DNA from: Proteromonas lacertae
Taxonomy: Eukaryota; Sar; Bigyra; Opalinata; Proteromonadidae
Direction of reading: 5' to 3'
Length of the DNA: 64,000 nucleotides
Assembly (NCBI GenBank): GCA_002245135.1
Contig: NGBS01000303.1
Coordinates: 115,379 to 179,378, forward strand
Part shown: piece after piece, positions 1 to 64,000 of the stretch
Position numbering within the stretch: position 1 is the first letter of the stretch
How the letters are laid out: each line of letters starts with the position of its first letter
Notes under the pieces: model-generated
The model's database searches: none
What the model was told of the DNA's origin: nothing
What the model saw: only the letters and a program-made list of their open reading frames with translations
Made by a program: the position numbers and the translations under genes

Positions 1-159
1 GTTTTTTTATAGAATGATATATATAGGTTTATATTTTGTTTATGTATATGATTGTATAATTAGAAACACATACTACAAAAGAAGTCAGCTAATATTAACT
101 ACAGATAGGTTTTACCGAAAAGTCATGACAGATTTATTTTTTGAAAACAGTTCAATTAA

Positions 160-3100
160 TTATTTTTTGGCGTTGAATTGTTGGAATATAACATCAGCTT
201 GTTTTAAAAAGTCTTCGGATATTGTTTGAGTAACTTGAGGTTGTTGAAGTGGTGGTGGAGGTTGCATTTGTGGATGAATAGATTGCATTTGTTGTGATTG
301 TAACTGTCTCTGTTGTTGTTGAATATTACTTGATGAAATATATTGTGATGAAAGCATTTGTCTTTGTTGTTGTTGTTGTTGAGGTTGTGGTTGTTGATAT
401 GGATATTGTGGTTGTTGTTTCTGCTGTTGAATATTTGGTGGAAGATTATTAGGTTTATTATGATATAAGTTGTTCATTGCATTATTATTCATATTAGACA
501 TCATTGGAGATTGAAGGTTAGACATTGAATTCATTGAATTGTTACTATTTGAACTATTAATACCATTATTATTAACATCTTGGATTTGCATCATACCAGG
601 ATTCATTCCTTGCATATTCGATCTATTCATTTGATTCATCATATATGGTCTTTGATTTGACATCATTCCTTGATTTCTTTGTTGTTGTTGCTGCTGCTGC
701 TGTTGTTGTTGTTGCAATAATAATTGTTGCTGCTGTTGTGGGGTTAATGAGACTTGTTGCATACTTCTAGATGTATTTGATCTTCTTGATTTTGTAGGTG
801 GCATTTGAGCATATATTTCATTGTTATTATTATTACTTGATTGTTTTCTTTTACGACTATTACTTGGTATTGATTGTGTTGGTGATGGTTGAAGATTTCC
901 CATCATATCTATACCTCCAGGTATTGATGAAGCTGTTGCTGTTGTCCTACCCATATTCATATTATTATTCATATTTGCATTAGTATTTCTTTTCTTTGTT
1001 GATTTCTTTGTTTTAGTGGATGTATTTCCAGATGAAGTGATTGATATTCCTGAATTGATTTGGCCTTGTACTGATCCTTGTATTCTGAAAGGTTGTAATG
1101 AAGGTGATGATATTGTTTGACCTGTTCTACTTTGTAATTGAGGTATATACATATCACTATTGCCTCTTTGATTTGAAATTGGCATTGTTGAATACATACC
1201 CTGTTGTTGTTGTTGTTGTTGTTGTTGGAATTGTTGTAATGATTGACCAGACATTTTATTCTTAGATAAATATTGCATATCCATAACATTAGGAGTATTA
1301 TTATTATTATTATTATTATTATTTCCAATAGGATTTCCATGAATGTTATTACCATTTGAATATTGATTTAATGACTGTTGATTTAAATTTCTACCTTGTT
1401 GTTGTAGTTGAGGTTGAGGGATTTGAATTTGAGGAGATTGCCCAGGTAATTGTTGTTGTTGTAACTGTTGTTGTTGTTGTTGTTGTCTATGAGTTTCTGT
1501 TGTTTGTATTTCACATTCAATTCCTCGATAAACAGTAACATACTTGAAGTTCTGAAGTTTGCTAATTTTATTCATTTTCTCTAAAAATGCATTATTTGTT
1601 TTACTTGCATCGTTTATTTGATAATGTAATGATCTGTATTCATGTTCCAATTCTTCAACACAAGCCAAAGCTCGACTTTTAGTTTTAAAATGTTGAATAT
1701 AACAGATTGGAGTTTGAGAAGGATTTGGGTGATATTCAACTTTTACATTATAACCATACAACTGTTTAACTGGTATTTGAACATTATTATTATTCTTACT
1801 TGATTCAGATAACATTAATGAGTGATAACTTTCATCTCCACTAATTATTATTTTAATTTGACTTTGTGAATTGGAATTCATTACTATTGTGACATCAGAA
1901 ATTGACTGTTTCTTCTCATCTATTAAAGATATTGGCTTTTTAATATCAGCTATATCCAATACTGGTTCTTTTTCTCTTTTATTATTCACTAATACATAAT
2001 CAAATGAACTTTTTGATGGATTGAATGGATTATTACTTAAATCATTTATTAAATATTTATTATTACCTATACTTTGTGTATAAATGCAATATTTAGATCT
2101 ATTCATAATTATATATAAAAAAGAATTATTTTATACAAACCATCATATGGAGATTCAATCATAGAACAAGAATGAGATAATGCAATTGATTTCAATAACA
2201 ACGAACAATTTACTACATTTGAACAAAAATCAGAAATTGAAGATTTCATAGATAAAGGAATATTCTTAACATGACTATCAATGTAAGGTTCTTTAATTAC
2301 AACACTTTGATAATTATTATTCAATACTTGAACAGATTGAAATTGGTATGGTTGATTTGGAGAATTGAATATATAATGATAAAAATATGGTTTTAAACAT
2401 CTTAGCATATTTCCATGATGGATTTTATTATATTGATAAACACCTGAATAAAATAGACCTAATGAATTGTTGGTATATATCTTTTCGGTTGTATTTATAA
2501 ACATTTCTAACAATTCTGGTAAATCACTGATCTCTTTACTTACTGCTTTTTCTAGTAATTCTTCAATCATTTGATTTTGACTGAGTTGTAACCACTTTCT
2601 TTTTGATTTATAGGGAATCTTTTCATTATTTATTTTTTCCATTTTTATATTTCTATAATCTCTTATTTCTATTGCTATTTTCCCTTGATAATATGTATTG
2701 TAGGGTAAATTCTCATATCCATTGGGTATTCCTCCATGATCGATGATCTGTAGCAATCTTACTCCACTTTCATTATATGTTTGAAGAATTGGGTGAAATG
2801 AATAGTTTTCGTTGTCTTTTGGAACAATTATGTAGAATCTATATCTCCATAATGATATTATTAATGACAACTTTGCTTCAGATAAAGACAAGTGCCTTGG
2901 TTGAATGTTTTCGTTTGTTAAATTATTGGATGTTTTTATATTGAGACACTTTTGACAGTAAGCTTGTAAATCTGACATTTTATTTGATGTTGGTTTGAAA
3001 TTGTCTATTTTAATTTCGGGACATTGGTTTGATTGATTTTGGTTTTGATTAAGAGTATTTGGTATTTGAAAACCATGGACAGATTGTGGTTTCAGCAATG

Positions 3101-3266
3101 AGGCAGATGGAAATTTACATTCCTTAACTACTGAAGCAAGAGTACAGTTATTTGAATTTATTGGTACTTTCTTTCTTCCTGCAGCTTTTTTGTTCTTGTC
3201 AAATGAAAATTTGATAAGAGGCCTATCCTCTGATAAAATATCACGACAATTTAAAGTCTCTAACAT
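160..3266 (-). CDS. SPT20: SPT20-like SAGA subunit
   Basis: Likely the SPT20/p38IP (FAM48A) subunit of the SAGA transcription coactivator, a nuclear structural subunit. Two exons; the intron is 2136-2099 (38 nt, GTATAA...AATAG), giving about 1022 aa. The N-terminal half carries the Spt20 domain: a segment reading IPNGYENLPYNTYYQG then IAIEIRDYR matches the family signature (acidic/aromatic linker followed by EVRDYR-like strand). The C-terminal half is low complexity, with long poly-Q and poly-N runs and Met-rich stretches, as in fungal and amoebozoan Spt20. Open reading extends upstream to 3356, but I start at the Met at 3266: the extra 30 residues would overlap the divergent neighbour's transcript. 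Family call is fairly confident; the role in SAGA is inferred from the domain. Confidence 0.8.
660..1480 (-). repeat. Poly-Q/poly-N coding repeats in SPT20
   Basis: Several runs of CAA/CAG (read as TTG/CTG on the plus strand, e.g. 681-738, 1203-1226, 1453-1486) and one AAT run (about 1299-1322) encode homopolymeric Gln and Asn. They are in frame with the Spt20 gene, so they are coding microsatellites, not intergenic repeats. Confidence 0.85.
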
Positions 3267-3380
3267 ATGTAACAAAAATAAAGAAAAATGAGCAAAAAAA
3301 TAATCCCACAAAATTTTCGTCAAAACTTTTGAACACCCCAAAATATCTTTTTGCATTTTAAAGATAGTTGTAGGTTTGAT

Positions 3381-4931
3381 ATGATGAAATTAGGTTTAAT
3401 TTTGGTAATTATAGCATGTGCCACTGCTTATTGTCCTAATGGATGTAATAGACACGGCTTTTGTAATGGAGATGGGAGTTGTACTTGTTATAGACAATAC
3501 GAAGCAGGTGTTGAAGGTGGAGAACCTCGTGAATATTTCTGGGTTGGTCCAAATTGTACTGAATTAGCTTGTCCTTTAGGTTTCTCTTGGACTCCAACCG
3601 AACATCCAGCAGATAGAAAATTTAACATTCCAGGTGGAGTTTATAAAATCAATTTCAAATTAGGACATGTTCCAGAACCAGCTCATGGAATTGCTTATCT
3701 ACCAGAAGGAGATGAAGTATATGAATTACAAAATGCAAGATATGGTGGTCTATTAATGTGTTATGTAGATTTTGAAACTCAAAAATACTCAGGAACAGTG
3801 TATAGTTTAGGATTTGTAGATGATAAGAAAACCAATTTTTATTATCGATTTGTTGATGGTTTACATCAAATAACACCAAGTCATTATCATTGGTGTAAAT
3901 TAGTCTATCCAGCACGTGATTTATCACTCTCTGCCTTCTATGACTTACATGAAAATCAAGAAGTATACTCATTAATGTTAGAATCATTGAAATTCCCTTA
4001 TTATCCAAATCCACTTCCAGTTAGTGTAATATGTTTAAAAAAAAATTATGAAATTTTTACAGAAAACACTAAATTAGTTAGAGATGAATATAATCATACA
4101 AAAATTTATAAAATAAATCATAAAGAAGATGATTATTTCTTTTGTTCAATTTATTCATATGAATATGAAGATTATAGTGTTGAACCTTATCATACAAACT
4201 TAGCTTTCTTATTAGGAAATAGTGATGTTAATATAAAACAAGGTGGCGAAGTTATGTTTATAGTTGAAGCTGAACCAAAGATGTTTCCAACTGGTTTAAA
4301 AGAATTGAATATTTCTTTCCCAGCTATTGGAATTACTAATTATTATAGATATATGCAATATATTGTAAAAGATGCTGAATTGCTTATTGTTCAATATAAA
4401 TTAAATGATATAACTTATCCAACTATTGCTTATATATATGATATATTGGAGTTTAATCTAACAACTGGATTTGTTAGGTTTTTAATATCACCAGCTATTG
4501 ATTTCAATCATTATAACAGCGATGGACCTTATTACAATATGATTACCATCTTTGGAGGCGGAAAAAGAGGCGTTTCAGAATGCAGTAATGCTGGTACATG
4601 TTTAAGACAATCAGGTATTTGTCAATGTAAGGAAGGATATTATGGAAAAGCTTGTGAAAAAATGGCTTGTAAGAATAATTGTAATAATCATGGCAAATGC
4701 ATTCCTATTATTATTAATCCTTATGAATATGGCAATCCTATGTTGAAAGAAAGAGAAGTTACTTGTTTATGTGATTATCCATATGATGGCAGTGATTGTT
4801 CAACAATGAAATGTCCAGCTGATGACAGAGGAAGACCTTGTAGTAGAAATGGTAAATGTGATAGAACTACTGGTAAATGTGAATGTAAAAATGGTTATAC
4901 TGGAAGTGCTTGTGAAAAAAAGAATAAGTAA
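3381..4931 (+). CDS. Secreted EGF-like protein
   Basis: Single-exon gene, about 516 aa. An N-terminal signal peptide (MMKLGLILVIIACATA) is followed at once by an EGF-like module (CPNGCNRHGFCNGDG...C). A long middle region without recognisable domains follows (roughly residues 60-385), rich in Tyr and with several N-x-S/T sites. The C-terminus holds three more EGF-like modules with C-x-C-x-GYxGxxC patterns (for example CQCKEGYYGKAC and CECKNGYTGSAC). No C-terminal membrane segment or GPI-type tail, so secretion is the simplest reading. Frame is open from 3351, but the Met pair at 3381/3384 starts the signal peptide and is preferred. Resembles the large EGF-repeat secreted and adhesion families of amoebae; ligand unknown. 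Confidence 0.75.
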   Translation: MMKLGLILVIIACATAYCPNGCNRHGFCNGDGSCTCYRQYEAGVEGGEPREYFWVGPNCTELACPLGFSWTPTEHPADRKFNIPGGVYKINFKLGHVPEPAHGIAYLPEGDEVYELQNARYGGLLMCYVDFETQKYSGTVYSLGFVDDKKTNFYYRFVDGLHQITPSHYHWCKLVYPARDLSLSAFYDLHENQEVYSLMLESLKFPYYPNPLPVSVICLKKNYEIFTENTKLVRDEYNHTKIYKINHKEDDYFFCSIYSYEYEDYSVEPYHTNLAFLLGNSDVNIKQGGEVMFIVEAEPKMFPTGLKELNISFPAIGITNYYRYMQYIVKDAELLIVQYKLNDITYPTIAYIYDILEFNLTTGFVRFLISPAIDFNHYNSDGPYYNMITIFGGGKRGVSECSNAGTCLRQSGICQCKEGYYGKACEKMACKNNCNNHGKCIPIIINPYEYGNPMLKEREVTCLCDYPYDGSDCSTMKCPADDRGRPCSRNGKCDRTTGKCECKNGYTGSACEKKNK

Positions 4932-5008
4932 ATAATTTTTGATTTATTTTTTCTAAATGTTATCTAAAATTTGTTTTAATAACTGAATATCATAATAAAT
5001 ATCACTAA

Positions 5009-5525
5009 TTAAATTAATTTTTGCTCAATCATTACTTCTTTTGTTTTTTGAAGAATTTCTTTCATTTGTGGTCTTTCACACAAATTAATTGCTGAATCTA
5101 TGTCAATCCACTGTCTCTGCCTCTCACTCTCTTCATCCCAACTTTCGTATTCTCCTGTGTATTTTGCTAAATACATACTCCATATTTGATTACTATAATG
5201 CTCACCTTCTTCAAACTTGAATTCTCCAATCAATGTTATTAATTCCACTATGCACTATTCATATGCATGATTATAGAAAATAAAATACACCAGTTTCTTC
5301 ACCAATCTCTCGTTTTGCTGCTTCTTCAACTGTTTCATCTATCTCCCATCCACCTTTTGGAAGACCCCAATTGTCTGAATGCCTTCTAGAAGTAATCAGA
5401 AGAACTTTATTACCTTTGATTGGAACCCCACTAAATATATTTTAATATCATTGATACCCTGCACAAAGTCTATATTTATCTTGATATCTTTGTTTTTCTC
5501 TTCCTTCTCTCGATTTTATTTTCAT
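5009..5525 (-). CDS. Nudix hydrolase, diphosphoinositol polyphosphate phosphohydrolase-like
   Basis: Predicted 151-aa Nudix protein assembled from three exons; introns at 5457-5431 (27 nt) and 5288-5255 (34 nt) restore one frame. The Nudix box is complete: GGWEIDETVEEAAKREIGEE with the final TG supplied just before the second intron (G-x5-E-x7-RE-x-x-EE-x-G). The N-terminus (YRLCAGGVPIKGNKVLLI) and the segment GLPKGGWE match DIPP/Aps-type enzymes, which hydrolyse diphosphoinositol polyphosphates and diadenosine polyphosphates. Length is normal for the family. The start Met at 5525 lies only about 30 bp from the divergent PPR-like gene. Substrate is inferred from family resemblance only. Confidence 0.82.
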
Positions 5526-5556
5526 TCTGTATTTATGTGTATTGAAAATGTATTAA

Positions 5557-7134
5557 ATGTCTTTTTTAGTTTTTCGCTCTTTTTCTCGATATTCAAAGTT
5601 AATACCAAAATTATCAAGATATTCGAAATGCATTAGTGCTAATAAATTGAATATAACCAATTCTATTCGTTTATCATCAACATCAGCAGGTAATTCAAAT
5701 CTCGATATTCCAACACTCCCAGAACCTTTTGATGATGATATGTCTTCATTGTTGAATAAAAATGAAGGGAAAGTTAATCAAAATCAAATGTCGTTGAATA
5801 AATCCAATAAATTGTTCCAACTAAGAGATTGTATAAAAAATAAAGAATATCAAAAGGCAGATGATTTACTAAAAGATGTACTGGAGAATGTAGATCTTCC
5901 ATCTCTTGGTTATGAGTTGTATAATACATATTTACCAAACTCATTCAATTCATATATGCAATCTTTTGTTAAGAATAATTCAATCACTTCCAGTAATTCA
6001 GTTCAATATATAGAGAACTTGTTATATTTATCAGCATCAGATCCAGTATCCTCAATATCAATATATACTAAACTAATAACATTTGATAAAATATCAATTA
6101 ATAGTAATATGTACAATTACATTTGTTCATCATTTACACCATCTTTTCCACCATGTGCAGTAGCTATGTATGTATATGAGACAGCATGCCAATCACATAT
6201 TCGTATATCGCCTAATACTATACATAAATACTTTGTGCAACTCTGTAAAGTGTTGAGTAATAACCAATCATTTTATATTGCATTGAATATTAAGAATATT
6301 CTTGAAAAATATAATCATGAATTATCAATTAAAACTCAAGAGTTATTATTAGATCAATTTTGTAAAAGAAAATTTCATAGTGCAGCTTTTAAACAATTTG
6401 ATCAATTGAAATTATTAATCAGACCAAATATAAATCAATATGTTCAAATAATCAAAGCAGCAATAAAAGAGAATGATTTTGAAAGGGTTGAATCTTATTA
6501 TGAAGATGCAACTTTTAATGGAATTGTTAAAGGAGAAGATACATTATTAATTCCATTATCATATATTTATTCTGTACAAGGAAGAACCAATGAAATTGTA
6601 GATATTATAAATAAGTTGAAAAATGAAAAACCAGATAAATTATTACATATTGATTTTTACTTGAATTTATTAAGATCTTATGCTTATAATAAAGATTATG
6701 AAAGAGTAAAGAATATTGAAAAGTTTATATATTCTAATTATAAATTAGATAATCATGTTTTATTAAACTATATTATAATAATGAGTGAATATTTAAATCC
6801 AACATATTTTGATGAAGTAATAATGAATTTATACAATAATCCAGATTATTGTTACTTAATAGCTAAAGAGAATGTGTTTTATAGAATATTAATATATGCA
6901 GCAATGAATGAAGAATGGAAATTATTTAACAAATACTTAACAATGATGAATCATTTGAATGTGATATTACATTCAACGTTTTATATAAAGATATTGGATG
7001 TTTGTTTAAATGTTGAAAGATATGATTTTGTTTTGAAGTATGGGAATATGTTTAGGAGATATATACAACAAGGGAGTGATATGCATTCTCTAGAGTATTT
7101 ATTTAGACAAGCAAAATATCATTTAAACAAGTGA
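5557..7134 (+). CDS. Mitochondrial pentatricopeptide-like protein
   Basis: Single-exon gene of 525 aa. The first ~45 residues are rich in Ser, Arg and Lys with almost no acidic residues (MSFLVFRSFSRYSKLIPK...), a typical mitochondrial presequence. The rest is predicted all-helical with PPR-like pairs, e.g. RPNINQYVQIIKAAIKENDF and SYAYNKDYERVKNIEKF, so an organellar RNA-binding or ribosome-associated role is plausible. The repeats are degenerate and I cannot assign an orthologue. It shares a very short divergent promoter with the Nudix gene. Confidence 0.6.
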   Translation: MSFLVFRSFSRYSKLIPKLSRYSKCISANKLNITNSIRLSSTSAGNSNLDIPTLPEPFDDDMSSLLNKNEGKVNQNQMSLNKSNKLFQLRDCIKNKEYQKADDLLKDVLENVDLPSLGYELYNTYLPNSFNSYMQSFVKNNSITSSNSVQYIENLLYLSASDPVSSISIYTKLITFDKISINSNMYNYICSSFTPSFPPCAVAMYVYETACQSHIRISPNTIHKYFVQLCKVLSNNQSFYIALNIKNILEKYNHELSIKTQELLLDQFCKRKFHSAAFKQFDQLKLLIRPNINQYVQIIKAAIKENDFERVESYYEDATFNGIVKGEDTLLIPLSYIYSVQGRTNEIVDIINKLKNEKPDKLLHIDFYLNLLRSYAYNKDYERVKNIEKFIYSNYKLDNHVLLNYIIIMSEYLNPTYFDEVIMNLYNNPDYCYLIAKENVFYRILIYAAMNEEWKLFNKYLTMMNHLNVILHSTFYIKILDVCLNVERYDFVLKYGNMFRRYIQQGSDMHSLEYLFRQAKYHLNK

Positions 7135-7230
7135 CATTGTTAAATTAGAATTTTGTTTTGGGTTTATTCTTCTACAAAATACATAATAAGTTTAAAACAA
7201 ATGAATTACTTATATTATTATATTAATAAT

Positions 7231-7862
7231 TTAATCTAAATCTAATATGTTTGAATCAATTTCTTCCAACAAGTGAGAAATATCTAATTCTTCACATGAT
7301 GGTGTATATTCTGTTTCACATATAGTCTCTTCTACTATTGCATCAGTAAAAGTAGGTAGAGGTTTGTATTTAGTAGGTTTTGGTTGATGTTTCATTGGAT
7401 GTATTAGATAATCAAACTATGATCAAATAAAAAATAAATAATAGGTAAATACATCTTCTTTACCATCAAATCCATCAAATGGAAGATCATCAGCATGTTT
7501 TTCTGATATATCAATTTCATTTGAAAGTGTAGAGGGAGTTTTAGGTGCAAATAATGGTCTACATATGTTGGGTGTTTTTGTATTGGTATGAAATGAGTTT
7601 TCACTTGGCATTTTTCTTGATAGCTGAGAACCTGGAGTGGCATTTGTGATATTACTCAAAGCTCTTCGTGGACTAATGATAGATGACTATAATTATACGT
7701 TTTAGCGGTAGATTTTCCATCCAGAATAGCTTTTTTATCTAGATTAAATAAGATCAACAGTAAAATACTAATATGTAGCTTAGATCTATTCATTTGAGTA
7801 TTAGCAGGTGTAGATACGTTTTCTTTATCTTCCGGATCACAGTATATCTGTATATTTGACAT
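7231..7862 (-). CDS. Securin-like APC/C substrate candidate
   Basis: Small 179-aa protein from four exons; introns at 7768-7739 (30 nt), 7698-7673 (26 nt) and 7452-7417 (36 nt) keep one frame. Features in order: a KEN box near residue 12 (EDKENV), a LDGKSTAKT segment, a perfect destruction box RRALSNITN (R-x-x-L-x4-N), a Ser/Thr-Pro rich middle (CRPLFAPKTPSTL), a LPFDGFDG segment, and an acidic C-terminus ending SNILDLD. The order KEN, LDG, D-box, LPFxxxDFxxFD-like, acidic tail resembles vertebrate securin (PTTG1). Securins diverge very fast, so homology cannot be proven by eye; other KEN/D-box proteins (sororin-like, cyclin-like) are possible. No enzyme domain. Confidence 0.5.
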
Positions 7863-8008
7863 TTAAGGTAATAAAATTTAAAAAAGAACAGTCAGTTTTT
7901 ATATAAACTTTTCGATCACCATAAAAACACTTTTTGTTTTTCTCAGTAGTATTATCCATACAATAATTAAAAATAGTATAGCAATTAAAGACTAATCATT
8001 TTATAACA
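7863..8008. promoter_or_regulatory. Divergent intergenic region, securin-like/GAF genes
   Basis: A 146-bp AT-rich region separates the start codons of two divergent genes, so it must contain both promoters. I see short A/T runs but no recognisable factor site. Confidence 0.4.
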
Positions 8009-10040
8009 ATGAACAAGGATAATGAAAAGTATTTAAGTAATAGATTATAATTCCATAGCATCGTCATTGGCTCTCGTCAATCATCAGTAAATATTTGTAT
8101 ATTATTTAAATATAGCTAATTGAACTTAATTTTCCCTCTCAAACATCTCTAAATAGCGCAGATATATTACCAAGTCCAGAGAGTGTGAATTCTTCAGATA
8201 AAACACCTACAGAACAGATTATCAGTCATGATAAAACGAAATACTGCATAACTCCCACTGTAAGTAAATTTATAACATCAAAGCTTTCAACACAACCAGA
8301 ATATCACATCAATAGATCTCATTCATTACCCAATTTAAGTTTAGAATTTACTGAAAAGAAGAAAGAAAAAAGACATCAAAGAAGCCCATCTGTGACAAAT
8401 GCTTACCTTGCTGAATCAGTAGGTGCTTCATTGAACTTTACATCACAATTCTTCAGGAAAATATACTTAACCTCCTCAGATTATAGAGCAATGAAACCAA
8501 TTGGCTCGCCGAAGGTAAGGCATTCACATATACCCTATACAATATCTGAAATATCTGAATCATTATTATCTAGAGCATGTGATATGATAGATTGTGATGG
8601 ATATTTGGTATTTATGACTGATACAGATGGAATCTATTTGAGATGTAATAGTGTATGGAGAAAAACTGATTCTACACTGAAACAGCCAAATTTTATACTT
8701 AGACAGTATATAATATATTGTTATGTTTTATAGAGATGCTTTATCTCATTGGTATCCAAATTACAAGAACAGTATTGACTTAATAATGAATCAGAATCAA
8801 ACCCTTGATTTTATAGATTTAAACGTAAATGACAAATTTATACGAAAATTAAAAGAAACAATGAATTGTCCAATTCATTCATTATTAATGACACCCTTTA
8901 TTGATCCTCAATTTGCTAATAATAGAAATGAGAATATTATAGGATTGATAATATTTATTAATAAGATTAAAAATACAGAATGTTTATTACCAAATACTCC
9001 AAGACTCAACAGATTAGAAAGTTGCAATGTCACTTTACCACGATTTACCATAACGGATCTATTTTTATGTAAATCTTTTGGAATATTTGTGTCATTGTCA
9101 TTGACTGATAACAGCAACAACAACAACAACAACAATAATAATAACACTCCTTTATCTCGTTCTAATTCTATTACTCCTTTTGGTTTAAGGAATAACAATG
9201 TTAGAGATAAGATATTAGTAACATTAGCATCAGTAGCAGAATTATTACATACTCCAAGTGATGAATCAACAATGAGTCATCAATTAATAAATACAGCAAA
9301 TAGTTTGGTACAAAGCTTGAAATTGACATTAAATCAAAGTATGATATTAATTTATTATATTATTTTTTATTAGATAATCAAAAGAATTTCACTTCTAATA
9401 ATTCTAGCAATAATAGTAATGGAACAACGAGAGAGTTTTTATCTTCACCAGGTAGTACATCCTCTTCATTTGGTGATATTGAACTATACAAAGCCTTCAG
9501 TCAATTATGTGAAAAAATTGTATTAATAGAACATTCCAAACAATCAGTATTACCACCAATTAGTGAGAATAATGGAAATACAGATCAATTCTTAATAAGC
9601 AAATTAACATGTTCAATTATTCAACCAGAAGATGGGTTGAATTATCCAATGAAATTAGAAACTGTTAGTAGGCATGAAGTATTGAGTGAAAGGAGTAGTA
9701 AAATAGAATTTAAATTAGAAGGTGAAAATTCACCACTTATTTTATTTCATAGTATTATTTGTCCAGTTATTATCAAATTACAATATGGAGAGAAAGATGT
9801 AATGATTGGAAGAGTGATTTTGAATCCCACTACTGAATCTTTACCAATTATTGATATACCAATTAGCACAGCAAAATTTTGTATAATATATATATTTATA
9901 ATTTATAATTAGCAAGTTCATTCTTAAGTGGTACTGCCAAAATATGTCAAAAACACAAAGAAAAACAACAATGGTATTTATATAAAGTTATATGTACACT
10001 GCGTGGAACATTCGTGAATAGGTTTATTGAAAATGTTTAA
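8009..10040 (+). CDS. GAF-like domain protein
   Basis: Six exons, introns at 8029-8058, 8087-8115, 8706-8733, 9339-9373 and 9881-9912 (28-35 nt), giving about 625 aa. After a Ser-rich N-terminal region with possible phosphosites (RSHSLPNL, RSPSVTNA), residues roughly 160-330 look like a GAF domain: helix TISEISESLLSRACDMID, then CDGYLVFMTD, then a return strand NIIGLIIFINKI. An Asn run (about 9119-9141) interrupts the C-terminal part. GAF domains bind small molecules or mediate dimerisation; no kinase, cyclase or phosphodiesterase domain follows, so the output is unknown. The first exon is only 20 nt. Confidence 0.55.
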
Positions 10041-10149
10041 ATTACATTTATTTATTCTATTAACTACATATTAATATTATTAAATATCTAGATTTTATAT
10101 ACTATCTGATTTTAATAAGTTATGATATTGATTTTGTTGTGTTTTTTTG
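10041..10149. other. Convergent 3' intergenic region
   Basis: About 109 bp of AT-rich DNA between the ends of two convergent genes; only A/T-rich 3'-end-like sequence is seen. Confidence 0.4.
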
Positions 10150-10859
10150 TTAAATTATAACACATACACCACTACTATTTATTTTCATCTTTAATAGGTT
10201 TAATTCCATTAAATAGTTGTGTTTCTCTTCGACATCTCCTTCAAATAGTGTGTATAGGAAAAAAATAACATCATCTTTTAGTTTTATTTTTAGAATCTCA
10301 TTTTTATGGCATTTCAATACTCCTATAGAAAATAACAATATATCATCCCATCCATTATCTAGGAAATGAGTCCATAACTCTTTTATTTCATCAAATGTAA
10401 TTAATCTTGATAATGTATACAGAGATATCCAATGTCTAACAAATACAAAGTGCACCAAGTCCATCTCATTCGATTCAAAATACTGTAGAAAGCTTCTATC
10501 TATTTGGTAAAAAAATCTTTTGAAATGTATTGCTAGTGTATCTAAATACGGCAAATCTTGTTGAAACAAACCATACATATTGTATTTGTGATTTGTTAAT
10601 ATTTTATGAAATAAAAGCATGGCTGTTGTTTCATTTGATAAAAGTAATAAAAAACCAGCTATAAAATTCATTCCTTGAACATAACCGATCTAGCATACAC
10701 ATTAACGAAAAAATATAATACAACTGGATGATTTAAAGCTGCTATTCGCAAAATATTTTCTAGAGACTTTTTCTGTTCAATATTTAACTGAGTAGGAAAT
10801 GTACGAGGAATATCAACCTCAATCTGCCGTTGAACATCTTCAGGAAGCTTTCTATTCAT
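10150..10859 (-). CDS. Short TBC-domain (Rab GAP-like) protein
   Basis: Two exons joined across a 32-nt intron (10721-10690) give 225 aa. The TBC signature is clear: QIEVDIPRTFP (the IxxDxxR arginine-finger motif) followed across the intron by GYVQGMNFIAG (the YxQ glutamine-finger motif), so both catalytic fingers of a Rab GTPase-activating protein are present. The remaining helical C-terminal part matches the second half of a TBC domain. What is missing is the usual first ~60 residues with the WRxxxxG element; no upstream exon was found in the ~100 bp before the next gene, so either the protein is N-terminally short or an exon is hidden. Target Rab unknown. Confidence 0.72.
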
Positions 10860-10958
10860 CTTTAAAAACGAAAGAAAAAATCAAACATGTTTGTTTCAAA
10901 ATAGATTATAAAAAACACAAAAAAGAAGAATAGAATAATATTAATTATAATACAGTAT

Positions 10959-13900
10959 TTATTCATTTATATGGACATGAATATTTTTCTTTTCTACCTT
11001 CTTAAGTATCTCTCTCGTTGATATTAATTTCACATTATAAGTTGTACTATAATATATAAATAAATATATATTTTACTCATTATTAACTGATATAATTGTT
11101 CCATGCCTCCATATATTATCTTTCAATATATCTACATCATCATTCACTGAATAATTAGGTTTTTGATTATATTTCATTTTATCCTTTTCTTTTTTTGTTA
11201 GAAATGGAGTTTTGTCTTCATTAACCCCTACATCACTCAGTTTTTCTTTATTCTTCTTACTACTACTACAACAGCAGCAGCATTTATCATAGCAGGAACT
11301 GAAACAGCTAAAGATAAAAGAAAAACAAGTAGTAAACAACAACAAAATCTTCGCCCAAATCAATGAAAAACTACTACTGTGATTATCATTATTGTTTTTA
11401 TCGTTACCTACATCTACTATAATTTCTTTATTTTTTCTTTTTCCTTTTTCTTTTGGTGTTCTTTGCGATATTTTAGATTTATTATTTATCAACGGTTCAT
11501 TCTCGCTTGGAATTGCTTGACTGTTCTTCATTTCTTTATACTTGTTATAAGAATCTACATACTCATTATAAACATTAATCTTTTTAAATTCATTTGGAAA
11601 ATCTTTATTCATCTTCTTATAACAGTAATTATAATAATCTTTGATTAGAGTGTCAATTTCCTATTAATAATAATAACTATCACTATATATATACATTTAA
11701 TTTATCATCTAATTCATTTAATGTTTTTCCTTTTATCTTTTCATCAAATCTAGACAATTTATTATCTATCACTCCTATTCTCTTTATATCATTACATTCA
11801 TCCACTCTTTCTTCATATCTTTTATTAATTATTTCCTATTAGAAAAAAATTAGGATATAAATATCATACTTTAACTTCTTCTCTAATTTCTTTTAAATCA
11901 TTAATCACATTTTGTGATGGTTTTGACACTTTTAATCTTTCAAAATCATCTTTTCTTTCTAGATTTTTTGTAAATGGTTTTATCTCATTTCTATTCATTC
12001 ATTATAATAGAATTATATAATCTATACTCCAATTCTCTCTTTTCTCTTATCAGTTTACATTCATTTCTAACTTTTCTTATCATTTCATCAATTAAAGGAA
12101 ATTCTTTAGGAGAATATTCTCTTTTTTTAAACTCTTTATAACTTTCTGTCTCCTTTTCTTCCTTTGATAATTTATTCAACTTGTCAACTACATCATATAC
12201 TTTCTTCATATTTTGAGTATTACTGTTAATTCTACTTATAATTTCATCTATTTTTTCTGGTTCAATACTCTCAACAGATTCTGTTATATTTTTGAAGTTA
12301 TTTTTGTAGTTTTTTACATTTTCTTCATAATCCTTTTTCTCCTTTTCATATTCTTCTAAAACCTTCTTATGTTGATTTACTTTTGCCTATTAAAATATGA
12401 TTGAAAGTAATATACATTTAGATTACTTACAATACTAATAACTTCTTTTCCTTTAATAGAGTCTAACAATTTATCACCATATCCTCTGTAAATATTCTTC
12501 ATGACATTAACTATATTATTATATCTTTTGTTTGATTCAATTGAATTTTCTAATTCATTGATATAACCTTCCATTTCCTTAATGTTCATAGCTGTTCTTT
12601 TATGATTAATATTTAATATATTCATAAAACTACCGCTCATAGTTTTAATTTTGATCTGTAATTCATTCATTTTCTCTTTCAATGTTTTCATATTATCAAA
12701 TTCATTTTTGAATATATCAATTGAATCTGAATAATCTTTCACATCTGATTCTTTTATCATTTGATTTGAATAAACCATTTCTTTTTCTTTTCCAATAATA
12801 TCATCATAATTATCAGATTTACAATCATTATAGTTCCTTTCATATTCATCAGATAACTTATAAAATTCGTCACTATGAATAAATAATACAATAAATCTAT
12901 TTATATTATACTATTTGTTATTAAATAATTCACAGTTATTCATTATCTTCTTCATATCATCATAAATAAATTTCAAATCATCTATTGACTTTGATTTTGT
13001 TTGAGGATTTCTAATTGTGCTAAAGGTTTCTTCTCTTCTTGAAATATAACCACTCTTGATCTTAGATTCTAATCTGTCAAATTCATAACTAAAAAACAAT
13101 ATAATGATAGTAATACCATAAAGCTTCAATATCATTCAAAATACTAGATTTCTCTCTCAATAAATCAGTTTCTTGCATAAAATTATTAATTATTCCATTC
13201 AAATTATTAACATAATCTTTTTCCTCTTTACTTAATTCATATTTATCACATTTCTGAACATTATCACTTTCAGTCATCTTACCAGAATTTAAATTATATA
13301 TCATTCTACATGGATTGTTACTAGGTACTGTATATGAATATTTCCACCAATTTTTCTTTATTGCAGCATAATAACTAATACCTGAACATAATGCTTCATC
13401 CTGATTTAGTGTAAATATCAAATTTCCACTTGATTGCAGTTTATTCTTCACATAATCATTTAATATATCTTTAATACACGGTATTCTTGTTGTTCCTCCA
13501 ACTATTACTATATTCATCTTTGATTTTACAGATTCATCTACATTTTCTAAACATTTATCTAACAATCCACAAATCACAGTTTCACCTTGTAAATCTTCCT
13601 TTACAATTCTTGCTATATCATCCACTGAAACTCTTGTTGAAAAATCTTCATAATCATTATCTCCATCAGGTATAATATCATTAATTTCTGCATTTATATC
13701 ACTAGCTCCTGCTGCAGAGAGTTTTTCTTTTATATTTACAGTTGTTTTTAATATCTTCACATGATTTTTCATATTTCTTGGATTCTTTTCTTCTAAGTTT
13801 AATTTATCACCATGTTCAGTAGTTATTCTATCTCTTAATATTTTCATTATATTATTATCTACTAATTCTCCATTCAATTCTGTCGTATAAGCTACACTTT

Positions 13901-14725
13901 TTACATCACAATAATTCTATACATTTCATAATAAGTAATTCATATATATATATATATATATATACAGGAGAATAATGACAATAAATTGCTGTGAAACAGT
14001 GATGTCCAATATCTACAATTATTATATCATAACCTTCGTCAGTAATTCGACTATTATTTTCATAACCATACGCTAAAGAAACTGCTAAATATTCAGGAAT
14101 AAAGTCATCCAATCTAGCTTTCTTTGATACTTCATAAAAATATTTAATATGAGATAATTCTTTAGCTGTGTAATACGGAGGATACTGTTTATATGATAAA
14201 TATATAATAATTTCATACAGTCAAAACAATTTGAGGATTTGGATTGTTGATAATCGACAGATAATGAATTGCACAGAAAAAGTAAAATACATCCAATTCA
14301 TATGGTTCTTTATTCATCTAGCAATATAAAACAGGTAAGTAATACTACAACAGCAATATGACCATTGTTATTTTCAAGATCTAAAGTTGGATAAGACTTT
14401 TTCACTGAATCTAATACTGTGCTATCTGTGAGAAAGTATTCTTTTGGACATAGCAGAATGTTCTTGTTGTTTCGGACGTACTGTAAAAATAGACTTATGT
14501 AAATACTTGGTTTTCAGCAACTTGTCCAAAGATTATTTGGTCATTATTCTTTCCAACATAAGTACTAGATTAATATACTAAATAAATATACACACTAATC
14601 TTCTTAGAGAGTGAGTTTTCGACTATTCGACCATAACCTAACTTTGGGTCTGCGTAGGATATTACAATGTTTTTCTTGCCAACATCCACTCCATAAAATC
14701 TTTCTTCAACATTTTTCTCAGCCAT
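10959..14725 (-). CDS. Hsp70-like ATPase fused to coiled coil, membrane anchor and Tudor/SH3-like domain
   Basis: About a dozen exons, roughly 1100 aa. The N-terminal ~400 residues follow an Hsp70/Hsp110 nucleotide-binding domain: FYGVDVGKKN (phosphate-1, normally DLGTT), GYDIIIVDIGHHC (phosphate-2, normally DLGGGT), IVIVGGTTRIPCIKDIL (adenosine motif, well kept) and NQDEALCSG. There is no substrate-binding beta domain; the chain passes straight into long charged coiled coil (about 13260-11700). Near the C-terminus a hydrophobic stretch (IWAKILLLFTTCFSFIFSCF) is followed by KCCCCC, a likely membrane anchor and palmitoylation site. A last exon after intron 11076-11047 completes a small beta module (VDILKDNIWRHGTII...). 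The degenerate phosphate loops suggest weak or no ATP hydrolysis. Start at the Met at 14725; a Met at 14767 is also in frame. Confidence 0.62.
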
Positions 14726-14804
14726 TCTCTTTGATTTAAGAATTATTCCAGATTTGAATAGACTCAAGCCTAAATCTTTTTGATTTTTTATAGGATGAGA
14801 TTAG
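14726..14804. promoter_or_regulatory. Compact divergent promoter
   Basis: Only about 79 bp separate the chosen start codons of the Hsp70-like gene (-) and the giant helical-repeat gene (+). Both promoters must fit here or extend into the coding regions. No specific factor site recognised. Confidence 0.4.
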
Positions 14805-17800
14805 ATGTCTAAATCAGCAGGTATTAAATTATCATTTATTTTACAATTTGTTAGGTGAAATACTTAATCAAATTCTCAAGACATACAACAGCACTTCAAT
14901 TTGCTGTCCTGGAGCTCATAAAAAAAGAAACGTATAAGTAATACATTTATTAAATCCATTAGGATGAAAAGGTAGAAAAATTATTGAGAGAGCTCAACAA
15001 ATTGGCTTTAGCTGGAACAATTAGTATTTATTCTATATTTTTACTATCTGTAGAGTTGGAACGTCAGGAAATAATAGATCTGTTCCAACTATTGTTGGAT
15101 GATTTGATTATTATTAACAACAAAATTCATGTATTTCTTAAAACAGTCTATTTTTAGATTTTGAAGATAATTGGTTTAATATCAAGAACTCACATTCAAT
15201 ATTTTTTGGATATTGACAATATCTGGAATCATTTGTTCAATTTCTTCAATGATCCTACAATAGCAGAGAGTACGCTTACTACAATTGAAGCATTACTACC
15301 AGAGTATGAATTAAAATATTATAGTCAATAGTAAACCTTCCATTGAATCATTTTTAACAACAGATGGTGTAGATATCGTATAATTTCCTATTTATGATGA
15401 ATAGATTGTCAAATTATCATACCAACCATCTTATAAAGCTATTAGCATTGATATCATGAAGAGAATATGTTACAGTTCATTTTCTGTGGAGATGATTAAG
15501 TATAATTAGAATTATATATCCTTTCATAGATATAAACAATTATCCTACCGTCATTTAAAGTCATTATTATCGGGTAACTCAAATGATATCAAGTATTTTG
15601 CTATAAACGCCTTAAGATACATATTTACTCCATTTCCACGATATGAGATATTATCACTATATAATCCAGGTATTGAGTGTAATATGAAAATTAATATAAG
15701 TAATGATAATGACTCAAAAGAAACATCAATGTGTGTTGTAACGGTATAATTTTTAATAATTATATATTTTATTAGAGTTTTGCCGTTCATGAGTTTATAC
15801 TAGATAATAAGGACTGTTATATCCCAAATAGAATATTCTATTTATCCAATTATATTCAATCAAACATATCTTCTTCATCCATTACCTTTACCTATCAAGA
15901 TCATGTGATTGTCACATTCACTCCAGAAGAAAGTGAGAAGAAACATGGTGGAAGTTGGAAATCATTTAGAAAATCATTATCAGCTGCAATTAACAACTTT
16001 CAACAGGAGATTAATCCATCTTGTTCAAATTCACAAGGTATATATATAATAATAATTTTAAACAGATTTAATTCGTTATTACAACACTCAATCTCCAATT
16101 CATACCTATTTTAGAGATAATAAAATCTTATTTGATTTAATCAGTTTTCTCAACATTACTGATATGAACAACAACAATAATAATCAAGTTGTAACTCCAA
16201 AGAATAACGATATAAGATCACCAGATATAGCTAAATTAAAGAGAACAGTAGATTTGAAGAAGTCCACTAGATCTAGTATTACATCATCATTAAGTACAAA
16301 GGAAGTTCCATCTCCACGTGGTACAATGATGTTGGAAGAGAATTCATTCAATTTATGCCCAGAAAATATTGTTGATGTATATATATTTATATATATTTAT
16401 TTGTTGTTTAGTTGACTTATTTATTAAGTAATTTCAGTATGTTTTTCTATGAAATCCCACCTACTCATCCATATGAAGTTGAAAGTAGAATTTTGAACTT
16501 ATTAAATTGTGATAAAAATTACCATAAGAAGTGGTGGGAAAGTCAAACTAATGTGAAAGATCCTGATTTTCAAGCTATTACACCTATTTATATTGATGAT
16601 TTCTATTATCAATTAACTAAAGCTGTTTATATTACATTAGCTACAGTATAATATATATATATATATATATATAATATAGTATACAATTCATTCATCTTTA
16701 CAGTTTGAAGAGATACAGTCGTTACTCATTCCAAATATGATTGAGATATTAAAAGATGAAATATGTTTCACAAATGGTACAGTTCCCTTTGTAATAAGAA
16801 CATTTGCTAATATAATAATCTGTTTTAAACTACAAATAGATAAATTGGTATATGATAAAGATGAAAATATCATTTCATTACTCAATATTCTCGTAAAAAC
16901 AAAGAAATTCCAAGAAGATTATATTATAACGGATATAGTAATAATTATCTCATCATTAACCAATAATATCATCACAAATCTAAAACCAACAATTATTGAA
17001 CAATACAATACCATTGGATTTTGTTCATATTTGCTGAAACACTATTCTGATGAACAATTCCATGAGGATTGCGTTGTTGGATTATCCTCTTTCTTTACCA
17101 ACAGTCAAATTGAAAGACACTTATCAATTGAAGATTTAATAAACAGTTTAAAAACTGGACTAGTTTCTATTATACAAATCATCATTAAAGAGATGAAAAT
17201 GAGAATAGAAACAGATTATAATTGTAATGAATATTTAGATTATATCAATGACTTATGTGATACATTTTTTTCATTAGTTTTAATAATAAGAGGAAATAAG
17301 AATCAAATAGATAGTGAAATTCCAGCAACTTTGTCATTAATCATTTATTACATATTAGCTTATACTCAATCTGATCCAAGTATCATTGAACACTTATATA
17401 CAGTTGGAAACCTAAAAGAAGGTGAAGCATGGAAACATTTTATAGTGATGATGTTTGATGAAGCTTATCCAATCAAATTTCGAGGAATTATTATTGATAT
17501 TTTATGCTATTTTGGACAAAGAGAGACTGAATTTAGAAAGAAGATTGTTACATCTAAAATACCAGGAATAAGTGATGTATTCTTACAAACATTTGATAAT
17601 TGTCAAAAAGAAAAAGATTCGTTTCTAAAAGGTCAATATTGTAAGTTTTTGGCAAGATATTTCAATGGTCCAGAATATGTAAAAGAATTACAAAAATATA
17701 AAATACAACAACTATTATTAGATTGTTTTAAATCAGTCAAACCTCAACAAATCAAAGAAGAATTATCTTCTTTTGATAATGATAATGGAATAAGTGGATT

Positions 17801-20800
17801 TATATTGCTACAATCATTATTTGTGAGAGATAATGAAGGATTACAGAAATTTATGAAAAATGATAATACAATCTTCAAAATGATTTTATATACACCATCC
17901 TCAAAAAGCTTGTTAGTTCAAACCTCAGGAATTGAGTTTTATATTAGTTTAACTAAAGATTCTCAGTGTGTTCATACTTTATTTGATATATATCCTAATT
18001 GGATTAAATTAATGACTGAATTAACTCACCACAAAGATTTTTACACTAGAAATTATAGTATATTGTGCTTAAGACAATTATTTTTGAATTCTAATGGTGA
18101 AGATTCGATTGTTAATAAATTAAATATTAATCAATTAACTATACTTTCTTATGCTAATGATTCTGTAGTACAGATGATTGTATTTAAGGTATTGAATGTA
18201 AAGCTTGAGACAGGCTTGTTCCCAATGTATGATCATGTTGATTATCCAATCAAAAAAGGTGTAATATTATACAAAACGGCTACTTTATTGGGACTTAAGA
18301 ATACTTGGCCTAAATGTTATGCAATATTGACATGTGATCATATATTATATTTATATAAAGAAAAATCAGAAGAACCAAAAATGAAATTATATTTAAAAGG
18401 ATGTGAATATTCTAATCCATTATCTGATGATCCAGTTATAACAATCAGTAATAAAAACATGTCAGTTCAATTAAAAGGTATAAATAAAGAATCAACCATA
18501 GAATGGGGATTATATATCTCTAAATCAACTGAAGGAACTTATTACATTACTTCCACTGAAAGAAATATGGATAATACTCCAAAAGATACGAAATTAACAA
18601 GAAGAAAGACAATGGATAGCAATACAGTAACAAATCCATTGATTTTTGTAAGTAATTGCCCTACTGCGCAGTTAAGTGAATTAGATATCAAACAATTTAT
18701 TCAAGCAATAAAGATGTTACCAGAAACAAAAGATTTGAATCATCAATTACAATTAGCTCAATTTGTGCATTTAATTAGTTATTGTATAGAATATATATAT
18801 ATATATATTATTAGATTCAATGTTGGAAGAGGATCAAATACAACAATTAGGAGATATTGTCTGTCAAATGTTGAAGAAGAACTTGGAATATGTTGAAAAT
18901 AAGAATAAAAAACTAACACCATCACCAGCTATATATTATGAAATAATGTCTAATAATGTATGAATATATATATTATTGTAAATAGTGTAATTATGACAAT
19001 ATAACCATGTGTCCATTATGTTTATCATTTAACTATGTAAATAGTGAAATGTGTGATTTCTGTGGAATTAATATGAAGAAAACAAAATTCCATACAAAAG
19101 ATAGAAGTGAGAATTTTATATTACGCTTAGAGATGAGATCATTGAAAGAAAATCATTTGGAGAATCTATTGAATGTAATTTCTATTCATTATATTAAAGC
19201 ACTTGTGCTATTATCTGATAGATTATGTTTAGAAAGAGAAGTATATATTTATTATTATTATTATTATATTAATAGTATTGCCCACCTACAAGTTTAATTA
19301 CAGTATTAAGTAGTTATAATTTTTCATGTTATACATTACCTTATTTTATATATTCATATCCATTAATATTGTATATATTATTATTATTATTATATTATTA
19401 TTATATTATTTAGAAATGAATTGATAAAACATGATGAACATCCAAATGTTGATTTATATTTCTTACCATTTTTATCAATATTAAATGCTTATAAAGACAT
19501 TAGCCCTGTTTTCTTCAATTCTGCATTCTTAATGTTTAGATATATGTTATATGAACTACAGAAGAGTGATAAGAAATTAGCATATGATTTATCCAAAACT
19601 AATTGTATATATATATATCCATTTTTTTAAATTTATAAATAGTCTTGAGTATTATGAAAGAGAAATTTAAAGTCTTAATTATTGAACATAAAGAATTATT
19701 CTTTGAAATAATGGATAGTTTATATGGTTCAAGTGATTTAAGTGAATGTAAAAACACATTTTTACTTGATGTAATTGATTCTACAATCAAATATGATGAA
19801 TTACACAAAGTGTCAATAAATGCATTGAATGGTTTTTATAAGAAAGGAAAATCTTATCCAGAGAGAATATTAACGAGTAAAAAAGAGAAAGACACTCCAG
19901 CTGTGATAAATATAATGAGTTTTTATGAAAAAATAAAGAATAAAATTGAATTATCAGATTTTGATATTAATTTCTGTATTCATTGTATTAAGATATTATA
20001 TGGAACAGCTGAAGGCAATAATAATAATAATAACCAAACAGATAATCAATTATTTATACTTAATGGAAATGTAGAAATAATAGTTACATATATATGCAAC
20101 ATAATTATAAAACCAAATGAAAATGAGTTATTAAAAATCCATTTAAAAACACTGACAGAGTTAGTGAAAGATAATAATGTTATGGTTTTATATATATTAT
20201 CGTTGAATGGTAATTGCTTCTCCTACTTTATTATGGATGTTTTTAACTTAGTAACAATGCAAAAATTAGAAGAATATTATATTCCATTTTTATCATTCTT
20301 TAAGGAGTTTTGTTTTAATCCATATGCATGTTATTCTATGTATCAAGCTGGCTTGTTAGGTGCAGTAGTAGAAATAATTGATAATTGTTGTTCTGATAGT
20401 GAAAACAGTGAGAAAATATTAATTTCAGCGATGAAGTTGATAATACAAACATATCGAAATGATTATTGTTATAAACTATTCCCATTGTATAATATGAAAA
20501 AACTAAAAAACTTAGTCACTTTTGGTTTACAACATAATACATTAGACTATATGAGTTTGTTATTTGAACTATTTGTTTTATCGACTGAATATTCTCATCA
20601 ATTAGTGTTAATGTTGGTTAATTGTGAAGAATTAATACCACTAGCAGTGAATTATTCAAACAGAAAAGATCAATTAGGAAATTTAAGTAGACAATTGTTA
20701 GGTAATATTATTTCAAATAGAGGTTTAGCGTCTAAATATACAATATTTTATATATCTACTCCTTCATTATTTATATTATTAAATTCATCAGATCCAAATG

Positions 20801-21605
20801 TAATTGTTTGGAGTTTATATGTTATTAATAACAGAATGAAATACTCATCTTTGCCTAATTATGATAATGTCAATGATGATATTGTATTGAAATATACACC
20901 ATGTACTATGGTTGACAATGGAAAAGTAAAACAAAGAAATATAATTATCACTAATTATGCGATTTTAGAATATCATAAAGATAGTAAGAAATATTATCCA
21001 ATTAGACATATCAACTTATGGGGAGTTGAATGTAAAATTGATTATAAAAGTAAAGATACAGTCGATTGTTTGCATTTAACATTGACCAATGAGAATGTAG
21101 ATATACATTATAAAATACAATTAAATAAAGCGAAAATAAATGAATATAATGCGATGAATGAGTTGTTAAATACAGTGATAAGTGAACAGAATATGAAATA
21201 TAATAAATATCAAGATTTACATCGAAATAATCCATTTTTATTTGATACACAGATGAGTTATTATCATAATCAAGATACTGATTCTAAATTATTGAATCAG
21301 TTCGGTTATCCTTGTATTATATATGAAGAATTAACACCAGAAATTATTAATAGAGTATATATATAATAATAATATAAATATATATTATATAATAGTTGAT
21401 TGAATTAAGTAAAATCAAATATATACCAATAATGTATGAATTAGAAGATTTATTTGACACTTTAACTACTCATTTGAGTAAAGGAGAGAAGCCTAGGTGG
21501 AATGCTAGTGTTTCAAGGGTTGATGAGACATATATTAAGAATAATCTTCCTACAACTACTGAACCAAAGGAGAATAAATTGAATGATAGAGTAATTTTTA
21601 TATGA
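14805..21605 (+). CDS. Giant helical-repeat protein with RanBP2-type finger and PH-like domains
   Basis: About 17 exons (introns 25-45 nt, many mostly TA) encode about 2080 aa. The start is the short exon MSKSAG. Most of the protein is Leu/Ile-rich helical repeat resembling ARM/HEAT (e.g. 14900-15700, 16690-18230, 19600-20870). A PH-like domain lies at about 18230-18540 (VDYPIKKGVILYKT, then WPKCYAILTCDHILYLYK). It is followed by a RanBP2-like zinc finger at about 19008-19068 (MCPLCLSFNYVNSEMCDFCG). A second PH/TH1-like segment is at about 20860-21180 (VKQRNIIITNYAILEYHK). I recognise no orthologue; a scaffold acting at membranes is an inference from the PH-like folds. The gene probably ends at 21605, though the last GT there could instead open a further intron. 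Confidence 0.55.
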
Positions 21606-22010
21606 TTATTATAATATTATATTTCATGTTTTTTATATTTCTTATAATTATTGTTTTTGTATTAGATATAATATAGTAAGTGATTTAAGACATAAGATTA
21701 CAGCTTTAATCCTGAATTTATGAAAATTTTGAAAAATTCACACTTTACGCCATATAATTCTGTTTAAGATGTTAATTAATAAAAATGTTCATTGAGAAGA
21801 TGAAAGCAATCCATAGACTTAAAAAATCAAATTGAAAATACTACTTTTCAATATTTATTCCACCTAATACTTCTTTAATGGGTATTTGGGGATAATATTA
21901 ACTTGGAATCACTAGATGCTTCCTATATCTCTCTATATTTTATTTTAAAATTCATTTCAAGCTTTTATCAAGCATTTGCATTTTCATTTTTGACTTTCTC
22001 AATATTAAAT
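21606..22010 (+). promoter_or_regulatory. Intergenic region upstream of BTB gene
   Basis: About 400 bp with no gene model. It contains the presumed 3' end of the giant gene and the 5' region of the BTB gene. The last ~85 bp (from about 21926) are similar to sequence at about 24231-24315, described separately. The frame is open from 21903 but without an ATG until 22011. Confidence 0.45.
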
Positions 22011-24090
22011 ATGATTTTAAGATCGAACTTATATAAAAATGAAAGGTATTATAGTAATTCGGTATTTTTATACTTAAATAGTCTAATTCGAAAAGCAGTT
22101 GATAATGGTTTTGGTGATTTGAAAGTCTTAGTAGAAGGTGAAGAAGTAATAACATTAAAATTCATACTTTATTGTTGTAATAACACATTTAAACAAATAT
22201 TGGATGATAAAGACTTCAAAGATCCTTTAGAATTGTATGAAGGATGTAGCAAAGACAATTATTTGTTGTTGGAAAGGTATTATGAAGGAAATGAGATAGA
22301 AATAGATGATGAAAATTGTGTGAAAATGTTATTAATGTGTGTTTGTTACAATGAGAATGGATTAATGAGTGAAATAAAAGATTATATAATGAAAAGAATG
22401 AATGAAAATGAAAGAATAGTTGTTGAATTACTGAATGATAAGATTATGTTGGAAAATATGAATCTATATGAAATGAAAGTAAAGATGAAAGAGTATGTAA
22501 GTGTAAAGAATTATAGATTATTAAATGAAGAAATGATAAATGAGATGAATGTTTATAGTATAAAAGAAATATTTGAAAATGAAGTAATATTCAATGGAGT
22601 TAGACAAGAGTTGGATGAATTGCTTTGTAATTATATAAAAATGAATGAGAAATATATCAGCAAAGAAGAAAATAATATAATGGAAATGATAATGAAAATA
22701 GTTTCAGAAAGTGAAACAAATCATTCAATAAAATATGTTTTAGTTCCAAAAATAGAAAATCAGAAAATATATGAATTCTTTATAGATAATTATCCAAGAG
22801 ATGAAGAAGACATAGAAACAAACAGTATATATTATTTGTGGTTATTACATAATAGAAGATGTAAAGGAAAGAATATTGAGAATAATAAAGTGCAAATGCA
22901 AAAACACAGAAAGACTTATAAGTGAAGGAAATATTGCAATAAAAATGATGATATTGTTAGTATGTTATGAATATAATAAGTATTTGAATTATGATGATGA
23001 TGATGATGGATTATTAAATGTTTTATTAGATGAGTATAATCTAATCAAAATACACAATAATCAGATTAAAATGAAAAGAAAAGAAGATATTTTAAAATGT
23101 GTTTCATTGCTTATGATAAGATGTAGTGATGTAAATAGCATACTTGATACAATCTCAAAGAAATGTGGATTAGAAATATTATATGATTACATCGAAAATG
23201 ATGAAATATTGAGATTGTGCTATTATGACATTAACAATATATATTATTATATTCATAAAAGAGGAATTGAAGATAGAGAAAATGATATAATAAATGAGAT
23301 AATAAAAGATGAAACAAAAAGAAAAAGAATAAAATATCGACGAATAAAAAATGTGAAATATGAAGATAATATCAACTTATATAGAAAGTTCGTTTTAAAA
23401 CCTATGGTAGATGGAGATGTCGAAGAATTCGCTTTAAAATCTAGTATTATTTCCTTCATTACTATTACCTTTATAGATTTGCCTAATGGATTATCATTCA
23501 ATAAAAATAATGGAGAAATAAGTGGGGTTTTAATTCTATCATATACATGTGATATATTTATTATTTGTAAAAATATATGGAATGAATTTAAATATACATT
23601 GAGATTAAAAATAGATGATAGTATATATTTATATCATAATTTAATAGATATACTCTTTTGCGATAATAATGATTATCAATTAAGCGATGATAAAAAAATG
23701 ATCAACAGATTAGTTGATAATAAATTATCAAGATGTTTCATAAATGTTAAAATGGATAAAGGAAAATACCATTTCTTCTTTAGATATACATCAACAGATA
23801 TTATTATAGGTGCTTCTACACTAAAAAATGATATATTTTGTGAAATACACCTAAATTACTCAAAATTAGATTGTACTGTTGGTAAAAAAGAGGATATAAA
23901 TAGGATTACAGTTGACCCTTTCAAATGTGAAGTAATATTTGATATGAATGCAAATACATTTTCAATTGTTGATAAATATGGAGTTAATCACATCTTATTC
24001 ACAGATATTCCTAACGATTTATATCCTTATATTATATGTTGTAAAATTCATGAAACTATAAGATTGACCAGCTGTTTGATTGGAATTTAG
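22011..24090 (+). CDS. BTB/POZ-like and SPRY-like domain protein
   Basis: Two exons across a 31-nt intron (22825-22855) give about 682 aa; without this intron the gene looks frameshifted. Residues about 25-135 resemble a BTB/POZ domain (DLKVLVEGEEVITLKFIL, then a helical part NNTFKQILDD...EIEIDDENCVKMLLMCVC). The central portion is helical and highly charged (Met/Glu/Lys rich), and the final ~200 residues look like a divergent SPRY/B30.2 fold (VIFDMNANTFSIVDKYGVN, FTDIPNDLYPYI). BTB proteins often act as Cullin-3 adaptors with a substrate-binding partner domain; that role is only inferred. The Met at 22011 is the first ATG in frame. Confidence 0.6.
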
Positions 24091-24369
24091 ATGAAAATAA
24101 ATAAAATATTCACCACTTTTCATATTAGTTGTGATTTTTCTTAATTTCTTTGTGTTAGTATTAAATTAATCTCACAATGCTGATACTATATGAATGACAC
24201 TACAATGACATATTAAATTCTAACCTTAGTTGATATAACTCCCTATATTCTATTTTGAATTTCATCTCAAGCTTTTTTCAAGCATTTTTATTTTTATTTT
24301 TCAAATAAAACAATATGAAAAGATCTAAGAGAATAAAGAACACAAAAAATTATAAAAACAATTAACTTC
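24091..24369. other. Convergent intergenic region with decayed copy of BTB gene 5' end
   Basis: About 280 bp between two convergent gene ends. The part at about 24231-24363 resembles the leader and first codons of the BTB gene (shared CTCAAGCTTTT-CAAGCATTT blocks, then an ATG followed by an Arg-Ser-rich start), but its frame stops after 16 codons. It is best read as a decayed duplicate fragment. Confidence 0.4.
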
Positions 24370-27300
24370 TTAACGAATAATAAACTCTCCTAATCCAAAA
24401 TTTATAGCTACAAGTAATTTATGCTTCAACATGTCTTCATCAGGATATGGAGGTAAATCTAACTGGAAGAAGCAAGTATGAGCAACTGGTAGATAATTCA
24501 GATTTATATCTTTCAACACAATCTTTAATGGTCTTGTCCATTGTTTTATCGGTGGTAAACGACTTCTACCCCACGTAAACCTCAAGAATTGACTTTTATC
24601 TTCATCAGATAATGAGTCTAATACTTTCCAGAAAGATACAATTGTAGGATGATCAGGTGTATATCCTTGATAAACAGTCTTACTTTTAAGTAAATTAATA
24701 TCCAATTTATGACTTCCACACACCAATACTTCCAATTCATTCCAAGTAAACAATTTCAATGCTCTAATGGGTATAAGTTCACTTAAACCACTCTCCATCG
24801 ATTCACACGAATCGTCAAATTCACTTAATCTCTTCTCTAATGCCATTTTAACATAATTGATTCTATCATTATACTTCACCTTTATTGCTGAGCCATTTGG
24901 TATTAATTCTTCTTCTGCATTGTTACTGTTTAAAATTGTGTAAAATAAATCACCAAATACCATATCAAATTCCTCATCTAATTCTTCTTCACTTTTTTTA
25001 GATTCATCTTCAATCTTATAATTTTCTATACTTTCTAAAGTATTAACAAATGATTTATCAATTTCTTTCAAATCTCTTTTACCACATTTCTTACCTACTA
25101 ATCTCTTCCATATAATAGAAGGAAAGAAAAAAGGTAGAAAATTACCAGTTCTAAGTGATATACCCAACAAATAACCAACAGTTTTATACATTGACATTGC
25201 TTGTAAAGAACAATGTTTAGGATTTGGTATATATTTATCATTATTAACAGATGAGCGATTATTAGGAATTGGTATAAACAAATCAATTACATTGGAGAAT
25301 AAATCACCAACACATCTTTCTAGTGTTTCACGATATAAACCACCCCAATCTAAACCTTCTTCTTTATTGAATATTACACCAAACAAAATACCTTTATTAG
25401 TTAAAGGACATCTTAAATATTTAATTTCAAATTCTTTCATTGCATTGTGGAATTGAATGAATAAACATTCACTGTTTAATATGTCTAATGGATGCTTTAA
25501 TCTTTGTGCTTTTTCTAGACTTATAAAAGCTTTGTGATTATCTAATAATATTTTCATATGCGATTCATCAAAAGGTCTTTCTATTTCTGTTTCTTTAATA
25601 CATTTATCTAAACACTTTTCTTTTACTCTTTGAAAGATGAGATAAGAGATTGAACATAACTTATAACCTAATGTTGTATCGTTACAAGAATTCATTATAT
25701 CTATTAAGTTAATTACATGATTCAATTCATAGTTGTATATGTAAATCAAAGCAAATCTTAATTGCAATGATGTTTTTGATTTGTTTGTCAGTAATTGATA
25801 TCTTGTTTCATCATCTGCTGTAAGTGATAATTCATAAGGCAAAACTTTGAAATGATCTTTATTCTATGGATATAATAAATAACAAATAATATATATATAC
25901 ATATTTTTTACTAATCCAATTTAATAGTGTTCTATCACTTTCATAATTCCATTCTTTCATTAATAAATAATTACTCATTATATCTTCATAAACTAATGAA
26001 AGACGACATAATTTATGAGCTTCAATAAACAACAGTGGAGGAATATCATAATATGATTCATCACTATTATCAATATAAGAATATATATATATATATACTA
26101 ATTTGGATCAATACTTCTGTTGTATATTGTTTTAGTGAAAGACATTATAGTCAAAATACATTCATTAATAGGTGGTGGTTCTATTAAGTGATTAAAATAG
26201 GATAAAAAAATATACTTAAAACAAATCGATGTAAATCAGATTCATCTAAATATTTAGATGCCATTGTTATATATAATTGAATATTATCTTTTTTCAATCT
26301 TTCAGTCTTATTATGTAAGACATTTGTAGCTTCAGTAATACTTGCTACCAATTCAATCATTTGTAAAAGCAATAATGGCTGTTCTTTTGCTGCATCATCA
26401 TCAATCTTTTCACAATAATCGAATAATACTTTTGGAACTGTCTTTAATTCACTTCTATAAACACAATAACAATGTATTATAAATACAAGAAATCTGGTGG
26501 TTTTTTAGAATCTTCAATGAATAATTGTGGATCTTTTAGTAATAAACTAATTATATTGTATAAAAAATACTAAATATATATAAATATACTTTATTAATTC
26601 AATAATTTTCCCTTTATATGGAATTCCTTTAGACATTAAATACATCAATAATGACTTATACACTTGCATATTATACAGATTCTTTCCTAAATTAATCGAT
26701 TGATTTGTAATACAATAATTCATCAAGAAACAAGTCCATTCAATACAACCATGTGATAATACATTTGATTCTGATTTCATTGCTAATTTCATTATTGGAT
26801 AAACAAAGAAATGATATCCCCAAGCTGTTCCTAATTGATCTTCAATATCACTTTCAAATGAATAGTAGACTACATCTTTATTCACTATGAGAGGTAAGAA
26901 ATTCTTTCCTGTATATTCACATAACTTTTCTCTTGATTTATTATCCTATAAATTATATATATATGTATATATATACTCTATAAAATGTCAATTTTGTTCC
27001 TTCTTTCAATTCACATTTACTATGAAATATAATCCACAACCCATTTGATCCAGGAATCGATATTTTCTCTTCATAGAAACATTTATTCACATAAGGATGT
27101 AATGAACTCTTGGATATTACATGTTCTGTAAGCGAATCATTATTCTCAATCTGAGGCTTTAACGACATTGATAAACATTTTAATAAACTATCAATAAATG
27201 CCTATAAATAATAATGATAATAAACTATATAATATATATACATCTAACAGTGCTTTGCCATTAATACTTCTATTCATTACAATATATAATATCTTATTAA

Positions 27301-30300
27301 TAACCAACATTAATCTACCTTGCAAACAATTACGATGAATATTACTTTCATACAAATTTTCACTACTAATTAACAATAAGAAATAATTAACAGCATCATA
27401 TGGATTATCAATTTGTAATACATTATTCTCTTCACTTGACATTAATAAAATCATTAATAAGAATATTCTCATATGATGTATAAACAATGTATGATTATAT
27501 TGTAATAATAAACCATATATTTCATTTATATCTGTCAAATCATAACCTGCCCATTTATCATGTACTTTAATATGAACAAAATCCATTGGAATAATATTAT
27601 ACAAACCAGTTTCTAATGACAAGTTAATAACTTCATGAATATTTTCATTCAATTTGATATATATCCCAGTCTTACCAATCAATCTTCTTGTCGCACCAAT
27701 TTCACTAGTTTCAGTTACAAGTAATCCTCTAACCAATGGAATTGAAGTATTAACTGAATGATCTGTTGGACAAGTTGAACCACACATAATACATTGAGGA
27801 ATTTCATTTCTATTGATGAATGTACAAGCTGGACATGACCAAGTATTACTATCTGAATTATCTTTTACACTTATTAATGTACATTCACTGAGTAATGGAT
27901 TATTATTACTATTATTATTGGCTAAATCATTATCATTCAGTAGTTTTGATGTTTTTTCACCATTGATTTCGTAGAGAATGTCATTATCATTGGATGGAAC
28001 TATAATAATATAAATGATAAAGAAATAAATACTTTCCCAATTAGAATCATATTTTTCACTTTTCATCTTAATATCTTCATTACATCCATCTTTATATAAA
28101 TCACCATGATCATATATAAATGCAATTGATGTTTCTACTGTTTTACATATTTGAAATACTTTCTCACAAAATGCATGTGATTGTGATGTTATTGAAGCAA
28201 TTTGATTCACATCCTTCAAGCCTTGGTTTGACAAATCACTAGAAATGAGATAATTGGAGGAAGATTCACTATTTAGCCAACTGATTGCAACATTTTTATC
28301 ATCATTCGCTTGTTGCAAAGCAATTTCACATAAATTAGTGTTATATCCCAACTTCGATAATTCTCTAGCTACTTTTCTTCTCTCTTTTATAACTAATGCT
28401 GATTCTGTATTATACAATCTAATTCCTGAAGCAAAATCATGAATATGATAATATAACGAATCTATTTTAAATATTAATTCTTGAGTTTCAATTAGATTAG
28501 GTAAAGAAGAAAGATTTAATGAATACTTCAATATATCTTCCATTAGATTCGAGTGTTTTATCAACTCCATATTCTCTGTATTTAAACATAACCCTAACAA
28601 TGATAAAACAGCTGAATCCATCATATAAACATATAACATCTGATAATGAGGAGATGAAGGTGTATCAAATTTAAAAGTCTCTGATGTTTTATTACACAAC
28701 TCAATTCCTAATTTAAACATCGATTTATAAACATCAATTAGTTGTTGGTTTAATACTAATAACTTTGGATCAAATACAATCTCTTGAACTGGTAATATCT
28801 GTTCAATATTCACTTTCTCAGCTTTTGTACTACCATTAAACAAAACTAATGGTTCTTTATCACCAATATGATATCTAATGATAATACCAACATCTTTGGA
28901 GTTATAAATTGATGAATAGATTGATAGAGGATGTGATACTTCTAATACATTAGATGTTGAACGAATTTCAATCTTTCCACCTGTTCTAATTACGTCTCTA
29001 TTTCCACCAACAATCAGCATATTAACGAAGAATAATCTTGCATCAGGATTATCATATAAATGTTCTAAATCTTCTAGATTACTGAAGATTAATGGATTGA
29101 TTAACAAATATTCTTGTATTATTGGAACTAATACAGATCTCCATCTTGTTGTCTATATAAAAAGAATAATGATTATATATATATATATATATACTAATAA
29201 CAAATGTCTAATTAGAAATATCAATTCGCATCGATATGATCTAATAGATAATCCACAACCATAACCACATGGATTAGTTATATTATATCTATTACTATTC
29301 ATTGATTTAGATATATCATCATGTATCTTACTTGGTTCACTTAACGTATTCCATATTTGATCCAATAGAAACAAGAATAACATATTACTCTGATGATTTG
29401 GTGATGTATATTGAGGTAAAGTGATATTATTCTTTACTAACAACTTATGAACTGCTTGTGGAGTTGTATATGGTAATAATTGACGAAATACTCTACAGAT
29501 TAATCTTCTTCCTCTGCAACTTGAAAAACTAATTAAAAGTATATAATAATAATAAATACTTTAATAATTTCAATAACAATGGTAAATAATCATCATACGG
29601 CAATGATTCTCTTTCTCTATTTTCAGTGATTATTATAAGACATATTAAAACATCACATAATCTTTCTTCAACATGAGCTAATGCTTGAATTCTTGATTCT
29701 TTTTCTACATTGTAATTACGAATTGTTTCTAAGAATGTTGAGACATTTTTCAATTCTAAATAGAGTATAGAAATTATCTTTTGTTTTAATAATGACAGTT
29801 TTGGATCTCTTGCATTGTATAAGTGATATAAAGAATCCCAACTCGTCATTTTAATTATATTATTATCACTCATTGAATCAGTATCTACATAGTCAGACAA
29901 TACATTTTGAGCTATAAAAATACAATATAATAATAATAATAATAATATATACATTGTCTTAAATTCTCAGTTCCACTATTAAAACAAGCTAATGTAATGT
30001 ATAAGAAAGTAATCCAAGTTGATTGATGGAATTTAAAACCAACTGATTCACACCTTTGATTCACATATTCTATTAAACTATACAAATATATAAAGAACAA
30101 AAAATACTCATTTGCATCATTCCAATTGATTTTTTCAGTTCCAGTCAAAAGAAATGATTCTTTTAATGAAGAAAGAAAGTTTGTAGTAACCATAAAACCA
30201 AAATCTCTAGGATGATAATCTAAAGTTAAAGATAAAGAAATCATATTTCCCAAATCAATTTCATCCTTCTTCACAGTAGTTTTCAATAATCTCGCTAATT

Positions 30301-33300
30301 CCAACTCAATCTTTGTAAAAACAGTAAATAATTCTGTTTGTTGAGCTTTAGAAATACCTTCTAATGATTTATTATAATGATGTCTCACCTCTGTTAAGTC
30401 AACTTCACCTGAATCTACTGCTGTATAAGAACACCAATCAACTCTGCCTTGTAGAGATGGCCAATAAGGTATTAAACTAGATTGAAGAATACCATGCAAT
30501 TTTATATTCTTTATTATTTCTATTATACATTTTAAACCTCTTAATCTTAGTTTGAATCTATCTTCTCTTATCTTTAAGGTTTTATTCATTGTAGAAACTG
30601 GGATTTCTTGACTCTATGTTAATAAATATAAAAAGTAAAGAAATATACTTGTTTAAGATAAGATAATACATCACGACAAATGGCTGTAATTACAATACTA
30701 TTATCATTATCTATATTCATCACTTTTTCTATTTCTTTAATTGGACTGTCTATTGATAAACTAATACTACTATAATTCAAACTATAAATAATAAAAGAAT
30801 GTTCAACAATGAATATACTTATCTGAACTAGCTGATGTAAAAATAGGAAAATCAGATAATGAATGTGTTTCTACTTTTGGTGTCATTGATTTAATCTCTT
30901 CTTCTGAGAATATATTACCTGCAATGAATGAAGTATCTGGTTTCTTTAATGTTAATAGAAAAGATAAGCAATTTATCATCTAAATAAAGATTAAGTGATA
31001 TATAGTATATATACATATGTTACACATTCTTCATAGGGTGTTATTCCCATATACATATCATCAATATTATCAATACTACTTCTCTCATCTGTTATAATCT
31101 TCTTCTTTTGTGTTTGATCAGCAGCTAATTATCAATATATATATATATTATAATAATTAAAAATAATACGCATTTCAGTAGTTGGTATTATTGAAGAAGC
31201 ATTCTTTTTCATTCTAATATACTCTTTCAAATCTAATAATGAGTTAAATAAAACAATTAATTCTGAAGAAGGAGTATGTTTACTTGAATGATGTTCTGAA
31301 TGGCTTATTTCTTTCACTATTTGATAAGCTTCGCCCCACAAATCACATTGTTTTAATAACACAGCCAAATATGGATATTCAATCTCTGGTGTTGGTTTTA
31401 ACATCATTAATGGACTAGATTTCATATGAGGTTTCATGTAATCAATTAATAATACAGTGATATTGTCTTTATTTACTTTTATATTCTCTAAAAATTCATT
31501 TTCCATTTTCTTATTACTAAGTATCAATACATCATTATTTTCATCTCCATATTCATCATCATTTGAGTCTTTCTCTGATTCTATTCCTCCACTAAACACA
31601 ATAGATTTCAATATTTTACCAACTTTCTCTTCTTCTTCACTTTCAGACAATCCTTCAATAATCTTACAACATGTTTTAGAGGTCAAATAACTCAACATCA
31701 ACTCTAAATCCCATATCCAAAATGTATGAGTATCTCTTCTTTTACTTTCATTCATTTTCTTATCAAAATCTTTTACTACATTACACAATCTATTGAATTG
31801 ATCCAAAGCAATTGTACATTTTATCAATATATCCACCATCTTTTCACATACCCACAAATTATCCAAATATTCTCTTAATCCAATTATTAATAATACCAAT
31901 AATGACCCGATTACAGAATGTGACAAGGCATTAATCATATTATTCTCTTTTATTCCTCTTTCTGAAGCAGTTAAACTATCAGGTAAACTACTTATTATTG
32001 TAGAAGCTTCTTCTAGATGATCTATTGATGATTGTAGTAAAGAAGTTGCATAATAAATCAGTGGATTTCCTCTCTCTTTATTCTCTGTATCTTTGAGTGT
32101 AAATACTAATAAATAGATTTGATAAATGTGTAAAACAGTTTGACGAACTCTTGCACCTCCATTTGGATATTCCATAAAACCAGGAACATCTTTACTTTTC
32201 TCACAATTTCTAAGGAAATATTGAAAATCACTAGAAGCTACTAACAATAATCGATCCATTAAATCAGTATTGAATTCAAACGTATTTTCTTGAGGTAATA
32301 ATGATTTCAATTGATTTGGTTGGATTAATTCTCTATTTCCTGGAACACCAATTACTAAACGATCAGTTTTACTAAATGCATCTACCCATTCTTCCCATGT
32401 CGCATAGCTTGGGTTGTACAAACCTTTTCTGGATTTATAATCTGGATGATTAGTTGGATTTACACTATAAAAATAATGATTATTGATAATATACAGTTTT
32501 ACATCATATGCATTTTCTGCTCCATATCTATACACATTCATCTGTCCAGATTGCCATCTAATTCTTGCACCTTTGTTTAATTCAGTTTTCCACGATTTTA
32601 CTTCAATTACTATTCCTACACCACCTATACCACCATCTTGATCTTCCCATTTCCAATCTGGACCTCTCTTAACTAACATTCCTGGTTCTAAGGGTAAATA
32701 AATCACTATATTATAATAAATAAATAAAAATAAGTTATATATACATCCTGATTCTTCTTTCCTTATGTCATACAGTGGACAAAACACTAAATGAGGGTCA
32801 TGACTGCAAATACACTCACTTTCTCGATCTGTTGGTGCTACTTGTAATGTTTTATTTGCTTTTTGTGCTTCCCATAATATCTTATATATATGATGTAACA
32901 AAACTGTTCTTTGTTCTATAAACCTAATATCCTCAGAATTAACTCTTGTTATTGATAATAAACTCTATATATTATCGACATAATAATTTATACTTGGAAG
33001 CAATAACGACGAACATCGTGGTATGTATATACACTAGGATTACCTAAAACTAAAATCACTTTCATATAATCAATATTGTGCTTCCCTAAATATATTTAAT
33101 AGTATATCATAAATTCATAATATCTATACATTTTTCTAATACTTTTCTTTCAACAATTATGTTATCACATTTTAAAACAGCTGTTGGATCACGTAACAAT
33201 GGTATTACGAATTTAGGGTTATTTAAATTATTTAATACATGTTCAATAAATGAAGCTTCATATCTTAGCTAATTCCGAAGATAAAATCAAAATTAATATA

Positions 33301-33364
33301 CTCTATACCAAGCTTCTCCACCAACATCCGATCTAATTGCTTCTCTATAATCGCTTGATGTCAT
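24370..33364 (-). CDS. Giant HECT E3 ubiquitin ligase (HERC2/HECTD4-like)
   Basis: More than 20 short introns; about 2700 aa. Domain order from the N-terminus: a helical start (MTSSDYREAIRSDVGGEAWY), then YTYHDVRRYC; a MIB/HERC2 domain at about 32740-32500 (VKRGPDWKWEDQDGGIGGVG); long helical regions; a UBA-like segment at about 28390-28260 (ERRKVARELSKLGY, LQQANDDKNVAISWL); a RanBP2-type zinc finger at about 27840-27770 (WSCPACTFINRNEIPQCIMC); beta-rich segments of the kind found in HERC2 (SSLHPYVNKCFYEEKISIPG); and a C-terminal HECT domain at about 25560-24370. The catalytic Cys is in LPVAHTCFFQLDLPPYP and the C-terminus IIR fits a HECT end. Ubiquitylation substrate unknown; architecture closest to the large HERC2/HECTD4 ligases. 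Start at the Met at 33364, 71 bp from the divergent EED gene. Confidence 0.8.
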
Positions 33365-33435
33365 ATACTGTCTATAAAAAAGAAAGAAAAAAAGAATGAA
33401 AATGAAACCACTCTATTTTTTGAACAACAAATAAA

Positions 33436-34639
33436 ATGGACGATGATGGTAGAAATGAAAAGTAAAAATATATTTTTGTTAAATTATAGATACAAATGCA
33501 TGTGTAAAACAAATGAACCACATAATAAGCCATTATATGGATTAGCTTTCTGTAATCTGTTTCAATTTAAAGATTACTGTGCTATTTGTGGATCTTATTA
33601 TTTAACAATGTATGTATATGTTAATTTATTGTTAATAGATATAAATTAAGCCAAAAAATGGAAATAGTACAGAGGTACTGTGAAAATAATCATCATGAAG
33701 ATTATTACTGTTGTACATGGGGATTATTAACAGAAAATTCTCATCCAATTGTCGCTGCAGGTGGTTCCTTAGGAATCATTAGAATATTTGATATAAGTGA
33801 AGGGAAAAGCCATTGTATATTGCAAGGACATGGTTGTGAAGTAAATAGTTTGAAATTTCATCCAGCTAATGACGATATTCTTTTTTCTGTATGACATAAT
33901 ACCCTATATATTACTAGATGGCTAGTGATGATATGATTAGAATGTGGAATGTAAGAAAGCAATGCACAATATGTTGTTTCGAAGGTCATTTACATCAAGT
34001 GTTAGATGGCGATATACATGGACTTGGTCATTCATTTGCTAGTGGAGGAATCGATAATACAATAAGAATATGGGATTTAACCAGCAAACAAGTAATCTCA
34101 GCAATAGAATTCTCATATGTATGAATATTCTCTATATAATCATAATAGAAACATTCTGATACTGATTTAGAGCATAATCCTATTATAATAAACAAACCAT
34201 TCTTTTCAACTAATAAAATCCATTCAAATTATGTAGATTGTGTAAGATGGGCTGGTGATTTATTACTTTCAAAATCAACAGTGAATGAAGTATATTTTAA
34301 TTTGTCATATATAACAATTAGATTGTGTTATGGAAGCCAGCTCCAGAATTTGGTAATGATAATGTGATAATCTTGAGAAAATACACTTACCAATATGCTG
34401 ATTTATGGTTCATAAGGTTTGATGTTGATTATAGTATTCAGAAAATAATTACAGGGAATAAGAGAGGTGAAATATATATCTGGGATATTGATTCTTCGCA
34501 ACAATTATGCCATTATAAATTGACAAGATGTAAATCAACTGTAAGATCTGTTTGCTTCAGTCTTACAGGGAAACATTTTGTAGCTATTTGTGAAGATGGT
34601 TCAGTTTGGAGATTCGACAGTACTGAGATTATTAATTAG
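33436..34639 (+). CDS. EED: EED/ESC WD40 subunit of Polycomb repressive complex 2
   Basis: Six exons (introns 33462-33489, 33610-33638, 33889-33917, 34119-34148, 34290-34321) encode 351 aa. The WD40 propeller follows EED closely: FYxCxW-like YYCCTWGLL near the start, then [98 protein letters not shown] and a last blade [15 protein letters not shown] binds trimethylated H3K27 and activates the methyltransferase E(z) in the nucleus. The N-terminus is short (351 aa against about 440 in human). An orthologue call is strong because the blade-specific wording, not only WD repeats, matches. Confidence 0.9.
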
Positions 34640-34703
34640 TTTTTTATTATTATTAAGTAATGTTTATTTAAATATCTTTTCCTGTATTACTTATATAATT
34701 ATT

Positions 34704-35394
34704 TCATTCTTCAATTTCTACTAAATCAATCCACTTTGACACTCTTTCTACAACTGTCTGTAACTTTTCTTTTTGTTCTTCATCTTCTAGATTTATTTCA
34801 TCATCATCTATCATATGATCTTCGACAGTATTCTTCAAATCTGAAATGTTATCTCTTAATGTATTATTTTTATTCTTAATTTCGTCAAAAATTATCTAAT
34901 AATAATATATACCATCTATTTAATATTTATACTCTCAAATCTTCTATTGATTCATCTGAACTACTGTTTTTGTTCTTCAGTTGATTTTTATATGATATAT
35001 AACGTTCTGTCATTGCATTCATTGTTTCAACTTCAGTTTTATAAGATGCCTACTTCATAATAAAGAAAATACCATTTTCTCTTCTATTTCTTTCCTTTAA
35101 TTCGTTTATTTCTTCTTCTTTTGACTATTAATACTATGCATTGATAAATATACATTCAATTTTAATTTTAAATCATTAATATCATTCTCTTGACCTTCAG
35201 TGGATTGATCTTGATCTTTAATTTTCTATAATGTATCATAAAATATTTTATTACATTTATTTGGTCAACTGTGTTATTGAGCTTGTTAATGTCTCTAAAA
35301 GTTTTATCCTACTAATTAAATACTTTTTAACATTTTCTATCGTTTCTTTTATTATTTGATACTGAGTTTGTTTATTATCTTGATTATCTGACAT
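34704..35394 (-). CDS. Small coiled-coil protein
   Basis: About 190 aa spread over about six exons (start MSDNQDNKQTQYQIIKE at 35394). Almost entirely predicted coiled coil with heptads such as INDLKLKLNSKEEEINELK, ending in an acidic tail (KWIDLVEIEE). Splicing at about 35080-35056 does not keep frame as sequenced: the donor at AATGGTATTT leaves one extra base, which a single-base error would fix. Not recognised; small coiled-coil subunits of kinetochore, centrosome or tethering complexes are all possible. Confidence 0.5.
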
Positions 35395-35654
35395 AGAAAA
35401 TTGAGATTTTTATAATTTGGGGTAATATTTTTTGAAGAAATTTCCAAACCCCTTATAATTTAAAACAAGAATATTTCAATAAAGGTAATATTATATTCTT
35501 TATTGTTATGAAATAGTGTTTCTTTATGCAGAAAATACTTCGAATTTTTAGTTTTAGAGATAAATTGCTATTACAATCATAATTGAAATATTATAAGTAT
35601 ATTGTATAATAAAAATAGAGAGAAATACAATAATATTTTGATTAATATTTTAAT
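35395..35654 (-). other. Intergenic region, promoter of coiled-coil gene and 3' region of NDUFS8
   Basis: About 260 bp of AT-rich DNA between two minus-strand genes. No ORF of note and no recognisable motif beyond A/T runs. Confidence 0.35.
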
Positions 35655-36366
35655 TTATCTATAGGGAGCATCAGCTGCAATCATTGCACATAATAATGGT
35701 TCCCACTTATCACCGTTTCTTAATAACTTCTGTTTATCATATAATAATTCTTCGTGACTTTCTACACTGAATTCTACATTTGGAGATTCAACTATAGCAT
35801 CAACTGGACAAGCTTCTTGACATAAACCACAATAAATACATTTTGCTGTATCCAAGTCATAACGAGTTGTACGTCTAGATCCATCAGCTCTAGATTCTGC
35901 ATCAATTTGGATTACTTCAGCTGGACATATTGCTTCACATAATTTACAAGCAATACAACGTTCTTCTCCGCTTGGATAACGTCTTAAGCAATGTTCTCCT
36001 CGAAAACGAGGTGAAGCAAAGTTCTTCTCAAAAGGAATTTGAATAGTGAAACGATCTCGACACATACTTTCAAAACACATAAACAAACCTCTGATTAATT
36101 CAGTGCCAAATAATACCATACTAGAACGGTCCAAAACTATATAAATGAGAATATAAATTGTAGAATCTATACTTTCTTTCCATGAAGTATTTGGATCAAT
36201 TCTATTACCATCTAGTAATGGTTCTAGAAGATATAATGGAATATTAACATACTTGTTGGTTGAAAAGCAGAAAACTGTCTACTATATTGTGTCACTTTGC
36301 TCAATTGTCTAGTACGAAGACTATACCTAAATAAAAATGCTAATTATACGTAAGACGGCCTAGCAT
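35655..36366 (-). CDS. NDUFS8: NDUFS8, complex I 23-kDa (TYKY) iron-sulfur subunit
   Basis: Four exons with introns 36349-36327 (23 nt), 36252-36224 and 36172-36137 give 207 aa. The mature part is nearly identical in wording to NDUFS8 across eukaryotes: [19 protein letters not shown], then two 4Fe-4S motifs [12 protein letters not shown] and [12 protein letters not shown] that hold clusters N6a and N6b of respiratory complex I. The N-terminus ([19 protein letters not shown]) is an Arg-rich mitochondrial presequence. Presence of this gene in the nucleus shows the organism has a proton-pumping NADH:ubiquinone oxidoreductase and is not a complex I-less anaerobe. Confidence 0.97.
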
Positions 36367-36462
36367 CGATGAAAATTAAAAAAACAATCTTGAAGTTTTC
36401 TGGTTATTAAAACATTAATTGGGTGTATGAAAAAATAGAGAATTTAAATTTTCAATTTTGAG

Positions 36463-39400
36463 ATGACTCTAGTGGATGATGATATAATCGACCAAATTCA
36501 TTTCTACATACCAAAACCATTCTATCAGAAAATCGAATTTTATGTTGTAGAATCAGTTGTTTTGGTATGTTTTATTGTATTTGGTTATGTTCAAGTATTT
36601 TATTCACTTCTGTCATTTGCAATGTTCAATTTTATTGCTTTTATATTGTTAAGCAATCTTATGCCATACTTTGTTCAATTGAAGTTGTTACTCTTCTTTC
36701 AGAAATCAGATGTATGTTATTAGTATTGCATATTATAGTATAAAGGTTCAAAATTTGTATATGTGAAACCAAAGAAGAATTTTGGAAAAGCAGAATTAGT
36801 TCAATTACACAAGAATAAAATTGTATTATCTGATATATTATATATATATATATTAATAGATGACTTATTCCAAATCATCACAAACAATTGAATCTTACTT
36901 TTACCCACCAGCTTCGTATTTTCATTTTCAAGATTACTTATACTCTTCTGAAAGTCATTCATCTCCAGAATTCAAGAAAAAACAGACAATTGACAAATTA
37001 ACACCAAAATCCTATCTCAATTGGAATGGTCATAATAATCAATCATTAGTATTCACTGAACACTTATATCAAACAAACCAAATCACTATACAAACGCCAT
37101 CCTTATCATCATTAATAATTGAACATACATTCGCTCCATTGTTTCTATTTCAGATAATATGTTTAATTTTTTGGTCATATGATGATTACGTGTTATATTC
37201 AATATTTATGTTTGGTACTTTGGTTTATTTAGAAGCAATATTAATATATAAACGATTAGATCACTATAAAAAACTAAAAATGTTGGTACAACCACCAAAA
37301 ACAGTGTTTGTCTATAGAAATGTATAAATATATATATAACTTTATAATTTTTATATATAATATATTTAGAATTCATGGATTCAAATATTATCTTCTCATC
37401 TAATGATTGGTGATATAATGTTAATATCATCTAACGATAAGAATATATTATGTGATTCAATCATAATATCAGGTAATTGTGTTATTAATGAAGCATTATT
37501 AACAGGAGAAACTATTCCAAAACAGAAACATCCAATAACTCAAATTAATAATAATAATAATAATAATATAATTGAAGAATCTCAAAATAGGAAATATTAT
37601 TTATATTCTGGTACAAGTATTTTTGATATTAAACCAGAGACTAATATAGAAATACAACAACACCTATCATTATCACAACCTCCACCATATCCTGGTGTAA
37701 TTGTAATAGTGATAAGAACAGGATATTATACTTTAGAAGGTAATTTATTACACTCTATGGTTTATATGAATAAATCATTCAATCATCATACCAATAATGA
37801 CTTATATAATTATATATTAATTTTGTTATTATTGTCATTTTTGTCTATTATTTATCTTTATATTTATTATTGGATTTATCCTAATGTGGATATTTCTAAT
37901 ATGAAGTTGTTTATTCATTCGATTATGATTGTTACATCCACTGTTCCACCTGAATTACCAATGGAAATGACTTTGACAGTTACAGAAGCAATGGAAGACT
38001 TGAAAAATCATTGTATTTATATATAATATTATATATATATTATATAGTAATATTTTGTAATAATCCATTTACCATTCCTCTTTCAGGCAATTTGGATGTT
38101 TATTGTTTTGATAAAACTGGAACATTAACATCCACAAAGGTATTAATCAAAGGAATTGTATATAATGAAATTGATGGAATTATATATAACAATAATGAGT
38201 TAAATGATGAAACACGAATGATATTAGCTGGTTGTATTGATTGTATATCAACAAAGAATAAAGTATATAATATATATATATTATATTATATATTATATTA
38301 TTTCATAGATAACTGGTGATCCAATAGATGAAGCATTATTAGAATATATGTCATATACAATAAATAATAATAATTTAATAACCTCCATTAATAATCACAA
38401 GTATATAATAATAATTTAACTGTTTATATATATATTAATAGAGATGTAAAGATACAAAGACATTATATTTACCAGTTTTCATCCAATACAAAAAGATTAT
38501 CAACAATAATATCCATTAATAATACATATTAGTATATATTTATAAGTTATTTATTTTTATGATTATTAGTTTGGTTTGTAAAGGTTCACCTGAAATAATT
38601 TCAACCTTATGTAAATCATCATTACCTACTTACTATAACTCAACCTATTTATATTATTGTAATAAAGGATATAGAGTATTAGCAATGGGATATAAGAAGT
38701 TAAATAATTACAATCCATCATTATCACCTGATGATTATAGAAATGAATATGAGAATGATTTGATATTTAGTGGATTTATTATTATTGATAATGATATTAA
38801 AGCATCTTCTTATACATTATTTAAAACATTAATTTCTACTAATAATAGAGTATATTTATCATTATTATTATTATTTAGATTGTTGCTATTACAGGAGATG
38901 AATCATTAACTACTTTGACAGTTTGTCATAAATTACATTTAATTAATAAGTCAGAGAAGAATATATTGAGTATATATTATATTTATTATTATTTATTTGT
39001 GTGTAATAGTTTTGTATTGTGAGAATAATGAATTACATTGGAAATCTCCAGATAATTCCAAAATCATTTCATTCCAACCAAATCTGCTTCAAAACCTTCA
39101 AACTGAATATATTCTCTGTACAACAGGTGATTGTATTACATATCTATTGAAAGATAATAAGAATATTGAATCATTGAAATTATTACTATTAAATTGTAAT
39201 ATTTACACAAGAACTACACCTTCTATGAAAGGTGAAATTGTTCATTATTTAAAGAAGAGTGGAAAAACAGTTTTAATGTGTGGAGATGGTAGTAATGATC
39301 TATCAGCAATTAAATATTCACATATTGGAATATCCATATTAAATACTGAATATAAAGCTGATAATGATAGAGACTTAGAGAATAATGTGATTAATGCAAA

Positions 39401-40254
39401 TTATAATAATGAAAAGAAGAAAGAAAGTTATGAATATGTTACAAGTTCATTATTATCTTCACCTTATACATTAGAATCAAGTAATATATCATTAAGTATA
39501 TATTGTTGTTATTATTCAATAGTTTTATCATTATTGTATGTTGGTAGAAGTACTGTTGTAAAGATTCAAGAGATATATAAACTATTAGGAGTTTATTGTC
39601 TTGTTACTTTATATATCTTTTCAATATTTTATGTTAGAGGTATTAAATTGATTGATATTCAAACTACGTTTGTAGATTTGTTGTTATTGGTTTTGTATTA
39701 TTATATAGCATTATCAAAAGTATTTTTACATTTTTATTTATCTTTATGAATAGCCAAAAACAAGATTAACAACAGAAAAACCAATCTCAACATTCACTAA
39801 TCAAATCACATTGATTAATTTCTGTGGACAAGTTGTTATTCATATTCTATTTCTAGAAACGTGTTATTTTTTCTCCATTTATCATGAAGAGTATATTGTT
39901 TCTATATTATTTTTATATAGAAAAGGAAATGAATCAGTATTTCTGTATTGGTTTGCTATTCAAGTTAATAATTTCTATATAAATTACACAGGAGAGCCAT
40001 TTAATGAAAGAATAATGGATAACAGAGGATTATTATTTTCAATTATTGGTTCATATGTTGTGATTGTGTTAATTTTATTTAATTTTTTCCCATTTTTATC
40101 AATCCTTTCATATGAACCTATTACAGATAGTTTAGTTCAGTTATTTATTGTTTTGATGATGTTGTTAGATGTTGTTGTATGTATGTTGTGGAGAAGATAT
40201 TGTGAAAATGGATTTATCAGTTTAAGTAAAGATTTAGTTAATAAGAGAAAGTAA
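36463..40254 (+). CDS. P5A-type ATPase (Spf1/ATP13A1-like)
   Basis: About ten introns (many TA-rich) and about 1130 aa. P-type ATPase motifs in order: ALLTGETIP in the actuator domain, PPELPMEMTLTV in membrane segment M4 (the P5A hallmark), FDKTGTLTS phosphorylation site, KGSPE in the nucleotide domain, and CGDGSNDLSAIK hinge motif. The N-terminus has the extra hydrophobic segments of P5A pumps. P5A ATPases sit in the endoplasmic reticulum and dislocate mistargeted transmembrane helices. Two small departures from the common consensus, TGET for TGES and GDGSND for GDGTND, are conservative. It is divergent from NDUFS8 with about 96 bp between starts. Confidence 0.9.
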
Positions 40255-40314
40255 TGTTTTTCTTTTTATGTTTGTTGAGAAAAGAAAGAAAAAAATAAAA
40301 TAATTACATATAAA

Positions 40315-42765
40315 TTAATTGATTTTAGTTTGACAATTATCTTTAACTGAAACTATTTCGTCTCCTTCTCTATATTTATAACTACTAAATCTACTATCAC
40401 ACATACATTTACCTGTGCTTGTATTACAAATACCATGATTACTACATTCATAACATTTATCTCCTTCTGTTGCTTTTATTGGAGTAGTTGGATTAGTAAT
40501 ACCAGTTCCACTTAATTCCAATGTATATCCACCTGCCGGTTTTCCATTATATGTTGTTGGTCCTCCATTCAATTCAGTTCCACAATACTATTGAATATTA
40601 CGATTAAAAATATACATATCTAAATTCTATTTTTATTGTAGTTGAAGAATCACATACATTTCCACTTAAAAGATTTCCATCCTTTGTAAATATAAATGGT
40701 CTAATTAGTATATTAACAATAAAATATACTTTCTCAATCCAGCTTTCATTAAAGCATCTGTAAATTTATCAACAGTGTATGAACTTTCAACTGTCTCTTC
40801 TCTCATATATTTTATTTTTATTGCATTTGTTGGAGGATTATTACATGTGAATGTAATTGATGGATATTTTATTGGACCTTCTGTTGATATTAGTCCATAA
40901 TTACATAATCCTAAATAACATTAATTAATTATAATATATATATACTATCACGACAAGTAGGACCAGTATAACCAGCATTACATTTACAATTATAAATACT
41001 CTCCATATCCCATTTACCATCATTACTATTCAACACACATTGACCATTGTTATTACAAACAGTTGATTCATAATTCTCAGATGGACAATCAACTAATAAA
41101 TAATAATAATATATATATATATATACATTGATTACAAGCTCCTCCAATGTAACCTGGTATACAATTACATTCATTATTACTACAAATACCTTTACCACCA
41201 CATATCTCAGGTTGATGATTTAAACTAAATAAAGATGTAGTTGCAGAGCTTAATTCACATGAAGCTATTTATGTTATATAATATATTATTTATATACATT
41301 CACCACAATCATAACCATCATAATCATCTGAACATTGACAATAAGGATATTGAGTAAAATCTTTATTACTATCTGAATCTGAAGGATGAGCTAATCTTAT
41401 GCCATTATTACATGTCTTTTTACCAATTTCACTTGCTACTTTACTGTATTTTCCACCTTTTAATCTACAATTATAAACTAAATCTTCTTTGTTATAATCA
41501 CCAGTTGCTTTGCCATAATCATAATTATATTCATAATTATCTCCTACATATCCTTGATTGATATTAGATGGTTTTGCTGCCTCTATACATTTACATATTC
41601 CATTACTTTGACATTTACCCAATCCACTACATTCCATATATATCTTACTACTGTCAGCTTCTACATAACAACCTGTAGTTTTACCATCCACAAACAGAGA
41701 ATTTGAAATAAGGAACATTAGTAAGCGGAGGTGCTGGTGATGGTGTTGGTGGTGTAACATAATCACTATCAGAAGGATCAACTTTACCTTTTTCAATAAG
41801 TGTAAATTTCATTATTTACCCTTTCTTTTCTATATCCTAATACTCTTGCATAAGGATCTACTACAAACCTTATTACTAATATATCATCATTAGGAGTAGT
41901 ATCTTTCTTCAAATCACTAACTCTATTCTTATTTATATCATCACCACCATCATCTTTATTATAAAAATACACTTTCACATCTCTAACAATTCCATTCTGT
42001 TTAATCATATCACGAATATCACTTCTTGTCATATAACCCTTTAATTTAAATATTTCATATCTACAATAATTATTATCTTTCTCTTTACAATTAATAATCA
42101 TAAACTCTAAATCAGAAAAATGAATCTCCAAATTTAATGAATGATGTTGAATCCCATTTATCTCTACCTGCTACAGCACCATATGGACATTCACGTTCAG
42201 TACAGGAAGGTCCTTTAAATCCTGGATCACATAAACAACCAAATATTCTATCAGCATCCCAATCAGTGTAATTGATCATTATATTATAGAGATTAAATGA
42301 TAGGAGTAATAGGAGAAGGAGAAGGAGTAGTAGGAGTAGGAGTAGGAGCAGTTAGTTTACTCACATCAACGAACTTTTTATGATAATTTCTCATGCTTAA
42401 ACACCTACCATGATTATCACACACATTACGACTTCTTGTATTTAAACATTCACTTCTTTCACACGATTTTCCTGTATAACCATATAAACACTCACATATT
42501 CCTTCATCTTTATTACATATTCCTCTATTTGAGCATTCTACATATTCTGTGTGATTTCCATCCCAACTTAAACCTGTTGGACAACTCTCTATTTAAATAA
42601 ATGTATTTTATTTATACTTAATGAACAGTCATATCCAATGAATGGAGCCACACACTCACACTCATCTTTACTATTACAGATGCCATTTCTATTACAATCA
42701 TTTGGACATGATATAACTACATATAATGATGACAATAAAATGAATATAGTGTTTATGTATCGCAT
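40315..42765 (-). CDS. Multi-EGF secreted or surface protein
   Basis: About nine exons, about 700 aa. A signal peptide (MRYINTIFILLSSLYVVIS) is followed directly by an EGF-like module (CPNDCNRNGICNSKDEC). Many Cys-rich EGF-like units follow, such as CNKDEGICECLYGYTG, CSGLGKCQSNGICKC, CSNNECNCIPGYIGG and CNAGYTGPTC, ending with ECSNHGICNTSTGKC. Two Pro/Thr/Ser-rich linkers (about 42298-42358 and 41715-41780) split the chain, typical of O-glycosylated spacers. A beta-rich non-EGF segment lies at about 42120-41830. No C-terminal membrane helix is seen, so the product is secreted or held by another partner. I prefer the Met at 42765; one at 42810 is also in frame. Confidence 0.65.
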
Positions 42766-42903
42766 ATAGGTTGAGATAATAAAAAATATAAAATATGTTG
42801 GATCAAACAATAATCAAACCTACATCAATATTCTTTTTCTTTTTTCTCCTCTATATATCCAATTCAAACCATTTAAATTTAATAAAAATTTTAAAAATAA
42901 TAA
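42766..42903 (-). other. Intergenic region between EGF gene and Tudor-like gene
   Basis: About 138 bp of T-rich DNA holding the EGF gene promoter and the 3' end of the upstream gene; nothing specific seen. Confidence 0.35.
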
Positions 42904-45760
42904 TTAATCTGTCATAATACGAGAAAAACTAACATATTTATCTACGTCACCAACTTTAACTAAATACAAACCATCTCCAATATATTCACTCACTTTACCA
43001 CTCTCATTCTCATACGGACAAGCACTAAACTCAATCTGACTACCAAATTTATAAATCGATCTCAATGCATAATTAGGTATATAGGAATACTTCTCACCAC
43101 AACTGGTTACTGTGTATCTCTTAGTATTCTTATCATATTCACAAATATTACCTTCAATCCATCTATCTTTATTAATATGAAATTCTACTTTTTCTTTCAT
43201 ATTAAACGCCTTTTTATAAGATGGATTTGTTTTATAATATTTACTGAAATTCTTATCCAAAAACACTCTTTTATTCGTCTTACCAACAGTTGTAGAAGAA
43301 AAGAACTCCTTTGGAGAACCGCAGAATATATACTCAGGATCTACAGCTTCATATAGACAACCAGTATTAATATCAATTATTTTATAAGTCCTTTCATTTT
43401 TCTTCTTTTCTAATACTCTACAACAACTCCACCATTTGAATACTCCAATGTATTTATAATAATAAACTAAATCACCACTTAAATAACTTCGTTTATCATC
43501 ATAAAATAGTGTATAGTAAATAGCGAAGTAAATACTACAGGGTATATACATTATATAAAACATTGGGACATCAAAGAGGTAATATAACAACCAATAAAAT
43601 AACGGATATGTTTTAATAATTCCTTTTTTAAATGATAATAATATGAATATGAAGAATGATGAGATTCTTTCAGTTAATAATGTGAAATAGGAAGGACCAG
43701 TCTCAGTTTCTTCATCATTATCATTTTCTTCTTCATTTTCATTGATATTGTTATTGTTGTTAACATTACTCTTTATTTCAATTAATTCCTCCTTCCTTCT
43801 TCTTCTTCCTCTTCTTCATCATCACTTTCTTCACTCTCCTCCTCTTCTTCTTCTTCTTCAGCTTCATCATCATCATTATTATTATCATTTTCTTCTTCAT
43901 TATTATTATTAAAGTGTTTAACTTTAGATAAGTTTATCTCTTCAATATCTTCATCTTCATCATCATCATTATTTTCACTATCATCATAATCACTACTACT
44001 GTTGCTGTTAGAATTACTGTTATTTTTACCTTTTCCTTTACCTTTCTTCTCTTTACGTAATACAATAAGTGATGCTAATGGAACATTCTTCTATTCATAA
44101 TAATAATAATTATTATTATATACAGTAAATTTATATCCTAAAGTTGGTAATAATTGTTCATACAAAACATACACATGATCATAATTCTTGGAGGTATAAT
44201 TCTGTAATATTTCAAATTGTTCTTCTACTTCTTGATATTGTATGCATTTACTGTATAATGTGTTATCTGTTAAATATTTCTCACATTCAGCTGATACTTT
44301 TCTGTAAAAGTCATTATAATAGTTGTTCATTAATATATTAATCTCTGATAATCTGTCTGATACATCATTGTATGTCTTTTCCTTCTTCTTATTACTTAAC
44401 CAATCTGAAATGGCTCGACGAGGCTTGAAGTAATTCTGAGAAATTTCTGGAAATAATCGGTTATTGTTCAATACATCACCAAATGAATCACTATTTTTAT
44501 ATAAATAAATAATCTATGTTTATACACTTTATTTTTCAATTCTTTCAATCTTATAATCTAATTCGTTATTTATCTTTACCACTTCTTCATCAACATTCTG
44601 TTGTATTTCCACCAACTTCTCATATGTCTTATCCAATATTGGTAAGGATGATTCATACAAACATGTTTGCTTCGATATATTCGTTATAATTTCAAATCTC
44701 TTCTTCATCTCTGAGTTTGGTATATCACTAAACTTCTTCTCTAAATAACTACTAATTGAATCTATTTGATTTTGTTTATGCATCATCTGCTTTAAGTGTA
44801 GTACAGATTTGTTGGAAATAAGGCCATTTTCTAGTTAATCTATTATAATATTCAATTGAATGAATTGTCTTTGATTCTTTCATTAAATAATTGATTAATG
44901 GGAATGATTGTTTTCTCATTAATGGGTGTTTCTAAGTCGACTTTTACTTCTACTAATCGTTCTGGAGGTTTGGGAAGAGATTGAAGCTCAAATTGAATAG
45001 TATTTCTAACAATAAAAAATAAAATACTAATTATACATTGATTCCTGCATGAATTTAATGTGTTTATGATATTCTTCATTCTCTTCTTCTAATCGACTAA
45101 TTTGAGCATCATATTCTTGTAGGCGATCCACTATTTCGTTGGGATATCTGTAACATCCATTCAACATGTAATCTTCATTCCCATCTATTGTTAATTTTAA
45201 TACAGGGTCGATGTAGAAATGCTTCTTCTTCAGTAGTTGATGATATTTTTGACTAGATTATTGATAATTAGAATAGTGTATACTGTAAAAGATCGAATTT
45301 TGTTACTATTGCCTATTAGTATGAGATAGTAATTATGAATATACTATTGCATTGTTTAAATAAGTTCTGTGTGTGTATAATTCTCTCAATGATGCTGTCA
45401 ATGCTTCATTGGACCTTAGAAATTTCTGCATGCATGTTATCTCCTCTTCAAAACGACTTTTAAGTGGTGAATTTAGGTTCAAATAGGTTACACTAAAAAT
45501 AGAAAAATCGAAAATACCAAAAAGACTCACACTCTTCGATAACTCTACTTTCCTCGTTTATACCATACTAATATTAATCAATATAACATATCTATAAATA
45601 CCATTGAAGGTGAAATTATAGAGTCGCTAGACAGTGGTGATTTTGTTTCTTGTGAAGAAGTGTCATTATAGCTGTCGTCGTATGTTGATGTTTTCACGAC
45701 TTTCTTCACAACACCTCTTGAATGGGATGAAAAAGAATGAGAATTCTGCTTGAGTGACAT
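42904..45760 (-). CDS. Coiled-coil, acidic, membrane and triple Tudor/SH3-like protein (frame interrupted)
   Basis: Minus-strand gene with several short introns, one only 22 nt (GTAGAAGTAAAAGTCGACTTAG is too long to treat as consensus, but it preserves frame). Order of regions: a Ser-rich start (MSLKQNSHSF), coiled coil to about 44100, a basic patch (KEKKGKGKGK), a long Asp/Glu/Asn run (43990-43700), two or three hydrophobic segments (about 43670-43510), and three small beta modules (about 43490-43310, 43210-43060, 43060-42910), e.g. VEFHINKDRWIEGNICEYD. Frame is broken at about 44790, 44531 and 43790; each break is healed by one base in an A or G run, so they may be consensus errors. Otherwise it could be two genes (45760-44776 and below) or a pseudogene. 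No orthologue recognised. Confidence 0.4.
43700..43990 (-). repeat. Acidic GAA/GAT coding microsatellite
   Basis: A long purine-rich run on the minus strand (TTC/ATC on plus) that encodes poly-Glu/Asp/Asn. It includes the point at about 43790 where the reading frame of the host gene shifts by one base, a place where replication or sequencing slippage is likely. Confidence 0.6.
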
Positions 45761-46077
45761 TAGTTCGGCTTGACAAAATTTTAATTCATTTTCCTTTTTA
45801 TTCGATTAGATAAACACTTCCTCGCCTTATCAATTATTATTTTTAAGAAAATGGTTGTTATGCTATATATCAGCATTACATAATAATTGATCTATAGAAG
45901 ATTTATTTTTTCTTTACTTTTATTAATATATCATAGCTGTATTCTGTAATTTGTATAAAGTAGTTTAATAAAACACTTTAAATGCTTTTAAGAGCTATGT
46001 CGATTAGAATTATTTCTATCTCACAATGAAAAAATACTCATAAAATATTTTAAAATATGTTAATAATCACTATCAAT
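45761..46077 (-). other. Intergenic region, no gene seen
   Basis: About 317 bp with the promoter of the coiled-coil/Tudor-like gene and the 3' end of the first IPS-repeat gene. Only AT-rich sequence; no ORF, repeat or motif recognised. Confidence 0.4.
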
Positions 46078-46878
46078 TTATTGAGACTCATTACTATTAC
46101 CTCTTAAATATTTATCAAGTTGTCTACCTGTTTTACCCATTATATTCATAGCTCCTTCATATATATTGCTCATAAATGTGGTTATTTGATCTTTACTAGG
46201 TATATAATCTTTCAATGTGGATTCATTAAAATACGCAGAAATCTGTTCAGCGGAGGGTATATATTTATTATACGTCTGCTCTGAGAAGAATTTCTGAATG
46301 TCTTCAACACTCGGAATATAACCTTTGTTTCTTGCATCAACGAAAAACTGTTGTATTTGTTCCAATGAAGGTAAATTGTTGAAAAAATATTTAATATCAT
46401 CTAAAGAAGGAATATGTGCATTAGCTGTAGCATTTGACCAATATTCTTGGATCTTTTCAATTGAGGGTAAATTGTTATATTTCAAAAAATTATCTATATC
46501 ATCATGTGAAGGTAAGGAATTTGTGAAATTTGCAAAGAATTGCTGAATTTGTTCTTGGCTAATTGAACTTTGAGAAGATAAAGAAGCTAAGTATTGTTGA
46601 AATTCTGCTATCTTTTTATCATAATCGTCTTTTGTTGCTGTTTTTAAGAATTCTGCTAGATCTGATACCTTTTGAACAGCATCTACTCCAATCTTTTTAG
46701 CAACTTCTATTGGCTCATTGTATCCTCCATTATTGTCTTTATTGGAAATCTGTTGAATTTCTCCTTTGATACTAGCTGCGAACATGTAGTTTAGGTCTAA
46801 ACTGTAATTGAGTTATTATATACAAACAAAAGCACCTAAAAACATAATACAGAACAATAATTGACAACAGCAACTCAT
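46078..46878 (-). CDS. Secreted IPS-repeat protein, copy 1
   Basis: Two exons; the intron 46823-46797 (27 nt) separates the signal peptide from the mature chain. About 257 aa. The signal exon begins MSCCCQLLFCIMFLGAFV. After a helical N-terminal region, the chain carries about six degenerate 28-32 residue units with a core such as IPSVEDIQKFF, LPSIEKIQEYW and IPSAEQISAYF: a Pro-Ser turn followed by an amphipathic helix ending in two aromatics. It is a tandem paralogue of the next gene upstream (47190-48005), with the intron at the same place and phase. No known family recognised; several N-x-S/T sites fit a secreted or lumenal protein. Function unknown. Confidence 0.6.
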
Positions 46879-47189
46879 GAACTTGACTAATTAAATTGAA
46901 TTAAGTCAGAAAATTAAAATTAAAAAAAGTCAAACTCAAGCTTTTTCCTTACTTTCAACTGAATTTATGGCTGGATGTCAATGATCTTAAACGGTGAAAT
47001 TATATCTTTTCATGTATTTTTTAAATGATTTCAATCATATAACGATATAATATATGATAAAACTTAATTCAAAAATGTAAATTTTGTCATTTTATGAGGC
47101 ATTTTATTCAAATATGATTAAAAACACATAGTAACTATATAATCATTGCCAAAAAAATAATGACTTTTAAATTTTGTATAAATTTTAAC
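46879..47189 (-). other. Intergenic region between tandem repeat-protein genes
   Basis: About 311 bp holding the promoter of copy 1 and the 3' end of copy 2. Nothing beyond AT-rich runs is seen. Confidence 0.4.
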
Positions 47190-48005
47190 TTAGAGTCTTC
47201 TTCCATTAGTATTATCATTGTTAAACAAATCTTTAATCATACTCGCTGTATCTGTAAAGAAACTCTTCACTGTTTCATAACTAGGGATGTAATCTGATAT
47301 AGAAATGTTACTAATAAAACTTTCTATTTGTTCAGTAGAAGGTATATAATCCAACCACTTTGAGTTTTCGAAAAAGTCTCTAACATCTTCCGGTTTAGGT
47401 ATATATCCTTTCTCTGACGCATCTTTGAAAAACGTCTCTAGATCCTGAATAAATGTCGAATTAAAAAAATCTTGAACATCCGTAAAAGAAGGCAGTGCTT
47501 GATAAAGTGATGAGTTTGTTACAAAGTCTTGAATATCTTGGATTGATGGCAAATGTGCATCTTTTAAGAAATTCTCAACATCTTCTGCAGAAGGTAGAAT
47601 TCCAGTTATATTTTCAAAGAATTGTTGAATATCTTCAGATGATGGAACATAACCGTCGAGAGTGATGTTTTGAATATATGTTTGAAATTCTGTGATTTTA
47701 TCTTTGAACTCATCCGATGTTAGGTTTTTCAAATATTCCCCGATAGTGTTAATACCTTCACCAGCATGTTCAACTGCTTCTTCGGCGAAGTTGTTTAGTT
47801 TTTCTTCAAATTTTGGTGGTTCTTTATTATCTCCACTACCTCTCAATGTTGATGCTTCTCCGTTCCAATGGAATATTTTGGCTGGATCATCTACCACACT
47901 AACGTCTATTTAAGTTAGTAAGAATAAAAGAAGATAAAAATATATACAAGCTAATATCATCAGCACCATGACACCAATATAAATATAAGAAGACTTAACA
48001 ATCAT
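47190..48005 (-). CDS. Secreted IPS-repeat protein, copy 2
   Basis: Two exons with intron 47947-47906 (42 nt), about 257 aa. The signal exon starts MIVKSSYIYIGVMVLMILA. The mature part again carries tandem units: VPSSEDIQQFF, LPSAEDVENFL, LPSIQDIQDFV, IPKPEDVRDFF, IPSTEQIESFI and IPSYETVKSFF. Both copies split a Tyr codon (T|AC) with the intron and keep the same length, so they arose by tandem duplication. Sequence outside the repeat cores has diverged widely, suggesting an old duplication. Not recognised. Confidence 0.6.
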
Positions 48006-48413
48006 TTCTTCACTACTATAATAGGGAAAACAAGAAATAAATGTTTAGAAAACTTGGCTTGATGTTTTCAATTTCAAAATTTCTCAACTGACTTGAAAGT
48101 GAATACTGAAGAATTCTATAGTCATATTTCAGAAATTTTCATTATTTTATGTTTTTCCATTAACATTGCAATATTACTATCACAAATCTTATGAAGGAAA
48201 AAAAAAAAACGAAATCATGAAAGAAAAACACATAATACTAACGTCTAGTATTGCTATATTATAATCCATATTCTAGAGATTTCACTTTAAAAAGTGTAAA
48301 TTACAGTCACATTTTGATTTCTTTCAATTTCTGAGAATGTTTCACTGAAAATTTATCAGATTGTATTGTATTTAACCACATTATTTCTGAAATTATTACA
48401 CTTTTACCATACT
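48006..48413 (-). other. Intergenic region, no gene seen
   Basis: About 408 bp. It should contain the promoter of repeat-protein copy 2 and the 3' end of PTAR1. A run of ten A (about 48199-48208) stands out; no ORF, tRNA or known site was found. Confidence 0.4.
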
Positions 48414-49619
48414 CTATGAAATGATACATGATTTACAGAAATTAAGAATAAAATCTTTATCTTCAATCAAAAAATAGGATATATAGCTAATAAACTCATA
48501 AAGATACTTCCACAATGATTCATGAAGTGGATATCTCAATATTAATTCATGAATAACAATTAATTCTCTATCACACAAATATTGATATTCTTCTTCTCCT
48601 CCTTTAACAATGTGATTATTGAAATACAATTCAAATAGTTTCTATTCATTAATAATATCAATATTATTATAATTATATACTAATCTATAATACATAGCTG
48701 AATAATCAGATATATTCATTCTAATCCATTTCTCATTTTCTATTAATTCATCTTCAACATATGATATTGCATTTTGTATTAGATATAATCTGTATTTCCA
48801 CCCATAATAACAACGTTTATGTATTTCACAACAACGAGATAAGAATTTTCTCTCTTGATTGAATAATGATTCTTTTGTTAATGTTTTATTTGGCTATAAT
48901 ATTGAAATGATATTATTGAGATATACAGTTTCATATTGTTTATATTCCATTGTATTAAATTCATAATTATATGTGATATGTGTTGGCTTATAATAATATT
49001 TATCATTTATTTGATTTGTCATTTGAAATACAATTGCTAATTTACGAAAAATATATTATAAAACATACTATTGGAATGTTTAAAATATAGTTTTGTGAAA
49101 TGATCTTTTGGAATTTGTTGTGATGGTAGTAATGGTAACAGTTGACGATAAACCCAATCACGATGTGACCAACTCATTTGGGTTTTTGGAAAAGAAAAAA
49201 ATATCAAATTCAAAACTTTCAACTCTTCTATCATTAAAGCAATATTTGACTGAATTAATAATTTTCTGATATTCCAAATTGTATAATTTTCAGGAAATAG
49301 CATCACACATGCTTTTAGAACAAATAATTTTTCTTTATTATCAGTGACCTAACAGATATTGATTAAAATATACTGTTTCAATAGATTTTAGTCGTTCTTT
49401 GCATTCTATTATTCTATGAAGGTTATATATAACTAATCAACCAATACAATTTAGAATGAACTTTTTTGTTTATGGCAAGTTTATGATCTGAAAGTATAAA
49501 AGGTTCATCACATTCCATATAAATAATAGCGTATTCATCTCTATTGATAATACTATTATTTATACATTTCCGTATCTCTGTTAAGAGTTTCAAGTAATAA
49601 TTCAAACATTTCAAAATTC
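48414..49619 (-). CDS. PTAR1: PTAR1-like protein prenyltransferase alpha repeat protein
   Basis: About six exons; the first intron (49565-49541, 25 nt) joins MFELLLETLNRDTE to IDEYAIIYMEC. The N-terminal wording (N-x-E-IDE...NKKxxxKLYW) and PPTA repeats ENYTIWNIRKLL, SWSHRDWVYRQL, RCYYGWKYRLYL, DYSAMYYRLVY and YPLHESLWKYL match PTAR1, the alpha subunit of geranylgeranyltransferase type III, which pairs with the RabGGT beta subunit to prenylate Ykt6 and F-box protein FBXL2 in animals. The order of repeats fits PTAR1 better than FNTA or RABGGTA. Partner and substrate here are inferred. Start is 37 bp from the divergent DDX1 start. Confidence 0.78.
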
Positions 49620-49655
49620 TATTCGTTTCAATTATATTTCAGATTGATTTTCTTC

Positions 49656-52139
49656 ATGGCCTTTGAAGCATTAGGATTAACAAATGAGTTAGTACAAGCA
49701 GTGGAAGATTTAGAATGGAAGTATAATATTTTTATCTTTTTAATCACATTTCCTTATGTTTCATTTGTTTATAGTCTTCCAACTGATGTTCAAGATGAAG
49801 CTATCCCATTGATATTAGGTGGTGGAGATGTTATGGTTGTATATTTATTTGAATTATGTAAAAATGCATAGGCTTCAGAAACAGGAAGTGGTAAAACAGG
49901 AGCGTTTGCTTTACCTGTATTACAAATAGTATATGAGGTTGTGAAAGGTTTAATGGCACCTGCTGCTTCAAAAATATCATCATCCAATAAAATATACTTT
50001 CAACCCTCAAGATTCTCTAAGAGGCTTTAAAAATAGATTCAACAGGACTTGTATGTGATAGTGCAGCAGCAAAAGCATGGAATGGAAGTAGAGCAAATGC
50101 AGGAGTAAATAGTGGAAAGTTTTACTATGAAGTGAAGATAATAAATGGTTTATGTCGTGTAGGATGGTCAACTGAAAATGGAAATTTAAATTTAGGAACA
50201 TGTCAACAAGGTTTTGGTTATGGTGGTACAGGTAAAAAGTCAAATAATATGAAGTTTGAAGATTATGGAGGATCATTTGGTGATAATGATGTAATTGGTT
50301 GTTATATAGATAAAGACAATGGAATTATTAGTTATACAAAGAATGGGAAAGATTTGGGTGTAGCTTATAAGTTTTCAATAAAAGTATTTCTCCATATAAA
50401 TGATTATATTATGATATAAATAGAATGTATTATATCCAACAGTCTGTATTAAAGGTGGTTCATTATCTGCTAATTTTGGATCTTCACCATTTCAATATCC
50501 TCCAGTAGATAAATCATATATTGGATTAGAAGAAGGCAATTCATCACAAATATTGTTAAATGCTGTTAAAAGTATATTGTGTATAATGATAATATTATAT
50601 AAATAGAAAATGAACCAAAAACTGGTGATAAAAACACAAAAACAGTGAAACTAACAAGAGCAATAATTATCGAACCAACAAAAGACTTAGCAGAACAAAC
50701 CTACAACAATTTAGTAAGTTTCGCAAAGTATTTAACCAATCCAAATATTGAAGTGGAATTATATGTTGGTGGAGAGAGAACTGTACATCCTTGTAATGCT
50801 GATATAGTAGTTGGAACTGCATTCTTTATTCAATCAATGATTAAGAAAGGATTTATTAATGTGAGTAATGTTAAATTCCTTATTCTTGATGAAGCAGATC
50901 AGTATATATATATATATATATATATATTATTTATTTAATTATTAATAATTAGAATGGCAGGTGATAGTAATGGTTTAGCAAGTATTAAGACAATATATTC
51001 ATCATTACCAAAAGGTGAAACTGGTACAGCAAGATTACAAGTTTGTTTCTTCTCTGCAACATTACATTCACCTGAAATTACAAAGTTATCTTCAATGATC
51101 TGTACTAATCCAATTTGGGTTGATTTGAAAGGACCAGATTCAATACCAGATACAGTTTATCATGTATTATACAAAGTAAATTCTGAAAATTTCAAGAATT
51201 GTTTTGACAAATCAAAGAAATATATTACAGATGGTGTACATCAAAGAGATAGAGTTGGTGCTGATGTTCGTTCAAAAGAATCAATTTCTGAAGCTGTAAA
51301 AAGATCAAAATTAGATGTATTGGTGAATATAATAACAACGCTCAAAATAGAACAAGCAATTATATTCTGTAGAACAAATTTAGATTGTGATAATTTAGAG
51401 AAATATTTAATTCAAATTGGTGGAGGTAAAGGTGTAAAATTAGGAGATGTAAAGGGTGTAGAAAATCCATTCAGTTGTTGCGTTGTGGCTGGTTGGAGAA
51501 GTAATGAAGAAAGAAGAAAGAATTTAGATGCATTTAGAAATGGTGAAATTAGATTGCTAATTTGTACAGATGTAGCAGCAAGAGGAATTGATATTCAAGT
51601 ATATTATTATTATTATTATTATATATTTGTTATAGGGATTACCATATGTGATAAATATGACATTACCAGATGTAATTGAGAATTACATTCACAGAATTGG
51701 CAGAGTAGGTAGACAAGGTGTAATGGGAGTGGCAATATCAGTAATATCAGAAGATAATGAAGAAAAAGTGTGGTATCATAGTAACTGTAAGAATAAAGGA
51801 ATTAACTGTTTTAATACGAAATTGACAGACCAAGGTGGATGTTGTATTTGGTTTAATGAAAAGTCTTTGAAAGAACAGATTGAAGTTAGAATTAAGCAAA
51901 AAATACCTGTTATGAGTGATGATTTTAAATTACCTTCAGGTGTTGTAGTAGGTGGTCCAATGATTATAAAAGATCAATATGCAGAGTCTATTAAGATACA
52001 TTTAGCAGCTATTGAGAGCAATGCTCAAGAATTACAGAAATTAGAAATTTTAAGTCAAAATAGCTATTGGAATTTAATTATGCAGAATCATCCAGAACCA
52101 CGTAATGAAGATATGTCTGCAATAACAACCGATCATTAG
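49656..52139 (+). CDS. DDX1: DDX1-type DEAD-box RNA helicase with SPRY insertion
   Basis: Eight exons, about 735 aa (human DDX1 is 740). Helicase motifs: Q-motif region LPTDVQDEAIPLI, Walker A ASETGSGKTGAF, then the DDX1-specific SPRY insertion (KFYYEVKIINGLCRVGWST), motif Ia-like EPTKDLAEQT, DEADQ, FSATLHS, FCRTNLDCDNLE, CTDVAARGIDIQ and YIHRIGRVGR. DDX1 works in the tRNA ligase complex and in RNA-granule and double-strand-break RNA metabolism. As sequenced there are two +1 shifts in A runs at 49989-49992 and 50029-50033; the protein between them (FNPQDSLRGF) matches DDX1 only in the middle frame, so both are probably base-calling errors and the gene intact. Confidence 0.92.
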
Positions 52140-52185
52140 AAACATAAAATAAATACTTAATTTTTTGTAATTATTCACTATACTG

Positions 52186-53000
52186 TTATTGTTTTAATGG
52201 AATATTAAATATTTTATTTCCTATTTTACAAATTATCTCTTCAATATTAAAATCATTTGATATATCCTCCCAATCCTCGTCAATTTCTTCCCAATCCAAT
52301 TTTCCAGGACATGAAGCAACAGACATATGAGGAATAGCAGGTTCATAATATACAGGTTGAGAATATAGTTTCATTACTTTATCTACACTGTTTATTAAAT
52401 CACAGATTTCTTTTGCTCCTTTACTGATATAGAATGATGCAAATGATCTACTATAATCTTCATTGTTAAATAGAGTGTATCCAGAAAAATTGAGATGAAA
52501 AGGTTTATTACTAGAGATATAGGAACGTATTGAATCAACAAAAGGTTCTATTTGATGTTTTCGAAGGACAAAACTTTTTGATAAGCTGATATGAAATGTA
52601 CCATCAAATTCTAACTCATCAGATAACAACTTCAGTGGTTTCTTTCCCTCATTATACTGACTTATTGATTCTACTACATGCTTGGCTTTGTTTAGAATAT
52701 ATTTATTGTCTCCTTTGACTATTTGCATATAGAATATTTATTTTATACTAGGAATATATACTAAAGAAGGCCAATTACCATCAACATGCGCAAACCTTCT
52801 TTTCTTTCCATTTTCATCAACTATTGGCTCATTTACATTATCTAATCATGTTATTTATGTTATATATACCTGGTTTAAATCCATCTGGCAATGGAAGTTT
52901 TATTTTTGCTTTAGTGCCTGTCTCATTTATTTTAATTCTTTTTGGGGTGTTTATTTCATCTTCATCACTCGAACTTCCATAGTTTTTCAACAAATCCATT
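52186..53000 (-). CDS. USB1: USB1/Mpn1 U6 snRNA phosphodiesterase
   Basis: Three exons, about 250 aa, starting MDLLKNYGSSSDEDE, which is the usual acidic USB1 N-terminus. The 2H phosphoesterase fold is shown by two HxS motifs: FHISLSKSFVLRKHQI and AIPHMSVASCPGKL. A conserved FAHVDGNWPSLVYI segment leads into the domain. USB1 trims the 3' oligo(U) tail of U6 snRNA and leaves a terminal phosphate; it fits an organism with a working spliceosome and many introns. Convergent with DDX1, 46 bp apart. Confidence 0.9.
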
Positions 53001-53173
53001 TTTATCTAGGCTTGATTCCCTGGTTGTCAAGCCTAAACTTAGTTTTGTTTATTTATGCTATTCATTGTTTCAGCCAGGATTAATATTCAATTATATCTTT
53101 TAGTTAATGAAATAACGTCTAAATAATAAAAATAAACCATAAAATTGAGATAATATTATGTATATAAAGTGTA
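53001..53173. other. Intergenic region, USB1 promoter and PDS5 3' end
   Basis: About 173 bp, AT-rich; no motif recognised. Confidence 0.35.
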
Positions 53174-56100
53174 TTATTTCTTAGTTTTCTTTACTCTACT
53201 CATTCTATATGAACTAATTTTTGTATTGTCCTTTTTGTCAGAATATAGTTTTCTTTTCGAAGGTGTAGGTGTAACTGTTTTCTTTGGTGAAGATTTCTTT
53301 GATTTTGGTGTTGATTTTACTTCTGTAATCTTTCTTTTCATTGGAACTATTACATCATCATCATCTTCTTCTTCATCATCCATTAATTCTCTTCCTTTTC
53401 TCTTAGAAGGTGTAAATGAAGTAATTTTCTTTTGTTTAACTGGTGATTGTTTTGGTTTGCTTATTCTGGGTGTAGGTTTTGTTTCTTCGTTTAAATCTTC
53501 ATCATTATCTTCATTATCTTCTTCTTCTTCATTATCTGATAATTCTTCTATTTTTTGTCGTTTCAATCCTCTCTTTATCTTATAATCTTTTTTCTGTGTT
53601 TCTTTTTTGCCTTTTTCTTCATTTTCTTTAACAGATTTTCTATTTGATGATTTCTTTGGTTTTGATTCTGCTATTTCTGCTTCCTCTTCTTCATTTTCTT
53701 CTTTATCATCATCTTCTTCTTTTGATTGTTGTGTTTTCTTCTGTTTAGACTGTCTCTTATTTACATCTCTTTTCTTTACACCTTCATTCTTTTTTTCTGC
53801 CTTTTTACTAGTGTTTTTCTTTGGTTTTGATTGTTCCATTGTTTCTTCATCATCACTTCCTTCATCTTCAGGATATAAACTTGGTAATTCATCATCATCA
53901 TCTTCTTCTTCTTCTTCTTCTTCTACAACTTTATTATTTTTTTTACTCTTTTCATCTTCTTCAACTTTATCAAAATCTATCTTTCTAGGTTTAAATTGTT
54001 TAACAGAATTTGTTTTTCTTCCTTTTGTTGTTGAAGAAGATGATGTTGATAATAATTCTTTACTCTTTACAGAACTAACAGGAGTAGTTGATGTAGAATT
54101 AGATGCTTTATTCAATTCTTTAATTGAACTATTTATTCTAGACTTATAAACTGATCCAGGAGTTGAAGATTTTCGAGGTGTTCTGAAACTATATATATAT
54201 ATATATAACAAATAAATTATGTATACTTTTTCACTTCAATATCAACAACACAATCAATTTTATTATTTGTTCTAATAAACAAAGTATTTGGTAGATAAAC
54301 TGGACCATCATATGGCCTTCCAGCATAATTAGCAGTCTTTTTATCAAACATCTTTATAGCCATCGAAGTGAATATTGCTAAGTATTTATTATCAGGATCT
54401 TTTTTATCTTTACAGTATAACATTCTATCCAAGATCTTTGCAATAAAATCTTTATTATCTCCATTCTTATCCACTATTACATCTAGGCACATATGAATAT
54501 AGTTCTGCTGTTCATCATAGTTAGATTGTTTAGGTTCTGCATCTAATTTTCTATAATTTGCAATCACATGTAACAAGTAAATAATGCAATATTCTACTAA
54601 ATTCCTATATCTTTCTAAGTCATTGTAACTATTTTGTATAATAATATTATCCTCTTTTATTTGAGATGCTTCACTATATGTTCTATCATATCGTATTCTT
54701 TGTTGTATAACAGATTCATTGAAATATTCATATGCTTTTGCCAGCAAACTTCTTATCTTCATTGGCAGCTAATGCGAAGATCACAAAGAATGGATAATGC
54801 AAATTGTATTTACTGATACTGTAACGAACTTTCTCAAGATATTTCCACTGGAAATCTTCATCTTCATGTTTAATGAAGAAACACAAATCTTGAAGTAAGT
54901 CAGTCTTAACTTCAATATATTCAGCAATTTGACTATTACAATATAAATAATAATAATAATATACAGTCTTCTGGCTGCTTTTATAGTTTGAAATATTGCT
55001 GTATATAATAACAAATTCTTCTCATTCTGAGATAATATATCTTGATTCTTCAACAGATTACCTTCATACCTCATCACTTTATATAGATAGGATAAAATAT
55101 TCTCAAAATATATGGTGTAATCAACCAAATCACCTCCTTCATATCTCCATAAGAACATTCCATATACTTTAAGGATTAAACTTTTAATAATAACACTTCG
55201 TCTAATACTTCTACCTGGTTTTTCAGTTTCTTCATATTTTAACAGCTTTTCATTCATTGCTTTGATTATACTTTTACATCTATCTTTATCAGTAAAGTAT
55301 TTGCATTGATATTTTATTAACATTCTTAGACTTATTAAATGTGATTCTAAGTTTGGATTGTCATAACTTAATGCATTTACATCTAATAATTCTTTAACAA
55401 AGTTATCATCTTTAGTTAAAAATGGTGGATGGAGTAATAGGATTGAGCTATATTTAATCAAACTCTTATCTTTATATTCAGTTGATTGTGTAAATTGCAT
55501 TAAACGTTCTTTGTATTCTTTTATATTGGATTTATCAATATCATTATTTGATTGAATAATATTCGATAATAACTTCAACTACATAAATAAAAATAATAAA
55601 ATAATAATCTATACAACCATATTTATTCTTTTACTGTCTTTACTATCCTCAACAAACTCAAATAATAATTCAATACAGGAAACAGGAAAGATGTTTGCAT
55701 CCATACACGAAATATCATATAAAAATGATAATATAATATCATAATTCTTTTGTAGAATTTCTTCACTTGATAATATTTCATTAAATATGCATTCCTTTAT
55801 AAATATAATAATTATATATACAATTATCTCTTTATTAACAATAAACTGAGCAATTAATGTATAAACAATAACATAACATTCATTTCCCCACGTTTTATCT
55901 TTAAGTAATTCCATAAATGATCTATAGGCATCTTTATATGATATATCATTAGATAATAAATTATTCAACATCTCATTCAATTTCTTATTATTTGATTTTT
56001 CTAACTTTCTTATTTGTGTAATAGTTAGATTGAATGATGATCTACATTTTGCTAGTGTCATTTCACTTAATCTAGTTTTTCTCTCATTCATAAAATCTAT

Positions 56101-57969
56101 TAATAATTTTTTTGCTCTATATATTACATAATAATAAATATATAAAAGAAATATATACGAAATTTTTCTTTTAATCAGTTTCATAAACATATTTCTATTC
56201 TCTTCTTCCATTTCTATAAATGTTGCTATTAAAATCTTGGCTCTGACACTACTACTCTTATCTGGTGGTAATATATTCTCTTGAATCGATCTTAATAGTA
56301 CATCTATCACATCATTACATATATACAACTTCACCATCTCATTCGGAATTACTAAAAACCTTTTTATTTTGTTATATTCTTTCTTTAATGATGATATTTG
56401 AAATGTATTATGTTGGATTATGGTTTTAGTAACTGTTCCTTTATATATATTACTTAATCCACTAATTGCCATTTTTTTCAATTCAATTTCTTTATCTATC
56501 ATTCTTATACACATATTACTTATTTCATTTTCAGTGAATAGGTTGGGATACATTACACACGTTGTACAAAGATTTTCAAATGCAATTTTTCTAACTGTAG
56601 GAGATGTATCATTTAATCTACCATTACAACAACTCTTTACTTCATCTTTTAATTTATCATTATTATCTAATATTATCAATGTACATTGGGATGACATAAT
56701 TATTCTAACTTCTTCGTTTAAATCTGTATAAAATCTATTCAATTTGTTTTCTTGACTTGATTCTAATGTTGGACAAAGAGTAATTATTTTAGTGATGGTT
56801 ATTAATTCATGTAAACGTTCTTTAGTTGAATTTGATACTAATTCTAATTGAGGTAATATTGATTTACCAAAATCTTCTGATATTTCAACCAATTTGAGAA
56901 TAATATCTATTTCCTATTTCAACAATAATAAATAAATATACAGTAATTAATTTCTCAGCTTCTTTAAAATGTTTTATTTGAGTTTCTTTATTACTTATAT
57001 CATCTTTCTTTATGTTATTCTTTTTATTCATTACTAGTACGTCATTATCATCATCATCTTCTTCATCATCATCCTCTTCCATTTCCTTTTCTTCTTCTTC
57101 TTCCTCCTCCTCATCATCATCATCTTTTTCTTCTTCTTCTTCTTCTTCTATTTCATTACCATCATCGTATAATTCCAATTCCATTTTACCATTATAAACA
57201 CTTATTACTACATCTATTAATATCTGTTTATGTTCCTTTATGATTCCCTCCATTATATTATTTATATACTTCAGCATCTCACTTTTACCTTGTAATTTGA
57301 TTTGTTCATAATATCGAGAAAGAACAAAAATTAACAATTGATCATTCAACATATACAATTTACTGAATATATTCATCAACAAATTGCTAATCTTCCTTTT
57401 ATCATTGTCTGATACTCTAGATTGCATGAATGAATATAAATTTTCGATGTATGGCTTTATTATTGAATTTTCATAATCTGGTAATGTCTTTAATGCTATT
57501 ACCTCTACTTGTGTGGTTGCTGTTGTTAGATACTCAATTAAGTCGTTGAATAGCTTCAAGTTCTTTTTATCGTTATCAAATACATTTAAATGTTGAATTA
57601 TAAGAGATAAAACTTTCTCAAAATCAATCATTTTGTTATTAAGACTCATAATCATAGCTAAGCATAATGTCAAATATCTATCTGCTTCCTATTCAATAAT
57701 AAATAATATAATATTCATACCTTGCTATATGATTCTTTTGAACTAAGTAATACTATCTTTTCAACCAGATCATCCTCAACAAGCTTTTCTGGAGTGTGAT
57801 AAATCCTTTCAACATATTTTACTGCTTCTTTTAAAACATTAACCAACTCTTGCCCTTCAGCATACTCAAGGTCTTGTATATTAAACTCAATCTCTGTATT
57901 TTGTGAATCTGATACCTGGCTACTATCCTCATTTTCTTCAATTTGGGCTGCAACTTTCTTTCTTGGCAT
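53174..57969 (-). CDS. PDS5: PDS5 sister chromatid cohesion cofactor
   Basis: About nine exons, about 1500 aa. Starts MPRKKVAAQIEENE. A HEAT-repeat body runs to about 54220; its order matches PDS5: early segments (IIEYLTT-type repeats, PQLELVSNSTKERL as in PDS5 MPQLEFKLKSNDGEERL), VRKIAFENLCTTCVMYPNLF, a region FLVIPNEMVKLYICNDVID, and the terminal repeat with LPNTLF before the tail. An acidic insert (about 57170-57040) lies in the second exon. The C-terminal ~340 residues are lysine-rich with TPRK, TPSKRK and SPKK motifs, typical of the AT-hook-like PDS5 tail. PDS5 binds cohesin (Scc1), recruits Wapl and Eco1. Sequence is diverged, so the call rests on order and tail. Confidence 0.75.
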
Positions 57970-58006
57970 GTTCTATGAGTATTTTCTTGCTAAGAACAAA
58001 TATTAA

Positions 58007-58020
58007 TTTTCGCGCCAAAA
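58007..58020. promoter_or_regulatory. E2F/DP-like site upstream of PDS5
   Basis: TTTTCGCGCCAAAA, a near-perfect palindromic E2F consensus (TTTSGCGCS), sits 38 bp upstream of the PDS5 start codon. It is the only CGCG run I noticed in a non-coding region of that kind, in DNA that is about three quarters A+T, so chance occurrence is unlikely. It suggests G1/S-phase transcription of PDS5. Confidence 0.7.
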
Positions 58021-58082
58021 TTCAGATTTTGAAACTAGTGATAATAAACACATATATATGATAAAATAAATATATAATCTAT

Positions 58083-58614
58083 TTAACTAACTAAATGACA
58101 GTTCAGAGATTTGATTTCTTCAACATATCTATTATCATAAGTTTGAATATCAACTCCATTGTCTTTCAATAATCTATATCCTTCACATATCACAAAATTA
58201 TCAGGTTCATTAACACCCATATACACTCTTTTTATTCCACTTTCCAATATTCTTTCACAACAACTCTTTTTACCTGATAATCTCTTACTACAAGGTTCCA
58301 TCGTTGTAAATCTACACAAATATTACATCATTCATATACAATATGCATTCTGACATATTAATATTTGACATTTTGAATAGTTTCGATAAAGCATTCTACA
58401 ATTAAACACCTATTATACCTCTTCTGCATGAGTACCTGCTGCCATTTCTCTACTGTATCTATACAAATTATAATTTATAATTATACCCTGTGGCTAGAAT
58501 ATTGAACTTCATATCAGTAATTACACATCCCACATTATATGCAGTCTGCACACTTTCACATTTTCTAGCTTCTTCAATTGATTTTATAATAGCAATGTTT
58601 ATTCCTTCATTCAT
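58083..58614 (-). CDS. Rib2-like DRAP deaminase (riboflavin pathway)
   Basis: Four exons, about 145 aa. The zinc site of the cytidine-deaminase fold is complete once spliced: GTHAEENALSK gives the HxE ligand and base, and [20 protein letters not shown] gives the two cysteines. The wording [19 protein letters not shown] and GVNEPDNFV matches the deaminase domain of fungal Rib2, which acts on 2,5-diamino-6-ribitylamino-pyrimidinone 5'-phosphate in riboflavin synthesis. Here it is a stand-alone domain without the pseudouridine synthase part of yeast Rib2. Other small CDA-fold deaminases are possible. Start is 48 bp from the divergent transporter. Confidence 0.75.
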
Positions 58615-58662
58615 TATTGTTCATTACTAAATTATATTCGTTTCAGAAATTGTGTTTTTTAA

Positions 58663-60650
58663 ATGAAGGAAGAAGGTGTAGTAATATCTGAGGATAGGTC
58701 ATTGCTAAATGTAAGATAATATACGGTATATTGAATGATAGGATAATGATCGTCCATTGTCTGAAAGAAAGAAAACATCGTTTGGAAGAAAGATAATGAA
58801 TTTTTTAACGATGATCTTCCCCTGCATAAAATGGATGTACAGGTATGATATGTTTTATCTTATTTTAGTTATACTTTCAATGATTTGCAGAAAGATGCAC
58901 TAGCCGGAATTACCATTGCAGTAATTGTTCTTCCACAAGTATAAAAATGCTATATGATATTATTTTTAGGGTTTAGCTTATGCCAATTTAGCTAGTTTAC
59001 CTCCAGTTTATGGCTTATATACTTCATTATTCCCCCCTCTCATTTACATGTATATGGGTACATCTAATCAAATGCATATTGGACCTTTTGCGTTGAGTAT
59101 AATTCAATTAATTTTTATTCTAATCTGAGAATAGTCTCAATGATGGTAGTTAGTATTTGTTCTCCAGTAGTCAGTCCAGAAGATGCAGATGAATATGTAA
59201 AAGTCACTATGAATCTTAGTTTAGTATGTGGAGTAATATTAGTGATTTGGGGAATATTAAGGCTTGGAATAATCACTTCATTACTTTCTGATCCAATATT
59301 AAATGCATTTACTACAGCCAGTGCCTTCAATATAGCATCATCACAATTCAAATATTTATTTGGTTTGAGTAAATATATGACTAAGAGAGGACCATTTGCT
59401 TATCAATGTTATTATTTATTTAAATCAATACAACATACTAATTTCTATGCTTTAGCGATCAGTATGACTTCCTTAGTGTTTATTATAACAACTAAAAGAT
59501 TGAATAAAAGATATTGTAAGAAAATTCCAATACCAGTAGAATTAATAGTTGTTATAATATTTACATCATTAAGTGCTGCTATTAATTTTGAGAAACATTT
59601 CAATATAGAAATATTAAGAGAAATCCCTTCAGGTTTACCACCACTTAAACCACCTTCACTTAAATATACATCACAACTATTAGTGCCAGGTCTAACCTTA
59701 TCATTAATCATCTATGCAGTTGGTATATCGATTGGTAAAACATTTGCTAGACAATTTGGATATAGAATTGATCCTAATCAAGAGTTAATCGCTGGTGGTT
59801 GTGCTAATTTAGTTGGTTGTTGTGTTAGTGCATATCCTGCAGCTGGATCATTGTCCAGAAGTGCAATTGCAGCTTCAATGGGAGCTTTAACACCATTACA
59901 TAATATGTTTTCAGTTATAATTATTGCATTATCATTGTTGTTCTTTACCTCATTATTATATTCATTACCTCAAGCTGTACTTGGTGCAATTGTAGTTGCT
60001 GCTTTTGAGAAATTGATATTACAATTATTAGATACAAGAATATTATATAAACAAACCAGAATCGAGTTTTTTGAATATATTTTCTGTTTTATAATGACAT
60101 GTGTATTTGACACTCAAATTGGTTTATATAGTGGATTAGGATTAAGTTTTGTAGCAATGATTGGTCAATTAATCTATGCTTCTGGAGCGAAGAATTTGTG
60201 GAATGAAACGAAGAATATTGTTAATATTGATATAGACTCAGAACAAGTGAGTGAATGTACAGTGATTAATATCAAATTCCATTCATGTCTGTATTATATC
60301 AATAAAGAAGTGATATTCAATAAAATTATCAAAACATTCCCTACATCACCTATGTTAATGAAATACGTGTTAGATTTTACTGATTGTAATTTAATTGACA
60401 ACAGTGCAATGATTATGATTACAGATTTGGTTAAAACAATAATAGAGAAGAATATGACTGTCACTGAGACTGGAGCTTCTGCATTTTTGAATCAACAATT
60501 TATTTTATATGGTACTACATTTTCACCTGTATATTTATTTAGCGTTTTTATATTTATATTGAATAGGCTGATAAAGAACCTGCACCTAGCTCAATATCTG
60601 AAGGTGATTTGGTAATGAATGAGAAGAGTTCAATTCTGATGATCCAATAA
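58663..60650 (+). CDS. SulP/SLC26 anion transporter
   Basis: About six exons, about 600 aa. The N-terminus leads into the SulP core: DALAGITIAVIVLPQGLAYANLASLPPVYGLYTSLFPP is the family signature before the first helices, followed by STYLM-type helices with RLGIITSLLSDPILNAFTTASA, GCCVSAYPAAGSLSRSAIAAS and a C-terminal STAS-like domain (YVLDFTDCNLIDNSAMIMI). SulP proteins carry sulfate, oxalate, chloride or bicarbonate across membranes; the substrate cannot be told here. The C-terminus after the STAS domain is short. The last intron donor lies at about 60529, and the frame ends ILMIQ at 60650. Confidence 0.88.
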
Positions 60651-61076
60651 GCATTATCTTATTGATTATGAATGTTTTACTTGTTTTATTTGGATTTTGA
60701 GTATGGTGACGTGTTACCGTTACGCGTAGGACGGTAATAAATAACACTCTTGTTCTACTTTAAATATCAATTTTCATTATATTCTGTAATTTATTTATCA
60801 CTATAAAACTCTTAACATGTTTATGGAATATCACTGTTATTATGGTTGAAGAAATGATTTTATGAATCTATTTCTTTTGATATTACAACAATGAATTAAC
60901 AGAAGGTATTTTTATGACATAATTATCTCTTAAACAACTCAAATTTTTAAAAATAAAAAAATCTTTTCGGTTACACATTATTGATGAAACACATAACCGT
61001 TTCTTTGATTATCAAATCATTTATAAATTACTTTACTAGCATTTTCGTTTTTGAAATACATAATTAGATTTAGACT
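60651..61076 (+). promoter_or_regulatory. Intergenic region with CRE/MCB-like island
   Basis: About 426 bp, mostly very AT-rich. At 60704-60737 a rare GC-richer patch holds TGACGT (CRE half), ACGCGT (MCB core) and an inverted pair TTACCGT...ACGGTAA with a 10-base loop. It lies downstream of the transporter and about 340 bp upstream of the next gene. The rest shows nothing specific. Confidence 0.4.
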
Positions 61077-61503
61077 ATGGCTGTATATTATTCAATTTAT
61101 AGATATATAGGGTTGTGATGTTAGATGTGTTATCCACGTTTGTGGTATAATCCTTTCACTTTGTTACCTTCTTAATGCTATTCTCATCATTATTGATTGT
61201 CATTCCACTAATTGCATTATATGGATGGTAATTGATATTATTCTCTTCATCGTTGTAGCAGGTTTAGAAGCGACAGAGTTATTGGCATGTGCCATCTGTC
61301 ACTGCCTTGACTGTTGTTTACAATACCTTAAACCAGCAATTTGGAGATTTGTATTTTATTTAGTCTTGAACTTTACTTGGGGTGGTATTGGAGCAGGTGG
61401 TTTTGGATGGATACCAGGAGTTTGTGCTATAATCATGTGTATTCTGTATGGATATCTTGCATTCTGTGAAGGAGGAAGTTTCCATGTAAATACCAAGACA
61501 TAA
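61077..61503 (+). CDS. Small Cys-rich multi-spanning membrane protein
   Basis: A 6-nt first exon (Met-Ala) is joined across intron 61083-61110 (28 nt) to one long exon, giving about 132 aa. The chain has three or four hydrophobic segments and many Cys (CDVRCVIHVCG, ELLACAICHCLDCC). The last part (LNFTWGGIG...FGWIPGVCAIIMCILYGY) resembles the Pmp3/UPF0057 pattern NLLLTLLGWIPGVIHALYVL, so a small plasma-membrane or ER protein is likely. Family link is tentative; the mini-exon start is the only way I found to reach an ATG in frame, although the ATG at 61225 would give a shorter product. Confidence 0.5.
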
Positions 61504-61638
61504 ACTAGTATTATTCTTTTCTTTTGATATTAGAAAATGTTTTGTAGTTGGGGTTGTTAAATAAGTTAAATAGAAATAATTCATCTATATATCGCTTATA
61601 ATCAAGATAAAAAATTCAAATTTTTTAAACGATCAAAA

Positions 61639-63246
61639 ATGTTTCACATCTATATTGTCATATTTATTTTGTTTCTCTCCTTCAAAAAAGTCAATTCGTT
61701 AAGGTTGAGTGGTAAAATAGTCACTCAAGACAGCTGGTATGTTGTAACGAGGTATTGTTTCAAAAGTTATCCAAATATATATGATTCTATTGTATACTCA
61801 TTTTCTAAATGGTCTGCACCTTACCTTAACAACCTATTCTTATTTAACACCTCCGTTACATTAGATGATATACTGACTTCCCCTCTATCATGTTATGATA
61901 AAATGGAGTTATCTTGGGTATATATTATAAAATATTGTTATAAAAATAGACATACTCCAGACATGACAAATACAAAGTAACACCATTTCCTTTATATATG
62001 AGATCTGGTGAAGTGCAATGTTTTTTCATAGTAATTGGCAATTGTAATACATCATCACAAAGTAGTATGAGTCAAAGAGACATAGATACAGAGTATTTGT
62101 TTCTATTAAGAAATGGTAAGAATGAATGGGATTATGAGTTATCCTATGATGAACGAGGAATGTTGATATTTTCGATATTATTCTTTTTAATCGAAATATT
62201 TCTAACATTTGGAAGTTTTATGATAAGTAATAATTTAAGAAGAATCGAAAAATATCATCCAACCGTAAAAATCTTAAACTATTCAATCTACATACAAGAT
62301 TGTAGTTGTTTATTTTTACTGTTATATTATTTATTTTACAGTGATTCAGGAAAGATATTTCCATTATTACGATTATTTTCATCATTGTTTTATACAATGA
62401 GTGAGAGTTTAATAATTCTATTATTTATCTTAATTGGTAAAGGTTGGACAATAATTCGTCGAAAAATCAGTCGAAATGGTCGAGTTCGAATCTCTGTTTA
62501 TTACAGTATCTATTTAGGAATATCTATGGTTTCAATCCTATATCGAGAAATAATGAATAAACCATATAATAATAATATATTCTATTATACTCTTCCTGGT
62601 TACTTTTTGATGGTATTAAAATTTGTTGTAATAATTTGGTATATATATTCGATATTTACAACCTTTCGTCAAAGTCCTCGAAAACATCATTTTTATTACA
62701 AATTTATCAGTTTATGTATGTTATATTCCTATTGAATATAATCTTTGTATTATCAATTGATAAAAGTTCTGAGATGAATCGATTTTTATATTATTATATA
62801 AGTCATTTTGTATTATTATTTTCAATCCAATTTGTGATGTTATTATTATATAATCCAAATACTCACTGCAACAGTTCATTTCCATTTCATCAACGACTTC
62901 ATGAAACGTGTGATACAAATATAATAGTCAATTTGGTAAAGCTAGTAATATATAATTAACATAAAAATAAATATATGTTAATATATATTAAATAGATATA
63001 ATAACTGATTTAACTAAAGAACTCAATCGACAATTTACATTATTAAAAGATGTTTCAAAGGATGTTAGAAAATGTTTAGGTGAGAATTTGCAAAGTCTTC
63101 GTTCTTGTATAATTATAGAAGATGAAATTACTAATGAAGTAACTCCAATATTGAATGGAAATAGTGAAAGTAATTATATTGATGGTAGTGTTGATGTGAG
63201 AAGAACACCATTTCCTAGTCCTGAATCACATATTTTTGTTTTATAA
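61639..63246 (+). CDS. GPR180/TMEM145-like seven-TM protein, left copy
   Basis: Signal peptide (MFHIYIVIFILFLSFKKVNS), a lumenal domain, then seven hydrophobic segments, about 505 aa with introns at about 61919-61949 and 62936-62998. The core LSYDERGMLIFSILFFLIE, then IGKGWTIIRRKI, matches the GOST-family members GPR180 and TMEM145 (intimal-thickness related receptors). Frame fails twice compared with the inverted copy at the window edge: TTATATTCC at 62721-62729 lacks one T, and 62920-62935 lacks a net base. The last exon (DVSKDVRKCLGENL...) is open to a stop at 63246. Either the left copy carries consensus errors or it is a recent pseudogene. Confidence 0.65.
62633..63051 (+). repeat. Inverted repeat, left arm
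   Basis: This 419-bp stretch is repeated almost identically in reverse at 63578-64000. It covers the last transmembrane part of the GPR180-like gene, its final intron and the start of its last exon. Similarity stops sharply after AAAAGAT, although both downstream sequences still code for related tails. Confidence 0.85.
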
Positions 63247-63433
63247 TGCGAATGGTAAATAATAGTTGAGAAATTAAAATTTATATTTATTTAATACCTT
63301 TCAATTCTTTCTTTCATCTACAAATATATATATCAACAAAAATACCAGAGTATTAATTTTAATATTTCTTTAAAAAATCATCAACAAAAATAATAATTTT
63401 AACAATAAATATAAAACAAAAAATTAAGCTAAT
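63247..63433. other. Spacer between tail-to-tail paralogues
   Basis: About 187 bp of AT-rich non-coding DNA between the stop codons of the two convergent GPR180-like genes, serving as 3' ends for both. No motif beyond A/T runs. Confidence 0.5.
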
Positions 63434-64000
63434 TTACTGAGTTGAATTATCATTTTCATCTTCTGATATTCTGTTATTACTAACAGTCATAAGATTCTCC
63501 ATATTGTCTGATATTATCATTGATTTCTGTATGGCTATTAAAGTAGCTCCTAATGATTTATTCATATCTTTAGATATATCTTTTAATAATGTAAATTGTC
63601 GATTGAGTTCTTTAGTTAAATCAGTTATTATATCTATTTAATATATATTAACATATATTTATTTTTATGTTATATTATATATATACTAGCTTTACCAATT
63701 GAACTATTTATATTTGTATCACACGTTTCATGAAGTCGTTGATGAAATGGAAATGAACTGTTGCAGTGAGTATTTGGATTATATAATAATAACATCACAA
63801 ATTGGATTGAAAATAATAATACAAAATGACTTATATAATAATATAAAAATCGATTCATCTCAGAACTTTTATCAATTGATAATACAAAGATTATATTCAA
63901 TAGGAAATATAACATACATAAACTGATAAATTTGTAATAAAAATGATGTTTTCGAGGACTTTGACGAAAGGTTGTAAATATCGAATATATATACCAAATT
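63434..64000 (-). CDS. GPR180/TMEM145-like seven-TM protein, right copy (partial, runs off window)
   Basis: Partial minus-strand gene; only the last transmembrane segments and cytosolic tail are inside the window. Reading is continuous: YKFISLCMLYFLLNII, then RFLYYYISHFVLLFSI, a Cys/His region (HQRLHETCDTNINSS), a short intron (about 63687-63626), and the tail DISKDMNKSLGATL... ending at 63434. Where it overlaps the left copy it is nearly identical at DNA level including the intron, but it has no frame breaks. The tail differs from the left copy (DISKDMNKSLGA against DVSKDVRKCLGE). Confidence 0.75.
63578..64000 (-). repeat. Inverted repeat, right arm
   Basis: Reverse-complement partner of 62633-63051; continues past the window end. 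Spacer between the arms is about 526 bp. Confidence 0.85.

Follow-up and report, generated by a model that had tools for sequence, protein, structure and literature searches.

The window, a 64,000-nucleotide stretch of the Proteromonas lacertae genome, contains a minus-strand gene that almost certainly descends from the Hsp110 of this lineage, with an anatomy up to the lid that sequence comparison places at the same high level of confidence. The predicted protein (Table 1) pairs an Hsp110-type nucleotide-binding domain (NBD) with an alpha-lid, and continues into a long helical arm, a probable membrane anchor and a small C-terminal module. It is best read as a membrane-tethered, Hsp110-type recruiter of Hsp70 or nucleotide-exchange adaptor, to which we assign a probability of roughly one half.

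Table 1 Features of the Hsp110-derived gene, with positions counted from the first letter of the window
Feature	Residues	Window positions	Strand	Basis
Whole coding region, 13 exons	1-1117	10959..14725	-	Manual splice and Viterbi models, shuffles, retraining; last exon ambiguous
Exons 1-6		14725-14592, 14564-14507, 14480-14349, 14317-14219, 14184-13966, 13916-13117	-	
Exons 7-13		13088-12912, 12872-12431, 12386-12028, 11990-11870, 11835-11695, 11660-11077, 11046-10959	-	
Hsp110-type NBD	1-402	13353..14725	-	Pfam HSP70, profile, trees, paralogue fold
Short linker with W.Y motif (W405, Y407), replacing the lost SBD-beta	403-450	13209..13352	-	E388-N475 spacing
Retained Hsp110 alpha-lid helix	about 451-500	13031..13208	-	Weak profile stretch, column table
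Long amphipathic helical arm	about 501-935	11538..13030	-	Helical periodicity; start kept in orthologue P0001
Hydrophobic segment and cysteine string, probable membrane anchor	992-1025	11268..11369	-	Hydropathy scan, sequence
Possible Agenet/Tudor/SH3-like module, split by the last intron (11047-11076)	1059-1117	10962..11168	-	Sub-threshold Agenet

Hsp110 ancestry and loss of the substrate-binding beta domain

The Hsp70-type NBD claimed in the first-pass annotation is borne out by a Pfam HSP70 match over residues 12-402 (E 1.9e-26), the sole domain listed for the protein at E up to 1. A PDB sequence search with residues 1-540 returned the NBDs of Hsp70 and Sse1, the furthest residue reached being 401 among the best 60 matches listed. 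The Hsp70 fold was checked on the paralogue C1176 (26% identical), for which it was obtained: the predicted structure has a pLDDT of 73.7 and a pTM of 0.75, and the best four Foldseek matches are all Sse1, the first with a TMq of 0.76. The head is nevertheless not a canonical Hsp70, as it shows no Hsp70 grouping, no GGGT second phosphate loop and no substrate-binding beta domain (SBD-beta). Both phosphate loops pointed out earlier, DVGKK and DIGHHC, are indeed present, but the second, described as changed, resembles the DIGHSS of Sse1. By eye, neither a signal peptide nor an ER-retention end of the Grp170 type was seen, the protein starting with MAEKNVEERFYGVD and ending, in the ambiguous last exon, with HVHINE.

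While the first-pass annotation treated the head as that of a generic Hsp70 relative, the NBD is Hsp110-derived by both profile and trees. A profile of 7 family heads scored Sse1 at 217.7 bits (E 2.9e-63), compared with 178.6 for the best Hsp70. For wider comparison 18 family rows were used, omitting the near copies L018, L022 and L026 and the loci L058 and L043, which had no usable model; 9 of the 18 may be incomplete at their N-termini or tails because they derive from briefly extended fetches whose ends were forced open (L054-L057, L059-L063). In a 29-row tree the family groups with the organism's own Hsp110 and Sse1 at 100/100, and with its own Hsp110 at 100/99; the paralogue C1160 splits off first, the 17 other family rows being held together at 100/100. 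A 25-row tree, which included P0007, P0009 and P0010 (left out of the 29-row tree), likewise joins the family and Hsp110 at 100/100, the order within being left open. It also groups the paralogue C107 with the window gene (96/90), which the 29-row tree does not resolve. A generic Hsp70 origin is ruled out by the profile ranking together with both trees.

The organism's canonical Hsp110 (L033, contig C573; HSP70 profile match from 35 to 597) is thus sister to the family, but, as read by eye, differs from it in keeping the SBD-beta and in an acidic insertion, and shows no hydrophobic anchor. C1160 (L054) has kept the NBD and a long lid, has lost the SBD-beta and carries no long arm; at 39% identity to the organism's own Hsp110 over 409 columns, it looks like a surviving intermediate.

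Absence of the SBD-beta had been noted from the window sequence, and is confirmed by residue spacing. Window N475 and E478 are the equivalents of Sse1 N572 and E575, and only 87 residues separate E388 from N475, where Sse1 has 202. The equivalents of Sse1 E370 and N572 are 53-88 residues apart in all 18 family rows, again as compared with 202 in Sse1. The lid of Sse1 is matched, weakly, by a second stretch of the family profile (14.3 bits, i-Evalue 0.13). Among 76 well-filled columns beyond residue 400 of the window protein, the best conserved five are W405, Y407, N475, L487 and E478, and beyond Y407 a seven-row alignment is invariant at N475 and E478 alone. Both lid residues, N and E, are retained in 12 of the 18 family rows; in the other 6, one or both have changed. 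On this sequence comparison, it is the SBD-beta alone that has been excised, the NBD being joined via the short linker straight to the alpha-lid.

Helical arm, probable anchor and a putative Hsp70-directed head

The stretch of residues 481-935 has a high content of K, E and N, and its helical amphipathicity was equalled in 0 of 300 composition shuffles. Of the coiled coil of about 500 residues proposed previously, the strong helical amphipathicity therefore stands, but not a single continuous coiled coil, the first 50 or so residues aligning with the Hsp110 lid. As the region contains 7 prolines and its period drifts between 3.0 and 3.7, long helical arm is the safer label. The hydrophobic segment with a cysteine cluster, a probable anchor, is present as described: the best 19-residue mean hydropathy is 1.92 at residues 994-1012, with K998 inside (windows every 3 residues), within a hydrophobic stretch around residues 992-1017, and cysteines occur at 1006, 1013, 1017 and, consecutively, at 1021-1025. 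Association with a membrane is likely, and we consider attachment of the protein to one somewhat more probable than a soluble state; the cysteine string is a possible S-acylation site.

The small beta module proposed for the C-terminus fared less well. Its Agenet/Tudor likeness is sub-threshold (E 0.014, 16.3 bits against a curated cut-off of 27), and fold prediction of the C-terminal piece was uninformative (pLDDT 43). Matches of this piece to designed armadillo repeats in the PDB were dismissed as chance, the best E of 0.0022 being summed over repeats with no single stretch significant. A similar module suspected by eye in the paralogue C107 was likewise rejected, as Pfam and genome searches gave no significant link. 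No homologue of the C-terminal exon was found at E 1 among 133 candidates scored.

Several Sse1 residues are reported to matter for Hsp70 contact. One study reports that N572Y E575A leaves 20% of Hsp70 binding and 5% of exchange activity (PMC11479587), another that A280T, N281A, N572Y and E575A substitutions impair Hsp70 interaction (PMC5440654), and the mutant clusters listed in a third include T365V N367S and E554A M557S L558S (PMC4664246). Among the 18 family rows, the NBD contact sites are kept as A280 in 15, N281 in 1, T365 in 15 and N367 in all 18, and the lid sites as N572 in 14 and E575 in 13. E554 (4/17), M557 (3/17) and L558 (0/16) are poorly kept. The window protein has A, A, T, N, N and E at A280, N281, T365, N367, N572 and E575, its equivalents of the kept sites being A282, T383, N385, N475 and E478. 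Such a pattern would be expected of an Hsp70-binding surface that is mostly preserved, with most, but not all, of the Sse1 positions retained. It falls short of proof, bearing in mind that the rows are mutually related and that the lid N and E also occur in Hsp70, in which they could pack against its own NBD.

Under the adaptor reading, the head would fold like ATP-bound Hsp110 and engage cytosolic Hsp70 via an Sse1-type NBD-and-lid surface, thereby promoting or holding a nucleotide state of Hsp70. The arm, hydrophobic segment and cysteine string would place this Hsp70-directed activity at a membrane, and the window protein would be one of many adaptors with a common head and different tails. 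Unfolded substrate should not be held by the protein itself, because the SBD-beta is gone. Possible partners are at hand, an Hsp70 search of the own genome having given 65 matches (54 candidates scored). In PMC5440654, Sse1 artificially anchored to the ER is reported to support neither growth nor the reactivation of cytosolic aggregates, so a naturally anchored form would be expected to act locally and not to stand in for free Hsp110. A canonical Hsp110 is retained in the genome besides the putatively anchored family member.

The closest rival, tentative though it is, takes up the first-pass idea of a non-hydrolysing scaffold: an ATP-dependent structural element in which a nucleotide-binding, Hsp110-derived head, switchable or merely stable, sits on a membrane-anchored helical spacer and makes no contact with Hsp70. 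ATP-site residues are, as had been suspected, largely kept in the window protein (D14, K77, E172, D199, G355, R358), making nucleotide binding plausible, while the phosphate-loop threonines of Hsp70 are replaced. Across family rows, D8 is D in 8/9, K69 is K in 8/12, D203 is D in 17/17 and R346 is R in 18/18; the D174 site, E in Hsp70, is E in only 9/17, and the position following DxG carries Y in 15/17 rows, G in Hsp70 and H in both Sse1 and the window protein. A scaffold would also accommodate the 6 of 18 rows with altered lid contacts and the long branches of deep paralogues in the 29-row tree. Against a pure scaffold, which would have no use for them, the positions tied to Hsp70 binding rank with the best conserved ones beyond the NBD; even so, they could also be kept by the lid packing against the protein's own NBD. 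With the contact positions kept, an Hsp70-engaging adaptor is at least as likely as a non-hydrolysing scaffold.

Paralogue family, outside relatives and gene model

Searching the own genome (50.22 Mb, 1181 contigs) with the window protein revealed many further places with 28-37% identity over NBD parts, and a search with the intronless paralogue C1176 gave 70 matches, including a few true Hsp70 or Hsp110 genes. Both searches are lower bounds. When merged by script, leaving out the own Hsp110 as well as contigs C139 and C1067, they yield 64 places, counting the window gene itself, spread over 42 contigs, the places not having been checked singly. The true gene number may be lower than 64, because near-identical pairs such as C279/C675 (99.2% over 4154 bases) and C552/C675 (97.8% over 3623) may be alleles. 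The 11 modelled members share GYENN, KEKLSA.GA(D/S), GG(S/T).RI and T(L/I)N.DE, and all but one of them the W.Y motif; GYENN varies in some further members and is thus not universal. As the head recurs in many paralogues, the window gene belongs to an expanded family. Of the layout, for which the first-pass annotation knew of no described precedent, the head is not unique; for the anchor with its Tudor-like tail, a search of the own genome gave no paralogue (3 candidates scored, next best E 0.32).

Several pairs of loci have DNA that is 84-94% identical across the head, or head and lid, followed by tails without a match: L015/L018 (1504 bases), L018/L019 (1306), L015/L019 (1059) and L024/L026 (1630). 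L028/L055 align over just 722 bases at 87%, L055 being a short fetch. Two of these blocks end near the W.Y motif. Other pairs are alike throughout. Heads that stay alike while the tails differ would be accounted for by gene conversion among the heads, and likewise by tail exchange. One possible, if doubtful, extension of the adaptor reading is a modular addressing system, in which a common Hsp70-engaging, substrate-free head is combined with many tails, the window gene carrying a membrane address.

Outside the assembly, a single relative was identified, the 348-residue open frame P0001 from a public collection (tag lgn, 14 member sequences, one contig). It is identical to the window protein at 228 of 340 aligned positions (67%), spanning window residues 215-539 and hence the second NBD half, linker, lid and arm start, and groups with it at 100/100 in the 29-row tree; beyond this span, from the remainder of the arm through the anchor to the tail, no outside support was found. 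In the own genome, no place besides the window gene matched at P0001-like identity. The orthologue has an 11-residue insertion at the site of intron 6, which we read as a probable unspliced in-frame intron, and then runs on into the arm start. The arrangement of head, linker, lid and arm start in one protein is thus also found outside this assembly. In a search of 5.8 billion proteins, none of 7994 scored candidates was a full-length homologue at E 0.001. The family profile gave 11 protein matches at E 1e-5 among 7998 scored; ten were read by eye as DnaK/Hsp70-type and set aside, P0001 alone having the family motifs. A scan of viral contigs gave 8 pattern matches, of which 0 were confirmed as relatives.

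Variable tails also raise the idea of a fast-evolving recognition or conflict family, in which a signalling or assembly role falls to the head, and the tails serve to recognise targets that keep changing, invaders for example. The many loci, with more than one on several contigs (C552, C675, C165, C88), and the pairs with similar heads but unmatched tails would be in keeping with this. We nonetheless consider it unlikely, since L020, a near copy of L015, still matches its tail at 62% over 156 bases, the window gene is single and conserved with its orthologue into the arm start, and Pfam names only HSP70 in the window protein.

The interval flagged in the window corresponds to exactly one gene in our manual model, with the ATG at 14725 and the stop ending at 10959; the window has a GC content of about 22-30% per 2 kb. 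The coding strand was read by eye in three frames and spliced at GT-AG sites, giving 12 introns, all GT-AG, of 26-49 nt. A codon-usage Viterbi model reproduced these exons save for one 3-nt shift. Retrained without this gene, it gave the same first 12 exons (with the 3-nt shift) and a different last exon (10993-10963), and the very C-terminus is therefore less certain. The part 3' of exon 6 has a coding score of 152.6, compared with at most 13.2 in 40 dinucleotide shuffles (142.7 and at most 16.5, respectively, for the retrained model). That an Hsp110-like gene was wrongly joined to a separate downstream coiled-coil or membrane gene is very improbable: the last exon is indeed ambiguous and several paralogue models were fused with neighbours and trimmed by eye, but exon 6 alone carries the second NBD half, linker and lid start, the lid-arm junction is kept in P0001, the twelve introns and the coding score are consistent, and the modelled paralogues likewise run from the head into helical-looking tails.

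Known systems and significance

The adaptor reading can be set against several known chaperones. With Hsp110 (yeast Sse1, PDB 3d2e/2qxl/3c7n) the window protein shares the sequence and fold of the NBD, the DIGH-type second phosphate loop, the TLN.DE motif, an alpha-lid with N..E and its position in the tree. Unlike Sse1, it lacks the SBD-beta, has a long helical arm, a probable membrane anchor and a C-terminal module, and belongs to a large gene family. Membrane-anchored co-chaperones of Hsp70 include the BAG exchange factor Snl1 of yeast and the J protein known as cysteine string protein. These resemble the proposed adaptor in that an Hsp70 regulator is placed at a membrane, with a cysteine string near the anchor; in contrast, the window protein has no BAG or J domain (Pfam, E up to 1). 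HSPA13/Stch and HSPA12 are Hsp70 relatives without a normal substrate domain, and are similar in having an NBD without SBD-beta; we know of no helical arm in either. In the parts of the open-licence literature covered, no description of an SBD-beta-less Hsp110 family, or of such chaperone targeting, was found, which is weak evidence of absence.

Hsp110 is usually viewed as exchange factor and substrate holder together. Removal of the SBD-beta with retention of NBD and lid would mean that evolution has cleanly parted the two functions, with C1160 as a surviving intermediate, and which Hsp110 functions need substrate binding becomes directly testable through this family. The gene represents an unusual offshoot of Hsp110 and suggests a mode of chaperone targeting; if true, a large set of Hsp70s would be sent to specific membranes and structures by different tails.

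Apparent intermediate form and other paralogues

In the tree, the first branch within the family is formed by locus L054, which appears to be an intermediate form. Among the other paralogues, the modelled tail of L025+L031 continues into a stretch that is beta-helix-like in appearance; in this model, the stretch may be an adjoining gene that was joined on. The tail of L028 was found to bear a likeness to a nuclear-localisation signal.

Paralogues in the P. lacertae genome (G000) and neighbours of the window gene
Feature	Location	Strand	Description
L054	C1160:314600-316800		Hsp110-like NBD and long lid; SBD-beta and long arm both missing
L025+L031	C245, ~8585-13825		Modelled tail runs into C/N-rich stretch with short repeats
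L028	C165, ~60688-62586		Tail strongly acidic, then lysine/arginine-rich
Rab-GAP TBC domain (E 1.9e-11)	window 10153-10671	minus	Exon of downstream neighbour
PH domain (E 8.7e-6)	window 16737-18896	plus	Long open frame; neighbour on opposite side from TBC exon

Other Hsp70s and near-identical contig stretches

The genome gave 65 Hsp70 matches, with 54 candidates scored. Another expanded group, of Hsp70s, was observed at L006, L007 and L008 (contigs C279, C139 and C171), with open frames of approximately 520-610 aa in which the NBD and SBD-beta are present and the alpha-lid is apparently missing. Stretches of 3.6-4.2 kb that are 97.8-99.2% identical occur on separate contigs (C279/C675 and C552/C675), and are possibly alleles that were assembled separately.

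Heads and tails of the family

Comparison of L015/L018/L019, L024/L026 and L028/L055 revealed similar DNA in the heads, while no tail match was obtained. Two of the block ends of head similarity fall close to the W.Y motif of the linker. The combination of similar heads with unmatched tails may reflect gene conversion or an exchange of tails.
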